56,648 nucleotides of DNA from an uncultured Opitutia bacterium (GTDB taxonomy: Bacteria > Verrucomicrobiota > Verrucomicrobiia > Opitutales > Coraliomargaritaceae), in NCBI GenBank assembly GCA_937136395.1, contig CAKZOI010000049.1:1-56648 (forward strand). Direction: 5' to 3'. The notes beneath the pieces were generated by a model. It had not been told where the DNA came from. It ran no database searches and was given only the letters and a program-made list of their open reading frames with translations. A program made the position numbers and the translations under genes. Numbering within the stretch: position 1 is the first letter of the stretch; the number at the start of each line of letters is the position of its first letter. Shown piece after piece: positions 1-56,648 of the stretch.

Positions 1-170
1 ATTAAGATTAAGAGTAGGATTAGGAGTTAGACGGATTTCCTACGGTGCCTGTCTGCTGCTTTGAGTTTGCCTCATTGATTTAGGATGTGCGTCTCTGCTC
101 TCAAATGTCTATTGAGGTCGTTCCATTCGGTGCGCCGTGGGGACACGGCTGCGCTACCTGTCCTTGATTA

Positions 171-212
171 AAAAAAAGCCGAGTGTGCGTGATGCGCCAC
201 TCGGCTTTTTTT
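171..212. terminator. Bidirectional intrinsic terminator
   Basis: A perfect stem pairs 171-185 with 198-212. The GC-rich core is GCCGAGTG/CACTCGGC, with A7 on the left and T7 on the right, so it can work in both directions. It probably ends the minus-strand sodN transcript and any transcript entering from the left. Confidence 0.85.
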
Positions 213-281
213 GAAAATAGGAGGTGTTCTTCGCGATTGCGTCGTGCGGTTAGGAGCTAGTCCTAAATACGTCCAAATCGT

Positions 282-317
282 TACCGATTCGGCTACACGG
301 AAATCGGTATGTAGCCG
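282..317. repeat. Interleaved inverted repeats (pseudoknot topology)
   Basis: Four consecutive 8-nt blocks are arranged A-B-A'-B'. Block A (TACCGATT, 282-289) is complementary to A' (302-309), and block B (CGGCTACA, 290-297) to B' (310-317), with a 4-nt spacer CGGA. Either pair can form a hairpin, and both together would give an H-type pseudoknot in RNA from either strand. It lies 22 nt past the sodN stop. Confidence 0.6.
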
Positions 318-339
318 TTCCGGGGAGCGCTGCCTTTAA

Positions 340-810
340 TTAGTGGTGGCCGCCGTGTGAGTGCTCGTGGTGTAGGTAGAGCTCTTTGAAGGCTGCGACT
401 TTCTCGCTGAGCACCTTGGTGGCATCCGTGCCGGTGCTTTGTTTGGATTTCATCGAGAAGACGATGATGTGGTGTAGGAGCTCGATTTTTTCAGCGTAGT
501 GATCGGCGTCAAGTTTGACGCGTTGGGCGAGGAAGTAGTTGGCAGCTTCGTCTATGATCTTTTTAGCGTGGTCTTCTTTGGTGTTCGTCCAGCGAATGAT
601 CTGTTGATGGTCGTGGGCTGAAAGCGATTCTTTCGAGCTGAGCTCTGTGATGAGTCTGCTCGCTTTGGCGATGGTCTCGATGTGTTGCTCCAGCTCATTG
701 AATTTCACTTCGTCGTCGAAGATTCCGCAAGGGACTTGGCAGTGTGCGTTTGCGGTATTGATCGCGAAAATGGAGAGTAGGCAGAGAAGGAATGGTTTTA
801 GATATTTCAT
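340..810 (-). CDS. sodN: Nickel superoxide dismutase with signal peptide
   Basis: Dismutates superoxide to oxygen and hydrogen peroxide at a mononuclear Ni site. I start it at ATG 808-810, which gives a basic N-terminus, a hydrophobic core and an A-N-A signal-peptidase-I site. Cleavage there makes His-Cys the mature N-terminus. The Ni hook reads HCQVPCGIF, matching the family motif HCxxPCGxY except that the tyrosine is phenylalanine. His1, Cys2 and Cys6 are all present. The mature chain is about 134 residues against about 117 in Streptomyces, and the extra length is a C-terminal tail with many histidines. Classical NiSOD needs the protease SodX to expose His1. No SodX-like gene is seen here, and the signal peptidase could do this job (inference). 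The enzyme would then act in the periplasm or outside the cell. The frame extends upstream to 873 without looking conserved. Confidence 0.85.
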   Translation of the reverse strand: MKYLKPFLLCLLSIFAINTANAHCQVPCGIFDDEVKFNELEQHIETIAKASRLITELSSKESLSAHDHQQIIRWTNTKEDHAKKIIDEAANYFLAQRVKLDADHYAEKIELLHHIIVFSMKSKQSTGTDATKVLSEKVAAFKELYLHHEHSHGGHH

Positions 811-882
811 GGAAACAGATAGAAGCGGTTTTTGTGGATCATGCAAGCGAGTGGTGTGAACAGTTGGGGGCATATTCTACAT

Positions 883-915
883 GGTAGCGCAGGTCTGGGA
901 CAGACCTGCGCTACC
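883..915. repeat. REP-like palindrome, GGTAGCGC type
   Basis: A perfect 14-bp inverted repeat pairs 883-896 with 902-915 around the 5-nt loop GGGAC. A further half copy (GACCTGCGCTACC) lies at 974-986. It sits between divergent genes and has no T-tract, so it looks like a dispersed palindromic element rather than a terminator. Confidence 0.7.
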
Positions 916-1035
916 TTTCGAAATGGTTCGGTCTGGGATCCGTCTTCGCGCTAAGCTACGCTGAGATCTTGCTGACCTGCGCTACCTATCATTCCGAACT
1001 CGACGCTTTGGTTGGAATTGATTGCCTAGGTAGCC

Positions 1036-1785
1036 ATGGCAATTGTTTGGAGTCAGAATATTGAGGGGAATCTTTACGAAGTGCGTTCGGCGGGCGCGAC
1101 GCTGCGTCTGTATCGCAACGGGGTGAATCACTCTCAATGGAATCCGAACCGTCCGCTATCAGGCTCAATTTGGGACTTGATTGCCTTGCCCTCTTTATAT
1201 CGCCCGAAGGGTAGTATTGAGAATGCTCTGATTTTAGGGTTTGGGGCGGGCACGGTGGCAGCGCAGTTGCGTGAGTTGGTCTCACCCGAGCGAATTGTCG
1301 GTATTGATCTCGATCCGATGCACTTATCGATTGCGGATGGTTTCTTTGGTTGTGCCGAGGGCTGCGAACTCGTGGCTGCGGATGCAGTGGAGTGGGTGTA
1401 TGAAACGGATGAGGTCGCACAGTTTGACTACATTCTCGACGACCTCTACGGCGAGGAGGATGGCTTGCCCATTCGCTGCGCACCAATGGATGTGAAGTGG
1501 TGCCAACGTTTGGCTGAGCTTGTGCGTCCTGGTGGTATGCTTGTCTTTAATATGGTGGAGCCGCGCAAGGTGCCACATCTTGCGCTTTATAAGGATGTGA
1601 AACTCAAAAAGCGTTTTCCGCATAGTATGGTTTTTAAAATGGAGGGCTACGAAAACCGTATCGTAGTGTTTTGTGAGGAAGCTCTCGAGGAGGAATGCCT
1701 CGTGGCGCACTTACGTAAAATTTGTAAGCAGTATCCACGTTGCTATGGCGTGCGTAAGCGGTATCAAATAGAGGCGACCTCATAA
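1036..1785 (+). CDS. Spermidine synthase-like SAM-dependent methyltransferase
   Basis: A class I Rossmann-fold methyltransferase of the spermidine synthase-like group, 249 residues. The AdoMet-binding motif I is ILGFGAGTVA (about 66-75). It is followed by the acidic loop GIDLDP (about 93-98) and a motif-IV-like strand, DYILDDLYGEED, with the acidic residues typical of this fold. The substrate is not clear: polyamine synthases and many uncharacterised methyltransferases share the pattern, and no speD or speA neighbour is present to support polyamine synthesis. The ATG is preceded by a weak TAGGTAG. The next reading frame starts 19 nt downstream on the same strand. Confidence 0.7.
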   Translation: MAIVWSQNIEGNLYEVRSAGATLRLYRNGVNHSQWNPNRPLSGSIWDLIALPSLYRPKGSIENALILGFGAGTVAAQLRELVSPERIVGIDLDPMHLSIADGFFGCAEGCELVAADAVEWVYETDEVAQFDYILDDLYGEEDGLPIRCAPMDVKWCQRLAELVRPGGMLVFNMVEPRKVPHLALYKDVKLKKRFPHSMVFKMEGYENRIVVFCEEALEEECLVAHLRKICKQYPRCYGVRKRYQIEATS

Positions 1786-1804
1786 CTTAGCAAATCTCAG
1801 AAGC

Positions 1805-1987
1805 ATGGATAAGAAGAAAAAGCCGTTTCAGCCAATTGCCCGCTTGAGGAAGTCGATTATGAAAAAGATTCGGCGCACAGAGGTGACTCGCCGTATGCTG
1901 GAGGCCGCTGAGCAGCGTAAGCATGTGGAGGAGAACCCTGAGATGCCATGGCGTATTGAGCCACGTGCACCAGTTCGAGTGGTGTAA
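1805..1987 (+). CDS. N-terminal fragment of the broken kelch gene (60 codons)
   Basis: Taken alone this is a small basic protein rich in Lys and Arg, with no signal peptide. Its C-terminus, PWRIEPRAPVRVV, resembles the Trp-x-x-x-x-x-Pro end of a kelch blade, and kelch-like sequence continues in frame right after the TAA stop. I therefore favour a truncated N-terminus over an independent small gene. The start has no Shine-Dalgarno sequence. Confidence 0.4.
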   Translation: MDKKKKPFQPIARLRKSIMKKIRRTEVTRRMLEAAEQRKHVEENPEMPWRIEPRAPVRVV

Positions 1988-2121
1988 GCGGGGCGTGCTC
2001 AGATCAATGAGCAATTGTATATCTTTGGAGGTTACAAAAGTTTGGCTGAAGGGTCAGATGACTTTTCGGATTTAATCTCGAAACACGAAAGTGGAGTGGT
2101 TCTGGTAAGATTCCAGAGCGT

Positions 2122-2925
2122 ATGGGACAGACGCACCATGGAGTTGTTGTGGATGGTCAGCGGTATGCGTATATAATCTCAGGCCAGCGGGGCGCTTATT
2201 GTTCACCGCCCACGTCTGCTTGTTTTGCGTTTGATTTTGAAACGCAGCGTTTTTCTGAGCTGCCGTCGTTGCCAGAAGGTCGTTACATGCCGCTGGTGTT
2301 TCTATATGAGGGACGCATTCATTGTATTTCAGGTAGTTCGTTTGATCGTATTACGCCTGCAAAGGATCATTGGAGTATCGCTGTGAGTGACGGAGCCGCG
2401 ACCGAGTCGGAATGGCGTGTAGAAAAATCGTATGATTGGGCGCGCACGCACACCGCATCATGTTTGGTCGGCGACCAGTTTTATGTCCTCGGGGGGCAGA
2501 TGGGCGATGTGCCTCGTATTGAGGGCGATCCTGAGTATCGGTGTATTTTTGATACGAGCGAGGATACTTTTTTTGATGAAGTCTTTTATATCGATCTAAA
2601 GACTTGGGAGCAAGTGGATTGCGCGTCGATGCCTCTACCAGTTGCACACAGTGAGCACGGAGTTTTTCTATCTGAGGGGAAAATCTTTGTGGCAGGAGGT
2701 GTGCTTGGACGGGATAAAATGTGTGACCGCACGTTCGTGTATGATGTGGAGACGGATGAATGGTGTGATAATGAGCGCTTGCCGTATTTCATGAAGGCGA
2801 AAGTAACTGCGCTCTGGAAGGATCGAGTATTTATCATTGGCGGGCAGCGCTCAATGAGCCAGACGGACCTTCGTCCGGGCGATGTGATCAACTCAGTGTG
2901 GTCGATGCCTTATCGTCAAATTTGA
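2122..2925 (+). CDS. Kelch-repeat protein, C-terminal part of the broken gene
   Basis: The open part of the kelch gene, 267 residues if translation starts at ATG 2122. Several propeller blades are visible by their Gly-Gly or Ser-Gly strand ends: IISGQ, CISGSS, VLGGQ, VAGGV and IIGGQ, each followed by a Phe/Tyr-x-x-Asp or Trp element. The coding sequence extends upstream of 2122 in the same frame to about 2062 without a start codon, so ATG 2122 is probably an internal methionine. The TGA stop overlaps a possible TTG start of the glycosyltransferase. If it is expressed it would be an incomplete propeller. Confidence 0.5.
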   Translation: MGQTHHGVVVDGQRYAYIISGQRGAYCSPPTSACFAFDFETQRFSELPSLPEGRYMPLVFLYEGRIHCISGSSFDRITPAKDHWSIAVSDGAATESEWRVEKSYDWARTHTASCLVGDQFYVLGGQMGDVPRIEGDPEYRCIFDTSEDTFFDEVFYIDLKTWEQVDCASMPLPVAHSEHGVFLSEGKIFVAGGVLGRDKMCDRTFVYDVETDEWCDNERLPYFMKAKVTALWKDRVFIIGGQRSMSQTDLRPGDVINSVWSMPYRQI

Positions 2926-4073
2926 TCGTATGGGGGGGCTCAGATCAACATGTCGGGCTCTATTCGCATTCGGATGTCGTCTGGATGGCGGGGGTGCTGT
3001 ATCTGAAGACGATTGCCTGCGCGCTAAAAGATGCCGCGAACGCAGGTGGTCGCACGTCGCTTTTGTATCCAAGGAAGAGCGGTCTTAAACCTTTCGAGCA
3101 ATGTATTAATTTTGTCGATACAAATCATGCATATGATTTTTTGCACAAAGGTTGGCAGCCTAAGTCGGTGAAGTCGTTTCGTAGGAATTTGCGAAAAGGG
3201 GTATTGGGCACGCAAAGCGTAGAGCGAATGGCTGAGCGCCTGGAATTGGATGTGCTTTTGCCGTGCCGTCATTCATTAGGGCCTGCTTTTCCTGTGCCAT
3301 GGATAGGGTGGATTCCTGACTTTCAGCATCTGCGAATGCCTGAGTTCTTTAGCGATGAGGAACGCGGCGAGCGCGATGCGCAGTTTCAGACTTTGATCAA
3401 TGAGTCCTCGCACATGCTTGTGAGCAGTGAGGATAGTTATGATGATTTAATGCGGTGGTATACGGCGGATCCTAGCAAAGTGAGTATCTACCGTTTCTGC
3501 ACTTTACCGGATGCCTCATGGTTTGTGCCAGATGCCTCAGAGGTGGTGCGTCGTCTAGGTCTTCCAGAGAAGTTTCTCATTTTTCCGAGCCAGTATTGGA
3601 AGCACAAGAATCACTGGAATTTATTTCAGGCGATCCACCAATTGAAGCAGTCTGGTTTGGATGATGTTACGCTCGTTTTGACGGGGCATAAGGAAGACTA
3701 CCGAAATCCTGAATTTGCTCAGTCATTGGATGACTTTATAGAGACGCATCACCTGCAGGATACTATCAGGCATGTTGGCACCTTGCCGCGTTTGGATCAG
3801 ATTCAACTCATTCGCTCGGCAGTTGCTGTGGTGCAACCATCGTATTTTGAAGGTTGGTCGATGCTGGTAGAGGACTGTCGAGCTCTCGGGAAGCGAGTGT
3901 ATTTCGATCCGGATCAACCAGAGGCGATTGCCTCTGCGATTCGCGCTGATTGGGACTCGCTGGAATCGGGGGTTGATCTGGAGCGCGAGGCGATTGCACG
4001 CGAAGAGGTGAATGCGATTTCTAAACGAAATGGCGAGCAGCTGCTTGAGTTGATTGAGCAACTACATCGCTAA
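2922..4073 (+). CDS. Group 1 glycosyltransferase (GT4 family)
   Basis: Transfers a sugar from a nucleotide donor, GT-B fold, probably in the cytoplasm on an envelope or exopolysaccharide acceptor. The C-terminal GT4 domain shows the donor-binding region FPSQYWKHKNHWNLFQA, then LVLTGHKED, then the E-x7-E region VVQPSYFEGWSMLVEDC with EGW and Glu in the expected places. I favour TTG 2922, whose TG is shared with the TGA stop of the kelch gene (TTGA) and which begins directly at the first beta-strand (MIVWGGS). GTG 2898 in the same frame is the alternative. Overlap with the kelch frame suggests translational coupling, so decay of the kelch gene may lower its expression. The sugar and acceptor cannot be told from the sequence. 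Confidence 0.8.
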   Translation: MIVWGGSDQHVGLYSHSDVVWMAGVLYLKTIACALKDAANAGGRTSLLYPRKSGLKPFEQCINFVDTNHAYDFLHKGWQPKSVKSFRRNLRKGVLGTQSVERMAERLELDVLLPCRHSLGPAFPVPWIGWIPDFQHLRMPEFFSDEERGERDAQFQTLINESSHMLVSSEDSYDDLMRWYTADPSKVSIYRFCTLPDASWFVPDASEVVRRLGLPEKFLIFPSQYWKHKNHWNLFQAIHQLKQSGLDDVTLVLTGHKEDYRNPEFAQSLDDFIETHHLQDTIRHVGTLPRLDQIQLIRSAVAVVQPSYFEGWSMLVEDCRALGKRVYFDPDQPEAIASAIRADWDSLESGVDLEREAIAREEVNAISKRNGEQLLELIEQLHR

Positions 4074-4105
4074 GATTAAAAGTAAAATTCGGATTCAGCG
4101 TAAAC

Positions 4106-5464
4106 TTACATTCCAGGTAATCCTGGCATGCCGCCACCATCACCCATCTGGGCTTTCATGGCTTTCATCATCTTCCGACCTTTGCCGCCGTTCATCATTT
4201 TCATCATTTTCTGCATCTGACCAAATTGCTTGAGCAAGGCATTTACGTCGCGCACTTGAACCCCAGAGCCATCGGCGATTCGCTTTAGGCGACTGCCACG
4301 CAGCAAACGTGGGGTGCGGCGTTCCTGGACGGTCATGGATAGAATGATGGCTTCGGTGCGCGCCATCTTCTTTTCTTCTTCGTCGCCAATTTCGACACCG
4401 CTCATGCCGGGCATCATGCCCATGATAGATCCTAGGGAGCCCATCTTTTTAACCTGCTGCATTTGCTTGAGGAAGTCTTCGAGATTGAAGTCCGCTTTGC
4501 GCATCTTTTCGGCTAGGCGCTCAGCTTCTTTCTCGTCGATCGTTTCTTGGGCTTTTTCAACCAGCGAAACCACATCACCCATGCCGAGGATACGTGATGC
4601 CATGCGATCGGGGTGGAAAACTTCAAACTCATCCACCTTCTCGCCGATACCCATGAACTTGATCGGCACATTGGTGATGGTCTTCATCGAGAGCGCGGCA
4701 CCACCGCGGGCGTCACCGTCGAGCTTAGTGAGCACGATACCAGTGATGTTGACTGCTTCGTGGAAGTGTTTAGCGACGTTGACTGCCTCTTGACCGAGCG
4801 CGGAGTCGGCAACGAGCAGGATTTCGTCGGGTTGGACGGCGTCTTTGAGCTGCTTGATTTCTTCGATCAGATCGCCATCGATTTGTAAGCGACCCGCGGT
4901 ATCAAAAATAATGAGATTGGCATCGGCATCTTTGGCTGCTTCGAGACCGTGCTTGCCGATTTTGACGACGTCTTTCTCTGCGCGATCACCGTAAAAAGTG
5001 CAGCCGACTGTCTTGGAGAGCATTTCAAGCTGGTCGATCGCAGCGGGACGGTAAACGTCGCAAGCGATTAGCGCTGGGCGATAGTCGCGTTTTTTGGCGA
5101 GATATTGAGCGAGTTTTCCAGAGCTGGTGGTTTTACCCGAACCATGGAGACCGACCATCATCACGCGTAGAGGCTTTTTGTCTTCTAACTCGGTAGTGCC
5201 TTCGCCGAGGAGCTTTACCAGCTCGTCGTGAATAATCTTGATCACCTGTTGACCTGGAGTGACGGATTTTAGGACTTCTTGCCCGACACACTGTTCCTTG
5301 ACGTTGGTGACGAACTCGCGAGCTACTTTAAAGTGGACGTCTGCCGAGAGTAAGGCCTGGCGCACTTCTTTGAGCGCGTCTTCCATGTTTTCTTCGGTGA
5401 GCTTGCCAACGCCACGCAAGTTGCGGAGCGCAGAGCCTAGTTTGTCTGTAAGATTTTCGAGCAT
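4106..5464 (-). CDS. ffh: Signal recognition particle GTPase Ffh
   Basis: Binds signal peptides and the 4.5S RNA and delivers ribosome-nascent chains to FtsY at the membrane. The order is N domain (1-90), then G domain with G1 GLHGSGKTT (105-113), the DVYRPAA box, G3 DTAGR (188-192) and G4 TKLD (246-249). A methionine-rich M domain follows, with clusters such as MKMMN and [12 protein letters not shown] near the C-terminus. At 452 residues it has the usual length. Ending with Gly-Gly-Met-Pro-Gly repeats is normal for the family. It stands alone on the minus strand, divergent from aspS. No SRP RNA gene was recognised in the window. Confidence 0.97.
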
Positions 5465-5531
5465 TTCAGTATAAAAGGAAAAGGTAGGGGAGCCAATCGG
5501 CTACTGCAGCAGAGGCAACGGTATTTTTACG

Positions 5532-5654
5532 GTAGCGGCGCACGTCCCCGCGCGCCATACGCATGTAAGGTTGATCTCTCATCGGCTAGTGCATGAATGG
5601 CGCACAAGGACCCATCTTCGCGAACGCTCCGACTTGGCACGCGCGCGCCGCTAC
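5532..5654. repeat. Long inverted repeat in the ffh-aspS gap
   Basis: GTAGCGGCGC at 5532-5541 is the exact reverse complement of GCGCCGCTAC at 5645-5654. Further GC-rich, partly complementary sequence lies inside (CCCGCGCGCC and GGCACGCGCG). The GTAGCG/CGCTAC ends link it to the REP-like element at 883-915. It lies upstream of both ffh and aspS. Confidence 0.5.
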
Positions 5655-5723
5655 GATTTGATGCGGTAAACTGCGGTTTTCGTGCTTGTTTCGAGTCTGG
5701 AAGGTGTTTTCATCCCCGCTCTT

Positions 5724-7523
<1,800 letters not shown>

Positions 7524-7545
7524 ACCTCTTTGTCTTTATTTCGAA

Positions 7546-7614
7546 GGTAGGGCTTGTTATCCCTAACAAGCCGTTTGGCATTTTGGTGGATCGATAAGGA
7601 TATCGATCCCTACC
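7546..7614. repeat. Composite palindromic element (two hairpins in an outer stem)
   Basis: The ends GGTAGGG (7546-7552) and CCCTACC (7608-7614) are exact reverse complements. Inside are two perfect 9-bp hairpins: GGCTTGTTA/TAACAAGCC (7551-7559 with 7564-7572) and GGATCGATA/TATCGATCC (7588-7596 with 7601-7609). It lies between aspS and the OstA-like gene and looks like a REP/BIME-type element. Confidence 0.7.
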
Positions 7615-7670
7615 ATGTAAGACGATCAAGGTTACGATTAGGACTAAATACTTAATCACTTTTCGACTGG

Positions 7671-7697
7671 AACCCGGAGGCAAGTCCGGGTTTCTTA
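7671..7697 (+). terminator. Hairpin with short T-tract upstream of the OstA-like gene
   Basis: AACCCGGA (7671-7678) pairs with TCCGGGTT (7685-7692) around the loop GGCAAG, followed by TCTTA. It can end aspS transcription. GGAGG inside the stem is about 20 nt from ATG 7700, too far for a normal ribosome-binding site. The T-run is short, so termination may be partial. Confidence 0.5.
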
Positions 7698-7699
7698 GT

Positions 7700-9625
7700 A
7701 TGCAGATGTCATTTATCTCAAAAACAGTATCTTGCGTGAGTCTTTGCTTATGTGTGGGCAACCTACTCTGTGCGCAGATGACGCCCAATGCGCCGATTAA
7801 GAACTTTAAATTGCCACGTTTAGCCGATAACGGCTACACGCAGTGGGTTTTACAGGGCTCGAAAGGCAAGTATGAAAGTGCTGAGCAAGTGCGCATCGAA
7901 GATATGGGGCTACGCGTGTATACTGGAGATGAGCGTATGGCTTTGGAGATGAGCATGGATAGCCCCGAAGCGATTGTGCGTGTCCGAGAAAACAAGGCAT
8001 ACTCTGAAAGCACTATCGAGATTGTTGGTGCCAATTTTAAAATTTCTGGAGTGGGGTGGACCTGGGATGGCCAGACTAAGGAGATCGAAGTGCTCTTTGA
8101 TACCGTTGTGCAATTCACTCAAACTCTATCTGACTCTTTAGGTGTCGAGGCGGCACCCAGTTCAGAGTTCGCTCCGAAGACAGTGATTCATAGTCAGCGC
8201 TTGAAGCTTACGACCACCGAAACAGAGTATCAGTTTGAATTTAAGAACAATGTGCACGTCGTCTCCGGTGATATGGATATGAAAGGTGATTTGCTGATTG
8301 CACTAGTCGATGCCCCTGAAGGTCGTAAAGAGGGTCGCCCGAAAGTAGAAGCGAGTAAGTTGGACGCGGTGCGAAAGATTATAGCCCGAGATAATGTGGT
8401 TATTGAACAGCAGGGGCGCATTGTTCGAGCAGGAGATGCAGAGTTTTTCCCTCGTGAGAAGAGGGTGAATCTAAGTGGCACTCCACAGATTGAGGCACCA
8501 GGCGTCTATCTGAGTGGTGCAACGATCCGTAGCCAAGAGGGGAGATTTGTGGTTAGCGGTGATGAAGGGGCTGGTCGTGCGCAAATGATTTTAACTGAAA
8601 CAGGTGGACTGGGTATACAGGGCGGGAGTGCCCTCGCAGAGGAGACCATCGTATTGGCAGATTCGATTACGATGTTAGAGCTCGAAAAAGAAAATCAGTT
8701 TCTCTTCGCCGGTTCGGTTGAGGTCATGTCAGGAGCCGTTCAAATGCATGCTAAAAAGATGACTATTTACGCCGATAAATCCTCAGATGAAGCGGCAATC
8801 AAAGATCCCTCAGCACTCGTCACAGACGCGGCCGAAGACGCTAAAATTAAAGTCGGTGATGTGCGTCAAATGGTTGCCGAGGGCGGTGTTCAAATCGAGC
8901 AAGACGGGCAAATCGCGACCAGTGAGCGGGTGACTTTCTATCCTGCCGAGGAGCGTGCCGTGCTTGAGGGCTCTCCACGTGTGACGAATGGCGAAGCCAT
9001 TGTCACTGGTGTGAAGATGGAGCTTCAGCCAAGCCTCGCGATTATTCGCGGAAGTGATGCGCAACCCGTTAACGTGGTCCTTCCCGAAATGCCTGATCTA
9101 GGTTACGATGCGTTTACAGGAGTGGCTACGGCAAATAGCCCTAAGCCATTGGAGCCGAAGCAAAAGGCAGTGCCCAGTGAGACAATGGTTAGCAGTCAAC
9201 TACTTCGTATGCTTGAGGAACCGACGCGCACGGTATTTCGTTTTACCGACAATGTAGAAATCGCAGCGACCAACCTCGAAGCCACTTGTGAACTACTCGA
9301 TATTGTTGCGATCGAGAAGAAGACCGCGGTCGCAACCAATGGTGACCTTAAGGGGCGTCTTGAAGTGCAGCGAATCGAAGCTGTGGATCAGGTTGAAGTG
9401 AAGCAAGATGGCCGCGTGGCGACTGCGAATAAGGCCTTTATTTTACCCGAAGAGGGCAAAGTTATCTTGGAGGGCAATGCGGTGGTGAACGACGCCAAAG
9501 GTCGTGTTTCCGGTCACCGTATGATTCTTCTACAAGGCCAAAGACGCGCGATTGTCGAAGGTGGTGGCCCAGAGGGAGAACGGGCTCGTATCACACTACC
9601 TGCCTTGCCTAAGGGGAAGTTTTAA
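7700..9625 (+). CDS. OstA/LptA-like periplasmic protein with tandem repeats
   Basis: Probably part of lipopolysaccharide transport across the periplasm (LptA/LptC-like beta-jellyroll). A signal peptide covers the first 25 residues (hydrophobic SKTVSCVSLCLCVGNLL, likely cut near C-A|Q). At least three OstA-type modules are visible by the recurring pattern V-x-I/V-x-Q-x-G-R/Q-x-x-x-A...F/Y-x-P...L-x-G-x-P. The clearest are near ARDNVVIEQQGRIVRAG, AEGGVQIEQDGQIATSE and VDQVEVKQDGRVATAN. At 641 residues it is much longer than E. coli LptA (about 185), so it may combine several LptA units or LptC- and LptA-like parts in one chain. Start is ATG 7700 or 7706. Bridging by an extended oligomer in one polypeptide is my inference. 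Confidence 0.7.
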   Translation: MQMSFISKTVSCVSLCLCVGNLLCAQMTPNAPIKNFKLPRLADNGYTQWVLQGSKGKYESAEQVRIEDMGLRVYTGDERMALEMSMDSPEAIVRVRENKAYSESTIEIVGANFKISGVGWTWDGQTKEIEVLFDTVVQFTQTLSDSLGVEAAPSSEFAPKTVIHSQRLKLTTTETEYQFEFKNNVHVVSGDMDMKGDLLIALVDAPEGRKEGRPKVEASKLDAVRKIIARDNVVIEQQGRIVRAGDAEFFPREKRVNLSGTPQIEAPGVYLSGATIRSQEGRFVVSGDEGAGRAQMILTETGGLGIQGGSALAEETIVLADSITMLELEKENQFLFAGSVEVMSGAVQMHAKKMTIYADKSSDEAAIKDPSALVTDAAEDAKIKVGDVRQMVAEGGVQIEQDGQIATSERVTFYPAEERAVLEGSPRVTNGEAIVTGVKMELQPSLAIIRGSDAQPVNVVLPEMPDLGYDAFTGVATANSPKPLEPKQKAVPSETMVSSQLLRMLEEPTRTVFRFTDNVEIAATNLEATCELLDIVAIEKKTAVATNGDLKGRLEVQRIEAVDQVEVKQDGRVATANKAFILPEEGKVILEGNAVVNDAKGRVSGHRMILLQGQRRAIVEGGGPEGERARITLPALPKGKF

Positions 9626-9701
9626 ACCCTTAGTAGGGCACTCTTTCATCTATGCAACTAGCTTAGGCGACTAACAGAAAGAATATAGAAACATCATTAC
9701 G

Positions 9702-9917
9702 ATGGGATGGATACTAATTGCCTTAGGAGTGCTGCTCCTCGCACTGACCGCTAAAGAGTTTTTTGACGGTGAAACAGACACTCTCTATCTACTCGATTGG
9801 GACTGGATCTGGTTTGACCTCTATCGGCACAAGCACCCCATACTCTTCAACGCCGCGTTGATTGCTCAGCTTATTGCTGGAATTGGACTCATTGGATCGG
9901 GTCTGGGCTCACTTTGA
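9702..9917 (+). CDS. Small two-helix membrane protein
   Basis: A 71-residue protein with two predicted membrane helices, WILIALGVLLLALTA (3-17) and ALIAQLIAGIGLIGSGLG (about 52-69). They are separated by an acidic, Trp-rich loop (TLYLLDWDWIWFDLYRHKHP). I do not recognise the family. It follows the OstA-like gene on the same strand with a 76-nt gap and ends 38 nt before the convergent tRNA-Ser gene. Composition and clean ends support a real gene, but no function can be given. Confidence 0.55.
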   Translation: MGWILIALGVLLLALTAKEFFDGETDTLYLLDWDWIWFDLYRHKHPILFNAALIAQLIAGIGLIGSGLGSL

Positions 9918-9936
9918 TTTATTGAGCCGGATACTT

Positions 9937-9955
9937 GCCATTTAGCTTTGCTAAA

Positions 9956-9959
<4 letters not shown>
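9937..9959 (-). repeat. Perfect hairpin overlapping the tRNA-Ser CCA end
   Basis: GCCATTTAGC (9937-9946) pairs exactly with GCTAAATGGC (9950-9959), leaving a 3-nt loop. The encoded CCA and discriminator base of tRNA-Ser (9956-9959) lie inside the stem. There is no T-tract after it on the minus strand, so it is probably a 3'-end processing or stability hairpin rather than a classical terminator. Confidence 0.7.
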
Positions 9960-10045
<86 letters not shown>

Positions 10046-10144
10046 TTGGGAAGCCGATGAGCAAATGATCCCCGTCTCGTAGGTCAATAGAAAACGAAGA
10101 TTTCTACGGGGACTTGCAAACATAGGGCATCTGGTGTCCTTTCG

Positions 10145-11281
10145 GTGTTGCGTTTATGGTCCTCATCTCAAACCTTTGAGGTTTGCTTTGATTTCCAGTC
10201 TTTCACTTCTTATCCCTGCATTGTGACCGATTCTAAACAGAACTTGAGTTTTTCCAATCTGCCTCGCACGCAAATCCTAGCGGCTTTTATGCTGGTCGGA
10301 TTTGCGTTATACATGGTGTGGGATCAGTTTTATTGGTGGGGCGAGCGAGAAGACTATAGTTTCGGGTATTTGGTGCCCTTATTTGCGGCTTATGTCATCT
10401 ATGATCGCTGGCCTGTTATCCGTAGTTATTTATTTTTTGGTCGTGGACCTGACGATTCTTCGGAAAGCGGTGCAGCAGGCTCTGGTCCGACAGAGCTCTT
10501 TGAATGGATCGCGCTTGCTGGTTTTATTGGGGCTGCTGGCTTGTATGGTATTGGCGCGCTTTTGAGGGGAGTCACTGGGCCACAAAATCCGGCGTCTTTA
10601 GCGATCGCAGCTGGTTTTGCGGGTGTCATGTTGTGCACGGTTTTCATCTTCACGAAGGAGTCTGCAGATGGAAAGCCGATGCCACTGAAGCGACGGATCG
10701 CGTTAACGTGTTTATTTTTGTTTCCAGCGTTGATTTGGTTGCTCTCTGCACCACTTGTTTCCGTCTTAGAAAAGCAAATAAAGGTGTTCCTACTCACTAA
10801 GGTCACGGTCGTTGTCTTTAGTTTGTTTGACCTTTTGGGTTACGAATTAGAGCGGGAGGGCAATGTATTGATTCTCCCGGATGGTCAGGTTGGAGTTGAG
10901 GAAGCTTGTTCGGGGATCCGATCACTCACTGCTTGTTTGTTCGCAGGTTCATTCTTGGCTTCGGTATTCTTGAATCGTTTTTGGAAAAAGATCCTTCTGG
11001 TGTGCGCTGCAATGGTGTTTGCAGTGGTGACCAATTTAATGCGAAGCATCTTTCTGACGCTATGGGCATATTATAACGGCTCACAAGCGATTGATGAACA
11101 TTGGGTGCTGCCGCTTATTGGCGATATCGGGACTGTGCATGATGTGACTGGAATGGCTATTTTGGGAGTTACTTGTATTGGGCTTATTTTGTTACTACCG
11201 ATATTTAATTTCCGGCTTAAGGACTTTGATGATGGCCTTGAGGAGCATGTAGAAACCGATGAGCCGGAACCCCAGCAGTAA
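10145..11281 (+). CDS. Exosortase (PEP-CTERM/XrtA-type transpeptidase)
   Basis: A polytopic inner-membrane cysteine transpeptidase that cuts C-terminal sorting signals and links proteins to an envelope component. The catalytic triad is visible: Cys255 in EEACSGIRS, Arg300 in NLMRSIF and His332 in TVHDVTG (numbered from GTG 10145). At least eight hydrophobic segments are present, with a soluble loop around residues 100-117. GTG 10223 (VTDSKQNLS) is an equally good start and would remove a polar N-terminus that does not look conserved. The stop overlaps the glgA start by one base (TAATG), so the two are translationally coupled. No protein with a PEP-CTERM-like tail was recognised in this window. 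Substrates are expected elsewhere in the genome. Confidence 0.88.
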   Translation: MLRLWSSSQTFEVCFDFQSFTSYPCIVTDSKQNLSFSNLPRTQILAAFMLVGFALYMVWDQFYWWGEREDYSFGYLVPLFAAYVIYDRWPVIRSYLFFGRGPDDSSESGAAGSGPTELFEWIALAGFIGAAGLYGIGALLRGVTGPQNPASLAIAAGFAGVMLCTVFIFTKESADGKPMPLKRRIALTCLFLFPALIWLLSAPLVSVLEKQIKVFLLTKVTVVVFSLFDLLGYELEREGNVLILPDGQVGVEEACSGIRSLTACLFAGSFLASVFLNRFWKKILLVCAAMVFAVVTNLMRSIFLTLWAYYNGSQAIDEHWVLPLIGDIGTVHDVTGMAILGVTCIGLILLLPIFNFRLKDFDDGLEEHVETDEPEPQQ

Positions 11282-12774
11282 TGGCTGCGAGTAGAAAGAA
11301 GATATTAATGGTGGCGCCAGAGGTGACACCTATCATCAAAGTTGGCGGTCTGGCTGATGTCGTTGGTGCGCTTTCAAAGGCACTGGTTGAACGCGGGCAT
11401 GATGTGCGTATCGTGATGCCTCGGTATGCGCAAATGAAGAGGGTCGAGGGCGCGAAGCCTGACGCGCGTCCGCTCATCGTGCGACTGGGAGGCCATGAGG
11501 CGTATGCTCGTGTGTGGCGCGATACACTTCCTGATTCGAAAGTGAAACTGTATATGCTGGAGCATAATCAATTTTTCGACGCGCCATCGGTCTACGTGGG
11601 GCCAAGCGGGAATGAAGATGATAATGCGCAGCGTTTCCCTTTTCTATGTCGAGCAGCCATAGACCTGACAGAGCATTTGGAATGGATTCCGGATATAGTG
11701 CATTGTCATGATTGGGCGACAGGTTTGACTCCGATTTACTTGAATACGACTGAACTCGATAAGCCGATTGGTCGGGCAGCCTCAGTCATCACTCTGCATA
11801 ACATGGAGCATCAGGGTTGGTTCCATCGTGGCATGGTCGACTATGCTGGGTTGCCCGCTTCCGTTTTCCGTGCGGAGGGACTTGAATCGATGGGGGAGGC
11901 CAATATGCTTAAAGGTGGCATCTACCATTCGTCAAAAATCACCACAGTGAGTCCTACGTATGCTAAGGAGGTGCAGACTCCTGAAGGTGGTGCAGGCTTA
12001 CACCATATATTGGCTCTTCGAAAAAATGATTTATTTGGCGTCATTAATGGAATCGATGAAAGCGAATGGAGCCCTGAAACCGATCCCTTAATTCCGGCTC
12101 AGTTTAGCGCTGAGGATTTGAAAGGGAAGTCGGCTTGTAAGGCAGAGTTGCAGCGTGCCTACGGCTTGAAGGTGCTTCCAGATATTCCCGTTTTCGCGGT
12201 GGTCTCCCGTTTGGCGAATCAGAAAGGCTTGGATCTCCTAGCGGCTATTAGCGATCGTTTAATGGCTGATATGCACATTCAGATAGCGGTTCTTGGCACT
12301 GGCGAAGCTTGGCTAGAAGAGGCCTTTCGAGCATTGGCAAGTCGATATCCAGGGCGCTTTGGCGCGCAGATTACATTTAGTAACGAGCTTGCCCATTTAA
12401 CGACTGCGGGCGCTGACTTCTTTGTGATGCCCAGTCGATTCGAGCCCTGCGGACTCGGTCAATTATATGCGATGACTTACGGAACCCTGCCAATTGTTCG
12501 CGCGACAGGGGGCTTAATTGATACCGTTGAGAATTATTCTGAGCAGCGTAAAACGGGCACTGGTTTTATCTTTAAATTTGCGACGGAGGATGCGTTGTAT
12601 TACACGATCGGTTGGGCGTGTTCTACCTATTATGATCGCCCAGAGGACTTGGTAAAATTACAACAGAATGCGATGGGACAGTCATTTAGTTGGGATCATT
12701 CTGCTGGCGTTTATGAATCGATCTATTCGGAAGCCGTAGAAGCGCGTAAAGTTCAGTTGCTTAAAGTTGATTAG
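11281..12774 (+). CDS. glgA: Glycogen synthase (ADP-glucose type)
   Basis: Elongates alpha-1,4-glucan from ADP-glucose in the cytoplasm. A GT5-family GT-B enzyme of 497 residues, the normal bacterial length. The N-terminal glucan/ADP-binding loop is KVGGLADVVG (about 21-30). HCHDWATGLTP follows, and the C-terminal catalytic region is RFEPCGLGQLYAMTYGTLPIVRATGGL with the expected acidic, Cys and Gly residues. The start codon overlaps the exosortase stop. Its stop overlaps, tail to tail by 4 nt, the stop of the opposing membrane-protein gene. No glgB or glgC is adjacent, so the pairing with an exosortase is unusual. Confidence 0.95.
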   Translation: MAASRKKILMVAPEVTPIIKVGGLADVVGALSKALVERGHDVRIVMPRYAQMKRVEGAKPDARPLIVRLGGHEAYARVWRDTLPDSKVKLYMLEHNQFFDAPSVYVGPSGNEDDNAQRFPFLCRAAIDLTEHLEWIPDIVHCHDWATGLTPIYLNTTELDKPIGRAASVITLHNMEHQGWFHRGMVDYAGLPASVFRAEGLESMGEANMLKGGIYHSSKITTVSPTYAKEVQTPEGGAGLHHILALRKNDLFGVINGIDESEWSPETDPLIPAQFSAEDLKGKSACKAELQRAYGLKVLPDIPVFAVVSRLANQKGLDLLAAISDRLMADMHIQIAVLGTGEAWLEEAFRALASRYPGRFGAQITFSNELAHLTTAGADFFVMPSRFEPCGLGQLYAMTYGTLPIVRATGGLIDTVENYSEQRKTGTGFIFKFATEDALYYTIGWACSTYYDRPEDLVKLQQNAMGQSFSWDHSAGVYESIYSEAVEARKVQLLKVD

Positions 12775-13310
12775 CTAACCAGCGGTCCAACAATAAAGAT
12801 CAACGCACAGCTTAAGCCTACTAAGAACGCATAAAAGCTGAGGCGAATCCACCTAAACTTTGGGCGGAGCACGTCATTACTTAAATGGTAAATGTCTGAG
12901 ACCATGAGCTCAGTGATCGTGTTTCGACTTTCCAGCGCTCCTTTCATCAGTTCTTTGTAGCTAGTTTCATCGTATTGCCAAATCCCAGAGAAGTGTAGCA
13001 GATTGCCACTGCCTGAGGCATCTACTTTGTAGCGCTTTGGCATGAGGCTGATAATCGCAAAGAAGATACTTAGAGCGGCTGCGAGGCTGAATAGGATGAT
13101 GCCGATTCTGATCTCTGGCTTCGTATATCCAGAAAGCGTTAAAGGGATGAGAAACGCGTTAATTGTTATGATGACTTGAGCTCGCCGGTCAGCAAGGGAT
13201 ATATACTGCACATGTTTTGATTGCGCACTACTCAATACGGAGCCCCGTAGCAATGCGGGCCAGTTCGAAGGGGGCGATGTTGGTTGATGGTCTGCTTCTG
13301 GAGTTTTCAT
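12771..13310 (-). CDS. PycTM-like (DUF5706, Pycsar effector domain) membrane protein
   Basis: Resembles the membrane effector domain of Pycsar anti-phage systems (DUF5706/PycTM). In those systems cyclic pyrimidine nucleotides trigger membrane damage. The typical order is present: a segment S-L-A-D-R-R-A-Q...I-N (38-51) leading into TM1 (about 43-60), TM2 (about 70-90), a soluble middle part (100-150) and TM3 (about 155-176). The N-terminal 30 residues are polar. No pyrimidine cyclase lies beside it, and no separate nucleotide-sensing domain is visible in 179 residues. It could therefore be a stand-alone relative with another job. It is convergent with glgA (4-nt stop overlap) and divergent from the Minf_1886-type gene. 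The family call rests on pattern memory. Confidence 0.65.
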   Translation of the reverse strand: MKTPEADHQPTSPPSNWPALLRGSVLSSAQSKHVQYISLADRRAQVIITINAFLIPLTLSGYTKPEIRIGIILFSLAAALSIFFAIISLMPKRYKVDASGSGNLLHFSGIWQYDETSYKELMKGALESRNTITELMVSDIYHLSNDVLRPKFRWIRLSFYAFLVGLSCALIFIVGPLVS

Positions 13311-13418
13311 TTTGTGGACCCTGAGCAGACCACATGCCTATCTGTAGTGCAATAGAGTTTACTAAAGCATGGAGCCAGTGGTTGACCTCTTTCAATATTC
13401 GGCATCTATTTTCATTTA

Positions 13419-13844
13419 GTGAACGATCCAAATAGAGATTTCAATGAAGTGATACGCACGATCCGGAAGGAAGATCCACGCTATGCGCGGGGTGCGTATT
13501 ATTTTCTACGTCAAGCTTTGGACTTTAGCCTTAAGGAGATGCATCACAAGGGCGATCTAGATAAGAGTAACCACTTAAGTGGACAGCAACTATTGGAAGG
13601 CATTCGCCTGTATGCGATTGATCAATATGGTCCGATGGCACGTAGCGTATTGAAGTATTGGGGCGTCTCTGAGTGTCGTGATTTTGGCAATATCGTGTTT
13701 AACCTCGTCGAGTGTCGGGTGCTTGGGAAAACGGACCAAGATAGCCCCGAGGACTTTAATGACGGTTACCATTTTAAGGATGCATTTGATCGCCCATATT
13801 TGCCGAAACAGAAGCCCACGATCAAGCGCCCGTCACTTCGTTAG
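13419..13844 (+). CDS. Minf_1886 family protein
   Basis: A 141-residue protein matching the verrucomicrobial/planctomycete family named after Minf_1886: N-terminal RYARGAYYFLRQALDFSL, then HLSGQQLLEGIRLYAIDQYGPMARSVLKYWGV, then FGNIVFNLVE. Function is unknown. It is soluble, largely helical, and has no signal peptide. The start is GTG 13419, with no Shine-Dalgarno sequence. It supports assigning the window to Verrucomicrobiota. Its stop overlaps the stop of the opposing coiled-coil gene by 4 nt, the same TTAG arrangement as at glgA. Confidence 0.8.
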   Translation: MNDPNRDFNEVIRTIRKEDPRYARGAYYFLRQALDFSLKEMHHKGDLDKSNHLSGQQLLEGIRLYAIDQYGPMARSVLKYWGVSECRDFGNIVFNLVECRVLGKTDQDSPEDFNDGYHFKDAFDRPYLPKQKPTIKRPSLR

Positions 13845-14437
13845 CTCGCTTCAGCCGCTTCTTTTTGATCGAAGAATTTTTTTGCTTCGTGATTTTCTTC
13901 ACGTTGTTCGATCATTGCCTCACGTTCGGTGAGCAGCATCGATTGCTCGACTAACTCATTCTCGCATTGAGTGATGTAATCTTCGCGCTCTTGAAGCATC
14001 TTACGTGCATCTTTTAGCGAGGCTTCTTGTAGTTCAAGTTGATGCTTCAATGCGTCTAAGGCCTTGCGCTCGTCATCGGAAACTTTGTTGGAAGGCTGAC
14101 TCTTTGCTTTGTCGATGTTGCTGTTGATGATCTGTTGGTGTGCTTCGAGTAAGGCTTCTCGTTCGTCAAGTTCGCGTTCGCGGCATTGCAGCGCTCTCTC
14201 TTTTTCGTTGATTAAGCCTTCACGAATAATGATATCGGTTTGTAGCTCCAGTAGGTTGTTTTCGATTTCGTGGATTTTTCCATCGATAGCACTGGGAAAC
14301 TCACCGATCGGTTCCATTAGGGGCTCTGAAGTTTTACTTATCTTACCTGACATGGTTGCGAACGCCGTCTTTAGGCTCAGCCGGCGTTTTACTTTTCGAA
14401 TCGGAGGTGGTAGCTTTTTTGCACACATTGTATTCAT
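13841..14437 (-). CDS. Coiled-coil protein of unknown function
   Basis: A 198-residue protein dominated by a long charged coiled coil (about 50-190) rich in Glu, Arg, Lys and Leu. Runs such as ERALQCRERELDEREALLEAHQQ and DARKMLQEREDYITQCENELVEQ are typical. The first 45 residues are basic and Pro-containing. There is no signal peptide or membrane helix. Possible starts are ATG 14437, 14428 and the internal MSGKISK. I recognise no family; a structural or scaffold role would be a guess. It is convergent with the Minf_1886-type gene. Confidence 0.65.
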   Translation of the reverse strand: MNTMCAKKLPPPIRKVKRRLSLKTAFATMSGKISKTSEPLMEPIGEFPSAIDGKIHEIENNLLELQTDIIIREGLINEKERALQCRERELDEREALLEAHQQIINSNIDKAKSQPSNKVSDDERKALDALKHQLELQEASLKDARKMLQEREDYITQCENELVEQSMLLTEREAMIEQREENHEAKKFFDQKEAAEAS

Positions 14438-14754
14438 AGTCTGCTAATAGAAGTGTTTTTAGTCGAGATTGTTAAATTGCTGAACAATCGATGGGCTGAC
14501 AACTCTCAGATTGGGATATGATTGATAATCTGTGAGTTAAACACTTTTATAACATGTTTATAGGGTTTTCGTAGGGTGTTATGCTTAGCCCTCTGAGGGG
14601 TTTAATGCAAGGTTGAATGAAGTGATCGATGTGTGAATCGACGGTATGCATCTGCCCGTCGTCAGTTAGTGAGGTGCATCAATTGAGAGAAATGTCGGAT
14701 TTTCGTAAACTTCTTGTGGATATTTACCATTCAAGCGAGATAGTGAGTTCATTT
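14438..14754. other. Intergenic region with inverted repeats upstream of the M16 gene
   Basis: No gene is seen. There are two inverted repeats that could be operators: GATTGTT (14467-14473) with AACAATC (14483-14489), and ACTCTCAGATT (14502-14512) with AATCTGTGAGT (14527-14537), which has one mismatch. The region separates the divergent coiled-coil and M16 peptidase genes and so probably holds both promoters. Confidence 0.5.
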
Positions 14755-17337
14755 ATGGATATCAATATTCCCCAGTTATCGACCCATGCATCGAACGAGT
14801 TGATTGAAAGCCTCTATCAAGCTCCGGTAGAAAGACACACCTTATCGAATGGATTGACGCTTGTTCACCGTGCGGATTTTTCTAGCGAGGTGGTTTCGGT
14901 GCAGGTGTGGGTCAAGACGGGGAGCATCCACGAAGATGCAATGATGGGCTCAGGCTTGTCGCACTATTTGGAGCACATGTTGTTCAAAGGCACTGGACGC
15001 CGCACTGGCAAAGCGATCAGCCGTGAAGTGCACGCTATGGGTGGTAGCATTAATGCCTATACGACCTTTGACCGGACTGTGTATTATATTGATGCGCCGT
15101 CATCTGCTTTTACTCAGATCGTCGATGTGCTGTCAGATATCGTGCTACATTCGACCTTGCCAGAGGAAGAGGTGAATAAGGAACGTGACGTGATCTTGCG
15201 AGAGATCGACATGGGGCTCGACGATCCAGATCGGCAGTTGAGCCAAGCGCTCTTTCGCACGGCGTTTCAGAAGCATCCGTATCGCGAGCCAGTTATTGGG
15301 CATCGAGCACTTTATGAGCAGGTGACTGGAGACGAATTGCGTGCCTATTATAAAGCCCGCTATGTGCCCAATAATATGGTGGTTTCGATTGTGGGTGCCG
15401 TTTCGTCAGAGACGTGTTTACGAGCCGTGCAGACAAGTTTTGGTGAGGTGCCACGTGGCCGCCTTGCCCCGGTCCGGATTGAGGAAGAGCCTCTTCAACT
15501 CGCACCGCGTCGTGAAGACCTTGAGGGTGAATATAACATCTTTCGTGGCGGACTTGGCTTTAAGGTGCCAAATTTAAGTCATCCTGATTCGCCAAAGTTG
15601 GATGCGCTAGCCCTTGCATTAGGCGGAGGCGAGAGTTCCGCGCTATGGGAGTGCCTGCGAAATCGTCAAAAACTAGTTCATTATATTGACTGTCGTAATT
15701 GGAACCCGGGGACGCAGGGGCTCTTTTGGATTTCGTATGTTTGTGATGCTAAAAAGCAATCCCAAGTGGAAGCGGCTATTTTGAGTGTCATCAAGGGGGT
15801 CGTAGCGACTGGTGTTGAGGAAGCGGTCGTTGAGAAAGCACGTCGACAAGCTTTGAGCTCTGAGATAAATGGGCGAAAAACCATGAGTGGACAAGCCTCA
15901 CGACTGGGGCTTGGAGAAGTAGTTGTCGGTGATATCTACTATGGGCGACGTTACTTAAAGCGCTTGAACTCAGTCTTGGCAGGTGATCTGCAGTTGGTGG
16001 CTAAAAAGTATTTAGTGGAGTCGACAATGTCTTCCGTAACTTTGGGCCCGAGAGCTTTGGTTGAAGCGTCGGACGAAATTACAGAGCTGTCTACTCTCAC
16101 TCCATTTGAGGAGATTACTTTCAACAGTGGGGCTCGCTTGCTTTTGCAAAAGGATGCGCGTTTGCCTAAGGTGCACTTTAGGTGTGTGATGCAAGCAGGG
16201 CCCATGTATGAGCCTGCTAAGCAGCGAGGTGTTTCAGCATTGCTCGCAGAGTTGTTGACTAAAGATACGAGGCACAAAACGGCTGAGGAGATTTCAACCT
16301 TAATTGAGAGTATAGGCGGACGTTTCGCTGGAGCTGGAGGTAATAATACGATCAGCTTTTCGATAGAGGTATTACCCTCCGATATGAGAATCGCTTTGGA
16401 ATTGATTGGCGACGCACTGAGCTGTCCCGTTTTTGAGCAAAGCACTTTTGAAATAGAACGTGAGGCTCAGGTTGCTGGTCTGCGGGAGCAGGAAGATGAA
16501 ATCCTTGATTATGGATTTCGAAAATTACGTGAGCGCTTTTTTGCAGACCATCCGTTCAGCGTCGGCTCAGAGGGGCGCATCGAAGATTTAGAGGCATTGA
16601 CCCGTGACGATGTGATGGCTCATTTTCAGTCTGTAGTCACCGCGCCAAATTTGGTGCTTTCGGTTTGTGGCAATTTTGATCGAGATGCCTTGGTCGATAC
16701 GCTCCGCCCGTTAATGGAGGAGCGTTTGCCAAGGCAAGATTTAGTGAGCTCTCAGCATGCCAGATTTGAAGGTCCTGCTGAGTCGCTCGATCTACATGAG
16801 TCAATGGATCGCGAGCAAGCGGTGGTGCTACATGCATTTCCTGATGTCGGCATTCAGCATATAGACTACGTCGTGGCTGAGATGCTTAATGAATTATTCA
16901 GTGGCATGTCTAGTCGGCTTTTTGAGCGCGTTCGTGAAGATCGAGGTATGGCCTATTACGTTGGGTCGAGCCGAATTATTGGTTTGGAGACAGGAATGTT
17001 TGTCTTTTATGCTGGCACGCATCCGAGTCAGGCCGCAGAGGTCATCAAGGAAATTAATGGTGAGATTGCCCGCGTCGCGGCTGGCGATGTGTTGGAAGAT
17101 GAATTACAGCGCTGTCGGATTCGGTTGAAGGCGGCCCGACTGATGGGGCGTCAAACAATTGGCGCTCGAGCAATGCATGCGGCCATTCAGGTGACCTATG
17201 GTTTGCCTATTGATGATGACCAGGAATACGCCGCGAAGTTGGATTCTATTGGGGCTAAAGAGCTATCAAGCTTTGCGATCAAGTATTTCACTCCAGAAAA
17301 AGGTGTGCGCATGGTTGTTGGACCTGTGCTGGAATGA
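14755..17337 (+). CDS. M16 zinc peptidase with two domains in one chain
   Basis: An insulinase/processing-peptidase-type metalloprotease. Residues from ATG 14755 give the zinc motif HYLEH at 70-74 (inverted HxxEH), with the downstream acidic segment EEEVNKERDVILREID supplying the third ligand. The second half (from about residue 440) is another M16 unit without HxxEH (RGVSALLAELL occupies that place), so it is the inactive partner, as in PqqL-like and pitrilysin-like chains. The total is 860 residues. I see no signal peptide at this start. The frame extends to 14629, but that part is Cys-rich and unlike a leader. A hairpin terminator follows. The substrate is unknown. Confidence 0.88.
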   Translation: MDINIPQLSTHASNELIESLYQAPVERHTLSNGLTLVHRADFSSEVVSVQVWVKTGSIHEDAMMGSGLSHYLEHMLFKGTGRRTGKAISREVHAMGGSINAYTTFDRTVYYIDAPSSAFTQIVDVLSDIVLHSTLPEEEVNKERDVILREIDMGLDDPDRQLSQALFRTAFQKHPYREPVIGHRALYEQVTGDELRAYYKARYVPNNMVVSIVGAVSSETCLRAVQTSFGEVPRGRLAPVRIEEEPLQLAPRREDLEGEYNIFRGGLGFKVPNLSHPDSPKLDALALALGGGESSALWECLRNRQKLVHYIDCRNWNPGTQGLFWISYVCDAKKQSQVEAAILSVIKGVVATGVEEAVVEKARRQALSSEINGRKTMSGQASRLGLGEVVVGDIYYGRRYLKRLNSVLAGDLQLVAKKYLVESTMSSVTLGPRALVEASDEITELSTLTPFEEITFNSGARLLLQKDARLPKVHFRCVMQAGPMYEPAKQRGVSALLAELLTKDTRHKTAEEISTLIESIGGRFAGAGGNNTISFSIEVLPSDMRIALELIGDALSCPVFEQSTFEIEREAQVAGLREQEDEILDYGFRKLRERFFADHPFSVGSEGRIEDLEALTRDDVMAHFQSVVTAPNLVLSVCGNFDRDALVDTLRPLMEERLPRQDLVSSQHARFEGPAESLDLHESMDREQAVVLHAFPDVGIQHIDYVVAEMLNELFSGMSSRLFERVREDRGMAYYVGSSRIIGLETGMFVFYAGTHPSQAAEVIKEINGEIARVAAGDVLEDELQRCRIRLKAARLMGRQTIGARAMHAAIQVTYGLPIDDDQEYAAKLDSIGAKELSSFAIKYFTPEKGVRMVVGPVLE

Positions 17338-17345
17338 TTAGTCTA

Positions 17346-17379
17346 CAAAAAAACGCAGCTCCTGAGAGCTACGTTTTTG
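17346..17379. terminator. Bidirectional terminator between the M16 and AP2 genes
   Basis: The stem ACGCAGCTC/GAGCTACGT has one mismatch and a CTGA loop. It is flanked by A7 on the left and T5 on the right. It serves both the plus-strand peptidase gene (stop 17335-17337) and the minus-strand AP2 gene (stop at 17403). Confidence 0.75.
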
Positions 17380-17402
17380 CAGTAAAAAGTAATCAGAACG
17401 AA

Positions 17403-17894
<492 letters not shown>

Positions 17895-17967
17895 AGTGTT
17901 TCTAGAATATCTTTAGTGTTGATGAATATCAGTGATTTAAATGTTTTTATGCATTTATGTCAATGAT

Positions 17968-18009
17968 ATGTAACGTATTCGCCATGAGGAAACTTACAAG
18001 TAGTTACAT
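17968..18009. promoter_or_regulatory. Spaced inverted repeat in the AP2-trpF gap
   Basis: ATGTAAC (17968-17974) and GTTACAT (18003-18009) are exact reverse complements 28 nt apart, in an AT-rich gap between the divergent AP2-protein and trpF genes. It could be a paired operator, possibly for the AP2 protein itself. This is inference. Confidence 0.3.
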
Positions 18010-18126
18010 AATTTTTGTTAATTTTTTCTTTCTTTATGATCGATAATGCGTATGCGCGCGTATTTATTTAGTATTTAACTGAATTTATACTTTGCTCCGG
18101 AAAAAGGCTACAGGTAGTAGATTTTT

Positions 18127-18768
18127 ATGCCCGAAAGAACAGTGATTAAGATTTGTGGTTTAACCAGAGAGATCGATGTGAAGCGCACCCTTGAGTATGG
18201 TGCCGATTTTTTCGGTTTTATAGCATATGAACCATCTCCTCGTGGTATTGGGCTGGCTCGTGCGAGTGATTTGGCGGCATTGGTCCCCCGCGATCGTCGG
18301 GTGTTGGTCGATGTTGCTCCCAGTGTGGAGAAAATAGCAGAGTTCAAGGCGCATGGTTTTGATTTTTTTCAAATCCATTCCGACGCGTCGACAGATGAAT
18401 CTACCTTGAAAGCCTGGTCGGAGGTCGTCGGAGTCTCGAAGCTTTGGTTGGCGCCGCGATTGAAGCCGGAGGAAGCGTTTCCGGAGCATTTTTTACCATA
18501 TGCGAATACTTTCTTAGTCGACACTTACTCTAGCCAGCAAGTGGGAGGCACCGGTTTAACAGGTGATTGGGGGCGCTTTGCAAAGTGGCAAGAGACTTAT
18601 GCGGCTAAGCAATGGATCTTGGCAGGTGGCCTATGCCCAGATAATGTTGTTCAGGCTATTGGCGAAACAGGCGCCGATCGTATCGACGTGAATAGTGGTG
18701 TTGAGGTGGAGCCAGGCGTCAAAGACGATGATCAGCTCCGTGCACTATTTTGTGCACTTCGTGGCTAG
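18127..18768 (+). CDS. trpF: Phosphoribosylanthranilate isomerase
   Basis: Catalyses the Amadori rearrangement of phosphoribosylanthranilate to CdRP in tryptophan synthesis. The (beta/alpha)8 barrel shows the catalytic Cys of KICGLTR near the N-terminus, GFIAYEPSPRG, LVDVAPSVE, FLVDTYSSQQVGGTGLTGDW (catalytic Asp plus phosphate-binding Gly-Thr-Gly), ILAGGL and DVNSGVE at the C-terminus. At 213 residues it is of normal length. It stands alone, with no other trp gene nearby, and is closed by a terminator. Confidence 0.95.
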   Translation: MPERTVIKICGLTREIDVKRTLEYGADFFGFIAYEPSPRGIGLARASDLAALVPRDRRVLVDVAPSVEKIAEFKAHGFDFFQIHSDASTDESTLKAWSEVVGVSKLWLAPRLKPEEAFPEHFLPYANTFLVDTYSSQQVGGTGLTGDWGRFAKWQETYAAKQWILAGGLCPDNVVQAIGETGADRIDVNSGVEVEPGVKDDDQLRALFCALRG

Positions 18769-18786
18769 AGCGTATTGTAAGCAATA

Positions 18787-18820
18787 AAAAGGCACTTCCC
18801 ATACGAGAAGTGCCTTTGTT
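18787..18820. terminator. Bidirectional terminator after trpF
   Basis: AAAGGCACTTC (18788-18798) pairs with GAAGTGCCTTT (18807-18817), with A and T tracts at the ends. It lies between the convergent trpF and PEP carboxykinase genes. Confidence 0.85.
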
Positions 18821-18839
18821 GTTTTAAGCTGGGTCTGAT

Positions 18840-21800
18840 TTAGATCGGCTGACGGCCAAGTGTTCCGACGAGTGAATCGACGTATTCTGGTGAGCTGACG
18901 GCCTTGAGTTGTTCCTTGGCAGCAGTTAAGCGTGACTCGATGTCTAGGCGTTTTGCCACACCAGCGTGTGTGCTCTTGTTGAGGAATACACTGAGGTATT
19001 CTACATGCTTCGTCCAAACTTTCTTGTCGCTCGCCTGCTGGCTTTGGAGACGTTCTTTATACCAGTCACTATTCAGCATCGATTCTCGGGTGAAGAGCTC
19101 ACGAACCTCTGGATCATGAAGCGTCTTACCTTCGTATTCGCCGTGGACCATAATGTGGAGCAGTGCTTTCAGCGGGGGGCAAGCTTGCTCGACTGAGTTG
19201 TCGTCGAAGTAATTCTGCGCCGCTTGCTTGTGTGCTGCTTGAATGGTTTCCATGCCAACGATGAAGGTGTCCATATCTTGAAGTTCTGGCTTGAGCATTT
19301 CCTCGCTGAGGACTGTTTCAGGATTGTTGAATACACGGCCGAAGAAGATGCGCACAAACTTCGCTGTGATACGGTATCCTAGGAGGCTTGCTTTAACCAA
19401 CTTGCCATCATGTTCGAAGTCTTCGACTTTTTCGAGATAGCCATGTTCGAGTAACCATTTTGGATCAGTCTCTTCAGGTTTTAGGCGACACCAGATTTCA
19501 GGGACGAGTAGGCTGATATCGTGGTCAACGCGGAAGTTCGGGCCGACGTAGCCAGCTGCTGTGATGAACGCAGGTTGCTCAGTCGCCAAGTAGGAGACTA
19601 GTGCGTTGTTCATGTCATAGATTGGCAGTAGGGCGTTGAATGGGCCTTTTGTTAGGGCACCTTCAGAACCCGCGCCTGTTGTCGATGGGGACTTGCCAGT
19701 AATACTTGCGATATACTCCATGAACAACTCAGGCAGCTCCATATGATGAATCGGGCTGAATGTGCACAATGGTTTCACGCCCGCTTCAGGCTCCGCTGGA
19801 TTGTTGCGACGACCAGGGAGAATTGAAGTCACAGGGCGAAGCAGTGGCGATTGTGAATCTTGGCGGCGATAGAGGCGTGAACTCATTTCGGCAAGATAGA
19901 CCGCGCGTTTATCCATCAAGTCTGGGCGAACTTGTAAGTAGCGAGGGTTTTTCGTTGGCTTGCCATCAACCATGCGTGGATATGCTGGAGATGAGTAGTA
20001 GTCGCTGTGAGGGTCATTCACAAACTTGCTGATCATGTCTTGCATCGGTTGTGTGTATTGACCGAAGCGAATGGCATCTTCGACTTCGTCTTTGCCGTGA
20101 GCCGTGTCGAGAGGTTCGTAATTACTCAAGAAGCTGCCATCAGAACTGAGATCTTTTTCAGCCTGGTGATCATAGCCACGAATGACGGCGTCGTCAGGAC
20201 GTTGGAAGAAGCGGTATTCACAGTTGAATACGAATTTTGCTGAGGGTGCAGCCCAATCATTCGGTAAGCTCTTGATGCTGGAGCTCGGAGCCACAGTGGA
20301 TGCAGTAATGTCATCCTCAAGAGATATCTTAGCAGCCGGGATGAAGTCCTTGCGCAGGCCGAATGTGCGCCATGAGCCATCTTCAGTGTAGCCAACACGT
20401 AGGTATTGGGTGAGCATGGGTTGCTCGCGGTAGCGCAGGATATTGCCTGGCTCGCCATTGATCAAGTCGACGCTGAATCGTTTGCGCCAGTCGCTGCCCC
20501 AGTCCTCTTTGTAGAAGCGTTTGATGATCAGGACTAGCTCTTTAACGTGTTGTGGGATCTTCTTTAGCCAAGCATTGAACTCTTCGCTGTAGCTTGATTT
20601 TGACGGAGTGAGGAGTTTTACCACGGATCCGAGTGAGCGTTCTTTGCTCAATAGTGGACGACCTGTTGGGCGATTCTTAGATTCATCAAGGAACCGCTGA
20701 CCGTATTCGTAGTTGATGATTTCTTCAGCGAGATCGAAGTCTTTCTGGAAATCGCTGACAAATACAGGACCCGAAATGATGGCGTCCGTAATCGGCTTGG
20801 AAATTTCAGATTTTCCACCACCAGAAACAGTGCACGGTTTATGGCACACTCGACTCTCAGCAGTGTGCCCCACAAGGCGCCAGCGACGGCCTTGCGCGGG
20901 TTGAATCATCTGCACTTTATATCCAGATGGTAGCATGTAGGTGTTCTTTGGGAGCAACTTGATTTTTTGCGGCCCTTCTGAGTTGGTCCAAGAAATCGAC
21001 TGATTGTTGAGCTCAATACGTGCATCTGCAGGAATGTAGAAGATGTCCTTGTAAGTTTTATCAATGGCATAGCCCTCTCCTTGCACATCGATACGATCGG
21101 CATAACGTTCGATGACGTCATCGAAGGATTGATCCACTTCAGGATAGTATTGGCTGAGCTGGAAATCTTCACCGAGGTCATAGCCGGTGAATGCAAGCGT
21201 GCCCCCTGCGTGTTCTTCTTCGGCGAGCCCATGTAAGTTGGCGGAAAAGCCAATTTGGGTCTTCACTTCTTTTTTGCAGTATCCGAAATAGTTGTCAGCG
21301 ATCGCTGTTACGATGCAGCCTGATTCGTCGCGACATGTTATCTTGAAGGCGCCCCCATCATTGTAGAGTTCGTCTTCTTTTTCCCAGCACATGCCATCGC
21401 GTTTCTGGCGATCGGTTGCTTCTGATATATGGGGGAGACCGAGTTCCTTTTTGGTCGTGCCCATCAAGTGAGGGGCCAAGATGACGCAGCCACTAGTGCC
21501 GGTCCAGTTTTCGGGTGTCAGGCCAGAATCGTTTTCGGCGATGAATGGGTCGCCTGCGTTGCCAAAGATGGACTCAACGAAATCGAGGTTACTGACCATG
21601 TTGCCAGGCGCGAAGAAGCGAACTTCCATTGTCTTTTGCTTGGTAAAGCCGTCGACTTCAGGAACTACTACGGGTCGAAGTAGTAATGAGACCCATGATT
21701 TGGCAGGAGTCTCTTGGTTGGCGAGAAATGGAATCGTTGTGAGCGAGTCTGGCGCAGTAGTGAGTGCTTTCTGCAGCAGACGGGCGGCAGCAACCTTTGG

Positions 21801-22295
21801 CACCGCCTTTTTGTCGTTTGGTATGGGGAGTCCGCCTTCGGCGACGTGGAAGACGCCTTTAGTTGTGCGGCGATCGCTCTTCGGATTATGCAAGACACCC
21901 TGCTGGATGCGGTAAGAATCGATGATGTCGGAGGAGAAGTGGTCGCCTTTCGCGGGCAATGATAGTGTGCGCGCAACACCATGACGATCCAAGATCAATG
22001 TGTTATTCGGCAAGTGCGGAATGTCATTCACATCGAGGTCGTTAAAATACTCCATCAGGAAACTTTGAATGCGTTGGTCGCACGGCGGCAAGTAATCCGC
22101 AAGGAGGCGTGACTTCTCTTGGTAGCTATCGAGTAGTGATTTGCTTAGACCGAAAAACTCTGAGTCTAAAGCGTCCCCGTAAATTGGCTGACCGATCGAG
22201 ATCAGTTTTAAATTTACATAATCGATGAGTGCTTTCTCGTCATGCGTAGATGCTGCGCTTTCAGGATGCAGTCCAAGTTGTGTCTTGAATTCCAT
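18840..22295 (-). CDS. Diphosphate (PPi)-type phosphoenolpyruvate carboxykinase
   Basis: Interconverts oxaloacetate plus PPi with PEP plus phosphate plus CO2 (the PPi-linked PEPCK known from Entamoeba and Propionibacterium), unlike the ATP or GTP enzymes of 520-620 residues. The length of 1151 residues fits that family, which is about 1130-1170. Segments that I recognise from the Propionibacterium enzyme include SYRIQQGVLHNPKSDRRTT, VSNLDFVESIFGNAGDP, DNYFGYCKKEVKTQI, SGGGKSEISK (491-500), STTGAGSEGALTKGPFNALL (871-890), VDHDISLLVPE and the C-terminal SLVGTLGRQP. The gene is alone on the minus strand, upstream of nothing operon-like. Identification is from memory of the family, not from a search. 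Together with the PPi-type PFK at 51938 it suggests PPi-linked glycolysis/gluconeogenesis. Confidence 0.78.
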   Translation of the reverse strand: MEFKTQLGLHPESAASTHDEKALIDYVNLKLISIGQPIYGDALDSEFFGLSKSLLDSYQEKSRLLADYLPPCDQRIQSFLMEYFNDLDVNDIPHLPNNTLILDRHGVARTLSLPAKGDHFSSDIIDSYRIQQGVLHNPKSDRRTTKGVFHVAEGGLPIPNDKKAVPKVAAARLLQKALTTAPDSLTTIPFLANQETPAKSWVSLLLRPVVVPEVDGFTKQKTMEVRFFAPGNMVSNLDFVESIFGNAGDPFIAENDSGLTPENWTGTSGCVILAPHLMGTTKKELGLPHISEATDRQKRDGMCWEKEDELYNDGGAFKITCRDESGCIVTAIADNYFGYCKKEVKTQIGFSANLHGLAEEEHAGGTLAFTGYDLGEDFQLSQYYPEVDQSFDDVIERYADRIDVQGEGYAIDKTYKDIFYIPADARIELNNQSISWTNSEGPQKIKLLPKNTYMLPSGYKVQMIQPAQGRRWRLVGHTAESRVCHKPCTVSGGGKSEISKPITDAIISGPVFVSDFQKDFDLAEEIINYEYGQRFLDESKNRPTGRPLLSKERSLGSVVKLLTPSKSSYSEEFNAWLKKIPQHVKELVLIIKRFYKEDWGSDWRKRFSVDLINGEPGNILRYREQPMLTQYLRVGYTEDGSWRTFGLRKDFIPAAKISLEDDITASTVAPSSSIKSLPNDWAAPSAKFVFNCEYRFFQRPDDAVIRGYDHQAEKDLSSDGSFLSNYEPLDTAHGKDEVEDAIRFGQYTQPMQDMISKFVNDPHSDYYSSPAYPRMVDGKPTKNPRYLQVRPDLMDKRAVYLAEMSSRLYRRQDSQSPLLRPVTSILPGRRNNPAEPEAGVKPLCTFSPIHHMELPELFMEYIASITGKSPSTTGAGSEGALTKGPFNALLPIYDMNNALVSYLATEQPAFITAAGYVGPNFRVDHDISLLVPEIWCRLKPEETDPKWLLEHGYLEKVEDFEHDGKLVKASLLGYRITAKFVRIFFGRVFNNPETVLSEEMLKPELQDMDTFIVGMETIQAAHKQAAQNYFDDNSVEQACPPLKALLHIMVHGEYEGKTLHDPEVRELFTRESMLNSDWYKERLQSQQASDKKVWTKHVEYLSVFLNKSTHAGVAKRLDIESRLTAAKEQLKAVSSPEYVDSLVGTLGRQPI

Positions 22296-22474
22296 AGTGT
22301 TCTTTTTTGATTTTAATATTTAGTGCCAAGCTCGCAGGTAATGCGAAATATACATTTTGCATACGGTAGAGCTTAGATGGGCAATTGATAAGTTTAGCTA
22401 ATCTAACGTAAAATTAACATTAGTCCAAATGGCTTTTTATGGTAGGTTTTATTGCTTCCTGTAGTGATTTTGAG

Positions 22475-23035
22475 CTACGTCCATTCTGGAGGGTTCTGTA
22501 GTTCTGTTTTGAGCACACCAATTAAGGGGAGCTGTCTGTAGCGCTCTGCGAAATCGAGACCGTAACCGACGACAAATTCGTCCGGGATCTTAAACCCCAC
22601 AAAGTCAGCTTCTAACTCGACACTGCGCTTTGTAAATTTGTCGAGTAAGACGCATGTCTTCAAGCTGGCAGGCTTTATGTTGCCGATGATTTTAGACACG
22701 CGGGCTAGTGTATTGCCCGTGTCGAGTATGTCGTCGATAAGTAAGACATCAGCGTCTTTGATATCTAGCCGTATTCGGTCGATAATTTCTGGCTCTTGGA
22801 CGGGGCTGGTGGAGTCGCGGTAACTAGAGACGCGGATACAATCGAGCTTGATCGGGAGCCTGACTTCTCGAATTAGGTCGGCAACGAAGATGATTGCGCC
22901 ATTGATGATCGCAATGACCGTGATTTCTCGGCCTGCATAGGCATCGGTAATTTCTTGGCCGAGTTCCTTTAGGCGCTTTTCGATAGCAGCCTTATCGATA
23001 ATGACTTTTTCGAGATCTTCTATGGGTGATGACAT
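22475..23035 (-). CDS. hpt: Hypoxanthine(-guanine) phosphoribosyltransferase
   Basis: Salvages hypoxanthine, and probably guanine, to nucleotides using PRPP. The PRPP-binding loop is [13 protein letters not shown] (about 97-109 from the chosen start), and the N-terminal flexible-loop region is [12 protein letters not shown]-terminal [22 protein letters not shown] is typical of HPRT. I start at ATG 23033-23035 ([11 protein letters not shown]), giving 186 residues. The frame runs to 23089 without conserved sequence. The ROK kinase gene lies 62 nt upstream on the same strand, so they may be co-transcribed. Confidence 0.93.
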
Positions 23036-23097
23036 GTTGGGTATTTTTGTGTGTCTATATAGAGCAGTTCTTGAGCCGATCCTATACATTGATGTGA

Positions 23098-24063
23098 TTA
23101 ATCTGCCAGTATGAGTGCGGAAGCACCTAGGATCGCAGCATCACCCATCTCTATGGTAGAGGCGATTATTTTGATTTTGTTCTTAAAGGGAGGAATGAGG
23201 TGTTCTTCAAATGTATTGCGTAAGGGTTCCAGGAGCACTTCGCCAGCGTTGACGGGGCCTCCAAACAAGAAAAAAGCTGCGGGACTGGTGACAAGTGCAA
23301 TCGAAGCCAGAGCCTCCCCGAGCAAACGACCTGTGAAATCCATAGTAGCGATGGCAATCTGGTCGCCATCGTAGGCTGCATCAGCGATATGCTTCGCGGT
23401 GATTTCTGAGATGCGCATACTATCAAGGCTCGTTCGCCCACCGCGTTGCGCGATCATTTCAAAAAAAGTTCGGCGTATTCCAGTGGCGGAACAGTAGTTT
23501 TCGAGACTGCCACGTCGGCCGAATCCGCAATAACGACCATCGGGGATGACACTGATGTGCCCCAATTCGCCAGCAAAACCATCATGGCCATAAACCAGTT
23601 GGTTGTTAACGAATACTCCGCTGCCGAGACCGGTTCCAAGTGTGACCATGATGAAATCTTGGTAATCTTTTGCACCACCGTAGATTTTCTCGCCGATAGC
23701 TGCTGCATTTGCATCGTTTGTTAGCTCGATACGCGGCAGATCCAGTCGCTTTTTGAGCAAGGCGACGAGAGGTGTGTGCCCTTTGAAATTGAGGTTCGCT
23801 GGTTCTTCGATGGCCCCTGTGCGAAAGTTTCCGTTTGGCGCGCCGATACCTAAGCCTTGCCATGAAATGTGATCCGTTTGCGCTTCTTCGGTCTTCCGCA
23901 TGACTTCTTTGGTGGCTTCGGCGAGACGGTCGGCGTAGAGCTCGCTATCGCTGTAATCACTTGTTGAGAAACTTGTTCGAGCGATGACTTGCCCTTCTGG
24001 GTCTACGGAGCCGATGCATGTGTTTGTGCCCCCGATGTCGGAGCCTAATGTCATATTGATCAT
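23098..24063 (-). CDS. ROK-family sugar kinase (glucokinase-like) with altered zinc motif
   Basis: Likely phosphorylates glucose or a related hexose with ATP in the cytoplasm. The N-terminal phosphate loop is SDIGGTNT, the second ATP element is [10 protein letters not shown], and GELGHIS carries the conserved zinc His. The zinc motif normally reads CxCGxxGCLE. Here it is [10 protein letters not shown], so only the first Cys is kept and the second and third are Phe and Ser. The ATG at 24061-24063 gives [12 protein letters not shown]. The frame extends upstream to 24156 without conserved sequence. Sugar specificity is not visible. It probably shares a transcript with hpt. Confidence 0.85.
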
Positions 24064-24228
24064 AATTCTGAATTTCTGGTTGCGGGGATGAGTAATATGG
24101 CTGCGTAAGTGCTTTGGTTTTACAACCGAGAAGTCACTGAATGGTTGAATGTGCACTTTTTATTTTTTGGTTGCTGTGTTTGTGAAGCAGCTTGCAAAAG
24201 CTGCAATTACCTTACACCTTCCGCGCCC

Positions 24229-24510
24229 ATGTTGAAAATCGTGCAAGCTGTCATTCGTTGGATCGTATCCTGGATGTATTTTGTGTCTCTTATTTGCTTG
24301 ATTGGGGCAATGGGAGGAGTGCTTTCGCATGTGCTGTTCGCTTTGATTGTTAAGGATCAGCCAGATCTTGCCTATTTTGCAGCATTTGGCTTCTTGAACG
24401 GCCTCAATTACGGTGGTGTGTGGGCAGGTGGTGCAGCGATTGTGCTCTGTGTGCTAAGAGCTCGTAAAGAATATTTGGCCGCACATCCGACTGGGGGGCT
24501 TTCAACATAA
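24229..24510 (+). CDS. Small membrane protein
   Basis: From ATG 24229 this gives 93 residues with about three hydrophobic segments: WIVSWMYFVSLICLIGAMGGVL, then an aromatic stretch around AFGFLNGLNYGG, then AAIVLCVLRA. I do not recognise the family. A 7-bp hairpin (GCAGCTT/AAGCTGC, 24187-24204) lies just upstream. The stop overlaps the next start by one base (TAATG), so the two genes are coupled and probably work together. Confidence 0.6.
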   Translation: MLKIVQAVIRWIVSWMYFVSLICLIGAMGGVLSHVLFALIVKDQPDLAYFAAFGFLNGLNYGGVWAGGAAIVLCVLRARKEYLAAHPTGGLST

Positions 24511-25085
24511 TGAGTAATACTAAAAGAACATGTGTCTACTTGGGCGGTTTTCTCATCGGCATGATGCTCGTCTCGATGATACTTACACGGCGCACAGCTA
24601 AAGAAGCTGCTCAGCCTGACCCTTGGCTGGAGCATAACCAGAAGATGGTTGATGCTGGAGCTGAGCCGATTCCTATGACCGCACCTAGTTCGATTCGTGA
24701 AGGCTTAGTCATCGATTTTGGTTATTTCCCGAGTGAAGGGGCTGCAAAGGAAGCTGTTTGGCTGTTAACTTTCGAGGAGAGCTATCCGCATGTGAGGGTG
24801 GTCAAAGATTTACAAACTCAAGAGTTGTCCTACATGGCTGCTGACCAAGTCAGTATTCAGCTAGCTGAGGGTGTCGATGTGACGGATCTAAAGCCCATAC
24901 TTGATGAGCTCGGACTGCGACTTCGTATGTTTAACCGCAAACAGCAACTTGTTGTCGTGGGCGTCATCAGCACCGACCTGGATGCAGTGCCAGCCACCAT
25001 CGAAGCACTTCAGCCATGGGCGTCATTATTCAGTTCTGTGGAGCCAGATCATATCCGTTTTCAGCCTCCAAAGCCCGGAGAGTAG
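24510..25085 (+). CDS. Membrane-anchored protein with an I9-like C-terminal domain
   Basis: A 191-residue protein with one N-terminal membrane segment (YLGGFLIGMMLVSMIL, about 10-25), so the rest is likely periplasmic. The C-terminal part (about 110-187) has the pattern VSIQLAEGVDVTDLKPILDELG ... VVVGVIS ... LDAVPATIEALQPW ... VEPDH. It resembles the propeptide/inhibitor I9-like fold that precedes secreted subtilases, but no protease domain follows. It is translationally coupled to the small membrane protein upstream. A role as inhibitor or chaperone is inference. Confidence 0.55.
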   Translation: MSNTKRTCVYLGGFLIGMMLVSMILTRRTAKEAAQPDPWLEHNQKMVDAGAEPIPMTAPSSIREGLVIDFGYFPSEGAAKEAVWLLTFEESYPHVRVVKDLQTQELSYMAADQVSIQLAEGVDVTDLKPILDELGLRLRMFNRKQQLVVVGVISTDLDAVPATIEALQPWASLFSSVEPDHIRFQPPKPGE

Positions 25086-25206
25086 TCTTGAATCTACATT
25101 CCGCGTCAGGAATGCAACATAGGCATTGACCGAAAAAGACCTTTCCCCTTTATTGGCGCGCTTTTTCATTATCAGCCACTTAAGGCATCACCCAAAACTT
25201 TTTCTT

Positions 25207-26541
25207 ATGAGCACTGTAAAATCCGACGTCAAAGACATCAACGAAACCCGCAAGACAGTTACTGTAAGCGTTCCCGCTACAGAAATTGCTGAGCAAGAAG
25301 CTGCCCTTATCAAAGACTTTCAGCGTAATGCCAAAATACCAGGCTTCCGCCCTGGCAAGGCTCCTGAGGCGATAGTTTGCACTCGTTATGCCAAAGATAT
25401 AAAGCAAGAGCTCAACCAACGTGTTGTTTCTAAAGCGCACCAAGAAGGCGTGGTCACGTCGGAATTGAACGTCTTCAACATTGTTGATGTTGAAGAAGGC
25501 GAAATCGCTGCCGGTCAGGACGCAACGGTTGTCTTCACAGTCGATATTGTCCCCGAGTTTGAAATCCCTGCCTACGAAGGGCTTAAGCTTACAAATCAGC
25601 CAACTGATGCTAGTGACGAAGAAGTAGAGAAAATGATCAACCAAATCCTCAGCCAGCGTGCTGAGTATAACGTTGTCGAAAAGGAAGCCGCAAAGGGTGA
25701 CTACGTTCACTGCAGCTATGAGGGTAAGATCGGCGAAGAATCAGTAGCGGACCTTGTTCCAGACTCGCCAATGTATGGCACTCAGAAGTCAACTTGGGAA
25801 GAAGCAGGCTCGGAAGATTCACCAGGTGTGAAGGCAATTATCGAAGGCCTAGTCGGCATGAAGGCTGGCGACGAGAAGGAAGTCACCATGGAGTTTCCGG
25901 AGGACTTTAAGCCTGAAGCATTGGCTGGTAAGACTGCAGTTTATGCACTCAAGGCTGAAGAAGTGCGTGAGAAAACGCTGCCAGCGATGGACGAAGCGTT
26001 CTTTAAGAGCATACAAGTCGAAGACGAAGCGCAACTCCGTGAGCGCATCAGCGAAAATATTGAAAACCAAAAGAAGCAGCAAAATGCTACGGCCGAGCGC
26101 CAGCAAGTTACAGAGCAGCTCCTTAAAGCGGTTGAATTTGCAATTCCTGAAAGTGGTATCGAAAGCGAAACAGACGCGGTCCTTCGCGACTTCATGCAGC
26201 GTAATATGCAACAAGGTGTTTCCACTGAAGAATTTGAGAAGCACAAAGATCAGCTTCACGAAGGCGCCAGCACCGCAGCTCGTGATCGCCTAAAGTCACG
26301 TCTCATCCTAAGCAAGATTGCCGAGAAGGAGGAAGTGAAAGCGGAGAACGACGACTTCAGCCGCATGATCATGATGGAAGCGCAGCAATCTGGCATTAAG
26401 CCCGAAAAGCTCGTCAAGGAAATCCAAAAAGATCGTAGCCGTATCGACCGTATGCGTGGCGACATCATCTTAGGCAAGACGATGGATCTTATTCTCGATA
26501 AGGCAGAGCGCGAAACAGTTGCCGTGACCGCTGAAGCTTAA
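25207..26541 (+). CDS. tig: Trigger factor
   Basis: Ribosome-bound chaperone and peptidyl-prolyl isomerase. The N-terminal ribosome-binding signature is FQRNAKIPGFRPGKAP (about 38-53), followed by the FKBP-like insertion GDYVHCSYEGKIG ... VTMEFPEDFKPEALAGKTAVY and a helical C-terminal chaperone domain rich in Glu, Lys and Gln. ATG 25207 (MSTVKSDVKD) gives 444 residues, normal for the family. The frame reaches 25126, but that part is not conserved. It is followed by a strong terminator and then clpP, the usual tig-clpP-clpX order. Confidence 0.95.
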   Translation: MSTVKSDVKDINETRKTVTVSVPATEIAEQEAALIKDFQRNAKIPGFRPGKAPEAIVCTRYAKDIKQELNQRVVSKAHQEGVVTSELNVFNIVDVEEGEIAAGQDATVVFTVDIVPEFEIPAYEGLKLTNQPTDASDEEVEKMINQILSQRAEYNVVEKEAAKGDYVHCSYEGKIGEESVADLVPDSPMYGTQKSTWEEAGSEDSPGVKAIIEGLVGMKAGDEKEVTMEFPEDFKPEALAGKTAVYALKAEEVREKTLPAMDEAFFKSIQVEDEAQLRERISENIENQKKQQNATAERQQVTEQLLKAVEFAIPESGIESETDAVLRDFMQRNMQQGVSTEEFEKHKDQLHEGASTAARDRLKSRLILSKIAEKEEVKAENDDFSRMIMMEAQQSGIKPEKLVKEIQKDRSRIDRMRGDIILGKTMDLILDKAERETVAVTAEA

Positions 26542-26561
26542 TTTTAGAAAAGCATTTGATT

Positions 26562-26594
26562 AAATAGGCACGGTCGATACCGTGCCTATTTTTT
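26562..26594 (+). terminator. Terminator after tig
   Basis: AAATAGGCACGGT (26562-26574) pairs exactly with ACCGTGCCTATTT (26579-26591) around the loop CGAT, followed by a T-run. It separates tig from clpP, which suggests that clpP has its own promoter or depends on readthrough. Confidence 0.85.
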
Positions 26595-26621
26595 AATCCA
26601 TACACGAAAAATACAAATACT

Positions 26622-27215
<594 letters not shown>

Positions 27216-27346
27216 GTGCTTGCGATTTACTGGTTGAGCCGTCAGCCGTTAAACGATAGTTTTTACAAACTTTTAGTGCACAATGTCTTTAATTAGGCAT
27301 AGATGTGTCGCATTCTATACAACGAATTTTTTGAACGAATCAATTT

Positions 27347-28714
27347 ATGGCTAAATCCACACGGATGACTTTTTGCTCTTTTTGCGGCAAAGCACAAAAC
27401 GAAGTGCGTAAGATGATCGCAGGTCCTGCAGGCGTGCACATTTGCGACTCCTGCGTCTCTGTGTGTAAAACGATTATCGACCGTGAGTTGAGTGGGGCCG
27501 CAGAAGGTGGTGCAGGAAACGACACTGCCAAAGATCAAGCGAAGGGACGTTTTAATCTATACAAGCCAGCTGAGATCACTGCCAAGCTTGACGAGCACAT
27601 TATTAGCCAAGACTATGCAAAACGTGCTTTAGCGGTTGCAGTTTATAATCACTACAAGCGCCTGCGGTCAGAGGATCGATTGGAGGCAAATGCGGCCTTC
27701 GAAGACCTAGATGGCAAGTTTGCCGATGTGCAGATCGAAAAAAGTAATATCCTCTTACTGGGGCCAACGGGTAGTGGTAAGACGCTTCTCGCGCGTAGTT
27801 TAGCAAAGCTACTTGATGTGCCCTTTGCGATCGCTGATGCGACGACGCTAACAGAAGCTGGTTACGTCGGTGAAGATGTTGAGAACATCGTCTTGCGCCT
27901 CTTGCAGTCTGCCGACTACGACGTGGCCAAAGCAGAGTGTGGCATCATATACGTCGACGAAATCGATAAGATCGGGCGTAAGACGGACAATGTTTCCATC
28001 ACCCGAGACGTATCTGGCGAAGGGGTGCAGCAAGCACTTTTGAAGATTCTAGAAGGCACCGTTTGCAATGTCCCACCACAAGGGGGACGTAAGCATCCGA
28101 ACCAAGAATACATCCAGCTCGATACGACGAATATTTTATTCATCTGCGGAGGTGCTTTTGTCGGGCTCGACAAAATCGTTCAGAGCCGTAGCGGCTCCAA
28201 GGCAATGGGCTTCGATACCACTCACAATGTGCACCAAGATGAAGTGCCATTGAGTCAGCTGCTTCGTGAAACACAACCAGAAGACCTCGTTCACTTTGGT
28301 ATGATACCAGAGTTTATCGGTCGTTTACCGATGGTTGCTGTGCTTGATGAACTCAGCCGTTCCGACCTCGAGCATATCTTACAAAATACGAAGAACTCAT
28401 TGCTGAAGCAGTATGGCAAACTGTTCTCAATGGAGGGTGTGAACCTACACTTTACCCGCGATGCTGTTGCGGCGATTGCCGATAAAGCAATCGAGCTTAA
28501 AACTGGTGCACGAGCGCTGCGTTCGATTATGGAGCGTATCATGCTCGATGTGATGTATGAACTCCCTCAAACTGAGAATGTCGCAGAGGTGGTGATCAAT
28601 CGCGCGGTCGTCGAAGGCCGTGGTAAACCGAAAATGAAGCACGCGGATACAAAGCAGGCGAAAAAGTCTGCAAGCAAAACATCCGCCAAGGGCACTTCAG
28701 CTGACGCAGCCTAA
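27347..28714 (+). CDS. clpX: ATP-dependent Clp protease ATP-binding subunit ClpX
   Basis: A AAA+ unfoldase that feeds substrates to ClpP. The N-terminal zinc-binding domain has Cys10, Cys13, Cys33 and Cys36. Walker A is GPTGSGKT, Walker [11 protein letters not shown], the pore loop GYVGEDVE and sensor region IPEFIGRLP. The ClpP-docking IGF loop reads MGF (SKAMGFDTT), a conservative change from Ile. A Lys/Ala/Ser-rich tail ends the 455-residue chain. Its stop overlaps the dnaE stop tail to tail by 4 nt. Confidence 0.97.
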
Positions 28715-31700
28715 AATCGTTTTCCGCGTTTTTCCCAAGGCTTGCGGTCATCGATCGGTGTGAGCTCTGTCGCGTGTATCCGAATGCCGGCTACAGAGGG
28801 GTGCTTGCGTAGCACCTTATAGTTTAATCCATTAATGGCAATTTTGAGTGCTTTTGAGGAGTTGGTTTCGACTATCTGATTGTCGACTAGAAAGCTGACG
28901 GCGACTTCAGAGGTGTGTTCGCTTTCGATCTTTCCTGTCTTTGTGGTGTTGTATTCATCGTCGATTGTCTTGCGTAGTAACTCGAGGAACTCTGGTGCGC
29001 CACTATTTGGATGGATAATGAAATTGATTCGCTCGACAATGCGAGGGATTGAAGTTTCGAGATCGAATACATCATGCGCCGCAAGGCTCATCTCTCCATT
29101 TCGGCGACCAATTAAGCCATGCACGAGTGTGAGTTTCCCGTCTACGAGTCGCTCCCCACATTTTGCATAGGGGTCGGGAAACATGATCATCTCGAAATTG
29201 TGTGAACGTGTCGCGAGGTTAAACACCGCCATTTGTTTGCTGTCCTTACGTGTATATTTGATTGCGAGATTACTCACAATGCCGCAAAGGCGGAAGGTCG
29301 TTCGGTCATCGAAATTAACGAGATCGTCTGGGTGACTAAAGGTGTCGATCGCGCTGTCCAGTCCGGCGTAAGCATCCATGGGATGCCCTGAGATATAGAA
29401 GCCGAGGAGCTCTTTTTCGTAGCCTAGTTTCTCTGCCATGGGCATCGCGGGCACGGTCTTACGGCTGCCCGACACTTTGTCCTCATCTGCTATTCCACTA
29501 TCGTTGCCCATCATATCAAAGAGGGAGCTTTGCCCAGCTTCGCGGTCTTTACGCACGCTTTCTGCCTCAGCAAGCTCCGAGTCGAGGGCATCAAGCAAGC
29601 TTGCGCGATCTTCTCCAAGTGAATCGAAACCGCCTGTTTTTATGAGAGCTTCAATCACCCTTCGATTGACTGCTTTTTCAGATTGGCGAACGATGAAGTC
29701 TGTGAAGTCCTGGTAGAGGCCATTTTCTTCGCGTTCTTGAATTATGACTTGTGCGGCACCTTCACCAACACCTTTCATTGCTGCCATGCCGAAGCGAATG
29801 CTATTTTGACCGTCTTCGACGATGGGTGTGAAGTTTGCGCCCGACTCATTTACATCAGGGCTTAAAACAGGCACATTCATTGCGCTACATTCGGCAAGGA
29901 AGTGGGATAGCTTGTCAGAGTTGCCTTGCTCAGAAGTCAACACGGCTGCCATGAATTCGACAGGGTAGTTGGCTTTCAAATACGCGGTCCGATAGCTGAG
30001 CATCGCATACGCGGCAGAGTGCGATTTATTGAAGCCGTATTGTGCGAACTTTTCTAGGAGGGCGAAAATCGATTCTGCGGTTTTACGGTCGATGTTGTTG
30101 GTTGCCTTTGCGCCATCGATGAACACTTGCTTCTGTGCATCCATCACCGATTTGATCTTTTTACCCATCGCGCGGCGTAGGATATCGGCGCCACCGAGCG
30201 TGTAGCCTGCTATGATCTGCGCAGACTGCATGACCTGCTCTTGATAGACAAGGACACCGTAAGTTTCTTGCACCAGATCTTTTAACAATGGGTGGGGGAT
30301 GACCACGGTTGACGGGTCTTTTTTGCCTTCAATGAATTGAGGTATGAATTGCATCGGGCCTGGCCGATAGAGTGCAATCAACGCGATGATTTCCTCGAAA
30401 GAACTTAATCCAATTTGGCGACAGAGTTGTTGCATGCCGCCAGATTCTAGCTGGAAGACTGCTGTCGTGCGACCTGAGTTGAGGAGATCAAATGTCTTGC
30501 TGTCGTTTAACGAGACTTTTTCGACATTGAAGTCGGGCTTATTGCGTGCTTTGCGAACGTTTGCTTCGGCATCTGAAATGACGGTTAATGTCTTCAGCCC
30601 AAGGAAGTCCATCTTTAGGAGCCCTAGGTCCTCGCTCGGACCTTTGGGGTATTGAGTGGTCAAGTCGCCTTCTTGTAAGGTGACAGGAATGAGGTTGGTG
30701 ATATCTTGGTCGGCGATAATTACCCCACAAGCGTGTTTGCCTGTATTACGAATCATACCTTCGATGACACGTCCTTGATCGATGATACTTTTTGCTACCG
30801 GATTGCGATTTACTTCGCTTGCGAGTTCGGGAGATTTCTTGAGTGAATCGTCGAGTGAGATGTTCAGCTCGTCTGGTATCATTTTCGCCAGCTTATTCGA
30901 CTCTGCGAAATCGAGGTCATTGACTCGGGCGAGGTCGCGGATCACCATTTTGGCACCGAAAGTGCCAAATGTGATGATATTGGCGACTCGATCTTTGCCG
31001 TATTTATCACGCACGTAGTTGACCACTTCGTCGCGGCGTCGCATGCAAAAATCGACGTCGAAATCAGGCGGTGAAACACGCTCTAGGTTGAGCATACGCT
31101 CAAACAGTAGGCCAAAGCTGAGTGGATCGATGTCCGTGATTTTGAGCACGTATGCGACGATGCAGCCTGCTCCAGATCCACGTCCAGGGCCTACGGGTAT
31201 ACCGCGCTCTCGTGCCCATGCGATGAAGTCCCAAACGATCAAAAAGTAGTCGACAAACCCAGTTCCAGTAATGATCGCGAGTTCGTATTCGAGTTGCTCG
31301 CAATAGCGCTTGTCTTCGTCACTTGCTTGGTCCCAGTTAGCACGACACGCGTCGTAGTTCGTGCCGTAGCGTTCTTGCAAGCCTTCTTTACACAGCTCGA
31401 ATAGGTAAAGGCCGTTGCTCTTATGCTTTTGGCGGTCGGTCTCGCTCAGTTCAATCGGATCGTGTCCATCACGTGTGAGCACGGTGTTCTTGCTTTTGAC
31501 GTAGATGTCGAGCACGCGGTCGAAATTACTATGGTCGTTGCCCGATTCAACTTCTATTGGGCGCTCGTAGACAGGATAGTGGTCTTCGCCGAAGGGGAGC
31601 TTGACGTCGCACATCTCGGCGACGGCGGAAGTGTTGGTGACCGCTTCGGGCACTTCCTTGAAAGCGAGGTCCATTTCCGCGCGCGATTTTAGGTAAAACT

Positions 31701-32442
31701 GCTGTGCATCGTAGCGCATGCGTTTTTCGTCGCGAATTTTTGCGCCCGTCTGGATACAGAGTAAGGAATCATGCGGTTCCCAATCAGTGTCTTTTACATA
31801 GTGGACGTCGTTGGTGGCGACGACATTGAGTCCAAATTCGGTGGCGATTTTAAGCAGATCTGGAATGATGCGGCGCTGCTCCTCGATACCGTGATCCATG
31901 ATCTCGATAAAGAAGTAATCTTTACCGAAAATATCGACAAACTTGGCCGCGGCGTCGCGAGCTTTGTCGAACTCTCCTTTGAGTAAATACTGGGGGATGA
32001 CGGCCGCCAAGCAGCCCGAGAATCCAATCAATCCTTCGCTGTGTTCGACGAGGGTCTTTAGGTCGGTTCTAGGATTGCGATAAAAGCCTTGAGTGTGTGC
32101 TTTAGAGACCAGTTTGCAGAGATTTTGATAGCCCTTGAAGTTGCGAGCGAGGAGCCCCATGTGGCGCGATTTTTGTTTGGCGCGTTCGGAGTTTTCGGTA
32201 GCAAGTTCTTCTTCGTAAACTAAATAGATTTCGCAGCCTAGTAGGGGTTTGATACCGTGTTTTTCTGCTTGTTTGAAGAAGCTCGTTAGGCCGTAAAGCA
32301 CGCCGTGGTCTGTAATGGAAAGCGCCTTCATCCCTAGTTCAGCTGCGCGAGCGCAAAGCCGGTCGGTTCGCGAGCACCCATCCAAAAGACTATGGTCAGT
32401 GTGGACGTGTAGGTGGACGAACTCAGTATCTTTCTCGGGCAT
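28711..32442 (-). CDS. dnaE: DNA polymerase III subunit alpha
   Basis: The replicative polymerase catalytic subunit of the DnaE1 type, 1243 residues. The N-terminal PHP domain begins [13 protein letters not shown] (10-22). The C-family palm shows GPGRGSGAG, then PPDFDVDFC with the catalytic aspartates at about 459-463, then the third aspartate region [14 protein letters not shown] helix-hairpin-helix and OB-fold region follow. The upstream lipoate ligase-like gene ends 59 nt before the start on the same strand, so they could be transcribed together. The stop overlaps that of clpX. Confidence 0.97.
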
Positions 32443-32501
32443 GAGCGTTTAGATTGTTCTCTCGAAAAAGCAATGCAAGCAGAAGCGAAATATACGGAGA
32501 A

Positions 32502-33221
32502 TTATCGTTTCTTTAACCATGTTTCGCTTTCGAAACGCTGGCGTTCTTCTTGGATGTGATCGCTGTTGAAGAGTGTTCTTAAATCTTCTATCGAGCCTAC
32601 AGTAATGCCTAGGGAGGATGAAAGCTTTTCGATGAGTAGGGATTGGAAGCGCTCGTATTCGAAGTTATCAGGCAGGCTGTCTTTATCGATAGATCCTTGT
32701 ATCAGGAGACCGTTCTTGGTCCGCTTCATCGCAGCGCCAGCAACTTTTTGACCTGTCGGTAAGAGCACGTCGCTGGCAGCTGGGGTGACAAAACATTGGC
32801 TGGCGGCTTCGCTGTGGCGTTTGGTTGGTTTGCCGCAAACATTGGGGCAAGGCGCTAGCTGTGTTTGAACGTGTTGCTTTGAGAGGGTTTCCTGTATCGC
32901 ACGGTGGATTACCGTATAAAGTGCATTCGCTGGAGTGTGAGCGGCTTTTATCTCGCTTTGGAGAATCAGAGCGTAAGTCCAGTCATTGCGGTGGTCGACG
33001 ATGCCTCCACCTGTGATTCGTCGACAGAGGTTGAGCGTGGCATTGTTGACTGTTTTGCAAACTTCGTTGTGCTTTTGGGTGTAACCGAAAGTGACTGCAG
33101 GCTCGATCCAGCCGTAGTGCCTAAATACTGAGATGCCTGCAGGTAGTGTCGCTAGAAGGGAGGCATCGATTGCCATATTGGTGGCGGCGTCACCAAAAGC
33201 ATTAGGTAGGCTAATGAGCAT
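32502..33221 (-). CDS. Lipoate-protein ligase/lipoyltransferase family protein
   Basis: A BPL/LPL-type catalytic domain, 239 residues. The diagnostic lipoyl-AMP binding loop is RRITGGGIVDHRNDWTYAL, and the conserved Lys lies in LPTGQKVAGAAMKRTKNGLLIQGSI. It attaches lipoate or octanoate to 2-oxo-acid dehydrogenases or GcvH, or acts as a transferase. No C-terminal accessory domain of LplA is seen, so octanoyltransferase (LipM-like) is an alternative. It starts 8 nt downstream of the RmlD-like stop on the same strand and probably shares its transcript. Confidence 0.8.
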   Translation of the reverse strand: MLISLPNAFGDAATNMAIDASLLATLPAGISVFRHYGWIEPAVTFGYTQKHNEVCKTVNNATLNLCRRITGGGIVDHRNDWTYALILQSEIKAAHTPANALYTVIHRAIQETLSKQHVQTQLAPCPNVCGKPTKRHSEAASQCFVTPAASDVLLPTGQKVAGAAMKRTKNGLLIQGSIDKDSLPDNFEYERFQSLLIEKLSSSLGITVGSIEDLRTLFNSDHIQEERQRFESETWLKKR

Positions 33222-33229
33222 CGATTCGG

Positions 33230-34135
33230 TTAGGCGTTGAGTGGGCGATTTTGAGTGAGTTCTTCGAGTTGCTCATCAAAGCTCGCTGGCTTGGTCTTTA
33301 GTTTGCTGACAATAGGGTGCAGGTTGAAGGTTAAGTTCGTGGGACGATTGGCGAATTCTGGACTGTCCTCTTTACATACGGACTTGATTGAGTCGACTGG
33401 TAGTCCGAAGTGTCGTAAAATACGTTGCCCCATGGCGAATCGGCTGAGTGCATCGCTACCTGCCCAATGGAAGATGCCGTGAAGATCGCGACGTTCGGTG
33501 AGCTCGAGCATTACCTCGGCAACATTTGACGCGGAGCATGGTTGACGGATTTCGTCGCAAAAAAGTTGAGGTGTCTCACCTGCGGTGATGGCCGCGAGGA
33601 GCTTTTCGTGCACGCTTCGTTGGCCGCTAGGGCTGTTGCCCATGAGAATCGGGATGCGAAGGACAACTGGATCTTCAGGGTTATGCTCTAATACTTCGCG
33701 CTCAGCCATGAGCTTGGTCTGCCCGTAGAGATTTGTTGGTGCGGGCATATCGGTGGATCGGTAGGACTCAGCGCTATGACCATCGAAGACCATGTCCGTG
33801 GAGATGTGTATTAAGCGTGCGCCAATATGTGTGGATATTTGGGCAAGTAATCGAGGTAGTGCTACATTTACTTTCTCTGCTAATTGAGGATTCGCGTCGA
33901 CCTCAGAGGGCGATGATATGGCCGCGCAGTTGATGATCGCATCGGGCCAGATGCTAAGGCAGGTGGAGGTGAGGCTTTCTGGCTGCTCCGCATGAAATTT
34001 GAGTGTTTGGTGCAGTCCGCTAACCGATGGCGCGTTCTTGTTGTAGAGAGCGATGACTGAGTGCCCGCGACGAGTTGCCGCTTCTGCGTATGCATTGCCA
34101 AGGAGTCCGCTAGAGCCAATAAGTAAAATCTTCAT
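33230..34135 (-). CDS. RmlD-like NAD(P)-dependent sugar nucleotide reductase
   Basis: An extended SDR of the dTDP-4-dehydrorhamnose reductase type. The NAD(P)-binding motif is LLIGSSGLLGNAYAE, followed by INCAAISSPSEVD, a substrate-region strand LIHISTDMVFDG and the catalytic pattern NLYGQTKLMAE with Tyr-x3-Lys. ATG 34133-34135 (MKILLIGSSG) gives 301 residues. The frame extends to 34186 without conserved sequence. No rmlA, rmlB or rmlC neighbours are present, so another sugar substrate, or the MAT2B-like branch of the family, is possible. It is divergent from hisC with a 64-nt gap. Confidence 0.75.
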   Translation of the reverse strand: MKILLIGSSGLLGNAYAEAATRRGHSVIALYNKNAPSVSGLHQTLKFHAEQPESLTSTCLSIWPDAIINCAAISSPSEVDANPQLAEKVNVALPRLLAQISTHIGARLIHISTDMVFDGHSAESYRSTDMPAPTNLYGQTKLMAEREVLEHNPEDPVVLRIPILMGNSPSGQRSVHEKLLAAITAGETPQLFCDEIRQPCSASNVAEVMLELTERRDLHGIFHWAGSDALSRFAMGQRILRHFGLPVDSIKSVCKEDSPEFANRPTNLTFNLHPIVSKLKTKPASFDEQLEELTQNRPLNA

Positions 34136-34199
34136 AGTTTGAGAGGTGGTTTTTGTTGCAATCGGGCTGTCTCGACGCAAGTTCAAATCCTATCAATCA

Positions 34200-35315
34200 A
34201 TGAAATACGCTGAACTTGCGAACTCCGGTGTCCTAGAGCAACCGGTCTACGAACCAGGAAAACCAATCGAGTCTGTTGCACGAGAATATGGTTTAGATCC
34301 TTCAAAAATTGCGAAGCTCGCTTCCAATGAGAATCCTTTTGGAGCGTCACCGCTTGCAATAGCTGCTGCCGAAAGGGCGCTGAAGTCTGCGCACTTGTAT
34401 CCTGATGGTAGCTGCTATCAATTGCGTGAGAAAATTGCGGAAGTTCGTGGTGTTCCCCTTGACGGTATAATTGTCGGGAATGGCTCGAATGAAATTATTG
34501 AACTGCTCGGCCACGCATTTCTTCGTCCAGGAGATGAGGTCGTGATGGGCGAACGGGCGTTTATCGTTTATAAACTGGTCTCGAGGTTATTTGGTGCGAC
34601 GCCAGTTGAAGTGCCAATGCCTGGGTTCTGTCATGATGTGGATGCGATGTTGGCTGCGGTGACTGAGCGCACTCGCTTATTATTTGTCGCCAGTCCGAAT
34701 AATCCGACTGGAATTGCGAATGCGGAGGCGGACCTAGTCCGTCTGGCGGAGAGCTTGCCGGAACATGTTATTTTTTGCTTAGATGAAGCATATGCCGAGT
34801 ATTTGGATAAGGCCCCAGATTTACGAGCTGCTATTTCGTCTGGCCGCAAGGTCATCTGCATGCGCACTTTCTCTAAGATTTATGGGCTAGGTGGCATGCG
34901 AGTTGGCTATGCTTATGGTGATCCAGAGCTGATCAGTTTATTACAGCGAGTGCGTCAGCCTTTCAATGTAAATTTGATTGCTCAAGCTGCGGCGACGGCT
35001 GCCCTAGGAGATGATTCGTTTTTAGAGATGTGTCGACGAGAGAACTCGAACGGGCGCAAATTGTTATGCGAGGGGCTTCAAGAGCTCGGTTTTGATACAT
35101 ATGGCGGCTCTGCAAATTTCGTATTATCGAATGTGGGTAATGGCGGATTGGTTTTTGAGCATCTCCAAAAACGAGGCATCATTGTGCGACCGCTCGTTCC
35201 TTATGGCATGTCTGAGTATGTGCGTATTACGATTGGAAGGCCCGAAGAAAATCAGCGTTTACTTGAAATATTTGCTAAGCTTGTTGAGGACGGCTTAGTC
35301 GTGATTGCTCGATGA
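34200..35315 (+). CDS. hisC: Histidinol-phosphate aminotransferase
   Basis: A PLP-dependent class I/II aminotransferase that makes histidinol phosphate in histidine synthesis. Present are LASNENPFGASP near the N-terminus, NGSNEIIELL for cofactor binding, SPNNPTG, LDEAYAEY, the PLP lysine in TFSKIYGLGGMRVGY, and a C-terminal VRITIGRPEEN with the substrate Arg. ATG 34200 (MKYAELANSG) gives 371 residues, normal for HisC. It overlaps the next gene by 4 nt (ATGA). HisC-like enzymes also act on aromatic amino acids, so specificity is probable rather than certain. Confidence 0.9.
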   Translation: MKYAELANSGVLEQPVYEPGKPIESVAREYGLDPSKIAKLASNENPFGASPLAIAAAERALKSAHLYPDGSCYQLREKIAEVRGVPLDGIIVGNGSNEIIELLGHAFLRPGDEVVMGERAFIVYKLVSRLFGATPVEVPMPGFCHDVDAMLAAVTERTRLLFVASPNNPTGIANAEADLVRLAESLPEHVIFCLDEAYAEYLDKAPDLRAAISSGRKVICMRTFSKIYGLGGMRVGYAYGDPELISLLQRVRQPFNVNLIAQAAATAALGDDSFLEMCRRENSNGRKLLCEGLQELGFDTYGGSANFVLSNVGNGGLVFEHLQKRGIIVRPLVPYGMSEYVRITIGRPEENQRLLEIFAKLVEDGLVVIAR

Positions 35316-36598
35316 GTGCAGAATGGTTTAGTTTTATCGTCTTTTTTGGTGTGGTTACGCTGATGCTGGTGCTGCACGCTTTTTTGGTTATGTGCGAAAT
35401 CAGCCTGGTGAAATTTCGCTATGGTGACCTTGACGCAGAGGCGCTTGCCCAACTGAAATCTCGACGTGGTGTGGCGCGTTTGATTGATCAAGGAGATCAG
35501 ACAGGGCGAGTGGTTCGCTTTAGTAAGACTTTATGCACGGTCGCTGTTGGCTTGTTGCTCATGCCTTTGGTGAGTGACTTTTTCAGTCTCTTTGATCTTG
35601 AGAATGCGCCAGATCGATGGGTTGTTGTTATCGTCTCTTTCACCAGTGCTGTTTCAGCCCATTTCTTTTTTGCAGAAATTTTCCCTCGTGGTTTAGCGAT
35701 GCGAGATCCGGTGAAAGCTATTTTGCTTTCTTACCGCGTGTTACTTATTTTTCAGCTAGCTACTCTGCCAGTTATGCTCATCTTTCGAGCGCTTAAAAAA
35801 ATACTGTTCCGCCAACTAGGAGTTGCAGTTGAAGATGAGCTAAATCCCTTAGATGTCGATGTTCAGATACGCGCGATGGGGGAAGATAGCTCTCGTTTTT
35901 CGCCTGTTATTCGTCGGATCGTTACGCGAACGCTGCAAGTTCAAGAATTGGTTGTCCATGACGTCTTATTGCCGCGTAGTCAGGTCGTCGTATACGATTT
36001 GGAACAGGACCTAGGGGCGAATCTTGAAAATATGAAGGTGGCGGGGCATACGCGTTTCCCTTTGTGTCGTGGTGGTTTAGATGACTGCTTAGGGATCATC
36101 CATATCAAGGACATCTTTCGTTGTCGTGAGTCTGTGGATACACTGGATCCGATGAAGTTAAAGCGCAATGTCGCGGTATTCCCTTTGGAAACACCTCTCG
36201 AGGAAGCACTTGAGCGAATGCTGAGGGCAAAATTTCACATGGCTCTCGCCGTGGATGAGTTCGGTGGGATCGTTGGAGTTATTACCTTGGAGAGTATTCT
36301 TGAGGAGCTCGTCGGCGAAATCCAAGACGAGTTTGATAGCGAAGAGGACGATATCATCAAGCTGCATCATCCTAATCGATACCGCATCAAGGGCCTCGCC
36401 CCCATTCATGAAGTTGAAGAGCGGCTCGGCTTGGAGATCGATAATGACGAGGTGTCTACTTTTGGAGGTTTGATTACTGGCGAACTTGGACACATCCCCA
36501 AGCGGGGTGAGAAGCTCTCTGCTTATGGCCTCGACGTCATTATAGATGAAGTGGATGATCGCCGCGTTATATCAACAACGGTGATTAAGCAACTTTGA
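35312..36598 (+). CDS. CNNM/CBS-domain membrane protein (HlyC/CorC family)
   Basis: A 428-residue membrane protein, possibly a Mg2+/Co2+ or other ion transporter. The N-terminal CNNM domain (about 1-170) has several hydrophobic helices, including the short FFFAEIFPRGLAMRDP element. A CBS pair follows (about 200-325, with VLLPRSQVVVYDL, HTRFPLC, GIIHIKDIF and DEFGGIVGVITLE), then a CorC_HlyC domain (about 350-425, FGGLITGELGHIPKRGE). It is translationally coupled to hisC by a 4-nt overlap, with no obvious metabolic link. Confidence 0.88.
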   Translation: MSAEWFSFIVFFGVVTLMLVLHAFLVMCEISLVKFRYGDLDAEALAQLKSRRGVARLIDQGDQTGRVVRFSKTLCTVAVGLLLMPLVSDFFSLFDLENAPDRWVVVIVSFTSAVSAHFFFAEIFPRGLAMRDPVKAILLSYRVLLIFQLATLPVMLIFRALKKILFRQLGVAVEDELNPLDVDVQIRAMGEDSSRFSPVIRRIVTRTLQVQELVVHDVLLPRSQVVVYDLEQDLGANLENMKVAGHTRFPLCRGGLDDCLGIIHIKDIFRCRESVDTLDPMKLKRNVAVFPLETPLEEALERMLRAKFHMALAVDEFGGIVGVITLESILEELVGEIQDEFDSEEDDIIKLHHPNRYRIKGLAPIHEVEERLGLEIDNDEVSTFGGLITGELGHIPKRGEKLSAYGLDVIIDEVDDRRVISTTVIKQL

Positions 36599-36600
36599 GA

Positions 36601-38265
36601 CTAAGAGTTTGAGCCAGGTAAATTCTGTGCATTCTCACGAAGGATTGCACTAAGCTGTATGAGTAGGCTTTCTCTATCTGGAGTGAAGATAAACAGATCG
36701 CTGCCTAGTTTTCGGTAGGCTTCATGGAGTAATTCCATTTGCGGGCGACGCATTTGAAGTAGGCGAGTGAGCAGTCTGTTGAGGTCTTCTGTGTTGCCTA
36801 AAGTGAGTTCAACTCGAATTAATTCAGATAGAATCATTTGATTCGTGGATGCTCTTTGGTAGGCAGCGTTTAGCACCTTCCTAGCTTGCTGTGGCCGATC
36901 TATTCTATTGAAGCGACGAGCCACTGCTAGATAGGTCTGTGGTGGGTTCCTCGCTTCGTCTAAAAAGTCCTGGAGGTAGATCTCTCCCAGGTCTGGGCGG
37001 TTTATGCCGTAAGATGCAACAGCTCGTAAGCTATTAAAAATCGCCCATCTGCGCGTCAACCATTCTGGTCGCTCCTTGAGAAGTTCTTCTGAGAATTCGA
37101 GTGCTCCGTTGTAGTCCTTGCTAACTAAATGAGCTTCGATGAGCAGTAGTGCAAAGGCTTCAATACTAAATTCATTCTCCAGTGCTTCCTCGTAGGTTCT
37201 CCGGGCCAGTTTAACATTGCCACTGTCGGCAGCAAAGTTTGCGAGTGCTTGTAACGCATCTAAGTCTTCATTAAATTGCTGAAGCATACGTTGGGTTTCG
37301 CGGAGTTCCCGTTCGGTTTCGCCTGATTTATTGTAAATGTAAAGGAGTTCTATTCGAGGTGCAGGCCTTAATGGATCTGCTACGTTTCTAAGAATCGCGT
37401 ATCTGCGGGCTTCATCGGTCTCACCCAGTTCTCGGTGATATCGACTTAATAGCATCAAGAGTGATTCTGAGTTGGGGAATTTACTTATAGATTCACTTAG
37501 TTTGCTGATTGCGGAGCGTTGATTGCCTCGATCCCAGCTAATTTGAGCTGATAATAGTAGTCCTTCGATGTTTTCAATTAGATTAAAAGTAAGTAGATAA
37601 TCGTCTGCGCGATCGTAATTGCCCCTCAAGTAGTTTGCATTTGCAGCTCCAAATGCGAGTGTTTTGTTGATATCAGTTTGTTCAGCGCCCTCAGGTAAAA
37701 ATTTATCCGCAATGCCTTGAATGTCGGCATCCATTTGGTGTCGTAATAATACGCGCAAAGTGGCTCTTAGATAGTCTAAGTCTTCAATTCCACCTAAGTC
37801 TAAGCCTTTTTTTAGGAGGTCTGCGGCAATGTCAGTGCGTTTGAGTGCTAGTTCATAGAATTCGGCTAGGACTTTACGACCTTCAAGATTGCTGGGAGAT
37901 CGAGTGACTCCGAGCCTTAAGAGGCGCAGCGCGTCGCGATAGTTCGCTTGCTCGAGTTCTTGGAGTCCTGTTTTGATATGAAAGTCCCCCATTTCTTTTC
38001 GATGTGCATCCATCCTGAATGGCAAGCCGATCATTCCAGTGAAGGTGACTTCATCAAAATCTTTCTTATATTTAAAAAAGAAGAACAATAATGCTGCAAC
38101 CGCAAGCCAAGCACTGACGAAAAGCACTAAAAAACTGGTCATCACTCGGCCCCATTTGATTGAGATTTCAATCTTTCCATCTATGCCCTTTCGCTGCGTG
38201 GCGAAGCCTAGAAGTATAGTCTTTTCTCTAGTGATTGGGTTTCTTGTTCGATTCTCGTTTTTCAT
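36601..38265 (-). CDS. Membrane-anchored TPR-repeat protein of the exopolysaccharide locus
   Basis: From ATG 38263-38265 this gives 554 residues: a basic N-terminus, one membrane helix (about 41-64), then a long array of tetratricopeptide-like helix pairs to the end (for example NYRDALRLLRLGVTRSPSNLEG, ETDEARRYAILRNVADP, NVKLARRTYEEALEN). The array probably lies in the periplasm and makes protein contacts. It is divergent from the beta-barrel/Wza/Wzc genes, with a 198-nt shared upstream region, and similar TPR proteins often accompany exosortase-linked polysaccharide loci. An upstream frame to 38370 exists but is not conserved. Confidence 0.75.
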   Translation of the reverse strand: MKNENRTRNPITREKTILLGFATQRKGIDGKIEISIKWGRVMTSFLVLFVSAWLAVAALLFFFFKYKKDFDEVTFTGMIGLPFRMDAHRKEMGDFHIKTGLQELEQANYRDALRLLRLGVTRSPSNLEGRKVLAEFYELALKRTDIAADLLKKGLDLGGIEDLDYLRATLRVLLRHQMDADIQGIADKFLPEGAEQTDINKTLAFGAANANYLRGNYDRADDYLLTFNLIENIEGLLLSAQISWDRGNQRSAISKLSESISKFPNSESLLMLLSRYHRELGETDEARRYAILRNVADPLRPAPRIELLYIYNKSGETERELRETQRMLQQFNEDLDALQALANFAADSGNVKLARRTYEEALENEFSIEAFALLLIEAHLVSKDYNGALEFSEELLKERPEWLTRRWAIFNSLRAVASYGINRPDLGEIYLQDFLDEARNPPQTYLAVARRFNRIDRPQQARKVLNAAYQRASTNQMILSELIRVELTLGNTEDLNRLLTRLLQMRRPQMELLHEAYRKLGSDLFIFTPDRESLLIQLSAILRENAQNLPGSNS

Positions 38266-38395
38266 TGCCTGCGGTTTAGATAAAATAGTTGTTACTATAG
38301 TGCTGATGCATTGTGAGCGTTTCGCCAAGCTCAAATCAATGACTCTTTCTGATTGCAGTTTACGGAACACGCCCTAGCTTAGGCGTAAAATAATT

Positions 38396-38433
38396 GTTGA
38401 AATAATCTCAGTTACTCTTTTCATCATTTCAAC
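38396..38433. promoter_or_regulatory. Inverted repeat upstream of the exopolysaccharide export genes
   Basis: GTTGAAAT (38396-38403) and ATTTCAAC (38426-38433) are exact reverse complements 22 nt apart, about 30 nt before the beta-barrel start and between divergent genes. Possible operator; no known regulator can be named. Confidence 0.35.
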
Positions 38434-38463
38434 TTAAATACATTCTCCCCTGTTTTCTGCTAT

Positions 38464-39699
38464 ATGAATATTAAAAAAACTTCTCTACTTTCTCTCGGCA
38501 GCGCCCTTATTGGAGCTGCTATCTTTCCTAGCGCGACGCATGCAGCTCCATTGGTATCAGTTGGTGACAATGTTGACATCTTTTTCAACGGCTCCTCAAG
38601 TCTACGCTGGACCTCCAATGTCTTTCGGGATGAAAATAATGAGCAAGACGATCTCATTTGGAGTGTAACTCCAGGCTTCGATATTAATGTCGGGCGAGGC
38701 CTCTCGAATGCGGACCTTAGTATTATTACGCGCTATGATATTGTTCGCTACCAGGACTTGGATCAGCTCGATACGGAATTGTTTCATATCAAAGCAGTGG
38801 GCTCTTATCAGTCCAGCCGTTTGGATCTAAACGCTTCTATTGGTTTTGATGAAGTGAAAAGTTCGACTGGTGATGTTAACGTTCAAGACTTAATTGAGTG
38901 GAATGACTTCTCGGCAAGACTTGATGCTGAGTATAGCATATCTCCTAAGCTAAGTATTGGCTCTGGGGTAAACTATAAAGATCGCGAATATCAGACATAC
39001 GAAGAGTATTTCGCGGATCTTGAAACGATTACGGTGCCACTGGATGTTTTCTATGAGTTAACTCCGAAGGTAGATCTGAGCTTAGGATATGCTTATACGA
39101 AAACTGAAGTCGGTGAGACGAATTCACCTACCGGTTTTAGATATGTTAGTGACTACGAAACTGAGTCTCACTTCTTTAATGTTGGTGCTAGAGGTAACTT
39201 ATTGCCGAAACTGTCAGGCTTTTTCAAGGTAGGCTATCGCGTCAGAGATGCAGACGACTCAACAATTCAACCACTAGGTCTAGATGGTTTACCCAGTGGG
39301 GCGCCATTTTCAACAAACAGAGACTCGACTGGAATGCTAGGATTAGACGCTAACTTCACTTGGACAGCGACGCCGAAAATTACAGCTAGGTTGGACTTGT
39401 CGCGTGATTTTGGAGTCGGAGGTGAGGGCACAACTACTGAAAATTCACGGATTGGAACATCTGTTAACTATTCAATCGACACCAATTGGTCTGCGACTGC
39501 GAATTTAGCTTATACCCTGCATGAGTATGATGGTAATCGCGAAGATCATCAATACAACTTAGGCGCTCGTCTTAGTTATGTTCCAAATCAGTATTGGCGC
39601 TTCAGTGGCGGTTATAATTATATTACAAATGACTCAAATGTGGATGATCGTGGCTATGAAAACCACATGTTAGATCTTTCTGTTAATCTCCGCTATTAA
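38464..39699 (+). CDS. Outer-membrane beta-barrel protein of the polysaccharide export locus
   Basis: A 411-residue outer-membrane protein. A signal peptide covers residues 1-27 (ATHA|APLVS). The rest is a regular alternation of amphipathic strands with aromatic girdles, ending in LDLSVNLRY, with a terminal aromatic residue as required for BAM insertion. It resembles the EpsL/outer_beta-barrel proteins found with exosortase and capsule-type export genes. Position directly before the Wza- and Wzc-like genes supports a role as an export pore or its partner. The exact substrate is unknown. Confidence 0.8.
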   Translation: MNIKKTSLLSLGSALIGAAIFPSATHAAPLVSVGDNVDIFFNGSSSLRWTSNVFRDENNEQDDLIWSVTPGFDINVGRGLSNADLSIITRYDIVRYQDLDQLDTELFHIKAVGSYQSSRLDLNASIGFDEVKSSTGDVNVQDLIEWNDFSARLDAEYSISPKLSIGSGVNYKDREYQTYEEYFADLETITVPLDVFYELTPKVDLSLGYAYTKTEVGETNSPTGFRYVSDYETESHFFNVGARGNLLPKLSGFFKVGYRVRDADDSTIQPLGLDGLPSGAPFSTNRDSTGMLGLDANFTWTATPKITARLDLSRDFGVGGEGTTTENSRIGTSVNYSIDTNWSATANLAYTLHEYDGNREDHQYNLGARLSYVPNQYWRFSGGYNYITNDSNVDDRGYENHMLDLSVNLRY

Positions 39700-39727
39700 T
39701 TTGAACTTTAATCCGTTCTTACGGTCG

Positions 39728-39755
39728 AAATGCCTCTTAACCGAGGCATTTTTTA
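39728..39755 (+). terminator. Terminator or attenuator just before the Wza-like gene
   Basis: AAATGCCTC (39728-39736) pairs with GAGGCATTT (39743-39751) around TTAACC and is followed by a T-run, ending 4-5 nt before ATG 39760. It can both reduce transcription into the Wza/Wzc genes and shape translation initiation. Confidence 0.75.
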
Positions 39756-39759
39756 ATTT

Positions 39760-40434
39760 ATGAAACAAATTGTTACTTTAATCATCGTTCAATTGCTTGG
39801 TGTCACTGGAGTCTATCTGAATGCTCAGGATAGCTCATCAACTTCATTCGGTGGTGATTCTGGGGCAAGTTCTTCGAGGAGTGGGGCATCAAGTGCATCT
39901 GGTCAATCTGGTGTTGGTATGATTGTCGGTGAAAATTATATTTTGAAACCTTCCGATATTATCAGTGTTGAAGTATATCAAGAGGAAGATCTGAATAAGC
40001 AAGTTCGTGTCGAAGGGGATGGGTCTGTAGCTCTGTCATTAGTTGGTAAAGTTAAAGTAGCGGGTATGACTGTTGCAGAGGCTCAGTCGCTCATTACCGA
40101 TTTGTATAATCGAGACTACCTAGTGGATCCGCAAATTTCACTTATCGTGACTTCATTTTCAGCCAAAGTGGTGCGGATCCTAGGCTCTGTGAATCGCGCT
40201 GGAGTTGTGCAAATTCCGCCTGATCGTGATTTAACCCTTACAGAGGCTATTGCTGGTGTGAATGGTGTGAGTCGTCTTGGAAACCCGAAATCGATTACAA
40301 TTAAACGGGTAGATGGCAATGGACGAGCTCGTCAAATGGAGGTGAACTTCACTCGAATTCTTACCGATCCGAACGTGAAAGATATTATTTTGAAAGAGGG
40401 CGACACGATATGGGTGCCTGAGCGAGTCTTTTAA
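39760..40434 (+). CDS. Polysaccharide export protein (Wza-like, Poly_export plus SLBB)
   Basis: A periplasmic or outer-membrane export channel component, 224 residues. The signal peptide is residues 1-22 (LNA|Q), without a lipobox Cys, so it is not a classical Wza lipoprotein. A Ser/Gly-rich linker (24-50) follows, then the Poly_export domain (LKPSDIISVEVYQEEDLNKQVRVEGDGSV), then an SLBB domain (VRILGSVNRAGVVQIPPDRDLTLTEAI). It is much shorter than Wza (about 379), which has extra SLBB and membrane domains, so the beta-barrel encoded upstream may supply the outer-membrane pore. It is followed 20 nt later by the tyrosine kinase gene. Confidence 0.88.
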   Translation: MKQIVTLIIVQLLGVTGVYLNAQDSSSTSFGGDSGASSSRSGASSASGQSGVGMIVGENYILKPSDIISVEVYQEEDLNKQVRVEGDGSVALSLVGKVKVAGMTVAEAQSLITDLYNRDYLVDPQISLIVTSFSAKVVRILGSVNRAGVVQIPPDRDLTLTEAIAGVNGVSRLGNPKSITIKRVDGNGRARQMEVNFTRILTDPNVKDIILKEGDTIWVPERVF

Positions 40435-40453
40435 TTTTTAATTCAAATTTCTT

Positions 40454-42739
40454 ATGAAAAACGATTACGTAAGGGGTGCACCGGACCCTAATTCTGGAGG
40501 CTATGGCGGAGGTTATGGTTATGGTGGTGGTTATGGTTATGGCTATGGTGCTGGCGGCTACGGTGGCGGCGGTTATGAAGGTGGAGGCGGTTCAGGAGCG
40601 CCGCAGAGATCTTTCATGGACTATTTCTTGATGTTTCGTGAACGCATTTGGTATCTGATTGTAGCGTTCTTCATAATTTTTTCTGGTTCGATTCTATATA
40701 CTTTCAATAAAACGAAGGTTTATACAGCAGTCGCCCAGGTGCAGTTACTTCGTGATGACCCTTCCGCTTTGGGAGCCGGTATCGAAATGGAGCCTAATCA
40801 AATACGCACCTCAGAGGATTTAAATACGCAGATTAGTGTGCTGGAAAGTGCATCTATCATTCAAGGCGTTGAGCAGCGGATTCAGGATGATGTTCGTGAG
40901 CGCTTTATGGCACCTTATGCTGACGCATTAAGTTTGTCTGGCCCACTTTCACCGGTTGAAGTCTTGGCGCGTAATCGTAAAGTCATGCCACGTCGAATGA
41001 GCTTGATGATCAATATTGCTTATACGCACCCTGATCCAATCATCGCTGCTGATGTCGCTAATTTATTTGCTAAAGAATTTATCGATTACAACTTGAAGTT
41101 GAACATCGACGGTTCAATGAAGGCTGTTGAAGATCTTCGCATACGCGCGGATCAACAGAAAGAACGTGTTGAAGAATTGGACATGAAACTGGCGGATTAT
41201 CGTGAGCAGAATGATGCCGTTTCGTTAGACAGCCAAGAGAACATCGCTCGTGAACAATTAGCGAGTTTGAATGAAATGAAATTGTCCGCTAAGAGTCTAT
41301 ATGATTCAGTTGAGACTAAATGGAACTTGGTTGAAACTTATAAGCGAGAAGGAAAAAAGTTGTGGGAGTTGTCATTTGTTGCAGAACAAACACGAGTGTC
41401 CGCACTTCTTGCCAGAATCAGTGAAACTAAAATAACAATTTCTTCCTTAAGTAAGCGATACCGTGAAAAGCATCCTGTTATGATTCAACTATTGCAGACT
41501 TTGCAAGAGTCTGAAGTTGAATTGGAGTCCGCAGTGCAGAACTCAGTCGATAAGTTGGCCGCGATTTTTGCTGAGTCCAATAGCAACTATGAAACGGCGA
41601 GTCAAAGGCTTGCTGAAAAAGAACAGGAGTTGATTGAACTGAGTAGGACACGTGTGGAATACAATTCACTGTTACGTGATTTAGAGGTTCAACAAAGCTT
41701 CTTCATGGCGCTGACCTCTCGTATGACTCAAGAGAAGGCGCAAGTGAATTTAAAAAATCCCAATGCACGTATTGTAGACGAAGCGTTTCCGCCTATTAAA
41801 CATTCCTCTCCCAATGTGGTCATGAATTTGGCTGCTGGCTTATTTGGTGGTGTTGCAGTAGGTATGGGGCTGGTTTTCTTGGTTGCATTCTTGGATGATC
41901 GTGTGAAGAGCGCTTTCGATATTGAAGGCACGATTGGACTACCTATGCTAGGAATTGTCCCACGGATTAAGAAGCTCGATTCGAATTCAAAGGCGCAGGC
42001 AGTTGCATCGAATGTAGATCGACATGTGACTGAAACATTTCGTTCGATTCATTCTGCATTAAAGCTCAATGATGAGAGTAAGAATGCGAAGGTAATTGTG
42101 ACAACCAGTACTGTTCCTGGTGAGGGTAAATCGTTTGTGAGCTCTAATCTTGCGCTAACTTTTGCCAATCACGGTGACAAGACTTTATTGTTAGATGGTG
42201 ACCTTCGTTTGCCTAATGTGGCCCGTTCGTTGCAACTCGAGAATGACTTTGGGTTGCTGGATCATATGGAAAAAGATGTGGCCGTAGACGAAGTCATTAT
42301 TAAAGAGGTGTATCCGAATTTGGATGTGCTTCCTTCAGGCGGTACATCTAAAAACCCTACAGAGATTCTTAATAGCGCAAAGTTTGAAGCAATGTTTGCT
42401 GATCTTAGAGACCGTTACGATCGCATAGTAGTTGATTCACCGCCACTTGCAGCTGTGAGTGATGCTTTGAACCTATTGCCACTAGCTGACGGTGTGCTTT
42501 ACGTGATTAAATTTAATACGGTTAAACGCAAAACTGCTGTTATGAATGTGCGCCGTCTTTGGGAGTCGAATACTCCTGTTTTTGGAGCCATCTTGAATAA
42601 CATTACTAGCACATTGTCTAGTTACTACTATTCAAACTATTCAGATAAGACATACCAAGACTATTATATTCATAACGACGAGGAGTTTGAAGAAGAGTTG
42701 GCTGGCTCTGTTGAGCCAACACTGGAAACTAAGTCTTAG
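40454..42739 (+). CDS. Wzc-like polysaccharide co-polymerase and tyrosine autokinase with Gly/Tyr-rich N-terminus
   Basis: Controls polymer length and export, with cycles of tyrosine phosphorylation. In order: a Gly/Tyr-rich segment (about 12-47), TM1 (about 65-85), a Wzz-type periplasmic part with long coiled coils (about 90-450), TM2 (about 455-480), then a BY-kinase domain with Walker A VPGEGKS (about 553), Walker A' LLLDGDLRLPN and Walker B RIVVDSPP. The C-terminus carries a tyrosine cluster (YYYSNYSD, then TYQDYY) as in Wzc. Length of 761 is slightly above the usual 720. The Gly/Tyr-rich cytoplasmic leader is not part of the usual family. A strong terminator follows. Confidence 0.9.
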   Translation: MKNDYVRGAPDPNSGGYGGGYGYGGGYGYGYGAGGYGGGGYEGGGGSGAPQRSFMDYFLMFRERIWYLIVAFFIIFSGSILYTFNKTKVYTAVAQVQLLRDDPSALGAGIEMEPNQIRTSEDLNTQISVLESASIIQGVEQRIQDDVRERFMAPYADALSLSGPLSPVEVLARNRKVMPRRMSLMINIAYTHPDPIIAADVANLFAKEFIDYNLKLNIDGSMKAVEDLRIRADQQKERVEELDMKLADYREQNDAVSLDSQENIAREQLASLNEMKLSAKSLYDSVETKWNLVETYKREGKKLWELSFVAEQTRVSALLARISETKITISSLSKRYREKHPVMIQLLQTLQESEVELESAVQNSVDKLAAIFAESNSNYETASQRLAEKEQELIELSRTRVEYNSLLRDLEVQQSFFMALTSRMTQEKAQVNLKNPNARIVDEAFPPIKHSSPNVVMNLAAGLFGGVAVGMGLVFLVAFLDDRVKSAFDIEGTIGLPMLGIVPRIKKLDSNSKAQAVASNVDRHVTETFRSIHSALKLNDESKNAKVIVTTSTVPGEGKSFVSSNLALTFANHGDKTLLLDGDLRLPNVARSLQLENDFGLLDHMEKDVAVDEVIIKEVYPNLDVLPSGGTSKNPTEILNSAKFEAMFADLRDRYDRIVVDSPPLAAVSDALNLLPLADGVLYVIKFNTVKRKTAVMNVRRLWESNTPVFGAILNNITSTLSSYYYSNYSDKTYQDYYIHNDEEFEEELAGSVEPTLETKS

Positions 42740-42756
42740 TCTTTTATTGTTTTTAA

Positions 42757-42793
42757 ATAAAAGCCCGCAGTCGAGAGACTGCGGGCTTTTTTG
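42757..42793. terminator. Bidirectional terminator after the tyrosine kinase gene
   Basis: AAAAGCCCGCAGTC (42759-42772) pairs exactly with GACTGCGGGCTTTT (42777-42790) around GAGA, with A and T tracts. It serves both the plus-strand export genes and the minus-strand CobW-like gene that ends at 42796. Confidence 0.9.
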
Positions 42794-42795
42794 TA

Positions 42796-43527
42796 TTAAA
42801 GATATCTTTGTATGTCGGGGATTTTGTGGGCACGGTGCCCGTTCTCTAAGCGCTCAATATATTTGTCGGGCTTGGTGTCGTCGGGTTGCTCGCCCTCTTC
42901 CAGTCCGTCTTCTTCGATTGGAATTAATTCATCAAAGTATAGAGACAATCGTCGAGCTTCTGGGATTAAAACTTCCGCTGGGTTGGGAATGCGCCCCTTT
43001 TTGACTAAAATGAACCGTGCTGGTGTGCATTGCTTTTTGTAATATAACTCAAAATCTTTTATCCACTTATTGTCGTTCTTCTCGCGGCGATTGAGTAGGA
43101 TCACATCTGAAAAGTGAATGCAGGCATCATACCAACTAAGGGCGGCTGGTTTTTCCTGCAATAGGGCGCAATTGACGACAGTGAAAACCCTGCCAAGTTC
43201 ACAATTGTTGTGGTCGATCCATGATTTTAGCGCTTCAGCTATGTCGGCTGGATCGGAAGTGCCAGATGCTAGGAAAATGATAACCTCAGGCGCCGCGGAA
43301 ATGGTGCCATGTGCGACTTTAGCTTTGTCTAGCGTCCAATTTACTTTGGTCACTCTTTCGATGGCCGCGATTTTTTCATCCCAGGTAGAGGGTGTCTCGC
43401 CCTTTGGGAGAAAGAGTAGGACTTCTGTGCTCTTTTCAATACCACTATCTATTAAGTCGTAGAGGACTTCTCGACGCCCAGAATCGGGTGCTCCAAACAC
43501 GATGTAAACTAGAGGTTTTTCTGGCAT
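42796..43527 (-). CDS. CobW/P47K-like GTPase-fold protein with degenerate P-loop
   Basis: From ATG 43525-43527 this gives 243 residues. The N-terminal strand and loop read IVFGAPDSGRREVL, like a Walker A GxxxxGK[ST] but with Arg-Arg instead of Lys-Ser/Thr. The later pattern FTVVNCALL ... YDACIHFSDVILLNRREKND resembles the CobW/P47K order (TVVDA ... QIAxADxIVLNKxD). The C-terminus is acidic, then Arg/His-rich. Nucleotide binding is doubtful with this P-loop. It lies 22 nt downstream of aroC on the same strand and is probably co-transcribed. Function is unknown; the family call is moderate. Confidence 0.5.
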   Translation of the reverse strand: MPEKPLVYIVFGAPDSGRREVLYDLIDSGIEKSTEVLLFLPKGETPSTWDEKIAAIERVTKVNWTLDKAKVAHGTISAAPEVIIFLASGTSDPADIAEALKSWIDHNNCELGRVFTVVNCALLQEKPAALSWYDACIHFSDVILLNRREKNDNKWIKDFELYYKKQCTPARFILVKKGRIPNPAEVLIPEARRLSLYFDELIPIEEDGLEEGEQPDDTKPDKYIERLENGHRAHKIPDIQRYL

Positions 43528-43549
43528 TGAATAAATCGAATGGCTCCGG

Positions 43550-44650
43550 TCATTCAGCTTCGAACGCAAAGCTGCTACATTGTGCTTCCTGGCGCATCCA
43601 ATGGTCGATCAATACCAATGATGCCATAGATTCGACGATCGGAACCGCCCTCGGGACTACGCATGGGTCATGGCGTCCTCTGCCCATCAGTTTCGTTTCG
43701 TTGCCATCTTTGTCTACGGTATGTTGATTCTGGATAATTGTGGCCGTTGGCTTGAAAGCTACGCGAAACACCAGTTCTTCGCCGTTGCTGATGCCGCCTT
43801 GAACCCCACCTGAGCGGTTGCTGCTGGTGCCTATTTTACCATCTTTGTTGATAAATGTATCGTTGTGTTCAGACCCGCACATGGTTGAGCCCTTGAAACC
43901 ACTGCCGATTTCAAACCCTTTGGTTGCCGGTATCGAGAGCATGGCCTTGGCAAGATCTGCTTCTAAGCGGTCGAACACTGGTGTGCCGAGTCCGACTGGT
44001 AGGTTTCGAATACGACATTCGATAATGCCGCCAACTGAATCACCTTCGCTGCGTATTGCGCGTATGCGCTCAACCATTTTTGTCGCAGTTTCTGGGTGAG
44101 GACAACGCACCGGGCTGGCTTCGATTTGTTCTAGTGTTGGAAAACGATCTAGCGGAGGCATTTCAATATCATGCACTTGGGTGATATATGCGCGCGTTTC
44201 GATCTCTGCTGCCAGTGAGAGTATTTTTTTTGCCACTGCTCCTGCAGCGACTCTGCCGATCGTTTCTCGGGCTGATGAGCGTCCGCCGCCTTCGTGGTTG
44301 CGTATGCCAAATTTTGTTTGATAGGTGAAGTCCGCATGAGAGGGGCGGAACTTATCTTTCATCTCAGAATAAGCCGACGGACGTTGATCTCCATTCGGGA
44401 CGTAGATGGCGATTGGCGTGCCGAGTGTGAGGCCATCATAGACGCCAGATACGATCTTAGCGGTATCGCTTTCTTTGCGCGGAGTGGTGATATCACTTTG
44501 GCCCGGGCGGCGGCGATCGAGTTCGAATTGTATATCTTCTTCGCTGAGTGGTAAGCGTGGTGGACAGCCGTCGATGACGACGCCTATACCACCACCGTGA
44601 CTCTCCCCCCAAGTGGAGATGCGAAATAATGTGCCAAAAGAGTTACCCAT
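43550..44650 (-). CDS. aroC: Chorismate synthase
   Basis: Converts EPSP to chorismate with reduced FMN, the last common step of aromatic amino acid synthesis. The N-terminal signature [17 protein letters not shown], the central [30 protein letters not shown] and the C-terminal [14 protein letters not shown] are all present. ATG 44648-44650 ([10 protein letters not shown]) gives 366 residues. An ATG five codons upstream (44665) is also possible. It heads a short minus-strand transcript with the CobW-like gene. Confidence 0.97.
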
Positions 44651-44752
44651 ATACTTTGTATGCAATGGGTGCTTGCGACGAAGTCAATGCTGACGGATGC
44701 GAACTGAAACTTGTTATTGGAGAGAATCTACAGATATGTGATGCAATTATGC

Positions 44753-45409
44753 TCAGCTGAGTGATTCGTTGTCAGTGAGATGGACTAGTTTATTGGCAAT
44801 AGCCCAGCGTGTAAGCGCAGCCACATCGTGTAGGTCCAATTTCTTCATGATATTTGTGCGATGCGTATCTGCAGTGCGCACGCTCATTCCTAGTTTGGCT
44901 GCGATCTCTTTGTTACTGTAGCTTTCTGCGATTAATTGAGTAATTTCGCGTTCACGGGTGGTTAACGAGTCCAGGGAGTCATCTTTGCCTCCGGTAATCA
45001 TCAGTTCTCTCATGATATCAATAATTCGGGGGCTGAAATAAGAGCTACCCTCAGAAACCAGAGAGATCGCTTTTTCAAGTTCATTGAGTCCAGCATTCTT
45101 CTCAATATACCCCGTGACGCCGGATTTGACGAGTCGATTGACTACGCCGTTACTCGCTGCTGCAGAGAAAATGAGTATGTTGATTTTAGGGTTCTTTGCT
45201 TTTAGGTGTCGCAAAACTTCGCTGCCATTTAGGTTTGGGAGCATGATGTCTAAGATGACTAGATCTGGTTCGTAGTCTAGGCACTGTTGGTAGCCCTCAG
45301 AACCATCGCCAGATTTAGCAATCACTCTCATATTGGCGTAGCTTTCAACGAGTTGGCAGATTAAATCGCGGAGGATCGTTTGGTCTTCAATGACGATTAC
45401 ATTTTTCAT
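44753..45409 (-). CDS. NarL/FixJ-type response regulator (orphan)
   Basis: A two-domain transcription regulator of 218 residues from ATG 45407-45409. The receiver domain (1-120) has the acidic pair in IEDQ, the phospho-acceptor Asp54 in VILDIMLP and a Ser in the Thr/Ser position (LIFSAAA). The conserved Lys lies in YIEKNAG. The C-terminal LuxR-type helix-turn-helix is LTTREREITQLIAESYSNKEIAAKLGMSVRTADTHRTNIMKKL. No histidine kinase gene is adjacent. It is unlinked to aroC, which is 100 nt further left on the same strand. Targets are unknown. The frame reaches 45472 without conserved sequence. Confidence 0.88.
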   Translation of the reverse strand: MKNVIVIEDQTILRDLICQLVESYANMRVIAKSGDGSEGYQQCLDYEPDLVILDIMLPNLNGSEVLRHLKAKNPKINILIFSAAASNGVVNRLVKSGVTGYIEKNAGLNELEKAISLVSEGSSYFSPRIIDIMRELMITGGKDDSLDSLTTREREITQLIAESYSNKEIAAKLGMSVRTADTHRTNIMKKLDLHDVAALTRWAIANKLVHLTDNESLS

Positions 45410-45820
45410 GTTAGCGTCTGCTGGGTTCGCTTGATTTTTGCGGTCTTGATCGGGAGGGGGTAGGGTGTTCATTAATTCGATTTTAGGTATGTATGCTGTC
45501 TATGTTAAAGGATTTGCGATCTTATCCGGAGTCTGTGCCAGCCGCTCATTACGTGATATGACTTATATGATTACCTGCAATGCGGCTCTTGCAGAGGTAG
45601 AATTTTCACACGTCCTTTACAGCTGGCTGGGGTCTTCCTTCTAGTTGTAGCTGAATATAAACCTAGCGTGAAATTTGAATAGTTGATGGGGGTGGGCAGT
45701 ATTCCTGCTGTAAAGTTGTTTAGTTGCCATCAGTAGCCGCTTTGTTGAGATTGCATTGATGGTTGTGGGGAGTTTCTTTAAGGGGCCGGTTAACGATTTC
45801 TGAATGAATTGGAAAACAGC
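45410..45820. other. 411-nt intergenic region without a recognised gene
   Basis: It lies between the divergent response regulator and TauE/SafE-type genes, so it should contain both promoters. I see no terminator, tRNA or clear operator, only scattered G-rich runs near 45440-45470 and 45690-45710. Confidence 0.5.
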
Positions 45821-46519
45821 ATGCTAGAGTATCAAACAATTTATAATGCATACACCGCTTTGATTGCCGGTCTCGTTACGAGCGTTCATTGTGTAGCGAT
45901 GTGTGGCCCGCTTTCTTGTGCGTTTACACCAACACAGAAAGATGATGCTAGTCAGCATTTGGTGCTGACTAGCTATCACATCGCTAAACTATTTTCCTAT
46001 GCATTGGTTGGCACTTTAGCAGGTGCTTTTGGTTCGGTTGTTATTCGTTCGGTCGAGAGTTCTTGGTTGAATTTACTTCCATGGGTCTTGGTTGCTTTCT
46101 TTTTAGCTGTTGTTTTTCGATTGGATCGTTACATCCCGAAACCTAAGTGGTTAGGGGCGACGTATCGGAGAGTAACTGCACGATTTAACAAGCTGCAAAA
46201 ACCAGTGGCCGCGGGGCTTATTGGTTTCGCGAGTCCACTTTTGCCCTGTGGCCCATTGTATATGATCTTTGGGCTAGCTTTGTTTTCAGGTTCGGCTGTG
46301 AAAGGAGCTGAGTTTGCCATTGGTTTTGGTTTGGGAACCATTCCCCTGCTATGGTTAGCGCAAAGTCAGTTCATGCGCTTGAGCGGGGGGATGAGCGGTG
46401 GTCGATTACTAAGTTTTCAACGTGTAATGGCTTTTGTTGCAGCACTTGTTGTTGCGTGGCGATTGCGCACGACCTTGGGGATCGAGGGAGCAGAAAATTG
46501 GGTCTGCCATCCATTTTAA
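45821..46519 (+). CDS. TauE/SafE (DsbD_2)-type membrane protein
   Basis: A 232-residue protein with about six membrane helices. The N-terminal motif AGLVTSVHCVAMCGPLSCAF is typical of the DsbD_2/TauE-SafE-like proteins often linked to cytochrome oxidase and copper or thiol handling. A second Pro-Cys-Gly-Pro (LLPCGPLYMIFGLALFSGS) gives the pseudo-symmetric Cys pair. ATG 45821 (MLEYQTIYN) is preferred over TTG 45809. The SBF-type symporter gene begins 6 nt after the stop and is probably in the same operon. The substrate (sulfite, copper-related or electrons) cannot be read from the sequence. Confidence 0.8.
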   Translation: MLEYQTIYNAYTALIAGLVTSVHCVAMCGPLSCAFTPTQKDDASQHLVLTSYHIAKLFSYALVGTLAGAFGSVVIRSVESSWLNLLPWVLVAFFLAVVFRLDRYIPKPKWLGATYRRVTARFNKLQKPVAAGLIGFASPLLPCGPLYMIFGLALFSGSAVKGAEFAIGFGLGTIPLLWLAQSQFMRLSGGMSGGRLLSFQRVMAFVAALVVAWRLRTTLGIEGAENWVCHPF

Positions 46520-46525
46520 TTGCTT

Positions 46526-47512
46526 ATGCCTGAGCAGCTAAAGAAACACGGCTTCACATTGTGTTTGCTTTTGGTGATTGGGTTCGCGGTGCTTTTTCCG
46601 CATCCCGCTGTTGTGGATGCGGAGTGGTTGACGACAATTGGAGTGGTTGTGATCTTTTTCCTCTTAGGTATTTCGATTGCTAGTCAGCAGTTGCGGAAAG
46701 GGTATCGACCGCTTCGCTTGCATGGCTTTGTGCTTTTCTGGAATTTTATGGGGTTTCCCTTGGTGACTGGAGGGTTGTTGATCCTGCTTGGTCGTTTTGT
46801 TGGGGATGATTTCCGACTGGGTTTTTGGCTATTGGCGATCATGCCAACGACAATTACATCTGCTGTGGCTTTTACAGACATGTCTGGTGGGCAAATTCCG
46901 AACGCAATTTTTTCGACCATATTGTCAAACGTGCTATCGGTCTTTGTGGTGCCAATGTGGGCGATGATGCTTATATCATCGCAAGTGGGCGTATCGATCG
47001 AGTTCGTGCCCTTGCTGCTCAAAATCTGTTTCCTAGTCGTATTGCCTTTGTTATGTGGGCAAGTCTTTCGCCAGCTTATGTTGAAGGTGGCGACCGCTAT
47101 CGCACCAATTCGTCGGATGACCAGTAGTGGAATAATTTTATTTATCGTGTATGCGGCTTTTGCTCAGAGTGTTGAGTCGAATGTCATGGGCCAAGTAGTT
47201 TTGGGTGATTTCATTGGGATGTTCCTTTTTACACTCGTCTTATTACTGCTTGTGAGCTCATTCGTTTGGTGGACGTGTCGTCTTTCTAAATATAGTCGGG
47301 CGCAGACGATAGCAGCGTTTTATTGTGCGAGTCAGAAATCGTTGGCAACTGGCTTACCACTCGCTGTCATGATTATAGCTGCTGCGCCGGACCTAGGGAG
47401 GACGGCCTTACTGGTTATGCCAATGATTTTGTATCACCCGTTACAGCTCGCGCTTGCGGGTGTCTTAAGCAGTCGATTTGCGGAGAACGCTAAGGCTGCC
47501 TCGATGCAGTAG
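46526..47512 (+). CDS. SBF-like (bile acid:sodium symporter family) transporter
   Basis: A 328-residue integral membrane protein with about nine or ten helices. Conserved features include FFLLGISIASQQLRKG, AIMPTTITSAVAFTDMSGGQ, STILSNVLSVFVVPMW and the C-terminal FYCASQKSLATGLPLAVMI with MILYHPLQLALAG. This matches the SBF_like (YfeH/PF13593) group. The substrate is unknown. ATG 46526 is chosen; TTG 46520 is possible. Its last 79 nt overlap the 3' end of hemG on the other strand. Confidence 0.85.
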   Translation: MPEQLKKHGFTLCLLLVIGFAVLFPHPAVVDAEWLTTIGVVVIFFLLGISIASQQLRKGYRPLRLHGFVLFWNFMGFPLVTGGLLILLGRFVGDDFRLGFWLLAIMPTTITSAVAFTDMSGGQIPNAIFSTILSNVLSVFVVPMWAMMLISSQVGVSIEFVPLLLKICFLVVLPLLCGQVFRQLMLKVATAIAPIRRMTSSGIILFIVYAAFAQSVESNVMGQVVLGDFIGMFLFTLVLLLLVSSFVWWTCRLSKYSRAQTIAAFYCASQKSLATGLPLAVMIIAAAPDLGRTALLVMPMILYHPLQLALAGVLSSRFAENAKAASMQ

Positions 47513-48819
47513 GTGACGGAAATTCCTGTTCGGTAATTTCCAGCAAGGTGGAGCCCCGGGTTCTGTTTTTCAAGAGCCTTCATTTTTTGCAGTAAGTTTC
47601 CGTATCCCATTTTATATTGAGGGATGGCTCGTTCCCAGTGCTTATGATGGCAGAATGTCTGCACGCCTTGTATGCCTAGGAGCTTTTCAAGGTCGGGGCA
47701 GACAATTGCTTTGAGCGCTTCGGTGTCTTCCGTGGCAAGTTCTGGTTGGCGTTCTCCGCCGACAAAGACGGTCAGCATCACTTCGTCCTTAGGGGTTCTT
47801 TGACTGAATAAGCTAGATGGAAAGAGGGCACCTAGAATTTTGTGTCCTTCACATTCGGGAACTAGGGCGCCGAAGCCGTCAAGTGGATGGCTAACATCCT
47901 TGCGCTTGTAGGCTAAAGAAAGCACTGAGACTGGGGGGTAGTGAATCGTCTCTAAAAAAGAGAGTTGCGAACAGATATCGGAATCAAAAGGGAGTGTGTG
48001 TAGTCGGTGTGATGGAATCGTTAAGATGATTTGGTCGAAGGTCTCGGCTGATCGGTTATTCCAGGAAACTTGCCATTTGTTTTCGACTTTGCGTATTGCT
48101 TGGATGGATACATCATTGTTGAGATTGTTGCCTAGGGCAGTTGCTAGCTTTTCAGGCAGTTCACCCATGCCGTTCTTAAATGATATAATCCGCTTTCGCA
48201 CTTTCGGCGCATCTCCTTTTTTAGCTTCGCGCATTTTCCCAATGGCACCACGGATGAGTCCTCCGTAGGTTTGTTCGAGCTTATAAAGTTTAGGGAACCC
48301 ATAGCGAAGCGAGAGCTTTTCGGGGTCACCCGAATAAATGCCACCGACAAGTGGGTTGATTGCATACTTATAAAGTTCATCGCCTAGGCGGCGGCGGACA
48401 AAATCGGCGACACTTTCTTCTATTTCAGGGGCAATGGCTTTGGTGAACGGTTCCTTGAGGACGCGGAGCTTGCCGCGTAAGGTCCAGAGTGGTGTGCTGA
48501 TCGCTGAAATCGGACCCATGGGCACTGCATGTGGTTTGCCGTTGCGGACAATAAAGCGCTTGTTGGCTTCTGGAGCGGCTTCAACGATACGCTCCTTCAG
48601 ACCAGGGATACTGTAGAGAAAATTTTCAATATTGGCGTCATTCAAAAGGATCGAATTCGGACCGTCTTCAGCTAGATAGTCTCCTTTACGAAAACTGTGC
48701 ATGGCACCGCCACTTTGACTGGATGTTTCTAGTATCGTGCAATCGCCACCAGTGCGTTGCATCTGCCATGCGAGGGCTAGGCCACTGATGCCAGCGCCAA
48801 TGATGCAGGTCTTAGGCAT
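47434..48819 (-). CDS. hemG: Protoporphyrinogen oxidase (FAD-dependent, HemY-type)
   Basis: Oxidises protoporphyrinogen IX (or coproporphyrinogen III) to the porphyrin in haem synthesis. The N-terminal FAD motif is IIGAGISGLALAWQM, and the C-terminal FAD motif is LHLAGNYRTGISVTYCIEAALAFSANRLL. In between are EDGPNSI and INPLVGGIYSGDPEKLSLRYGFPKL. At 461 residues it is normal. The gene is called hemY in Bacillus and hemG in some annotations. The start overlaps the hemE stop by 8 nt, so the two are coupled. The stop lies 79 nt inside the opposing transporter gene. Confidence 0.9.
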   Translation of the reverse strand: MPKTCIIGAGISGLALAWQMQRTGGDCTILETSSQSGGAMHSFRKGDYLAEDGPNSILLNDANIENFLYSIPGLKERIVEAAPEANKRFIVRNGKPHAVPMGPISAISTPLWTLRGKLRVLKEPFTKAIAPEIEESVADFVRRRLGDELYKYAINPLVGGIYSGDPEKLSLRYGFPKLYKLEQTYGGLIRGAIGKMREAKKGDAPKVRKRIISFKNGMGELPEKLATALGNNLNNDVSIQAIRKVENKWQVSWNNRSAETFDQIILTIPSHRLHTLPFDSDICSQLSFLETIHYPPVSVLSLAYKRKDVSHPLDGFGALVPECEGHKILGALFPSSLFSQRTPKDEVMLTVFVGGERQPELATEDTEALKAIVCPDLEKLLGIQGVQTFCHHKHWERAIPQYKMGYGNLLQKMKALEKQNPGLHLAGNYRTGISVTYCIEAALAFSANRLLKTPASASCNG

Positions 48820-49843
48820 TTCTACGGCCAGTCACGACTTCCATTAATGCTTCGACGCACTCTATCTTCGCGCTTGGAACCATGCCGTGTCCTAGGTTGA
48901 AAATGAATCCAGGTTGCTTACCTGCGTCTTCAAGAACGCGTATGGCTTCTTTGCGAACGATCTCTGGGCTTGTGCTCAGGGTGATGGGGTCGAGGTTGCC
49001 TTGGACGGCAATGCCGTGACCTAGTTTCTGACGCATGCGGCGCATATTAATCGTCCAGTCGAGGCTTAAAATTGATGCGCCTGTATGAATCAAGTCAGCG
49101 GCTTTGTGCCCCATTCCTTTAGCGTATAGAATGACTGGCACACGAGCCTTCAGCTCATTGATGATATGGTGGATCCAGCGAAGCGACCATGCTTCATAAT
49201 GCGTGGCTGGGCAGAGCGAACCCCACGAGTCAAAAATTTGAAGTGCGTCGGCACCTGCATCAATTTGCATGTGAAGATATTCGACGATGCCATCGGTTAA
49301 TTTCTGCATGAGCATTTCGAATTGCTCGGGATGTTCCCATGCGAGTTGCTTGATCGACATGTAATCTTTGGATGAGCCACCTTCGACCATGTAGCAAGCA
49401 AGCGTCCATGGGGAGCCGCAAAAACCGAGCAGTGCGGTGTCATCGCCAAGTTTTGATCGTGTGGTGCTGAGGGCGTCGGCTACATAGGAAAGGCGCTCTG
49501 TGATCTTGCTGTTGTCGAGAGATTCAATCTTCTCTTTTGTATCGAGGAGGTAGTCCATACCAATGCCCCCTTGCTCTCGAAAGTGATAGCCCTGCCCGAG
49601 TGCTTCTGGTATGACCAGAATGTCGGAAAAGATAATCGCAGCATCTAGGGGAAAGCGCTTCAAGGGTTGCAAGGTCACTTCCGCAGCGAGTTCGGGAGTG
49701 CGCACCATTGTGACGAAATCGTGCTGCGTTTTAAGTTCGCGATACTCGGGTAGGTAGCGTCCAGCTTGGCGCATGAGCCAGATCGGAGGACGGTCAACAG
49801 GCTGAGAGTTAGCTGCGGCAAGAAATCGTTCGCGTGGTGTCAT
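48812..49843 (-). CDS. hemE: Uroporphyrinogen decarboxylase
   Basis: Decarboxylates uroporphyrinogen III to coproporphyrinogen III. The two signatures are present: RPPIWLMRQAGRYLPEYR near the N-terminus and GFCGSPWTLACYMVEG in the middle. FSDILVIPEALG follows the first, and IQIDAG-type DAGADALQIFDSWG is also seen. ATG 49841-49843 (MTPRERFLAA) gives 343 residues. The frame upstream is made of low-complexity Phe/Ser codons from the repeat at 49853-49935 and is not part of the protein. Middle gene of hemF-hemE-hemG. Confidence 0.96.
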   Translation of the reverse strand: MTPRERFLAAANSQPVDRPPIWLMRQAGRYLPEYRELKTQHDFVTMVRTPELAAEVTLQPLKRFPLDAAIIFSDILVIPEALGQGYHFREQGGIGMDYLLDTKEKIESLDNSKITERLSYVADALSTTRSKLGDDTALLGFCGSPWTLACYMVEGGSSKDYMSIKQLAWEHPEQFEMLMQKLTDGIVEYLHMQIDAGADALQIFDSWGSLCPATHYEAWSLRWIHHIINELKARVPVILYAKGMGHKAADLIHTGASILSLDWTINMRRMRQKLGHGIAVQGNLDPITLSTSPEIVRKEAIRVLEDAGKQPGFIFNLGHGMVPSAKIECVEALMEVVTGRRNA

Positions 49844-49852
49844 ATTATTTAG

Positions 49853-49935
49853 AAACGCTGAAAAGCTGAAAGGTGGAAAGCTAAAACGCTGAAAAGCTGA
49901 AAGGTGAAAAGGTGTAGGGTCTGAAATCTGGAAAT
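49853..49935. repeat. Short-period tandem repeat in the hemF-hemE gap
   Basis: The 23-nt unit from AAACGCTGAAAAGC to GGTG occurs twice without change (49853-49875 and 49884-49906). The whole stretch is built from 7-8-nt steps ending in TGAAA or GGAAA. On the hemE mRNA strand it is a pyrimidine-rich repeat (CTTTTCAGC type) just before the hemE start. Confidence 0.75.
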
Positions 49936-49938
49936 ATT

Positions 49939-50859
49939 TTATTGGTTCCAGTTGATCCAGTCCTGAGGAGTTAAGAAAAGGGAATAGAGTTCGGCTTCTT
50001 TTGAGCCTGCTTTTGGCTGCCAATCATAGTCCCAACGGACGAGAGGTGGCAAGGACATCAAGATCGATTCTGTGCGTCCGTTGGATTGTAAGCCGAAAAT
50101 CGTGCCGCGGTCATAGACGAGGTTGAATTCGACGTAGCGCCCTCGACGATAGAGTTGAAACTGGCGTTGCGCATCTGTGTAGCCGAGGTCTTTACGCTGG
50201 GCCACGATTGGTTGATAGGCAGGCACAAAGTGATTGCCGACAGATTGCATGAATGCAAAGGCATGTTCAAAGCCGCCTTCGTTGAAGTCGTCGAAAAAAA
50301 TACCGCCGATGCCGCGCGGTTCATTACGATGCGGTAAATAGAAATACTCGTCACAGATGGCTTTGAACTTTGGATAAAGTTCGCTACCGAAAGGAGTGCA
50401 TGCTTTCTCGGCAGTTTTATGCCAATGGATGGCATCTTCGACTTGGCCGTAGTAGGGTGTGAGGTCGAATCCCCCGCCAAACCACCAAATTGGCTCGCCG
50501 TCTTTAGGTTGAGCAAAAAAGAAGCGCACATTCATATGAGTGGTCGGCACGTTTGGGTTGCGTGGGTGCACGACCAGCGAGACTCCCATCGCGCGAAATG
50601 GCGTTCCAGTAAGCTGTGGGCGTGTGGCGGTTGCGGACGGGGGGAGCCCTTTGCCATGCACATCAGAAAAGTTGATGCCTGCTTTTTCAAAAACGACACC
50701 GCCTTCAAGGACGCGTGATCGACCACCACCGCCTTCCTCGCGTTCCCAGCAATCTTCTCGAAACGCTTGCGAGCCGTCTTCGGATGCGAGTGCGTTACAA
50801 ATACGATCTTGTAGCTCGAGTAAGTAGGCGCGAACGGCTTCTGGTTGAGGAGTGGGCAT
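49939..50859 (-). CDS. hemF: Oxygen-dependent coproporphyrinogen III oxidase
   Basis: Oxidatively decarboxylates coproporphyrinogen III to protoporphyrinogen IX using O2, which implies aerobic growth. Signatures are [11 protein letters not shown], HxxEPRG-type [28 protein letters not shown] and [34 protein letters not shown] 50857-50859 ([13 protein letters not shown]) gives 306 residues. The longer frame to 51015 is not conserved. It is the first gene of the haem operon and is divergent from the SDR gene. Confidence 0.96.
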
Positions 50860-50980
50860 AATTTGGAAATGTTGTGCTAGCTTCTCGCAAGGCTCAAGTC
50901 CTAGAATGCACGTTTTGCTGATTCTTTTTGTTAGAGGAGTTTGACCGTCTGCTGCCTTGTGCTCATAGCTAATTAGATTA

Positions 50981-51877
50981 ATGGCTTCTTCGGATAGTTT
51001 ACCTGAATCGATCATGATCTTTGGTTGTGGTTATGTTGGCACGGCACTGGCACAGCACTGTTTGGCTGCTGGCATGCGTGTCGGCGCACTGACGCGGAAT
51101 GAGCAAAAGGCTCAGGTGCTTCGAGACTTGGGTGTGGCTGAGGTCGTCTTGGCTGATTTAGATGATCATGGCTGGCATGGGATCATTTCTGACTCTTACG
51201 AATCCGTGGTGAACTGTGTGAGCTCAGCTGGCGGCGGGATAGAGGGCTACCGAAAATCGTATGTAAACGGACAAGCATCCATCTTGAAGTGGTCGAGTGG
51301 GCAGCCGATCCGACGTTTTGTCTACACCAGTAGCACGTCAGTATATCCGCAGGATCGTGGGGTGGAAGTCGATGAAACTGCGGATACCTCAGCAGCGCCA
51401 CCAACTGGGAAGGTCATAGTAGAATCAGAGCAATTGATCGCGGATGCCGAATCGTTTCTGCACAATTGGTATGTGCTTCGCTTAGCTGGGATTTATGGTC
51501 CAGGAAGGCATTATTTACTCGATCTATTGCGGGATGGTGTGGAGGTGATCCCCGGCAGCGGCGATTATACGCTCAATGTGATTCACCTGCAGGATATCGT
51601 TTCGGCGATTTGTGCCGCGCTGTCAGTGTCCGCGCCCTCGGGGATCTATAACATTGCCGATGATCAACCCAGTTCGAAGACGGAAATGGTTCAATGGCTG
51701 GCACAGGCACTGGGTATCGACGCGCCTGGGTTTGATCCTGCTAAGGTCTCGCCCCGCTTGGCGAGACGAGGCGGTCGTATGCCAGATCGGAAGATATTAA
51801 ATGGGAAAGCCAAGCACTTGCTTCACTGGTCGCCGCAGTATGCGAGTTTTCGAGATGGGTATCGGGCATTGATTTAG
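50981..51877 (+). CDS. NAD-dependent epimerase/dehydratase family protein (YeeZ-like SDR)
   Basis: An extended-SDR-like protein of 298 residues. The nucleotide-binding loop is [18 protein letters not shown] (GxGxxG). [15 protein letters not shown] follows, with the Ser strand. The usual YxxxK is replaced by the sequence [11 protein letters not shown], so a classical Tyr-Lys pair is not obvious. [22 protein letters not shown] and [11 protein letters not shown] support the family. Such proteins are often annotated as nucleoside-diphosphate-sugar epimerases without known substrate. It lies between the haem operon and PFK and is not obviously linked to either. Confidence 0.8.
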
Positions 51878-51881
51878 GCAC

Positions 51882-51915
51882 GAAAAAGCCGAAACCCGCA
51901 GCGCGGATTTCGGCT
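51882..51915 (-). terminator. Terminator for the phosphofructokinase gene
   Basis: AGCCGAAACCCGC (51887-51899) pairs with GCGGATTTCGGCT (51903-51915), with one mismatch. On the minus strand the stem is followed by T5 (the AAAAA at 51883-51887). It lies 23 nt past the minus-strand stop codon. A T-tract is absent in the plus direction. Confidence 0.75.
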
Positions 51916-51937
51916 GAATTGAATTTGGGTATTTAGA

Positions 51938-53179
51938 CTAGTGACCCGATTGAGCGATGTTTGCGCCCTTGGCTTGACCGATCGAGTCGAGTAGTTCTTC
52001 AAACCAAGGGGTATCGATATTGAACGGCTTGCCGCCTGCGATACGCGGAAATTCAATCGCACGCAGAATATTACGATCGTCCTCGTCGTGACCGATGACG
52101 CCACTTTCGCCGACAACGGCGCAGTCGACAGCTAGATCAGTGCAGCTTTTGATAAGTCGGAGGTCTTCAGGGTTAGCTGGTGCTGCGCGTGCAAAGTAGC
52201 CGCTCTTTTGCACGAGCACTTTTTCAGCATCGAGCATTTTGGCAAACTGCTCGCCGAACCACTTGCCAGGATTGACCGCGTCGAGTTTTACGTGTCCGAA
52301 GGCATCGCGCGGCACTTCTTCGCCAGCAGCTTCCATTTCCTTAATGATGGTTTCGACGCCGGCACCTTCGGAGATGAAGATGTTGACATTGTCGTGTTCA
52401 TCCATGACCGCCTTAAGGCGCTTTGCTTCGGCCTGAAGATCGACATCCATTTCTGGAATGAAGATTGCATGCACATCTTTACGCATCGCGCTCAGCCCGA
52501 TGGCGTCCGCCCATTCGAGGTTGTCGAGGCGTTTGTGGTAGGCGTCGGCGGTTGCTGCAGTGAGCCAGCCACAGTTGCGCCCCATGACTTCGTGGATGAT
52601 GAGCATGCGCGGGTTGGCGTTGTGCTCGGCGACGACATTTTCAAAATACTTTGCACCTTCTTCTGCCGCGGTCCATGCACCGAGGCTTTGCGTAATTGGG
52701 AACACGTCGTTATCGATGGTCTTAGGCAAGCCAACTACGGTGAGTGCGTAATCGTTTTCGGCGAGATAGGCAGCTAGGTCCGCGGCGGTTGTATTCGTGT
52801 CGTCGCCACCGATGGTGTGGAGCACGTCGACATTGTCTTTGGTTAGTTGGTCCGCGGCGACTTTGAGCGGGTCTTCACCTGATTTGACCAGGCCGCGCTT
52901 TATGCAGTCTTTGACATTGGTGAGCTTCACGCGGCTATTACCGATCGGGCTGCCTCCGTGGTTGTGGAGCGTGCCGGCGTTCGCGCGGATCTCTTCTGAG
53001 ACTTGAATGCTGTCACCTTGTAACAGGCCTTTGTAGCCGCTGCGGTAGCAGATGATTTCGATGTCTGGATAGAGTTCGGTGTAGCGTTCGATCAATCCAC
53101 CAATTGCTGAAGAAAGACAGGGTGCTAGACCCCCTGCGGTTAGAATAGCTACTTTTTGGACAGGTTTTGTTTCAGTCAT
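51938..53179 (-). CDS. pfp: PPi-dependent 6-phosphofructokinase
   Basis: Reversibly phosphorylates fructose 6-phosphate with pyrophosphate (EC 2.7.1.90). Two specificity markers read PPi: GGDDTN at 124-129 (ATP enzymes have GGDG) and PKTIDND at 152-158 (ATP enzymes have PGTIDND). The substrate loop MGRNCGW (199-205) is present. The N-terminal nucleotide-type loop is AGGLAPCLSSAIGG rather than GGxAPGxN. At 413 residues it fits the short PFP group. It stands alone on the minus strand. Because the reaction is reversible it can serve glycolysis and gluconeogenesis, and it pairs with the PPi-type PEPCK at 18840. Confidence 0.92.
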   Translation of the reverse strand: MTETKPVQKVAILTAGGLAPCLSSAIGGLIERYTELYPDIEIICYRSGYKGLLQGDSIQVSEEIRANAGTLHNHGGSPIGNSRVKLTNVKDCIKRGLVKSGEDPLKVAADQLTKDNVDVLHTIGGDDTNTTAADLAAYLAENDYALTVVGLPKTIDNDVFPITQSLGAWTAAEEGAKYFENVVAEHNANPRMLIIHEVMGRNCGWLTAATADAYHKRLDNLEWADAIGLSAMRKDVHAIFIPEMDVDLQAEAKRLKAVMDEHDNVNIFISEGAGVETIIKEMEAAGEEVPRDAFGHVKLDAVNPGKWFGEQFAKMLDAEKVLVQKSGYFARAAPANPEDLRLIKSCTDLAVDCAVVGESGVIGHDEDDRNILRAIEFPRIAGGKPFNIDTPWFEELLDSIGQAKGANIAQSGH

Positions 53180-53434
53180 GACGTTTAAGTTCCTTATGAT
53201 GATTCAGTGCGTTGCGTTGTGTTGTTTTATTGGCTACTGGCAAACTAGAAAATACGTATTTACGGTGTGTTTGGCTCATATTTAGAGTGTTAATTTGCAC
53301 TATTACATGTTGATGACATTTAAGATTGGTTGGCATTTTGAGTGTTGTTCCATCGAATGTCTGCAAATCAATTGATTTGGGGCGTAATATTCAATTGCCA
53401 GTTTGTGAGATTTGCAGATGGTAGCGTTTCTTGT

Positions 53435-54046
53435 ATGAAGCCCTCGAACATACCATTATCTCTCTCCGTAGAGGCCGTGATCGCTGCATCGCCCGACGCA
53501 GTTGTGGTGCATGATCTCGAAAACGTCGTGTTACAGTGGAGTCCTGTTGCCGAGCGAATCTATGGTTGGTCGCAGGATGAAATAGTGGGGGAGCGAATCA
53601 CTGAAGTTTTTTATATAGACAACCAGTCGCGTCTTTTAGCTATGAATCAATTGCTCGAAACCGGCTCATGGGCAGGTGAGCTTGAGCAGGTTGATGCCAG
53701 CGGTAAGGGACATCGTTTATTGATCCGCCAAACTCTCTTGTGTGATGATAAAGGGGAGCCTGCCGCGATAATTTCGTTTAATTCTGATAGCAGCCAGTCC
53801 CTTGAGCGTGAAGTAACTGCGGAGCAAGTTCAAGAGCCTAGCTCGAATGACATGCCTTTATCGCATCTAGCTCATGAGTTGAATAATGTGCTGGCTCCCA
53901 TTATGCTCTCTTCCGCTATTTTGGAGCGAAGGCTAGATGATCAGAAATCGAAGAATATGGCGCGGATGATTGATGAGTGCGCACGTAAGGGCACTAAGAT
54001 CGTTGCGCAAATGGCAACTCGTGAGGAGTTTCAGGGCGGAGTGTGA
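53435..54046 (+). CDS. PAS plus HisKA-type protein lacking an ATPase domain
   Basis: From ATG 53435 this gives 203 residues: a PAS domain (about 8-120, with ASPDAVVVHDLENVVLQWSPVAERIYGWSQDEIVGE) and a HisKA-like dimerisation helix pair (about 140-200) with the H-box LSHLAHELNNVLAPI. The chain stops at TGA 54044-54046, and I see no HATPase_c sequence in the 74 nt before parA in any frame. It cannot autophosphorylate by itself. It may be a phosphotransfer or sensory partner of another kinase, or a remnant. Longer starts (TTG 53342, ATG 53357) exist. It is on the same strand as parA. Confidence 0.7.
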   Translation: MKPSNIPLSLSVEAVIAASPDAVVVHDLENVVLQWSPVAERIYGWSQDEIVGERITEVFYIDNQSRLLAMNQLLETGSWAGELEQVDASGKGHRLLIRQTLLCDDKGEPAAIISFNSDSSQSLEREVTAEQVQEPSSNDMPLSHLAHELNNVLAPIMLSSAILERRLDDQKSKNMARMIDECARKGTKIVAQMATREEFQGGV

Positions 54047-54120
54047 TTATCGGAAAAACTCTCTTCACTACACACTGCTTTCTGCTCGACGGGTAGTTTG
54101 CCTACGCTATCACTGTTTGT

Positions 54121-54906
54121 ATGTCAGCCAAGGTATTCACGATAGCCAATCAAAAGGGCGGTGTTGGAAAAACAACGACCGCAATCAATCTCAGTTATGC
54201 ACTTGCCGAGAGTGGTGTGCGCACTGTCCTCGTCGATCTCGATCCGCAGGCAAATGCCACAAGTGGTCTGGGACTTGAAAAGCTTGAGGGGGGCAGCCTT
54301 TATGGCCCACTGTGCGGTGAAGGCACTGCGCTTGAAAAAGTGCAACCAGTCGGCGCCAGTGAGTGTCTTTTTATGATTCCCTCCGAAGTCGACATGGCGG
54401 CGATCGAGATCGAACTGTTTCAGCGTGAAGATTATCTCATTCAGCTCCGTGAATGTCTTGCGCCCTTGAGAGAGTCTGGTGATTACGATGCAATCATCCT
54501 CGATTGCCCTCCCGCATTAGGTATGCTCTCCATGAACAGCTTGGCCGCGGCGGATTACTTGCTGATTGCTTTACAGTGTGAGTATTTGGCGATGGAAGGT
54601 CTTGGACAGATTTTGAAGGTGGTTGAGAAACTCCGTGATGCTGGTGTCAACGATGGCCTAGAGCTTGGCGGTATTTTGATGACGATGTTTGATCAGCGCA
54701 CAAATTTGGGACATCAAGTTGTAGGTGAAGTGCGTAATCACTTTGATGACCTGGTCTTTCGTAGCATGATTCCGCGCTCGATTCGCTTGAGTGAGTCACC
54801 TAGCTTTGGACAGTCTATTTTTGAGTATGAGCCCGCTAGTAATGGTGCGCATGCCTATCGCTATTTTGCCGATGAAGTGATCGAACGTTTCGACCTTGGC
54901 AAATAG
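54121..54906 (+). CDS. parA: ParA/Soj-family chromosome partitioning ATPase
   Basis: A deviant Walker A ATPase of 261 residues. KGGVGKTT is at 12-19, with the signature lysine; VDLDPQANAT is the A' motif, and IILDCPPALG is Walker B. The Soj-type ending with IPRSIRLSESPSFGQSIFEY is present. There is no N-terminal DNA-binding extension, so it is the small Soj-like class. A parB gene would be expected directly downstream but is absent; a Xer-type recombinase follows 36 nt after. ParB may be elsewhere. Confidence 0.93.
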   Translation: MSAKVFTIANQKGGVGKTTTAINLSYALAESGVRTVLVDLDPQANATSGLGLEKLEGGSLYGPLCGEGTALEKVQPVGASECLFMIPSEVDMAAIEIELFQREDYLIQLRECLAPLRESGDYDAIILDCPPALGMLSMNSLAAADYLLIALQCEYLAMEGLGQILKVVEKLRDAGVNDGLELGGILMTMFDQRTNLGHQVVGEVRNHFDDLVFRSMIPRSIRLSESPSFGQSIFEYEPASNGAHAYRYFADEVIERFDLGK

Positions 54907-54942
54907 TCCTCCCTTTGCGGCATAGGCCGCATTCCCAGTTTA

Positions 54943-55851
54943 ATGTCATCGATTCCGCATTTGAATGAATTTTGCGATCACCTCGCTTTAGAGCGACGTG
55001 TCTCTGCATACACAGTGCGCAACTATCGGGCAGCGGTGGAGAATTTTGTTGATTGGATGCGTGCTGCTGGAAAATGGCAGAATGATTTTTCCGCAGTGAG
55101 TTCTGTGCACGTTCGTTCGTTTTTGATCGACCAGGGCCGCCGCAAGGCGCGCCGCACACTGCATAATCATGTCTCTGGGATGAGGGCATTTTATCTGTAT
55201 TTACGCAAGCACGGACAGGTGAAATCAAATCCATTTACCGGTGTAACTTTACCAAAGTTGGAGAAGCCATTGCCTAAGTTTCTTACTGAGAAACAGATGC
55301 GCTTACTGCTGAATACACCTGTCACCTTATGGAAGGATGGCAAATTAGGCGAGTTCGAGGCGTTCCGAGACAGCCTCATCCTAGAGCTACTTTACGGCGG
55401 AGGGCTGCGTGTGAGTGAACTCTGTAATCTTAATCACGGGCAATTGGACCTATCGCAAGGTATTGCGCGCGTTCTCGGCAAGGGCAATAAAGAGCGCCTG
55501 TGCCCACTTGGTCCCGTGGCGATTCGCTGTTGGCAGACTTTTGTTGAGCGCTTTGATTTAACTGCTGAATATGCAGCACCAGTGGTGACGCAGCGTAACG
55601 GTAAACGCATGGAGCCGCGGCAAATTCAGAAGCTACTCAAGACCCACCTAGCTGGCGCAGAATTGCCGCTGGATATGACGCCGCATAAGCTGCGCCACTC
55701 CTTTGCCACACACATGCTCGATCACGGTGCAGATCTACGCGCAGTCCAAGAGTTGTTGGGCCATGCCAATTTATCGACCACGCAAATCTATACACATGTC
55801 TCCATTGCACGCTTAAAGGAAGCGCACAAGCAGGCACACCCGAGGGCATAA
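54943..55851 (+). CDS. Tyrosine recombinase XerC/XerD
   Basis: Resolves chromosome dimers at dif with its partner. 302 residues: N-terminal SAM-like core-binding domain (1-100), then the catalytic domain with Arg156 in GGGLRVSEL, Lys180 in LGKGNKER, His248 and Arg251 in HKLRHSFATHML, His274 in LLGHANLSTTQ and Tyr283 in IYTHV. All active-site residues are in place. Xer-type length and C-terminus (IARLKEAHKQAHPRA) favour a housekeeping XerC or XerD over a mobile-element integrase. C versus D cannot be told. It is followed 5 nt later by the MOSC gene. Confidence 0.92.
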   Translation: MSSIPHLNEFCDHLALERRVSAYTVRNYRAAVENFVDWMRAAGKWQNDFSAVSSVHVRSFLIDQGRRKARRTLHNHVSGMRAFYLYLRKHGQVKSNPFTGVTLPKLEKPLPKFLTEKQMRLLLNTPVTLWKDGKLGEFEAFRDSLILELLYGGGLRVSELCNLNHGQLDLSQGIARVLGKGNKERLCPLGPVAIRCWQTFVERFDLTAEYAAPVVTQRNGKRMEPRQIQKLLKTHLAGAELPLDMTPHKLRHSFATHMLDHGADLRAVQELLGHANLSTTQIYTHVSIARLKEAHKQAHPRA

Positions 55852-55856
55852 CGGAG

Positions 55857-56399
55857 ATGGCACTCAAGTTTGATTTAGACGCGGTTCGCTTGGCGCAGGC
55901 GGCTCCCATCGGGCAGGGGCGAGTCAATTTTCTGGTTAATCGTCCCTCAGAGGGGGTGCACACTCCTGTCGAGGATCTTTATCTCGATGCCGAAACGGGT
56001 ATCCTTGGAGATCGTTGGTCCCGAACTGCCTGGCTGAAATTGCCTGACGGGCGTCCCGATCCGCGGGTGCAGGTGAGCCTAACAAATACCGATGTCATGA
56101 GATGTTTCGCTGGCGTTAGCGGTGAAGGTGTCTTCCGCTGTGGAGATAACATATATACTGACCTGAATCTTACCCAAAAGGCGCTACCGACTGGCACACT
56201 GCTCGAAATTGGCGATGCGATTCTCGAGGTCAGCGATGTAGTAAACGATGCCTGTGGTAAATTCTCACAACGCTTTGGAGTCGAAGCGCTTAAATGTATT
56301 CGATCCGAATTAAATGCGCCCCTTCGTCTGCGTGGTATATTTGCTCGAATTATCCAGTCTGGGGTGGTGCAAATTGGAGATCGAGTGCTCTGCAAATGA
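55857..56399 (+). CDS. MOSC-domain protein
   Basis: A 180-residue MOSC domain protein related to the C-terminus of molybdenum-cofactor sulfurase and to YiiM. The typical pattern is present: GILGDRW near residue 50, LTNTDVMRCFAGVSGE, GDNIYTDLNLTQKALPTGTLLEIGDAILEVSD, then the region DACGKFSQRFGVEALKCI with the conserved Cys and Phe. It may carry sulfur for a molybdenum or other metallo-enzyme. It starts 5 nt after the recombinase stop, so they are probably in one transcript, without clear functional reason. Confidence 0.85.
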   Translation: MALKFDLDAVRLAQAAPIGQGRVNFLVNRPSEGVHTPVEDLYLDAETGILGDRWSRTAWLKLPDGRPDPRVQVSLTNTDVMRCFAGVSGEGVFRCGDNIYTDLNLTQKALPTGTLLEIGDAILEVSDVVNDACGKFSQRFGVEALKCIRSELNAPLRLRGIFARIIQSGVVQIGDRVLCK

Positions 56400-56515
56400 A
56401 GCTTTTGATCGAGGTCTAGGCTTGTTGATAAAAATTTTACATTCCAGCTAAGTAAAACTTGCATTATAAATATAAGGGGCGGATTCAATTCTGAACTGCA
56501 AGAGAGCAGCTAAGG

Positions 56516-56591
56516 TGAGTTAGGTGCTTGCGAGAGCGCCCGTCTTGGCGGGAAGCTCTCGGTCGATGAAAACAAACAAACACCTAACTCA
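56516..56591 (+). promoter_or_regulatory. Inverted repeat enclosing the transposase start codon
   Basis: TGAGTTAGGTG (56516-56526) is the exact reverse complement of CACCTAACTCA (56581-56591). Inside, CGAGAGC (56531-56537) pairs with GCTCTCG (56555-56561), and GCCCG lies opposite CGGG. The ATG at 56566 is between the two stems, so the mRNA start region would be folded. It may limit transposase translation from outside transcripts. Confidence 0.6.
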
Positions 56592-56648
56592 AGAAGAACG
56601 ATACACGATAGAGCGGATGCCTAAAGAGGGATATACTCAGGCTCGTAT
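56566..56648 (+). CDS. IS30-family transposase, N-terminal part
   Basis: Only 27 codons are inside the window, and the frame is open to the edge. The translated start, MKTNKHLTQEERYTIERMPK followed by EGYTQA, matches the N-terminal helix-turn-helix of IS30-type transposases (K-H-L-T-x-E-E-R-Y-x-I, then G-x-S/T-Q). The DDE catalytic domain would lie to the right. Whether the element is intact cannot be judged. Confidence 0.75.
   Translation, partial: MKTNKHLTQEERYTIERMPKEGYTQAR

Follow-up and report, generated by a model that had tools for sequence, protein, structure and literature searches.

The tyrosine kinase of the Wzc type encoded in the window (the whole 56,648-nt stretch of DNA analysed) almost certainly begins with a real, conserved arm composed mainly of Gly and Tyr. 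We propose that this is a Tyr sticker arm, which would be cohesive when unphosphorylated and loosened when the kinase phosphorylates it, a reading to which a probability of roughly 0.4 is assigned. The presence of the arm, its start, conservation, predicted disorder, Tyr-selectivity, spacing and one main clade were computed; to these the proposal adds phosphorylation, cohesion and an effect on polymer length, which we infer.

The kinase reading frame, whose product starts with MKNDYVRGAPDPNSGGYGGGYGYGGGYGYGYGAGGYGGGGYEGGGGSGAPQRS, matches the GNVR and AAA_31 families above the Pfam cut-offs and Wzz just under it (24.4 versus 25.5 bits), and reaches 145 bits with the NCBIfam BY-kinase domain model TIGR01007 (cut-off 108). 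The protein was initially annotated as Wzc-like, and these matches bear this out. The NCBIfam models for Wzc, Etk, EpsF, EpsG, and XrtA kinase all score below their own cut-offs on this frame, and the NCBI Wzc equivalog PRK11519 gives 112.5 bits against a cut-off of 1068. By these scores the protein is of the same kind as Wzc and not an orthologue of the enterobacterial Wzc. It joins co-polymerase and BY-kinase in one chain, with two flanking transmembrane segments, the Walker residues, and a Tyr-rich tail, as in PCP-2a proteins of the Wzc type, and the C-terminal Tyr cluster is kept among orthologues. The features of its sequence that were tested place it among the Wzc-type kinases, for which autophosphorylation and an octamer are predicted. 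The AlphaFold2 model (mean pLDDT 75) has its best PDB matches in Wzc chains; the whole chain superposes poorly (TM about 0.25) and the kinase domain alone superposes well. Given a pTM of 0.37, no distances were taken from the model.

The BY-kinase domain is cytoplasmic. Since two hydrophobic stretches lie between the N-terminus and this domain, the arm is placed in the cytoplasm ahead of the first transmembrane segment, as was initially suggested. The further suggestion that it lies next to the kinase domain can hold in space at most, as in sequence the arm precedes Walker A by about 500 residues.

Table 1. Coordinates of the kinase gene, of the features of its product, and of the two preceding genes in the window.
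Feature	Residues	Position	Strand	Evidence
Beta-barrel (BBP2_2) protein, first gene of apparent operon		38464..39699	+	Pfam BBP2_2
Wza-like outer-membrane export protein, upstream operon partner		39760..40434	+	Poly_export, SLBB_2
Wzc-type polysaccharide co-polymerase/BY-kinase gene with arm	761 aa	40454..42739	+	Pfam and NCBIfam matches; AlphaFold2 model, best PDB matches Wzc chains
Conserved lead peptide MKNDYVRGAPDPNS	1-14	40454..40495	+	Kept in close relatives, codon change mostly synonymous
Gly/Tyr-rich disordered arm (23 Gly, 8 Tyr)	15-49	40496..40600	+	Composition; pLDDT; present in order-level orthologues
Juxtamembrane helix, DY...RER, in the place of E. coli Wzc helix alpha1	54-63	40613..40642	+	Model helix; Y57, R62, R64, W66 invariant (21 rows)
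TM1	65-85	40646..40708	+	Hydropathy (about 65-83), model helix 65-85
TM2	462-480	41837..41893	+	Hydropathy, inside model helix 455-483
Walker A region, TTSTVPGEGKS	550-560	42101..42133	+	S552, P555, E557, G558, K559 invariant (21 aligned orthologues)
Walker A', DGDLR	581-585	42194..42208	+	D581, D583, L584, R585 invariant (21 aligned orthologues)
Walker B, RIVVDSPP	657-664	42422..42445	+	D661, P663, P664 invariant (21 aligned orthologues)
C-terminal tyrosine tail	724-738	42623..42667	+	Aligned Tyr columns 724-738 in 77 kinases

The composition of the arm is extreme. Gly or Tyr occupies 31 of the 35 positions from residue 15 to 49, and the best 35-residue window in 2000 shuffles of the same protein holds 13 (mean 8.7), so that the description of a Gly/Tyr-rich segment of about 35 residues in the initial annotation is confirmed. 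Among all stop-to-stop frames of the window that reach 100 aa, the next best 35-residue stretch has 31% Gly plus Tyr. Residues 1-53 have a pLDDT under 50, that is, they are predicted to be disordered. Judged by pLDDT and by Tyr spacing against shuffles, the features of a sticker-and-spacer sequence are present, namely predicted disorder, evenly spaced aromatics, and a background of small residues.

A start downstream of the segment, which would leave these codons outside the protein, had been named at the outset as one of two findings that would refute the observation. Translation would then begin at Met55 or Met60, where ATG codons do stand in frame, and a Shine-Dalgarno sequence before 40454 is not obvious by eye. 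The relatives contradict this reading: four of them (L012, L018, L020, and L021) have no ATG, GTG, or TTG from the first Met to TM1, three others (L022, L030, and L035) have a stop one codon 5′ of the first Met, and the lead peptide is kept with synonymous drift. A downstream start was rejected on these grounds and is given next to no credence. In two genomes of one genus, G000 and G001, 18 of the aligned codons before PQRS are identical, 27 differ synonymously, and 2 differ in the amino acid, besides 6 gap positions. This synonymous excess, together with the starts of the relatives, indicates that the segment is coding sequence under constraint at the protein level. The same drift bears on passive expansion of a GGY-TAY DNA repeat devoid of function. 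The arms of close relatives differ in length by GY units and the spacing is regular, as slippage would produce, but synonymous changes have accumulated in codons that still specify Gly and Tyr, and the arm survives in families at 33-50% identity. DNA slippage was rejected as the main cause because of this drift under a retained Gly/Tyr protein, and a functionless repeat is considered very improbable.

The distribution of the arm was surveyed by homology within the phylum. Some match to the kinase occurs in 48 of 57 relatives, own genome included. The class search covered 384 genomes, 74 of them in the order (own included), and 57 of these 74 have an orthologue above 700 bits or, in G015, a split equivalent; the remaining 17 are genomes with no match above 700 bits among the two candidates per genome that were scored in full. 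The N-termini of all 57 order-level orthologues were read, and a Tyr/Gly-rich arm is present in every one (57/57, the arm of G015 being partly out of frame), which answers the call for a survey of homologues and disposes of the concern that the segment might be absent from all relatives. The weakest arms in the order are those of L167, with YGYGAY inside a Pro-rich stretch and a core of 6 residues, and of L153. Nine paralogues of order genomes (L045-L049, L181, and L183-L185) lack the arm. In G015 (L038 1-6314; the same gene in L115) some 24 codons of the arm are out of frame before the frame is restored, and a further break splits the gene near residue 450; either a sequencing error or genuine decay may be responsible.

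In the class outside the order the arm was found in 1 of the 17 kinases fetched (G060, L179), and a marginal arm was seen in L132, among the named records of the class outside the order. Outside the class a Tyr/Gly/Pro-rich N-terminus occurs in 4 of 20 kinases fetched (L231-L234, L231 barely so), a fraction which is not a rate because these kinases were chosen partly for an early-starting match. The arm is thus not the trait of a single protein, being spread across the orthologues of the order, nor a trait of all such kinases in the phylum, as 16 of 17 (class outside the order) and 16 of 20 (outside the class) have no arm by the rule used; both candidates were rejected. This also qualifies the initial statement that the segment is not part of the usual Wzc, which stands insofar as the segment is absent from descriptions of E. 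coli Wzc in the portion of PMC8285477 available, and falls insofar as it implied a peculiarity of one protein, the arm being a trait of the orthologue order-wide.

The rule asks for at least 4 Tyr and 20-22% Gly plus Tyr before the RERxW motif and was set after the sequences had been seen. The related-locus set consists of the best 80 of 552 relatives, and many of its loci duplicate genes of the G-numbered loci. Sequences with frameshifts or masked bases (L038, L115, L028, and L050), without an alignable N-terminus, duplicated, or shorter than 600 residues were left out before counting. Of 178 rows with an N-terminus, 159 were unique and full and 109 remained after reduction at 80% identity. 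The arm is present in 78/109 by the 22% threshold and in 79/109 by the 20% threshold, which adds L078, whose start is doubtful.

In a tree built from the sequence that follows the arm (109 sequences below 80% identity), 77 kinases with an arm and 3 without fall into one clade with an SH-aLRT of 100, and the arm label changes 5 times on the tree versus 26.5 in shuffles. A second tree, built with a mixture model and 19 rows from outside the class on a thinned set without L046-L049 and L235, keeps the clade (30 rows after thinning) with a support of 99. Both trees were made by a quick method, with no bootstrap, and contain long branches, L046 with L047 and L049 with L179 in the first, and L230 in the second. 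In the second tree L231-L234 sit apart from the clade on a long branch, separated from it by armless paralogues, and their N-termini may represent a second gain, or an old one that the intervening lineages lost. The armless members of the clade are the sisters L096 and L098, and L121, whose own sister L111 keeps the arm. We infer two losses (L096 with L098; L121), so that the arm would be dispensable in some lineages. The tail Tyr number 5, 4, and 5 in L096, L098, and L121, against a median of 8 in the arm-bearing kinases; this is no test, since equally low counts occur in 10 of the 77 kinases with an arm, and the median is 9 among armless kinases outside the clade.

Tyr and Phe were counted on the 77 kinases of the clade, and spacing and composition on 78, including the outside rows L132 and L179. 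An arm carries a median of 8 Tyr (range 3-19), a number that tracks arm length (Spearman 0.89). The aromatics of the arm core amount to 665 Tyr, 4 Phe, and 0 Trp, so that Phe plus Trp make up 4/669; they make up 4/549 at the Tyr columns of the C-terminal tail and 193/984 at the other Tyr columns, those of the body. Even when the whole segment before the helix is taken, doubtful upstream extensions included, 17 Phe/Trp face 665 Tyr. By these counts the tyrosines of the arm are handled as those of the tail, with Phe and Trp nearly excluded, and tail Tyr are the kind of residue phosphorylated in E. coli Wzc. Adjacent Tyr are avoided in the arm, being about five times rarer than expected (34 observed versus 164.5 +/- 9.2 shuffled), and spacings of 2 to 4 are favoured; the tail, in contrast, has YYY runs. 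GYG is the commonest Tyr context, with 334 triplets, and no longer motif is conserved across families, the length and sequence of the arm drifting while Tyr stays. The arms are near neutral (median net charge -1) and poor in Arg (2.2% of arm residues). Such a pattern suggests selection for many evenly spaced Tyr in a Gly background, and the arm Tyr are probably required for function.

Two functions had been put forward initially, namely extra phosphorylation sites and self-association. Both are compatible with the evidence, and Phe avoidance combined with even Tyr spacing fits a combination of the two. The avoidance of Phe can be explained by sticker chemistry alone or by phosphorylation alone. 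According to the part of PMC12677899 available, Tyr is reported to be the stronger sticker of the two when condensates are hydrated, and Phe the stronger when the surroundings are apolar. Phosphorylation of the arm by its own kinase is given even odds, and so, separately, is a role of the arm in promoting self-association; the two acting together are a tentative expectation, somewhat doubtful at present.

The genomic setting is that of a small export operon. In 43 of 44 loci the kinase is preceded by a Wza match, the 44th being cut by a contig end, and the beta-barrel gene is present in 35 of 44, some of the others being cut by contig ends. A TPR-repeat protein gene at 36601-38370, divergent from the operon, adjoins it in 19 of 44 loci, some of which end early. 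The Wza-like protein has a signal peptide region without Cys followed by a Ser/Gly-rich linker, which is similar in near relatives (L057-L069) and mostly absent in more distant ones (L070 on). On the other side, 42796-43569 encodes a protein with a weak, sub-cut-off CobW match beside aroC, a pair which recurs in L057 and, farther off in the tree, in L076.

The genome itself has one match to a Wzc protein query (a profile search counts 2, the second weaker), one initiating transferase match, four Wzy_C matches, and three LMW phosphatase matches. One contig (C70), not that of the operon, holds the transferase and a Wzy_C match with about 21 kb between them, and the phosphatase matches likewise lie off the operon's contig; the export module thus stands apart from these genes of glycan synthesis. 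Within 52 genomes of the order, the pattern G-[YF]-G-[YF]-G-x-G-[YF]-G has 16 matches in 9 genomes. Ten of these are all-Tyr and fall without exception within the kinase, to which the all-Tyr pattern is therefore confined in those genomes. The 6 Phe-containing matches, at four loci, are a poor control for Phe, as three of these loci gave ORFs (188, 102, and 112 aa) that look mostly spurious and the fourth (L207) gave none.

This setting is relevant to the possibility that the arm binds a specific partner through its GYG repeats, and brings that partner to the site of export, self-association being beside the point; the Wzy polymerase, a flippase, a glycosyltransferase, a phosphatase, and a positioning protein are candidates. 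The operon is small and the transferase and a Wzy_C match are encoded on another contig, so that recruitment may be needed, and short repeated GYG units are what most often surrounds a Tyr. Partner binding is nonetheless held to be unlikely: arm length varies widely and nothing beyond the triplet itself is conserved across families, and a search of the genome for a second GYGYG protein gave, outside the arm, three matches, isolated strings in other proteins. A simpler role would be that of an entropic spacer or brush which keeps rings or subunits apart, the Tyr being incidental. Predicted disorder, Gly richness, and low sequence conservation are all consistent with it, but a spacer has no need of Tyr, let alone of a median of 8 per arm almost never exchanged for Phe or Trp, and this role is judged distinctly unlikely.

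The proposed sticker arm loosened by the kinase draws the cytoplasmic side, the octamer, and the assembly cycle from knowledge of the Wzc family. E. coli Wzc (a PCP-2a BY-kinase; PDB 7nhr and 9r68) shares the helix before the membrane, TM1, the periplasmic co-polymerase, TM2, the BY-kinase, and the Tyr tail; it provides the best PDB matches by fold, is among the matches by sequence, and has Wza encoded next door. It differs in having about 16 residues before alpha1 and a modelled cytoplasmic N-terminus of 17-30, and a Gly/Tyr arm is not described for it in the available part of PMC8285477. According to the same part of that paper, the helix before the membrane makes packing contact with the one that forms the base of the Tyr tail. 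Dephosphorylated E. coli Wzc forms octamers which engage Wza, and autophosphorylation dissociates the octamers, as stated in the available parts of PMC11986026 and PMC12881504.

An octameric ring would have eight arms, each with about 8-10 Tyr, arranged around its juxtamembrane helices and around the base of its C-terminal tyrosine tails. Each arm would be attached directly to the alpha1-equivalent helix (54-63 in the model), and a disordered chain of about 50 residues could, judging from its length, extend to the ring's kinase sites. Tyr set among Gly is expected to be cohesive, and unphosphorylated arms may help Wzc subunits or rings to cohere. Phosphorylation of the arms by the kinase of the ring would charge the near-neutral stickers, which would then repel. 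The arm would thereby add a second layer to the known cycle of Wzc, which assembles in the dephosphorylated state and dissociates once autophosphorylated. It is from helix attachment, chain reach, Tyr cohesion, and phosphate charge that the loosening by the kinase is proposed. A bolder version, which we regard as possible but rather improbable, makes the arm a second, N-terminal phosphotyrosine platform in the form of a Gly-Tyr sticker, alongside the C-terminal tail, with a kinase that dissolves its own membrane clusters through phosphorylation of its own stickers, order-wide and possibly gained repeatedly in the phylum.

Partial parallels exist in other systems. The kinase may work like Rv1747, an ABC exporter of Mycobacterium tuberculosis, which likewise exports envelope material and has a cytoplasmic disordered region with phosphorylation-dependent clustering, as described in the available part of PMC9312465. 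It is an unrelated protein served by a separate kinase, PknF, and its phosphorylation promotes condensation, whereas here the kinase is on the same chain and loosening is proposed. In plants, AtGRP2 has a Gly-rich, Tyr-bearing disordered region whose phase behaviour has been studied (PMC13261584, in the part available). Domains of the AtGRP2 type occur on RNA-binding proteins; the arm described here sits on a bacterial membrane kinase and is poor in Arg. FUS-type domains are further eukaryotic parallels. Among the matches listed from the open-access literature, none describes a Gly/Tyr-rich N-terminus on a Wzc-type kinase, which is not proof of absence.

In the available parts of the literature cited here, the regulation of Wzc is described through the C-terminal tyrosine tail. 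The arm and the retention of its Tyr suggest a second, switchable control handle on the enzyme, which governs export of the sugar coat. If this is true, an order-wide N-terminal Tyr arm would be an added input to the assembly cycle which sets the amount and length of surface polysaccharide. It would also offer a natural, small, nearly Phe-free Tyr sticker beside its own kinase, in which the phospho-switching of bacterial protein clusters would be directly testable.
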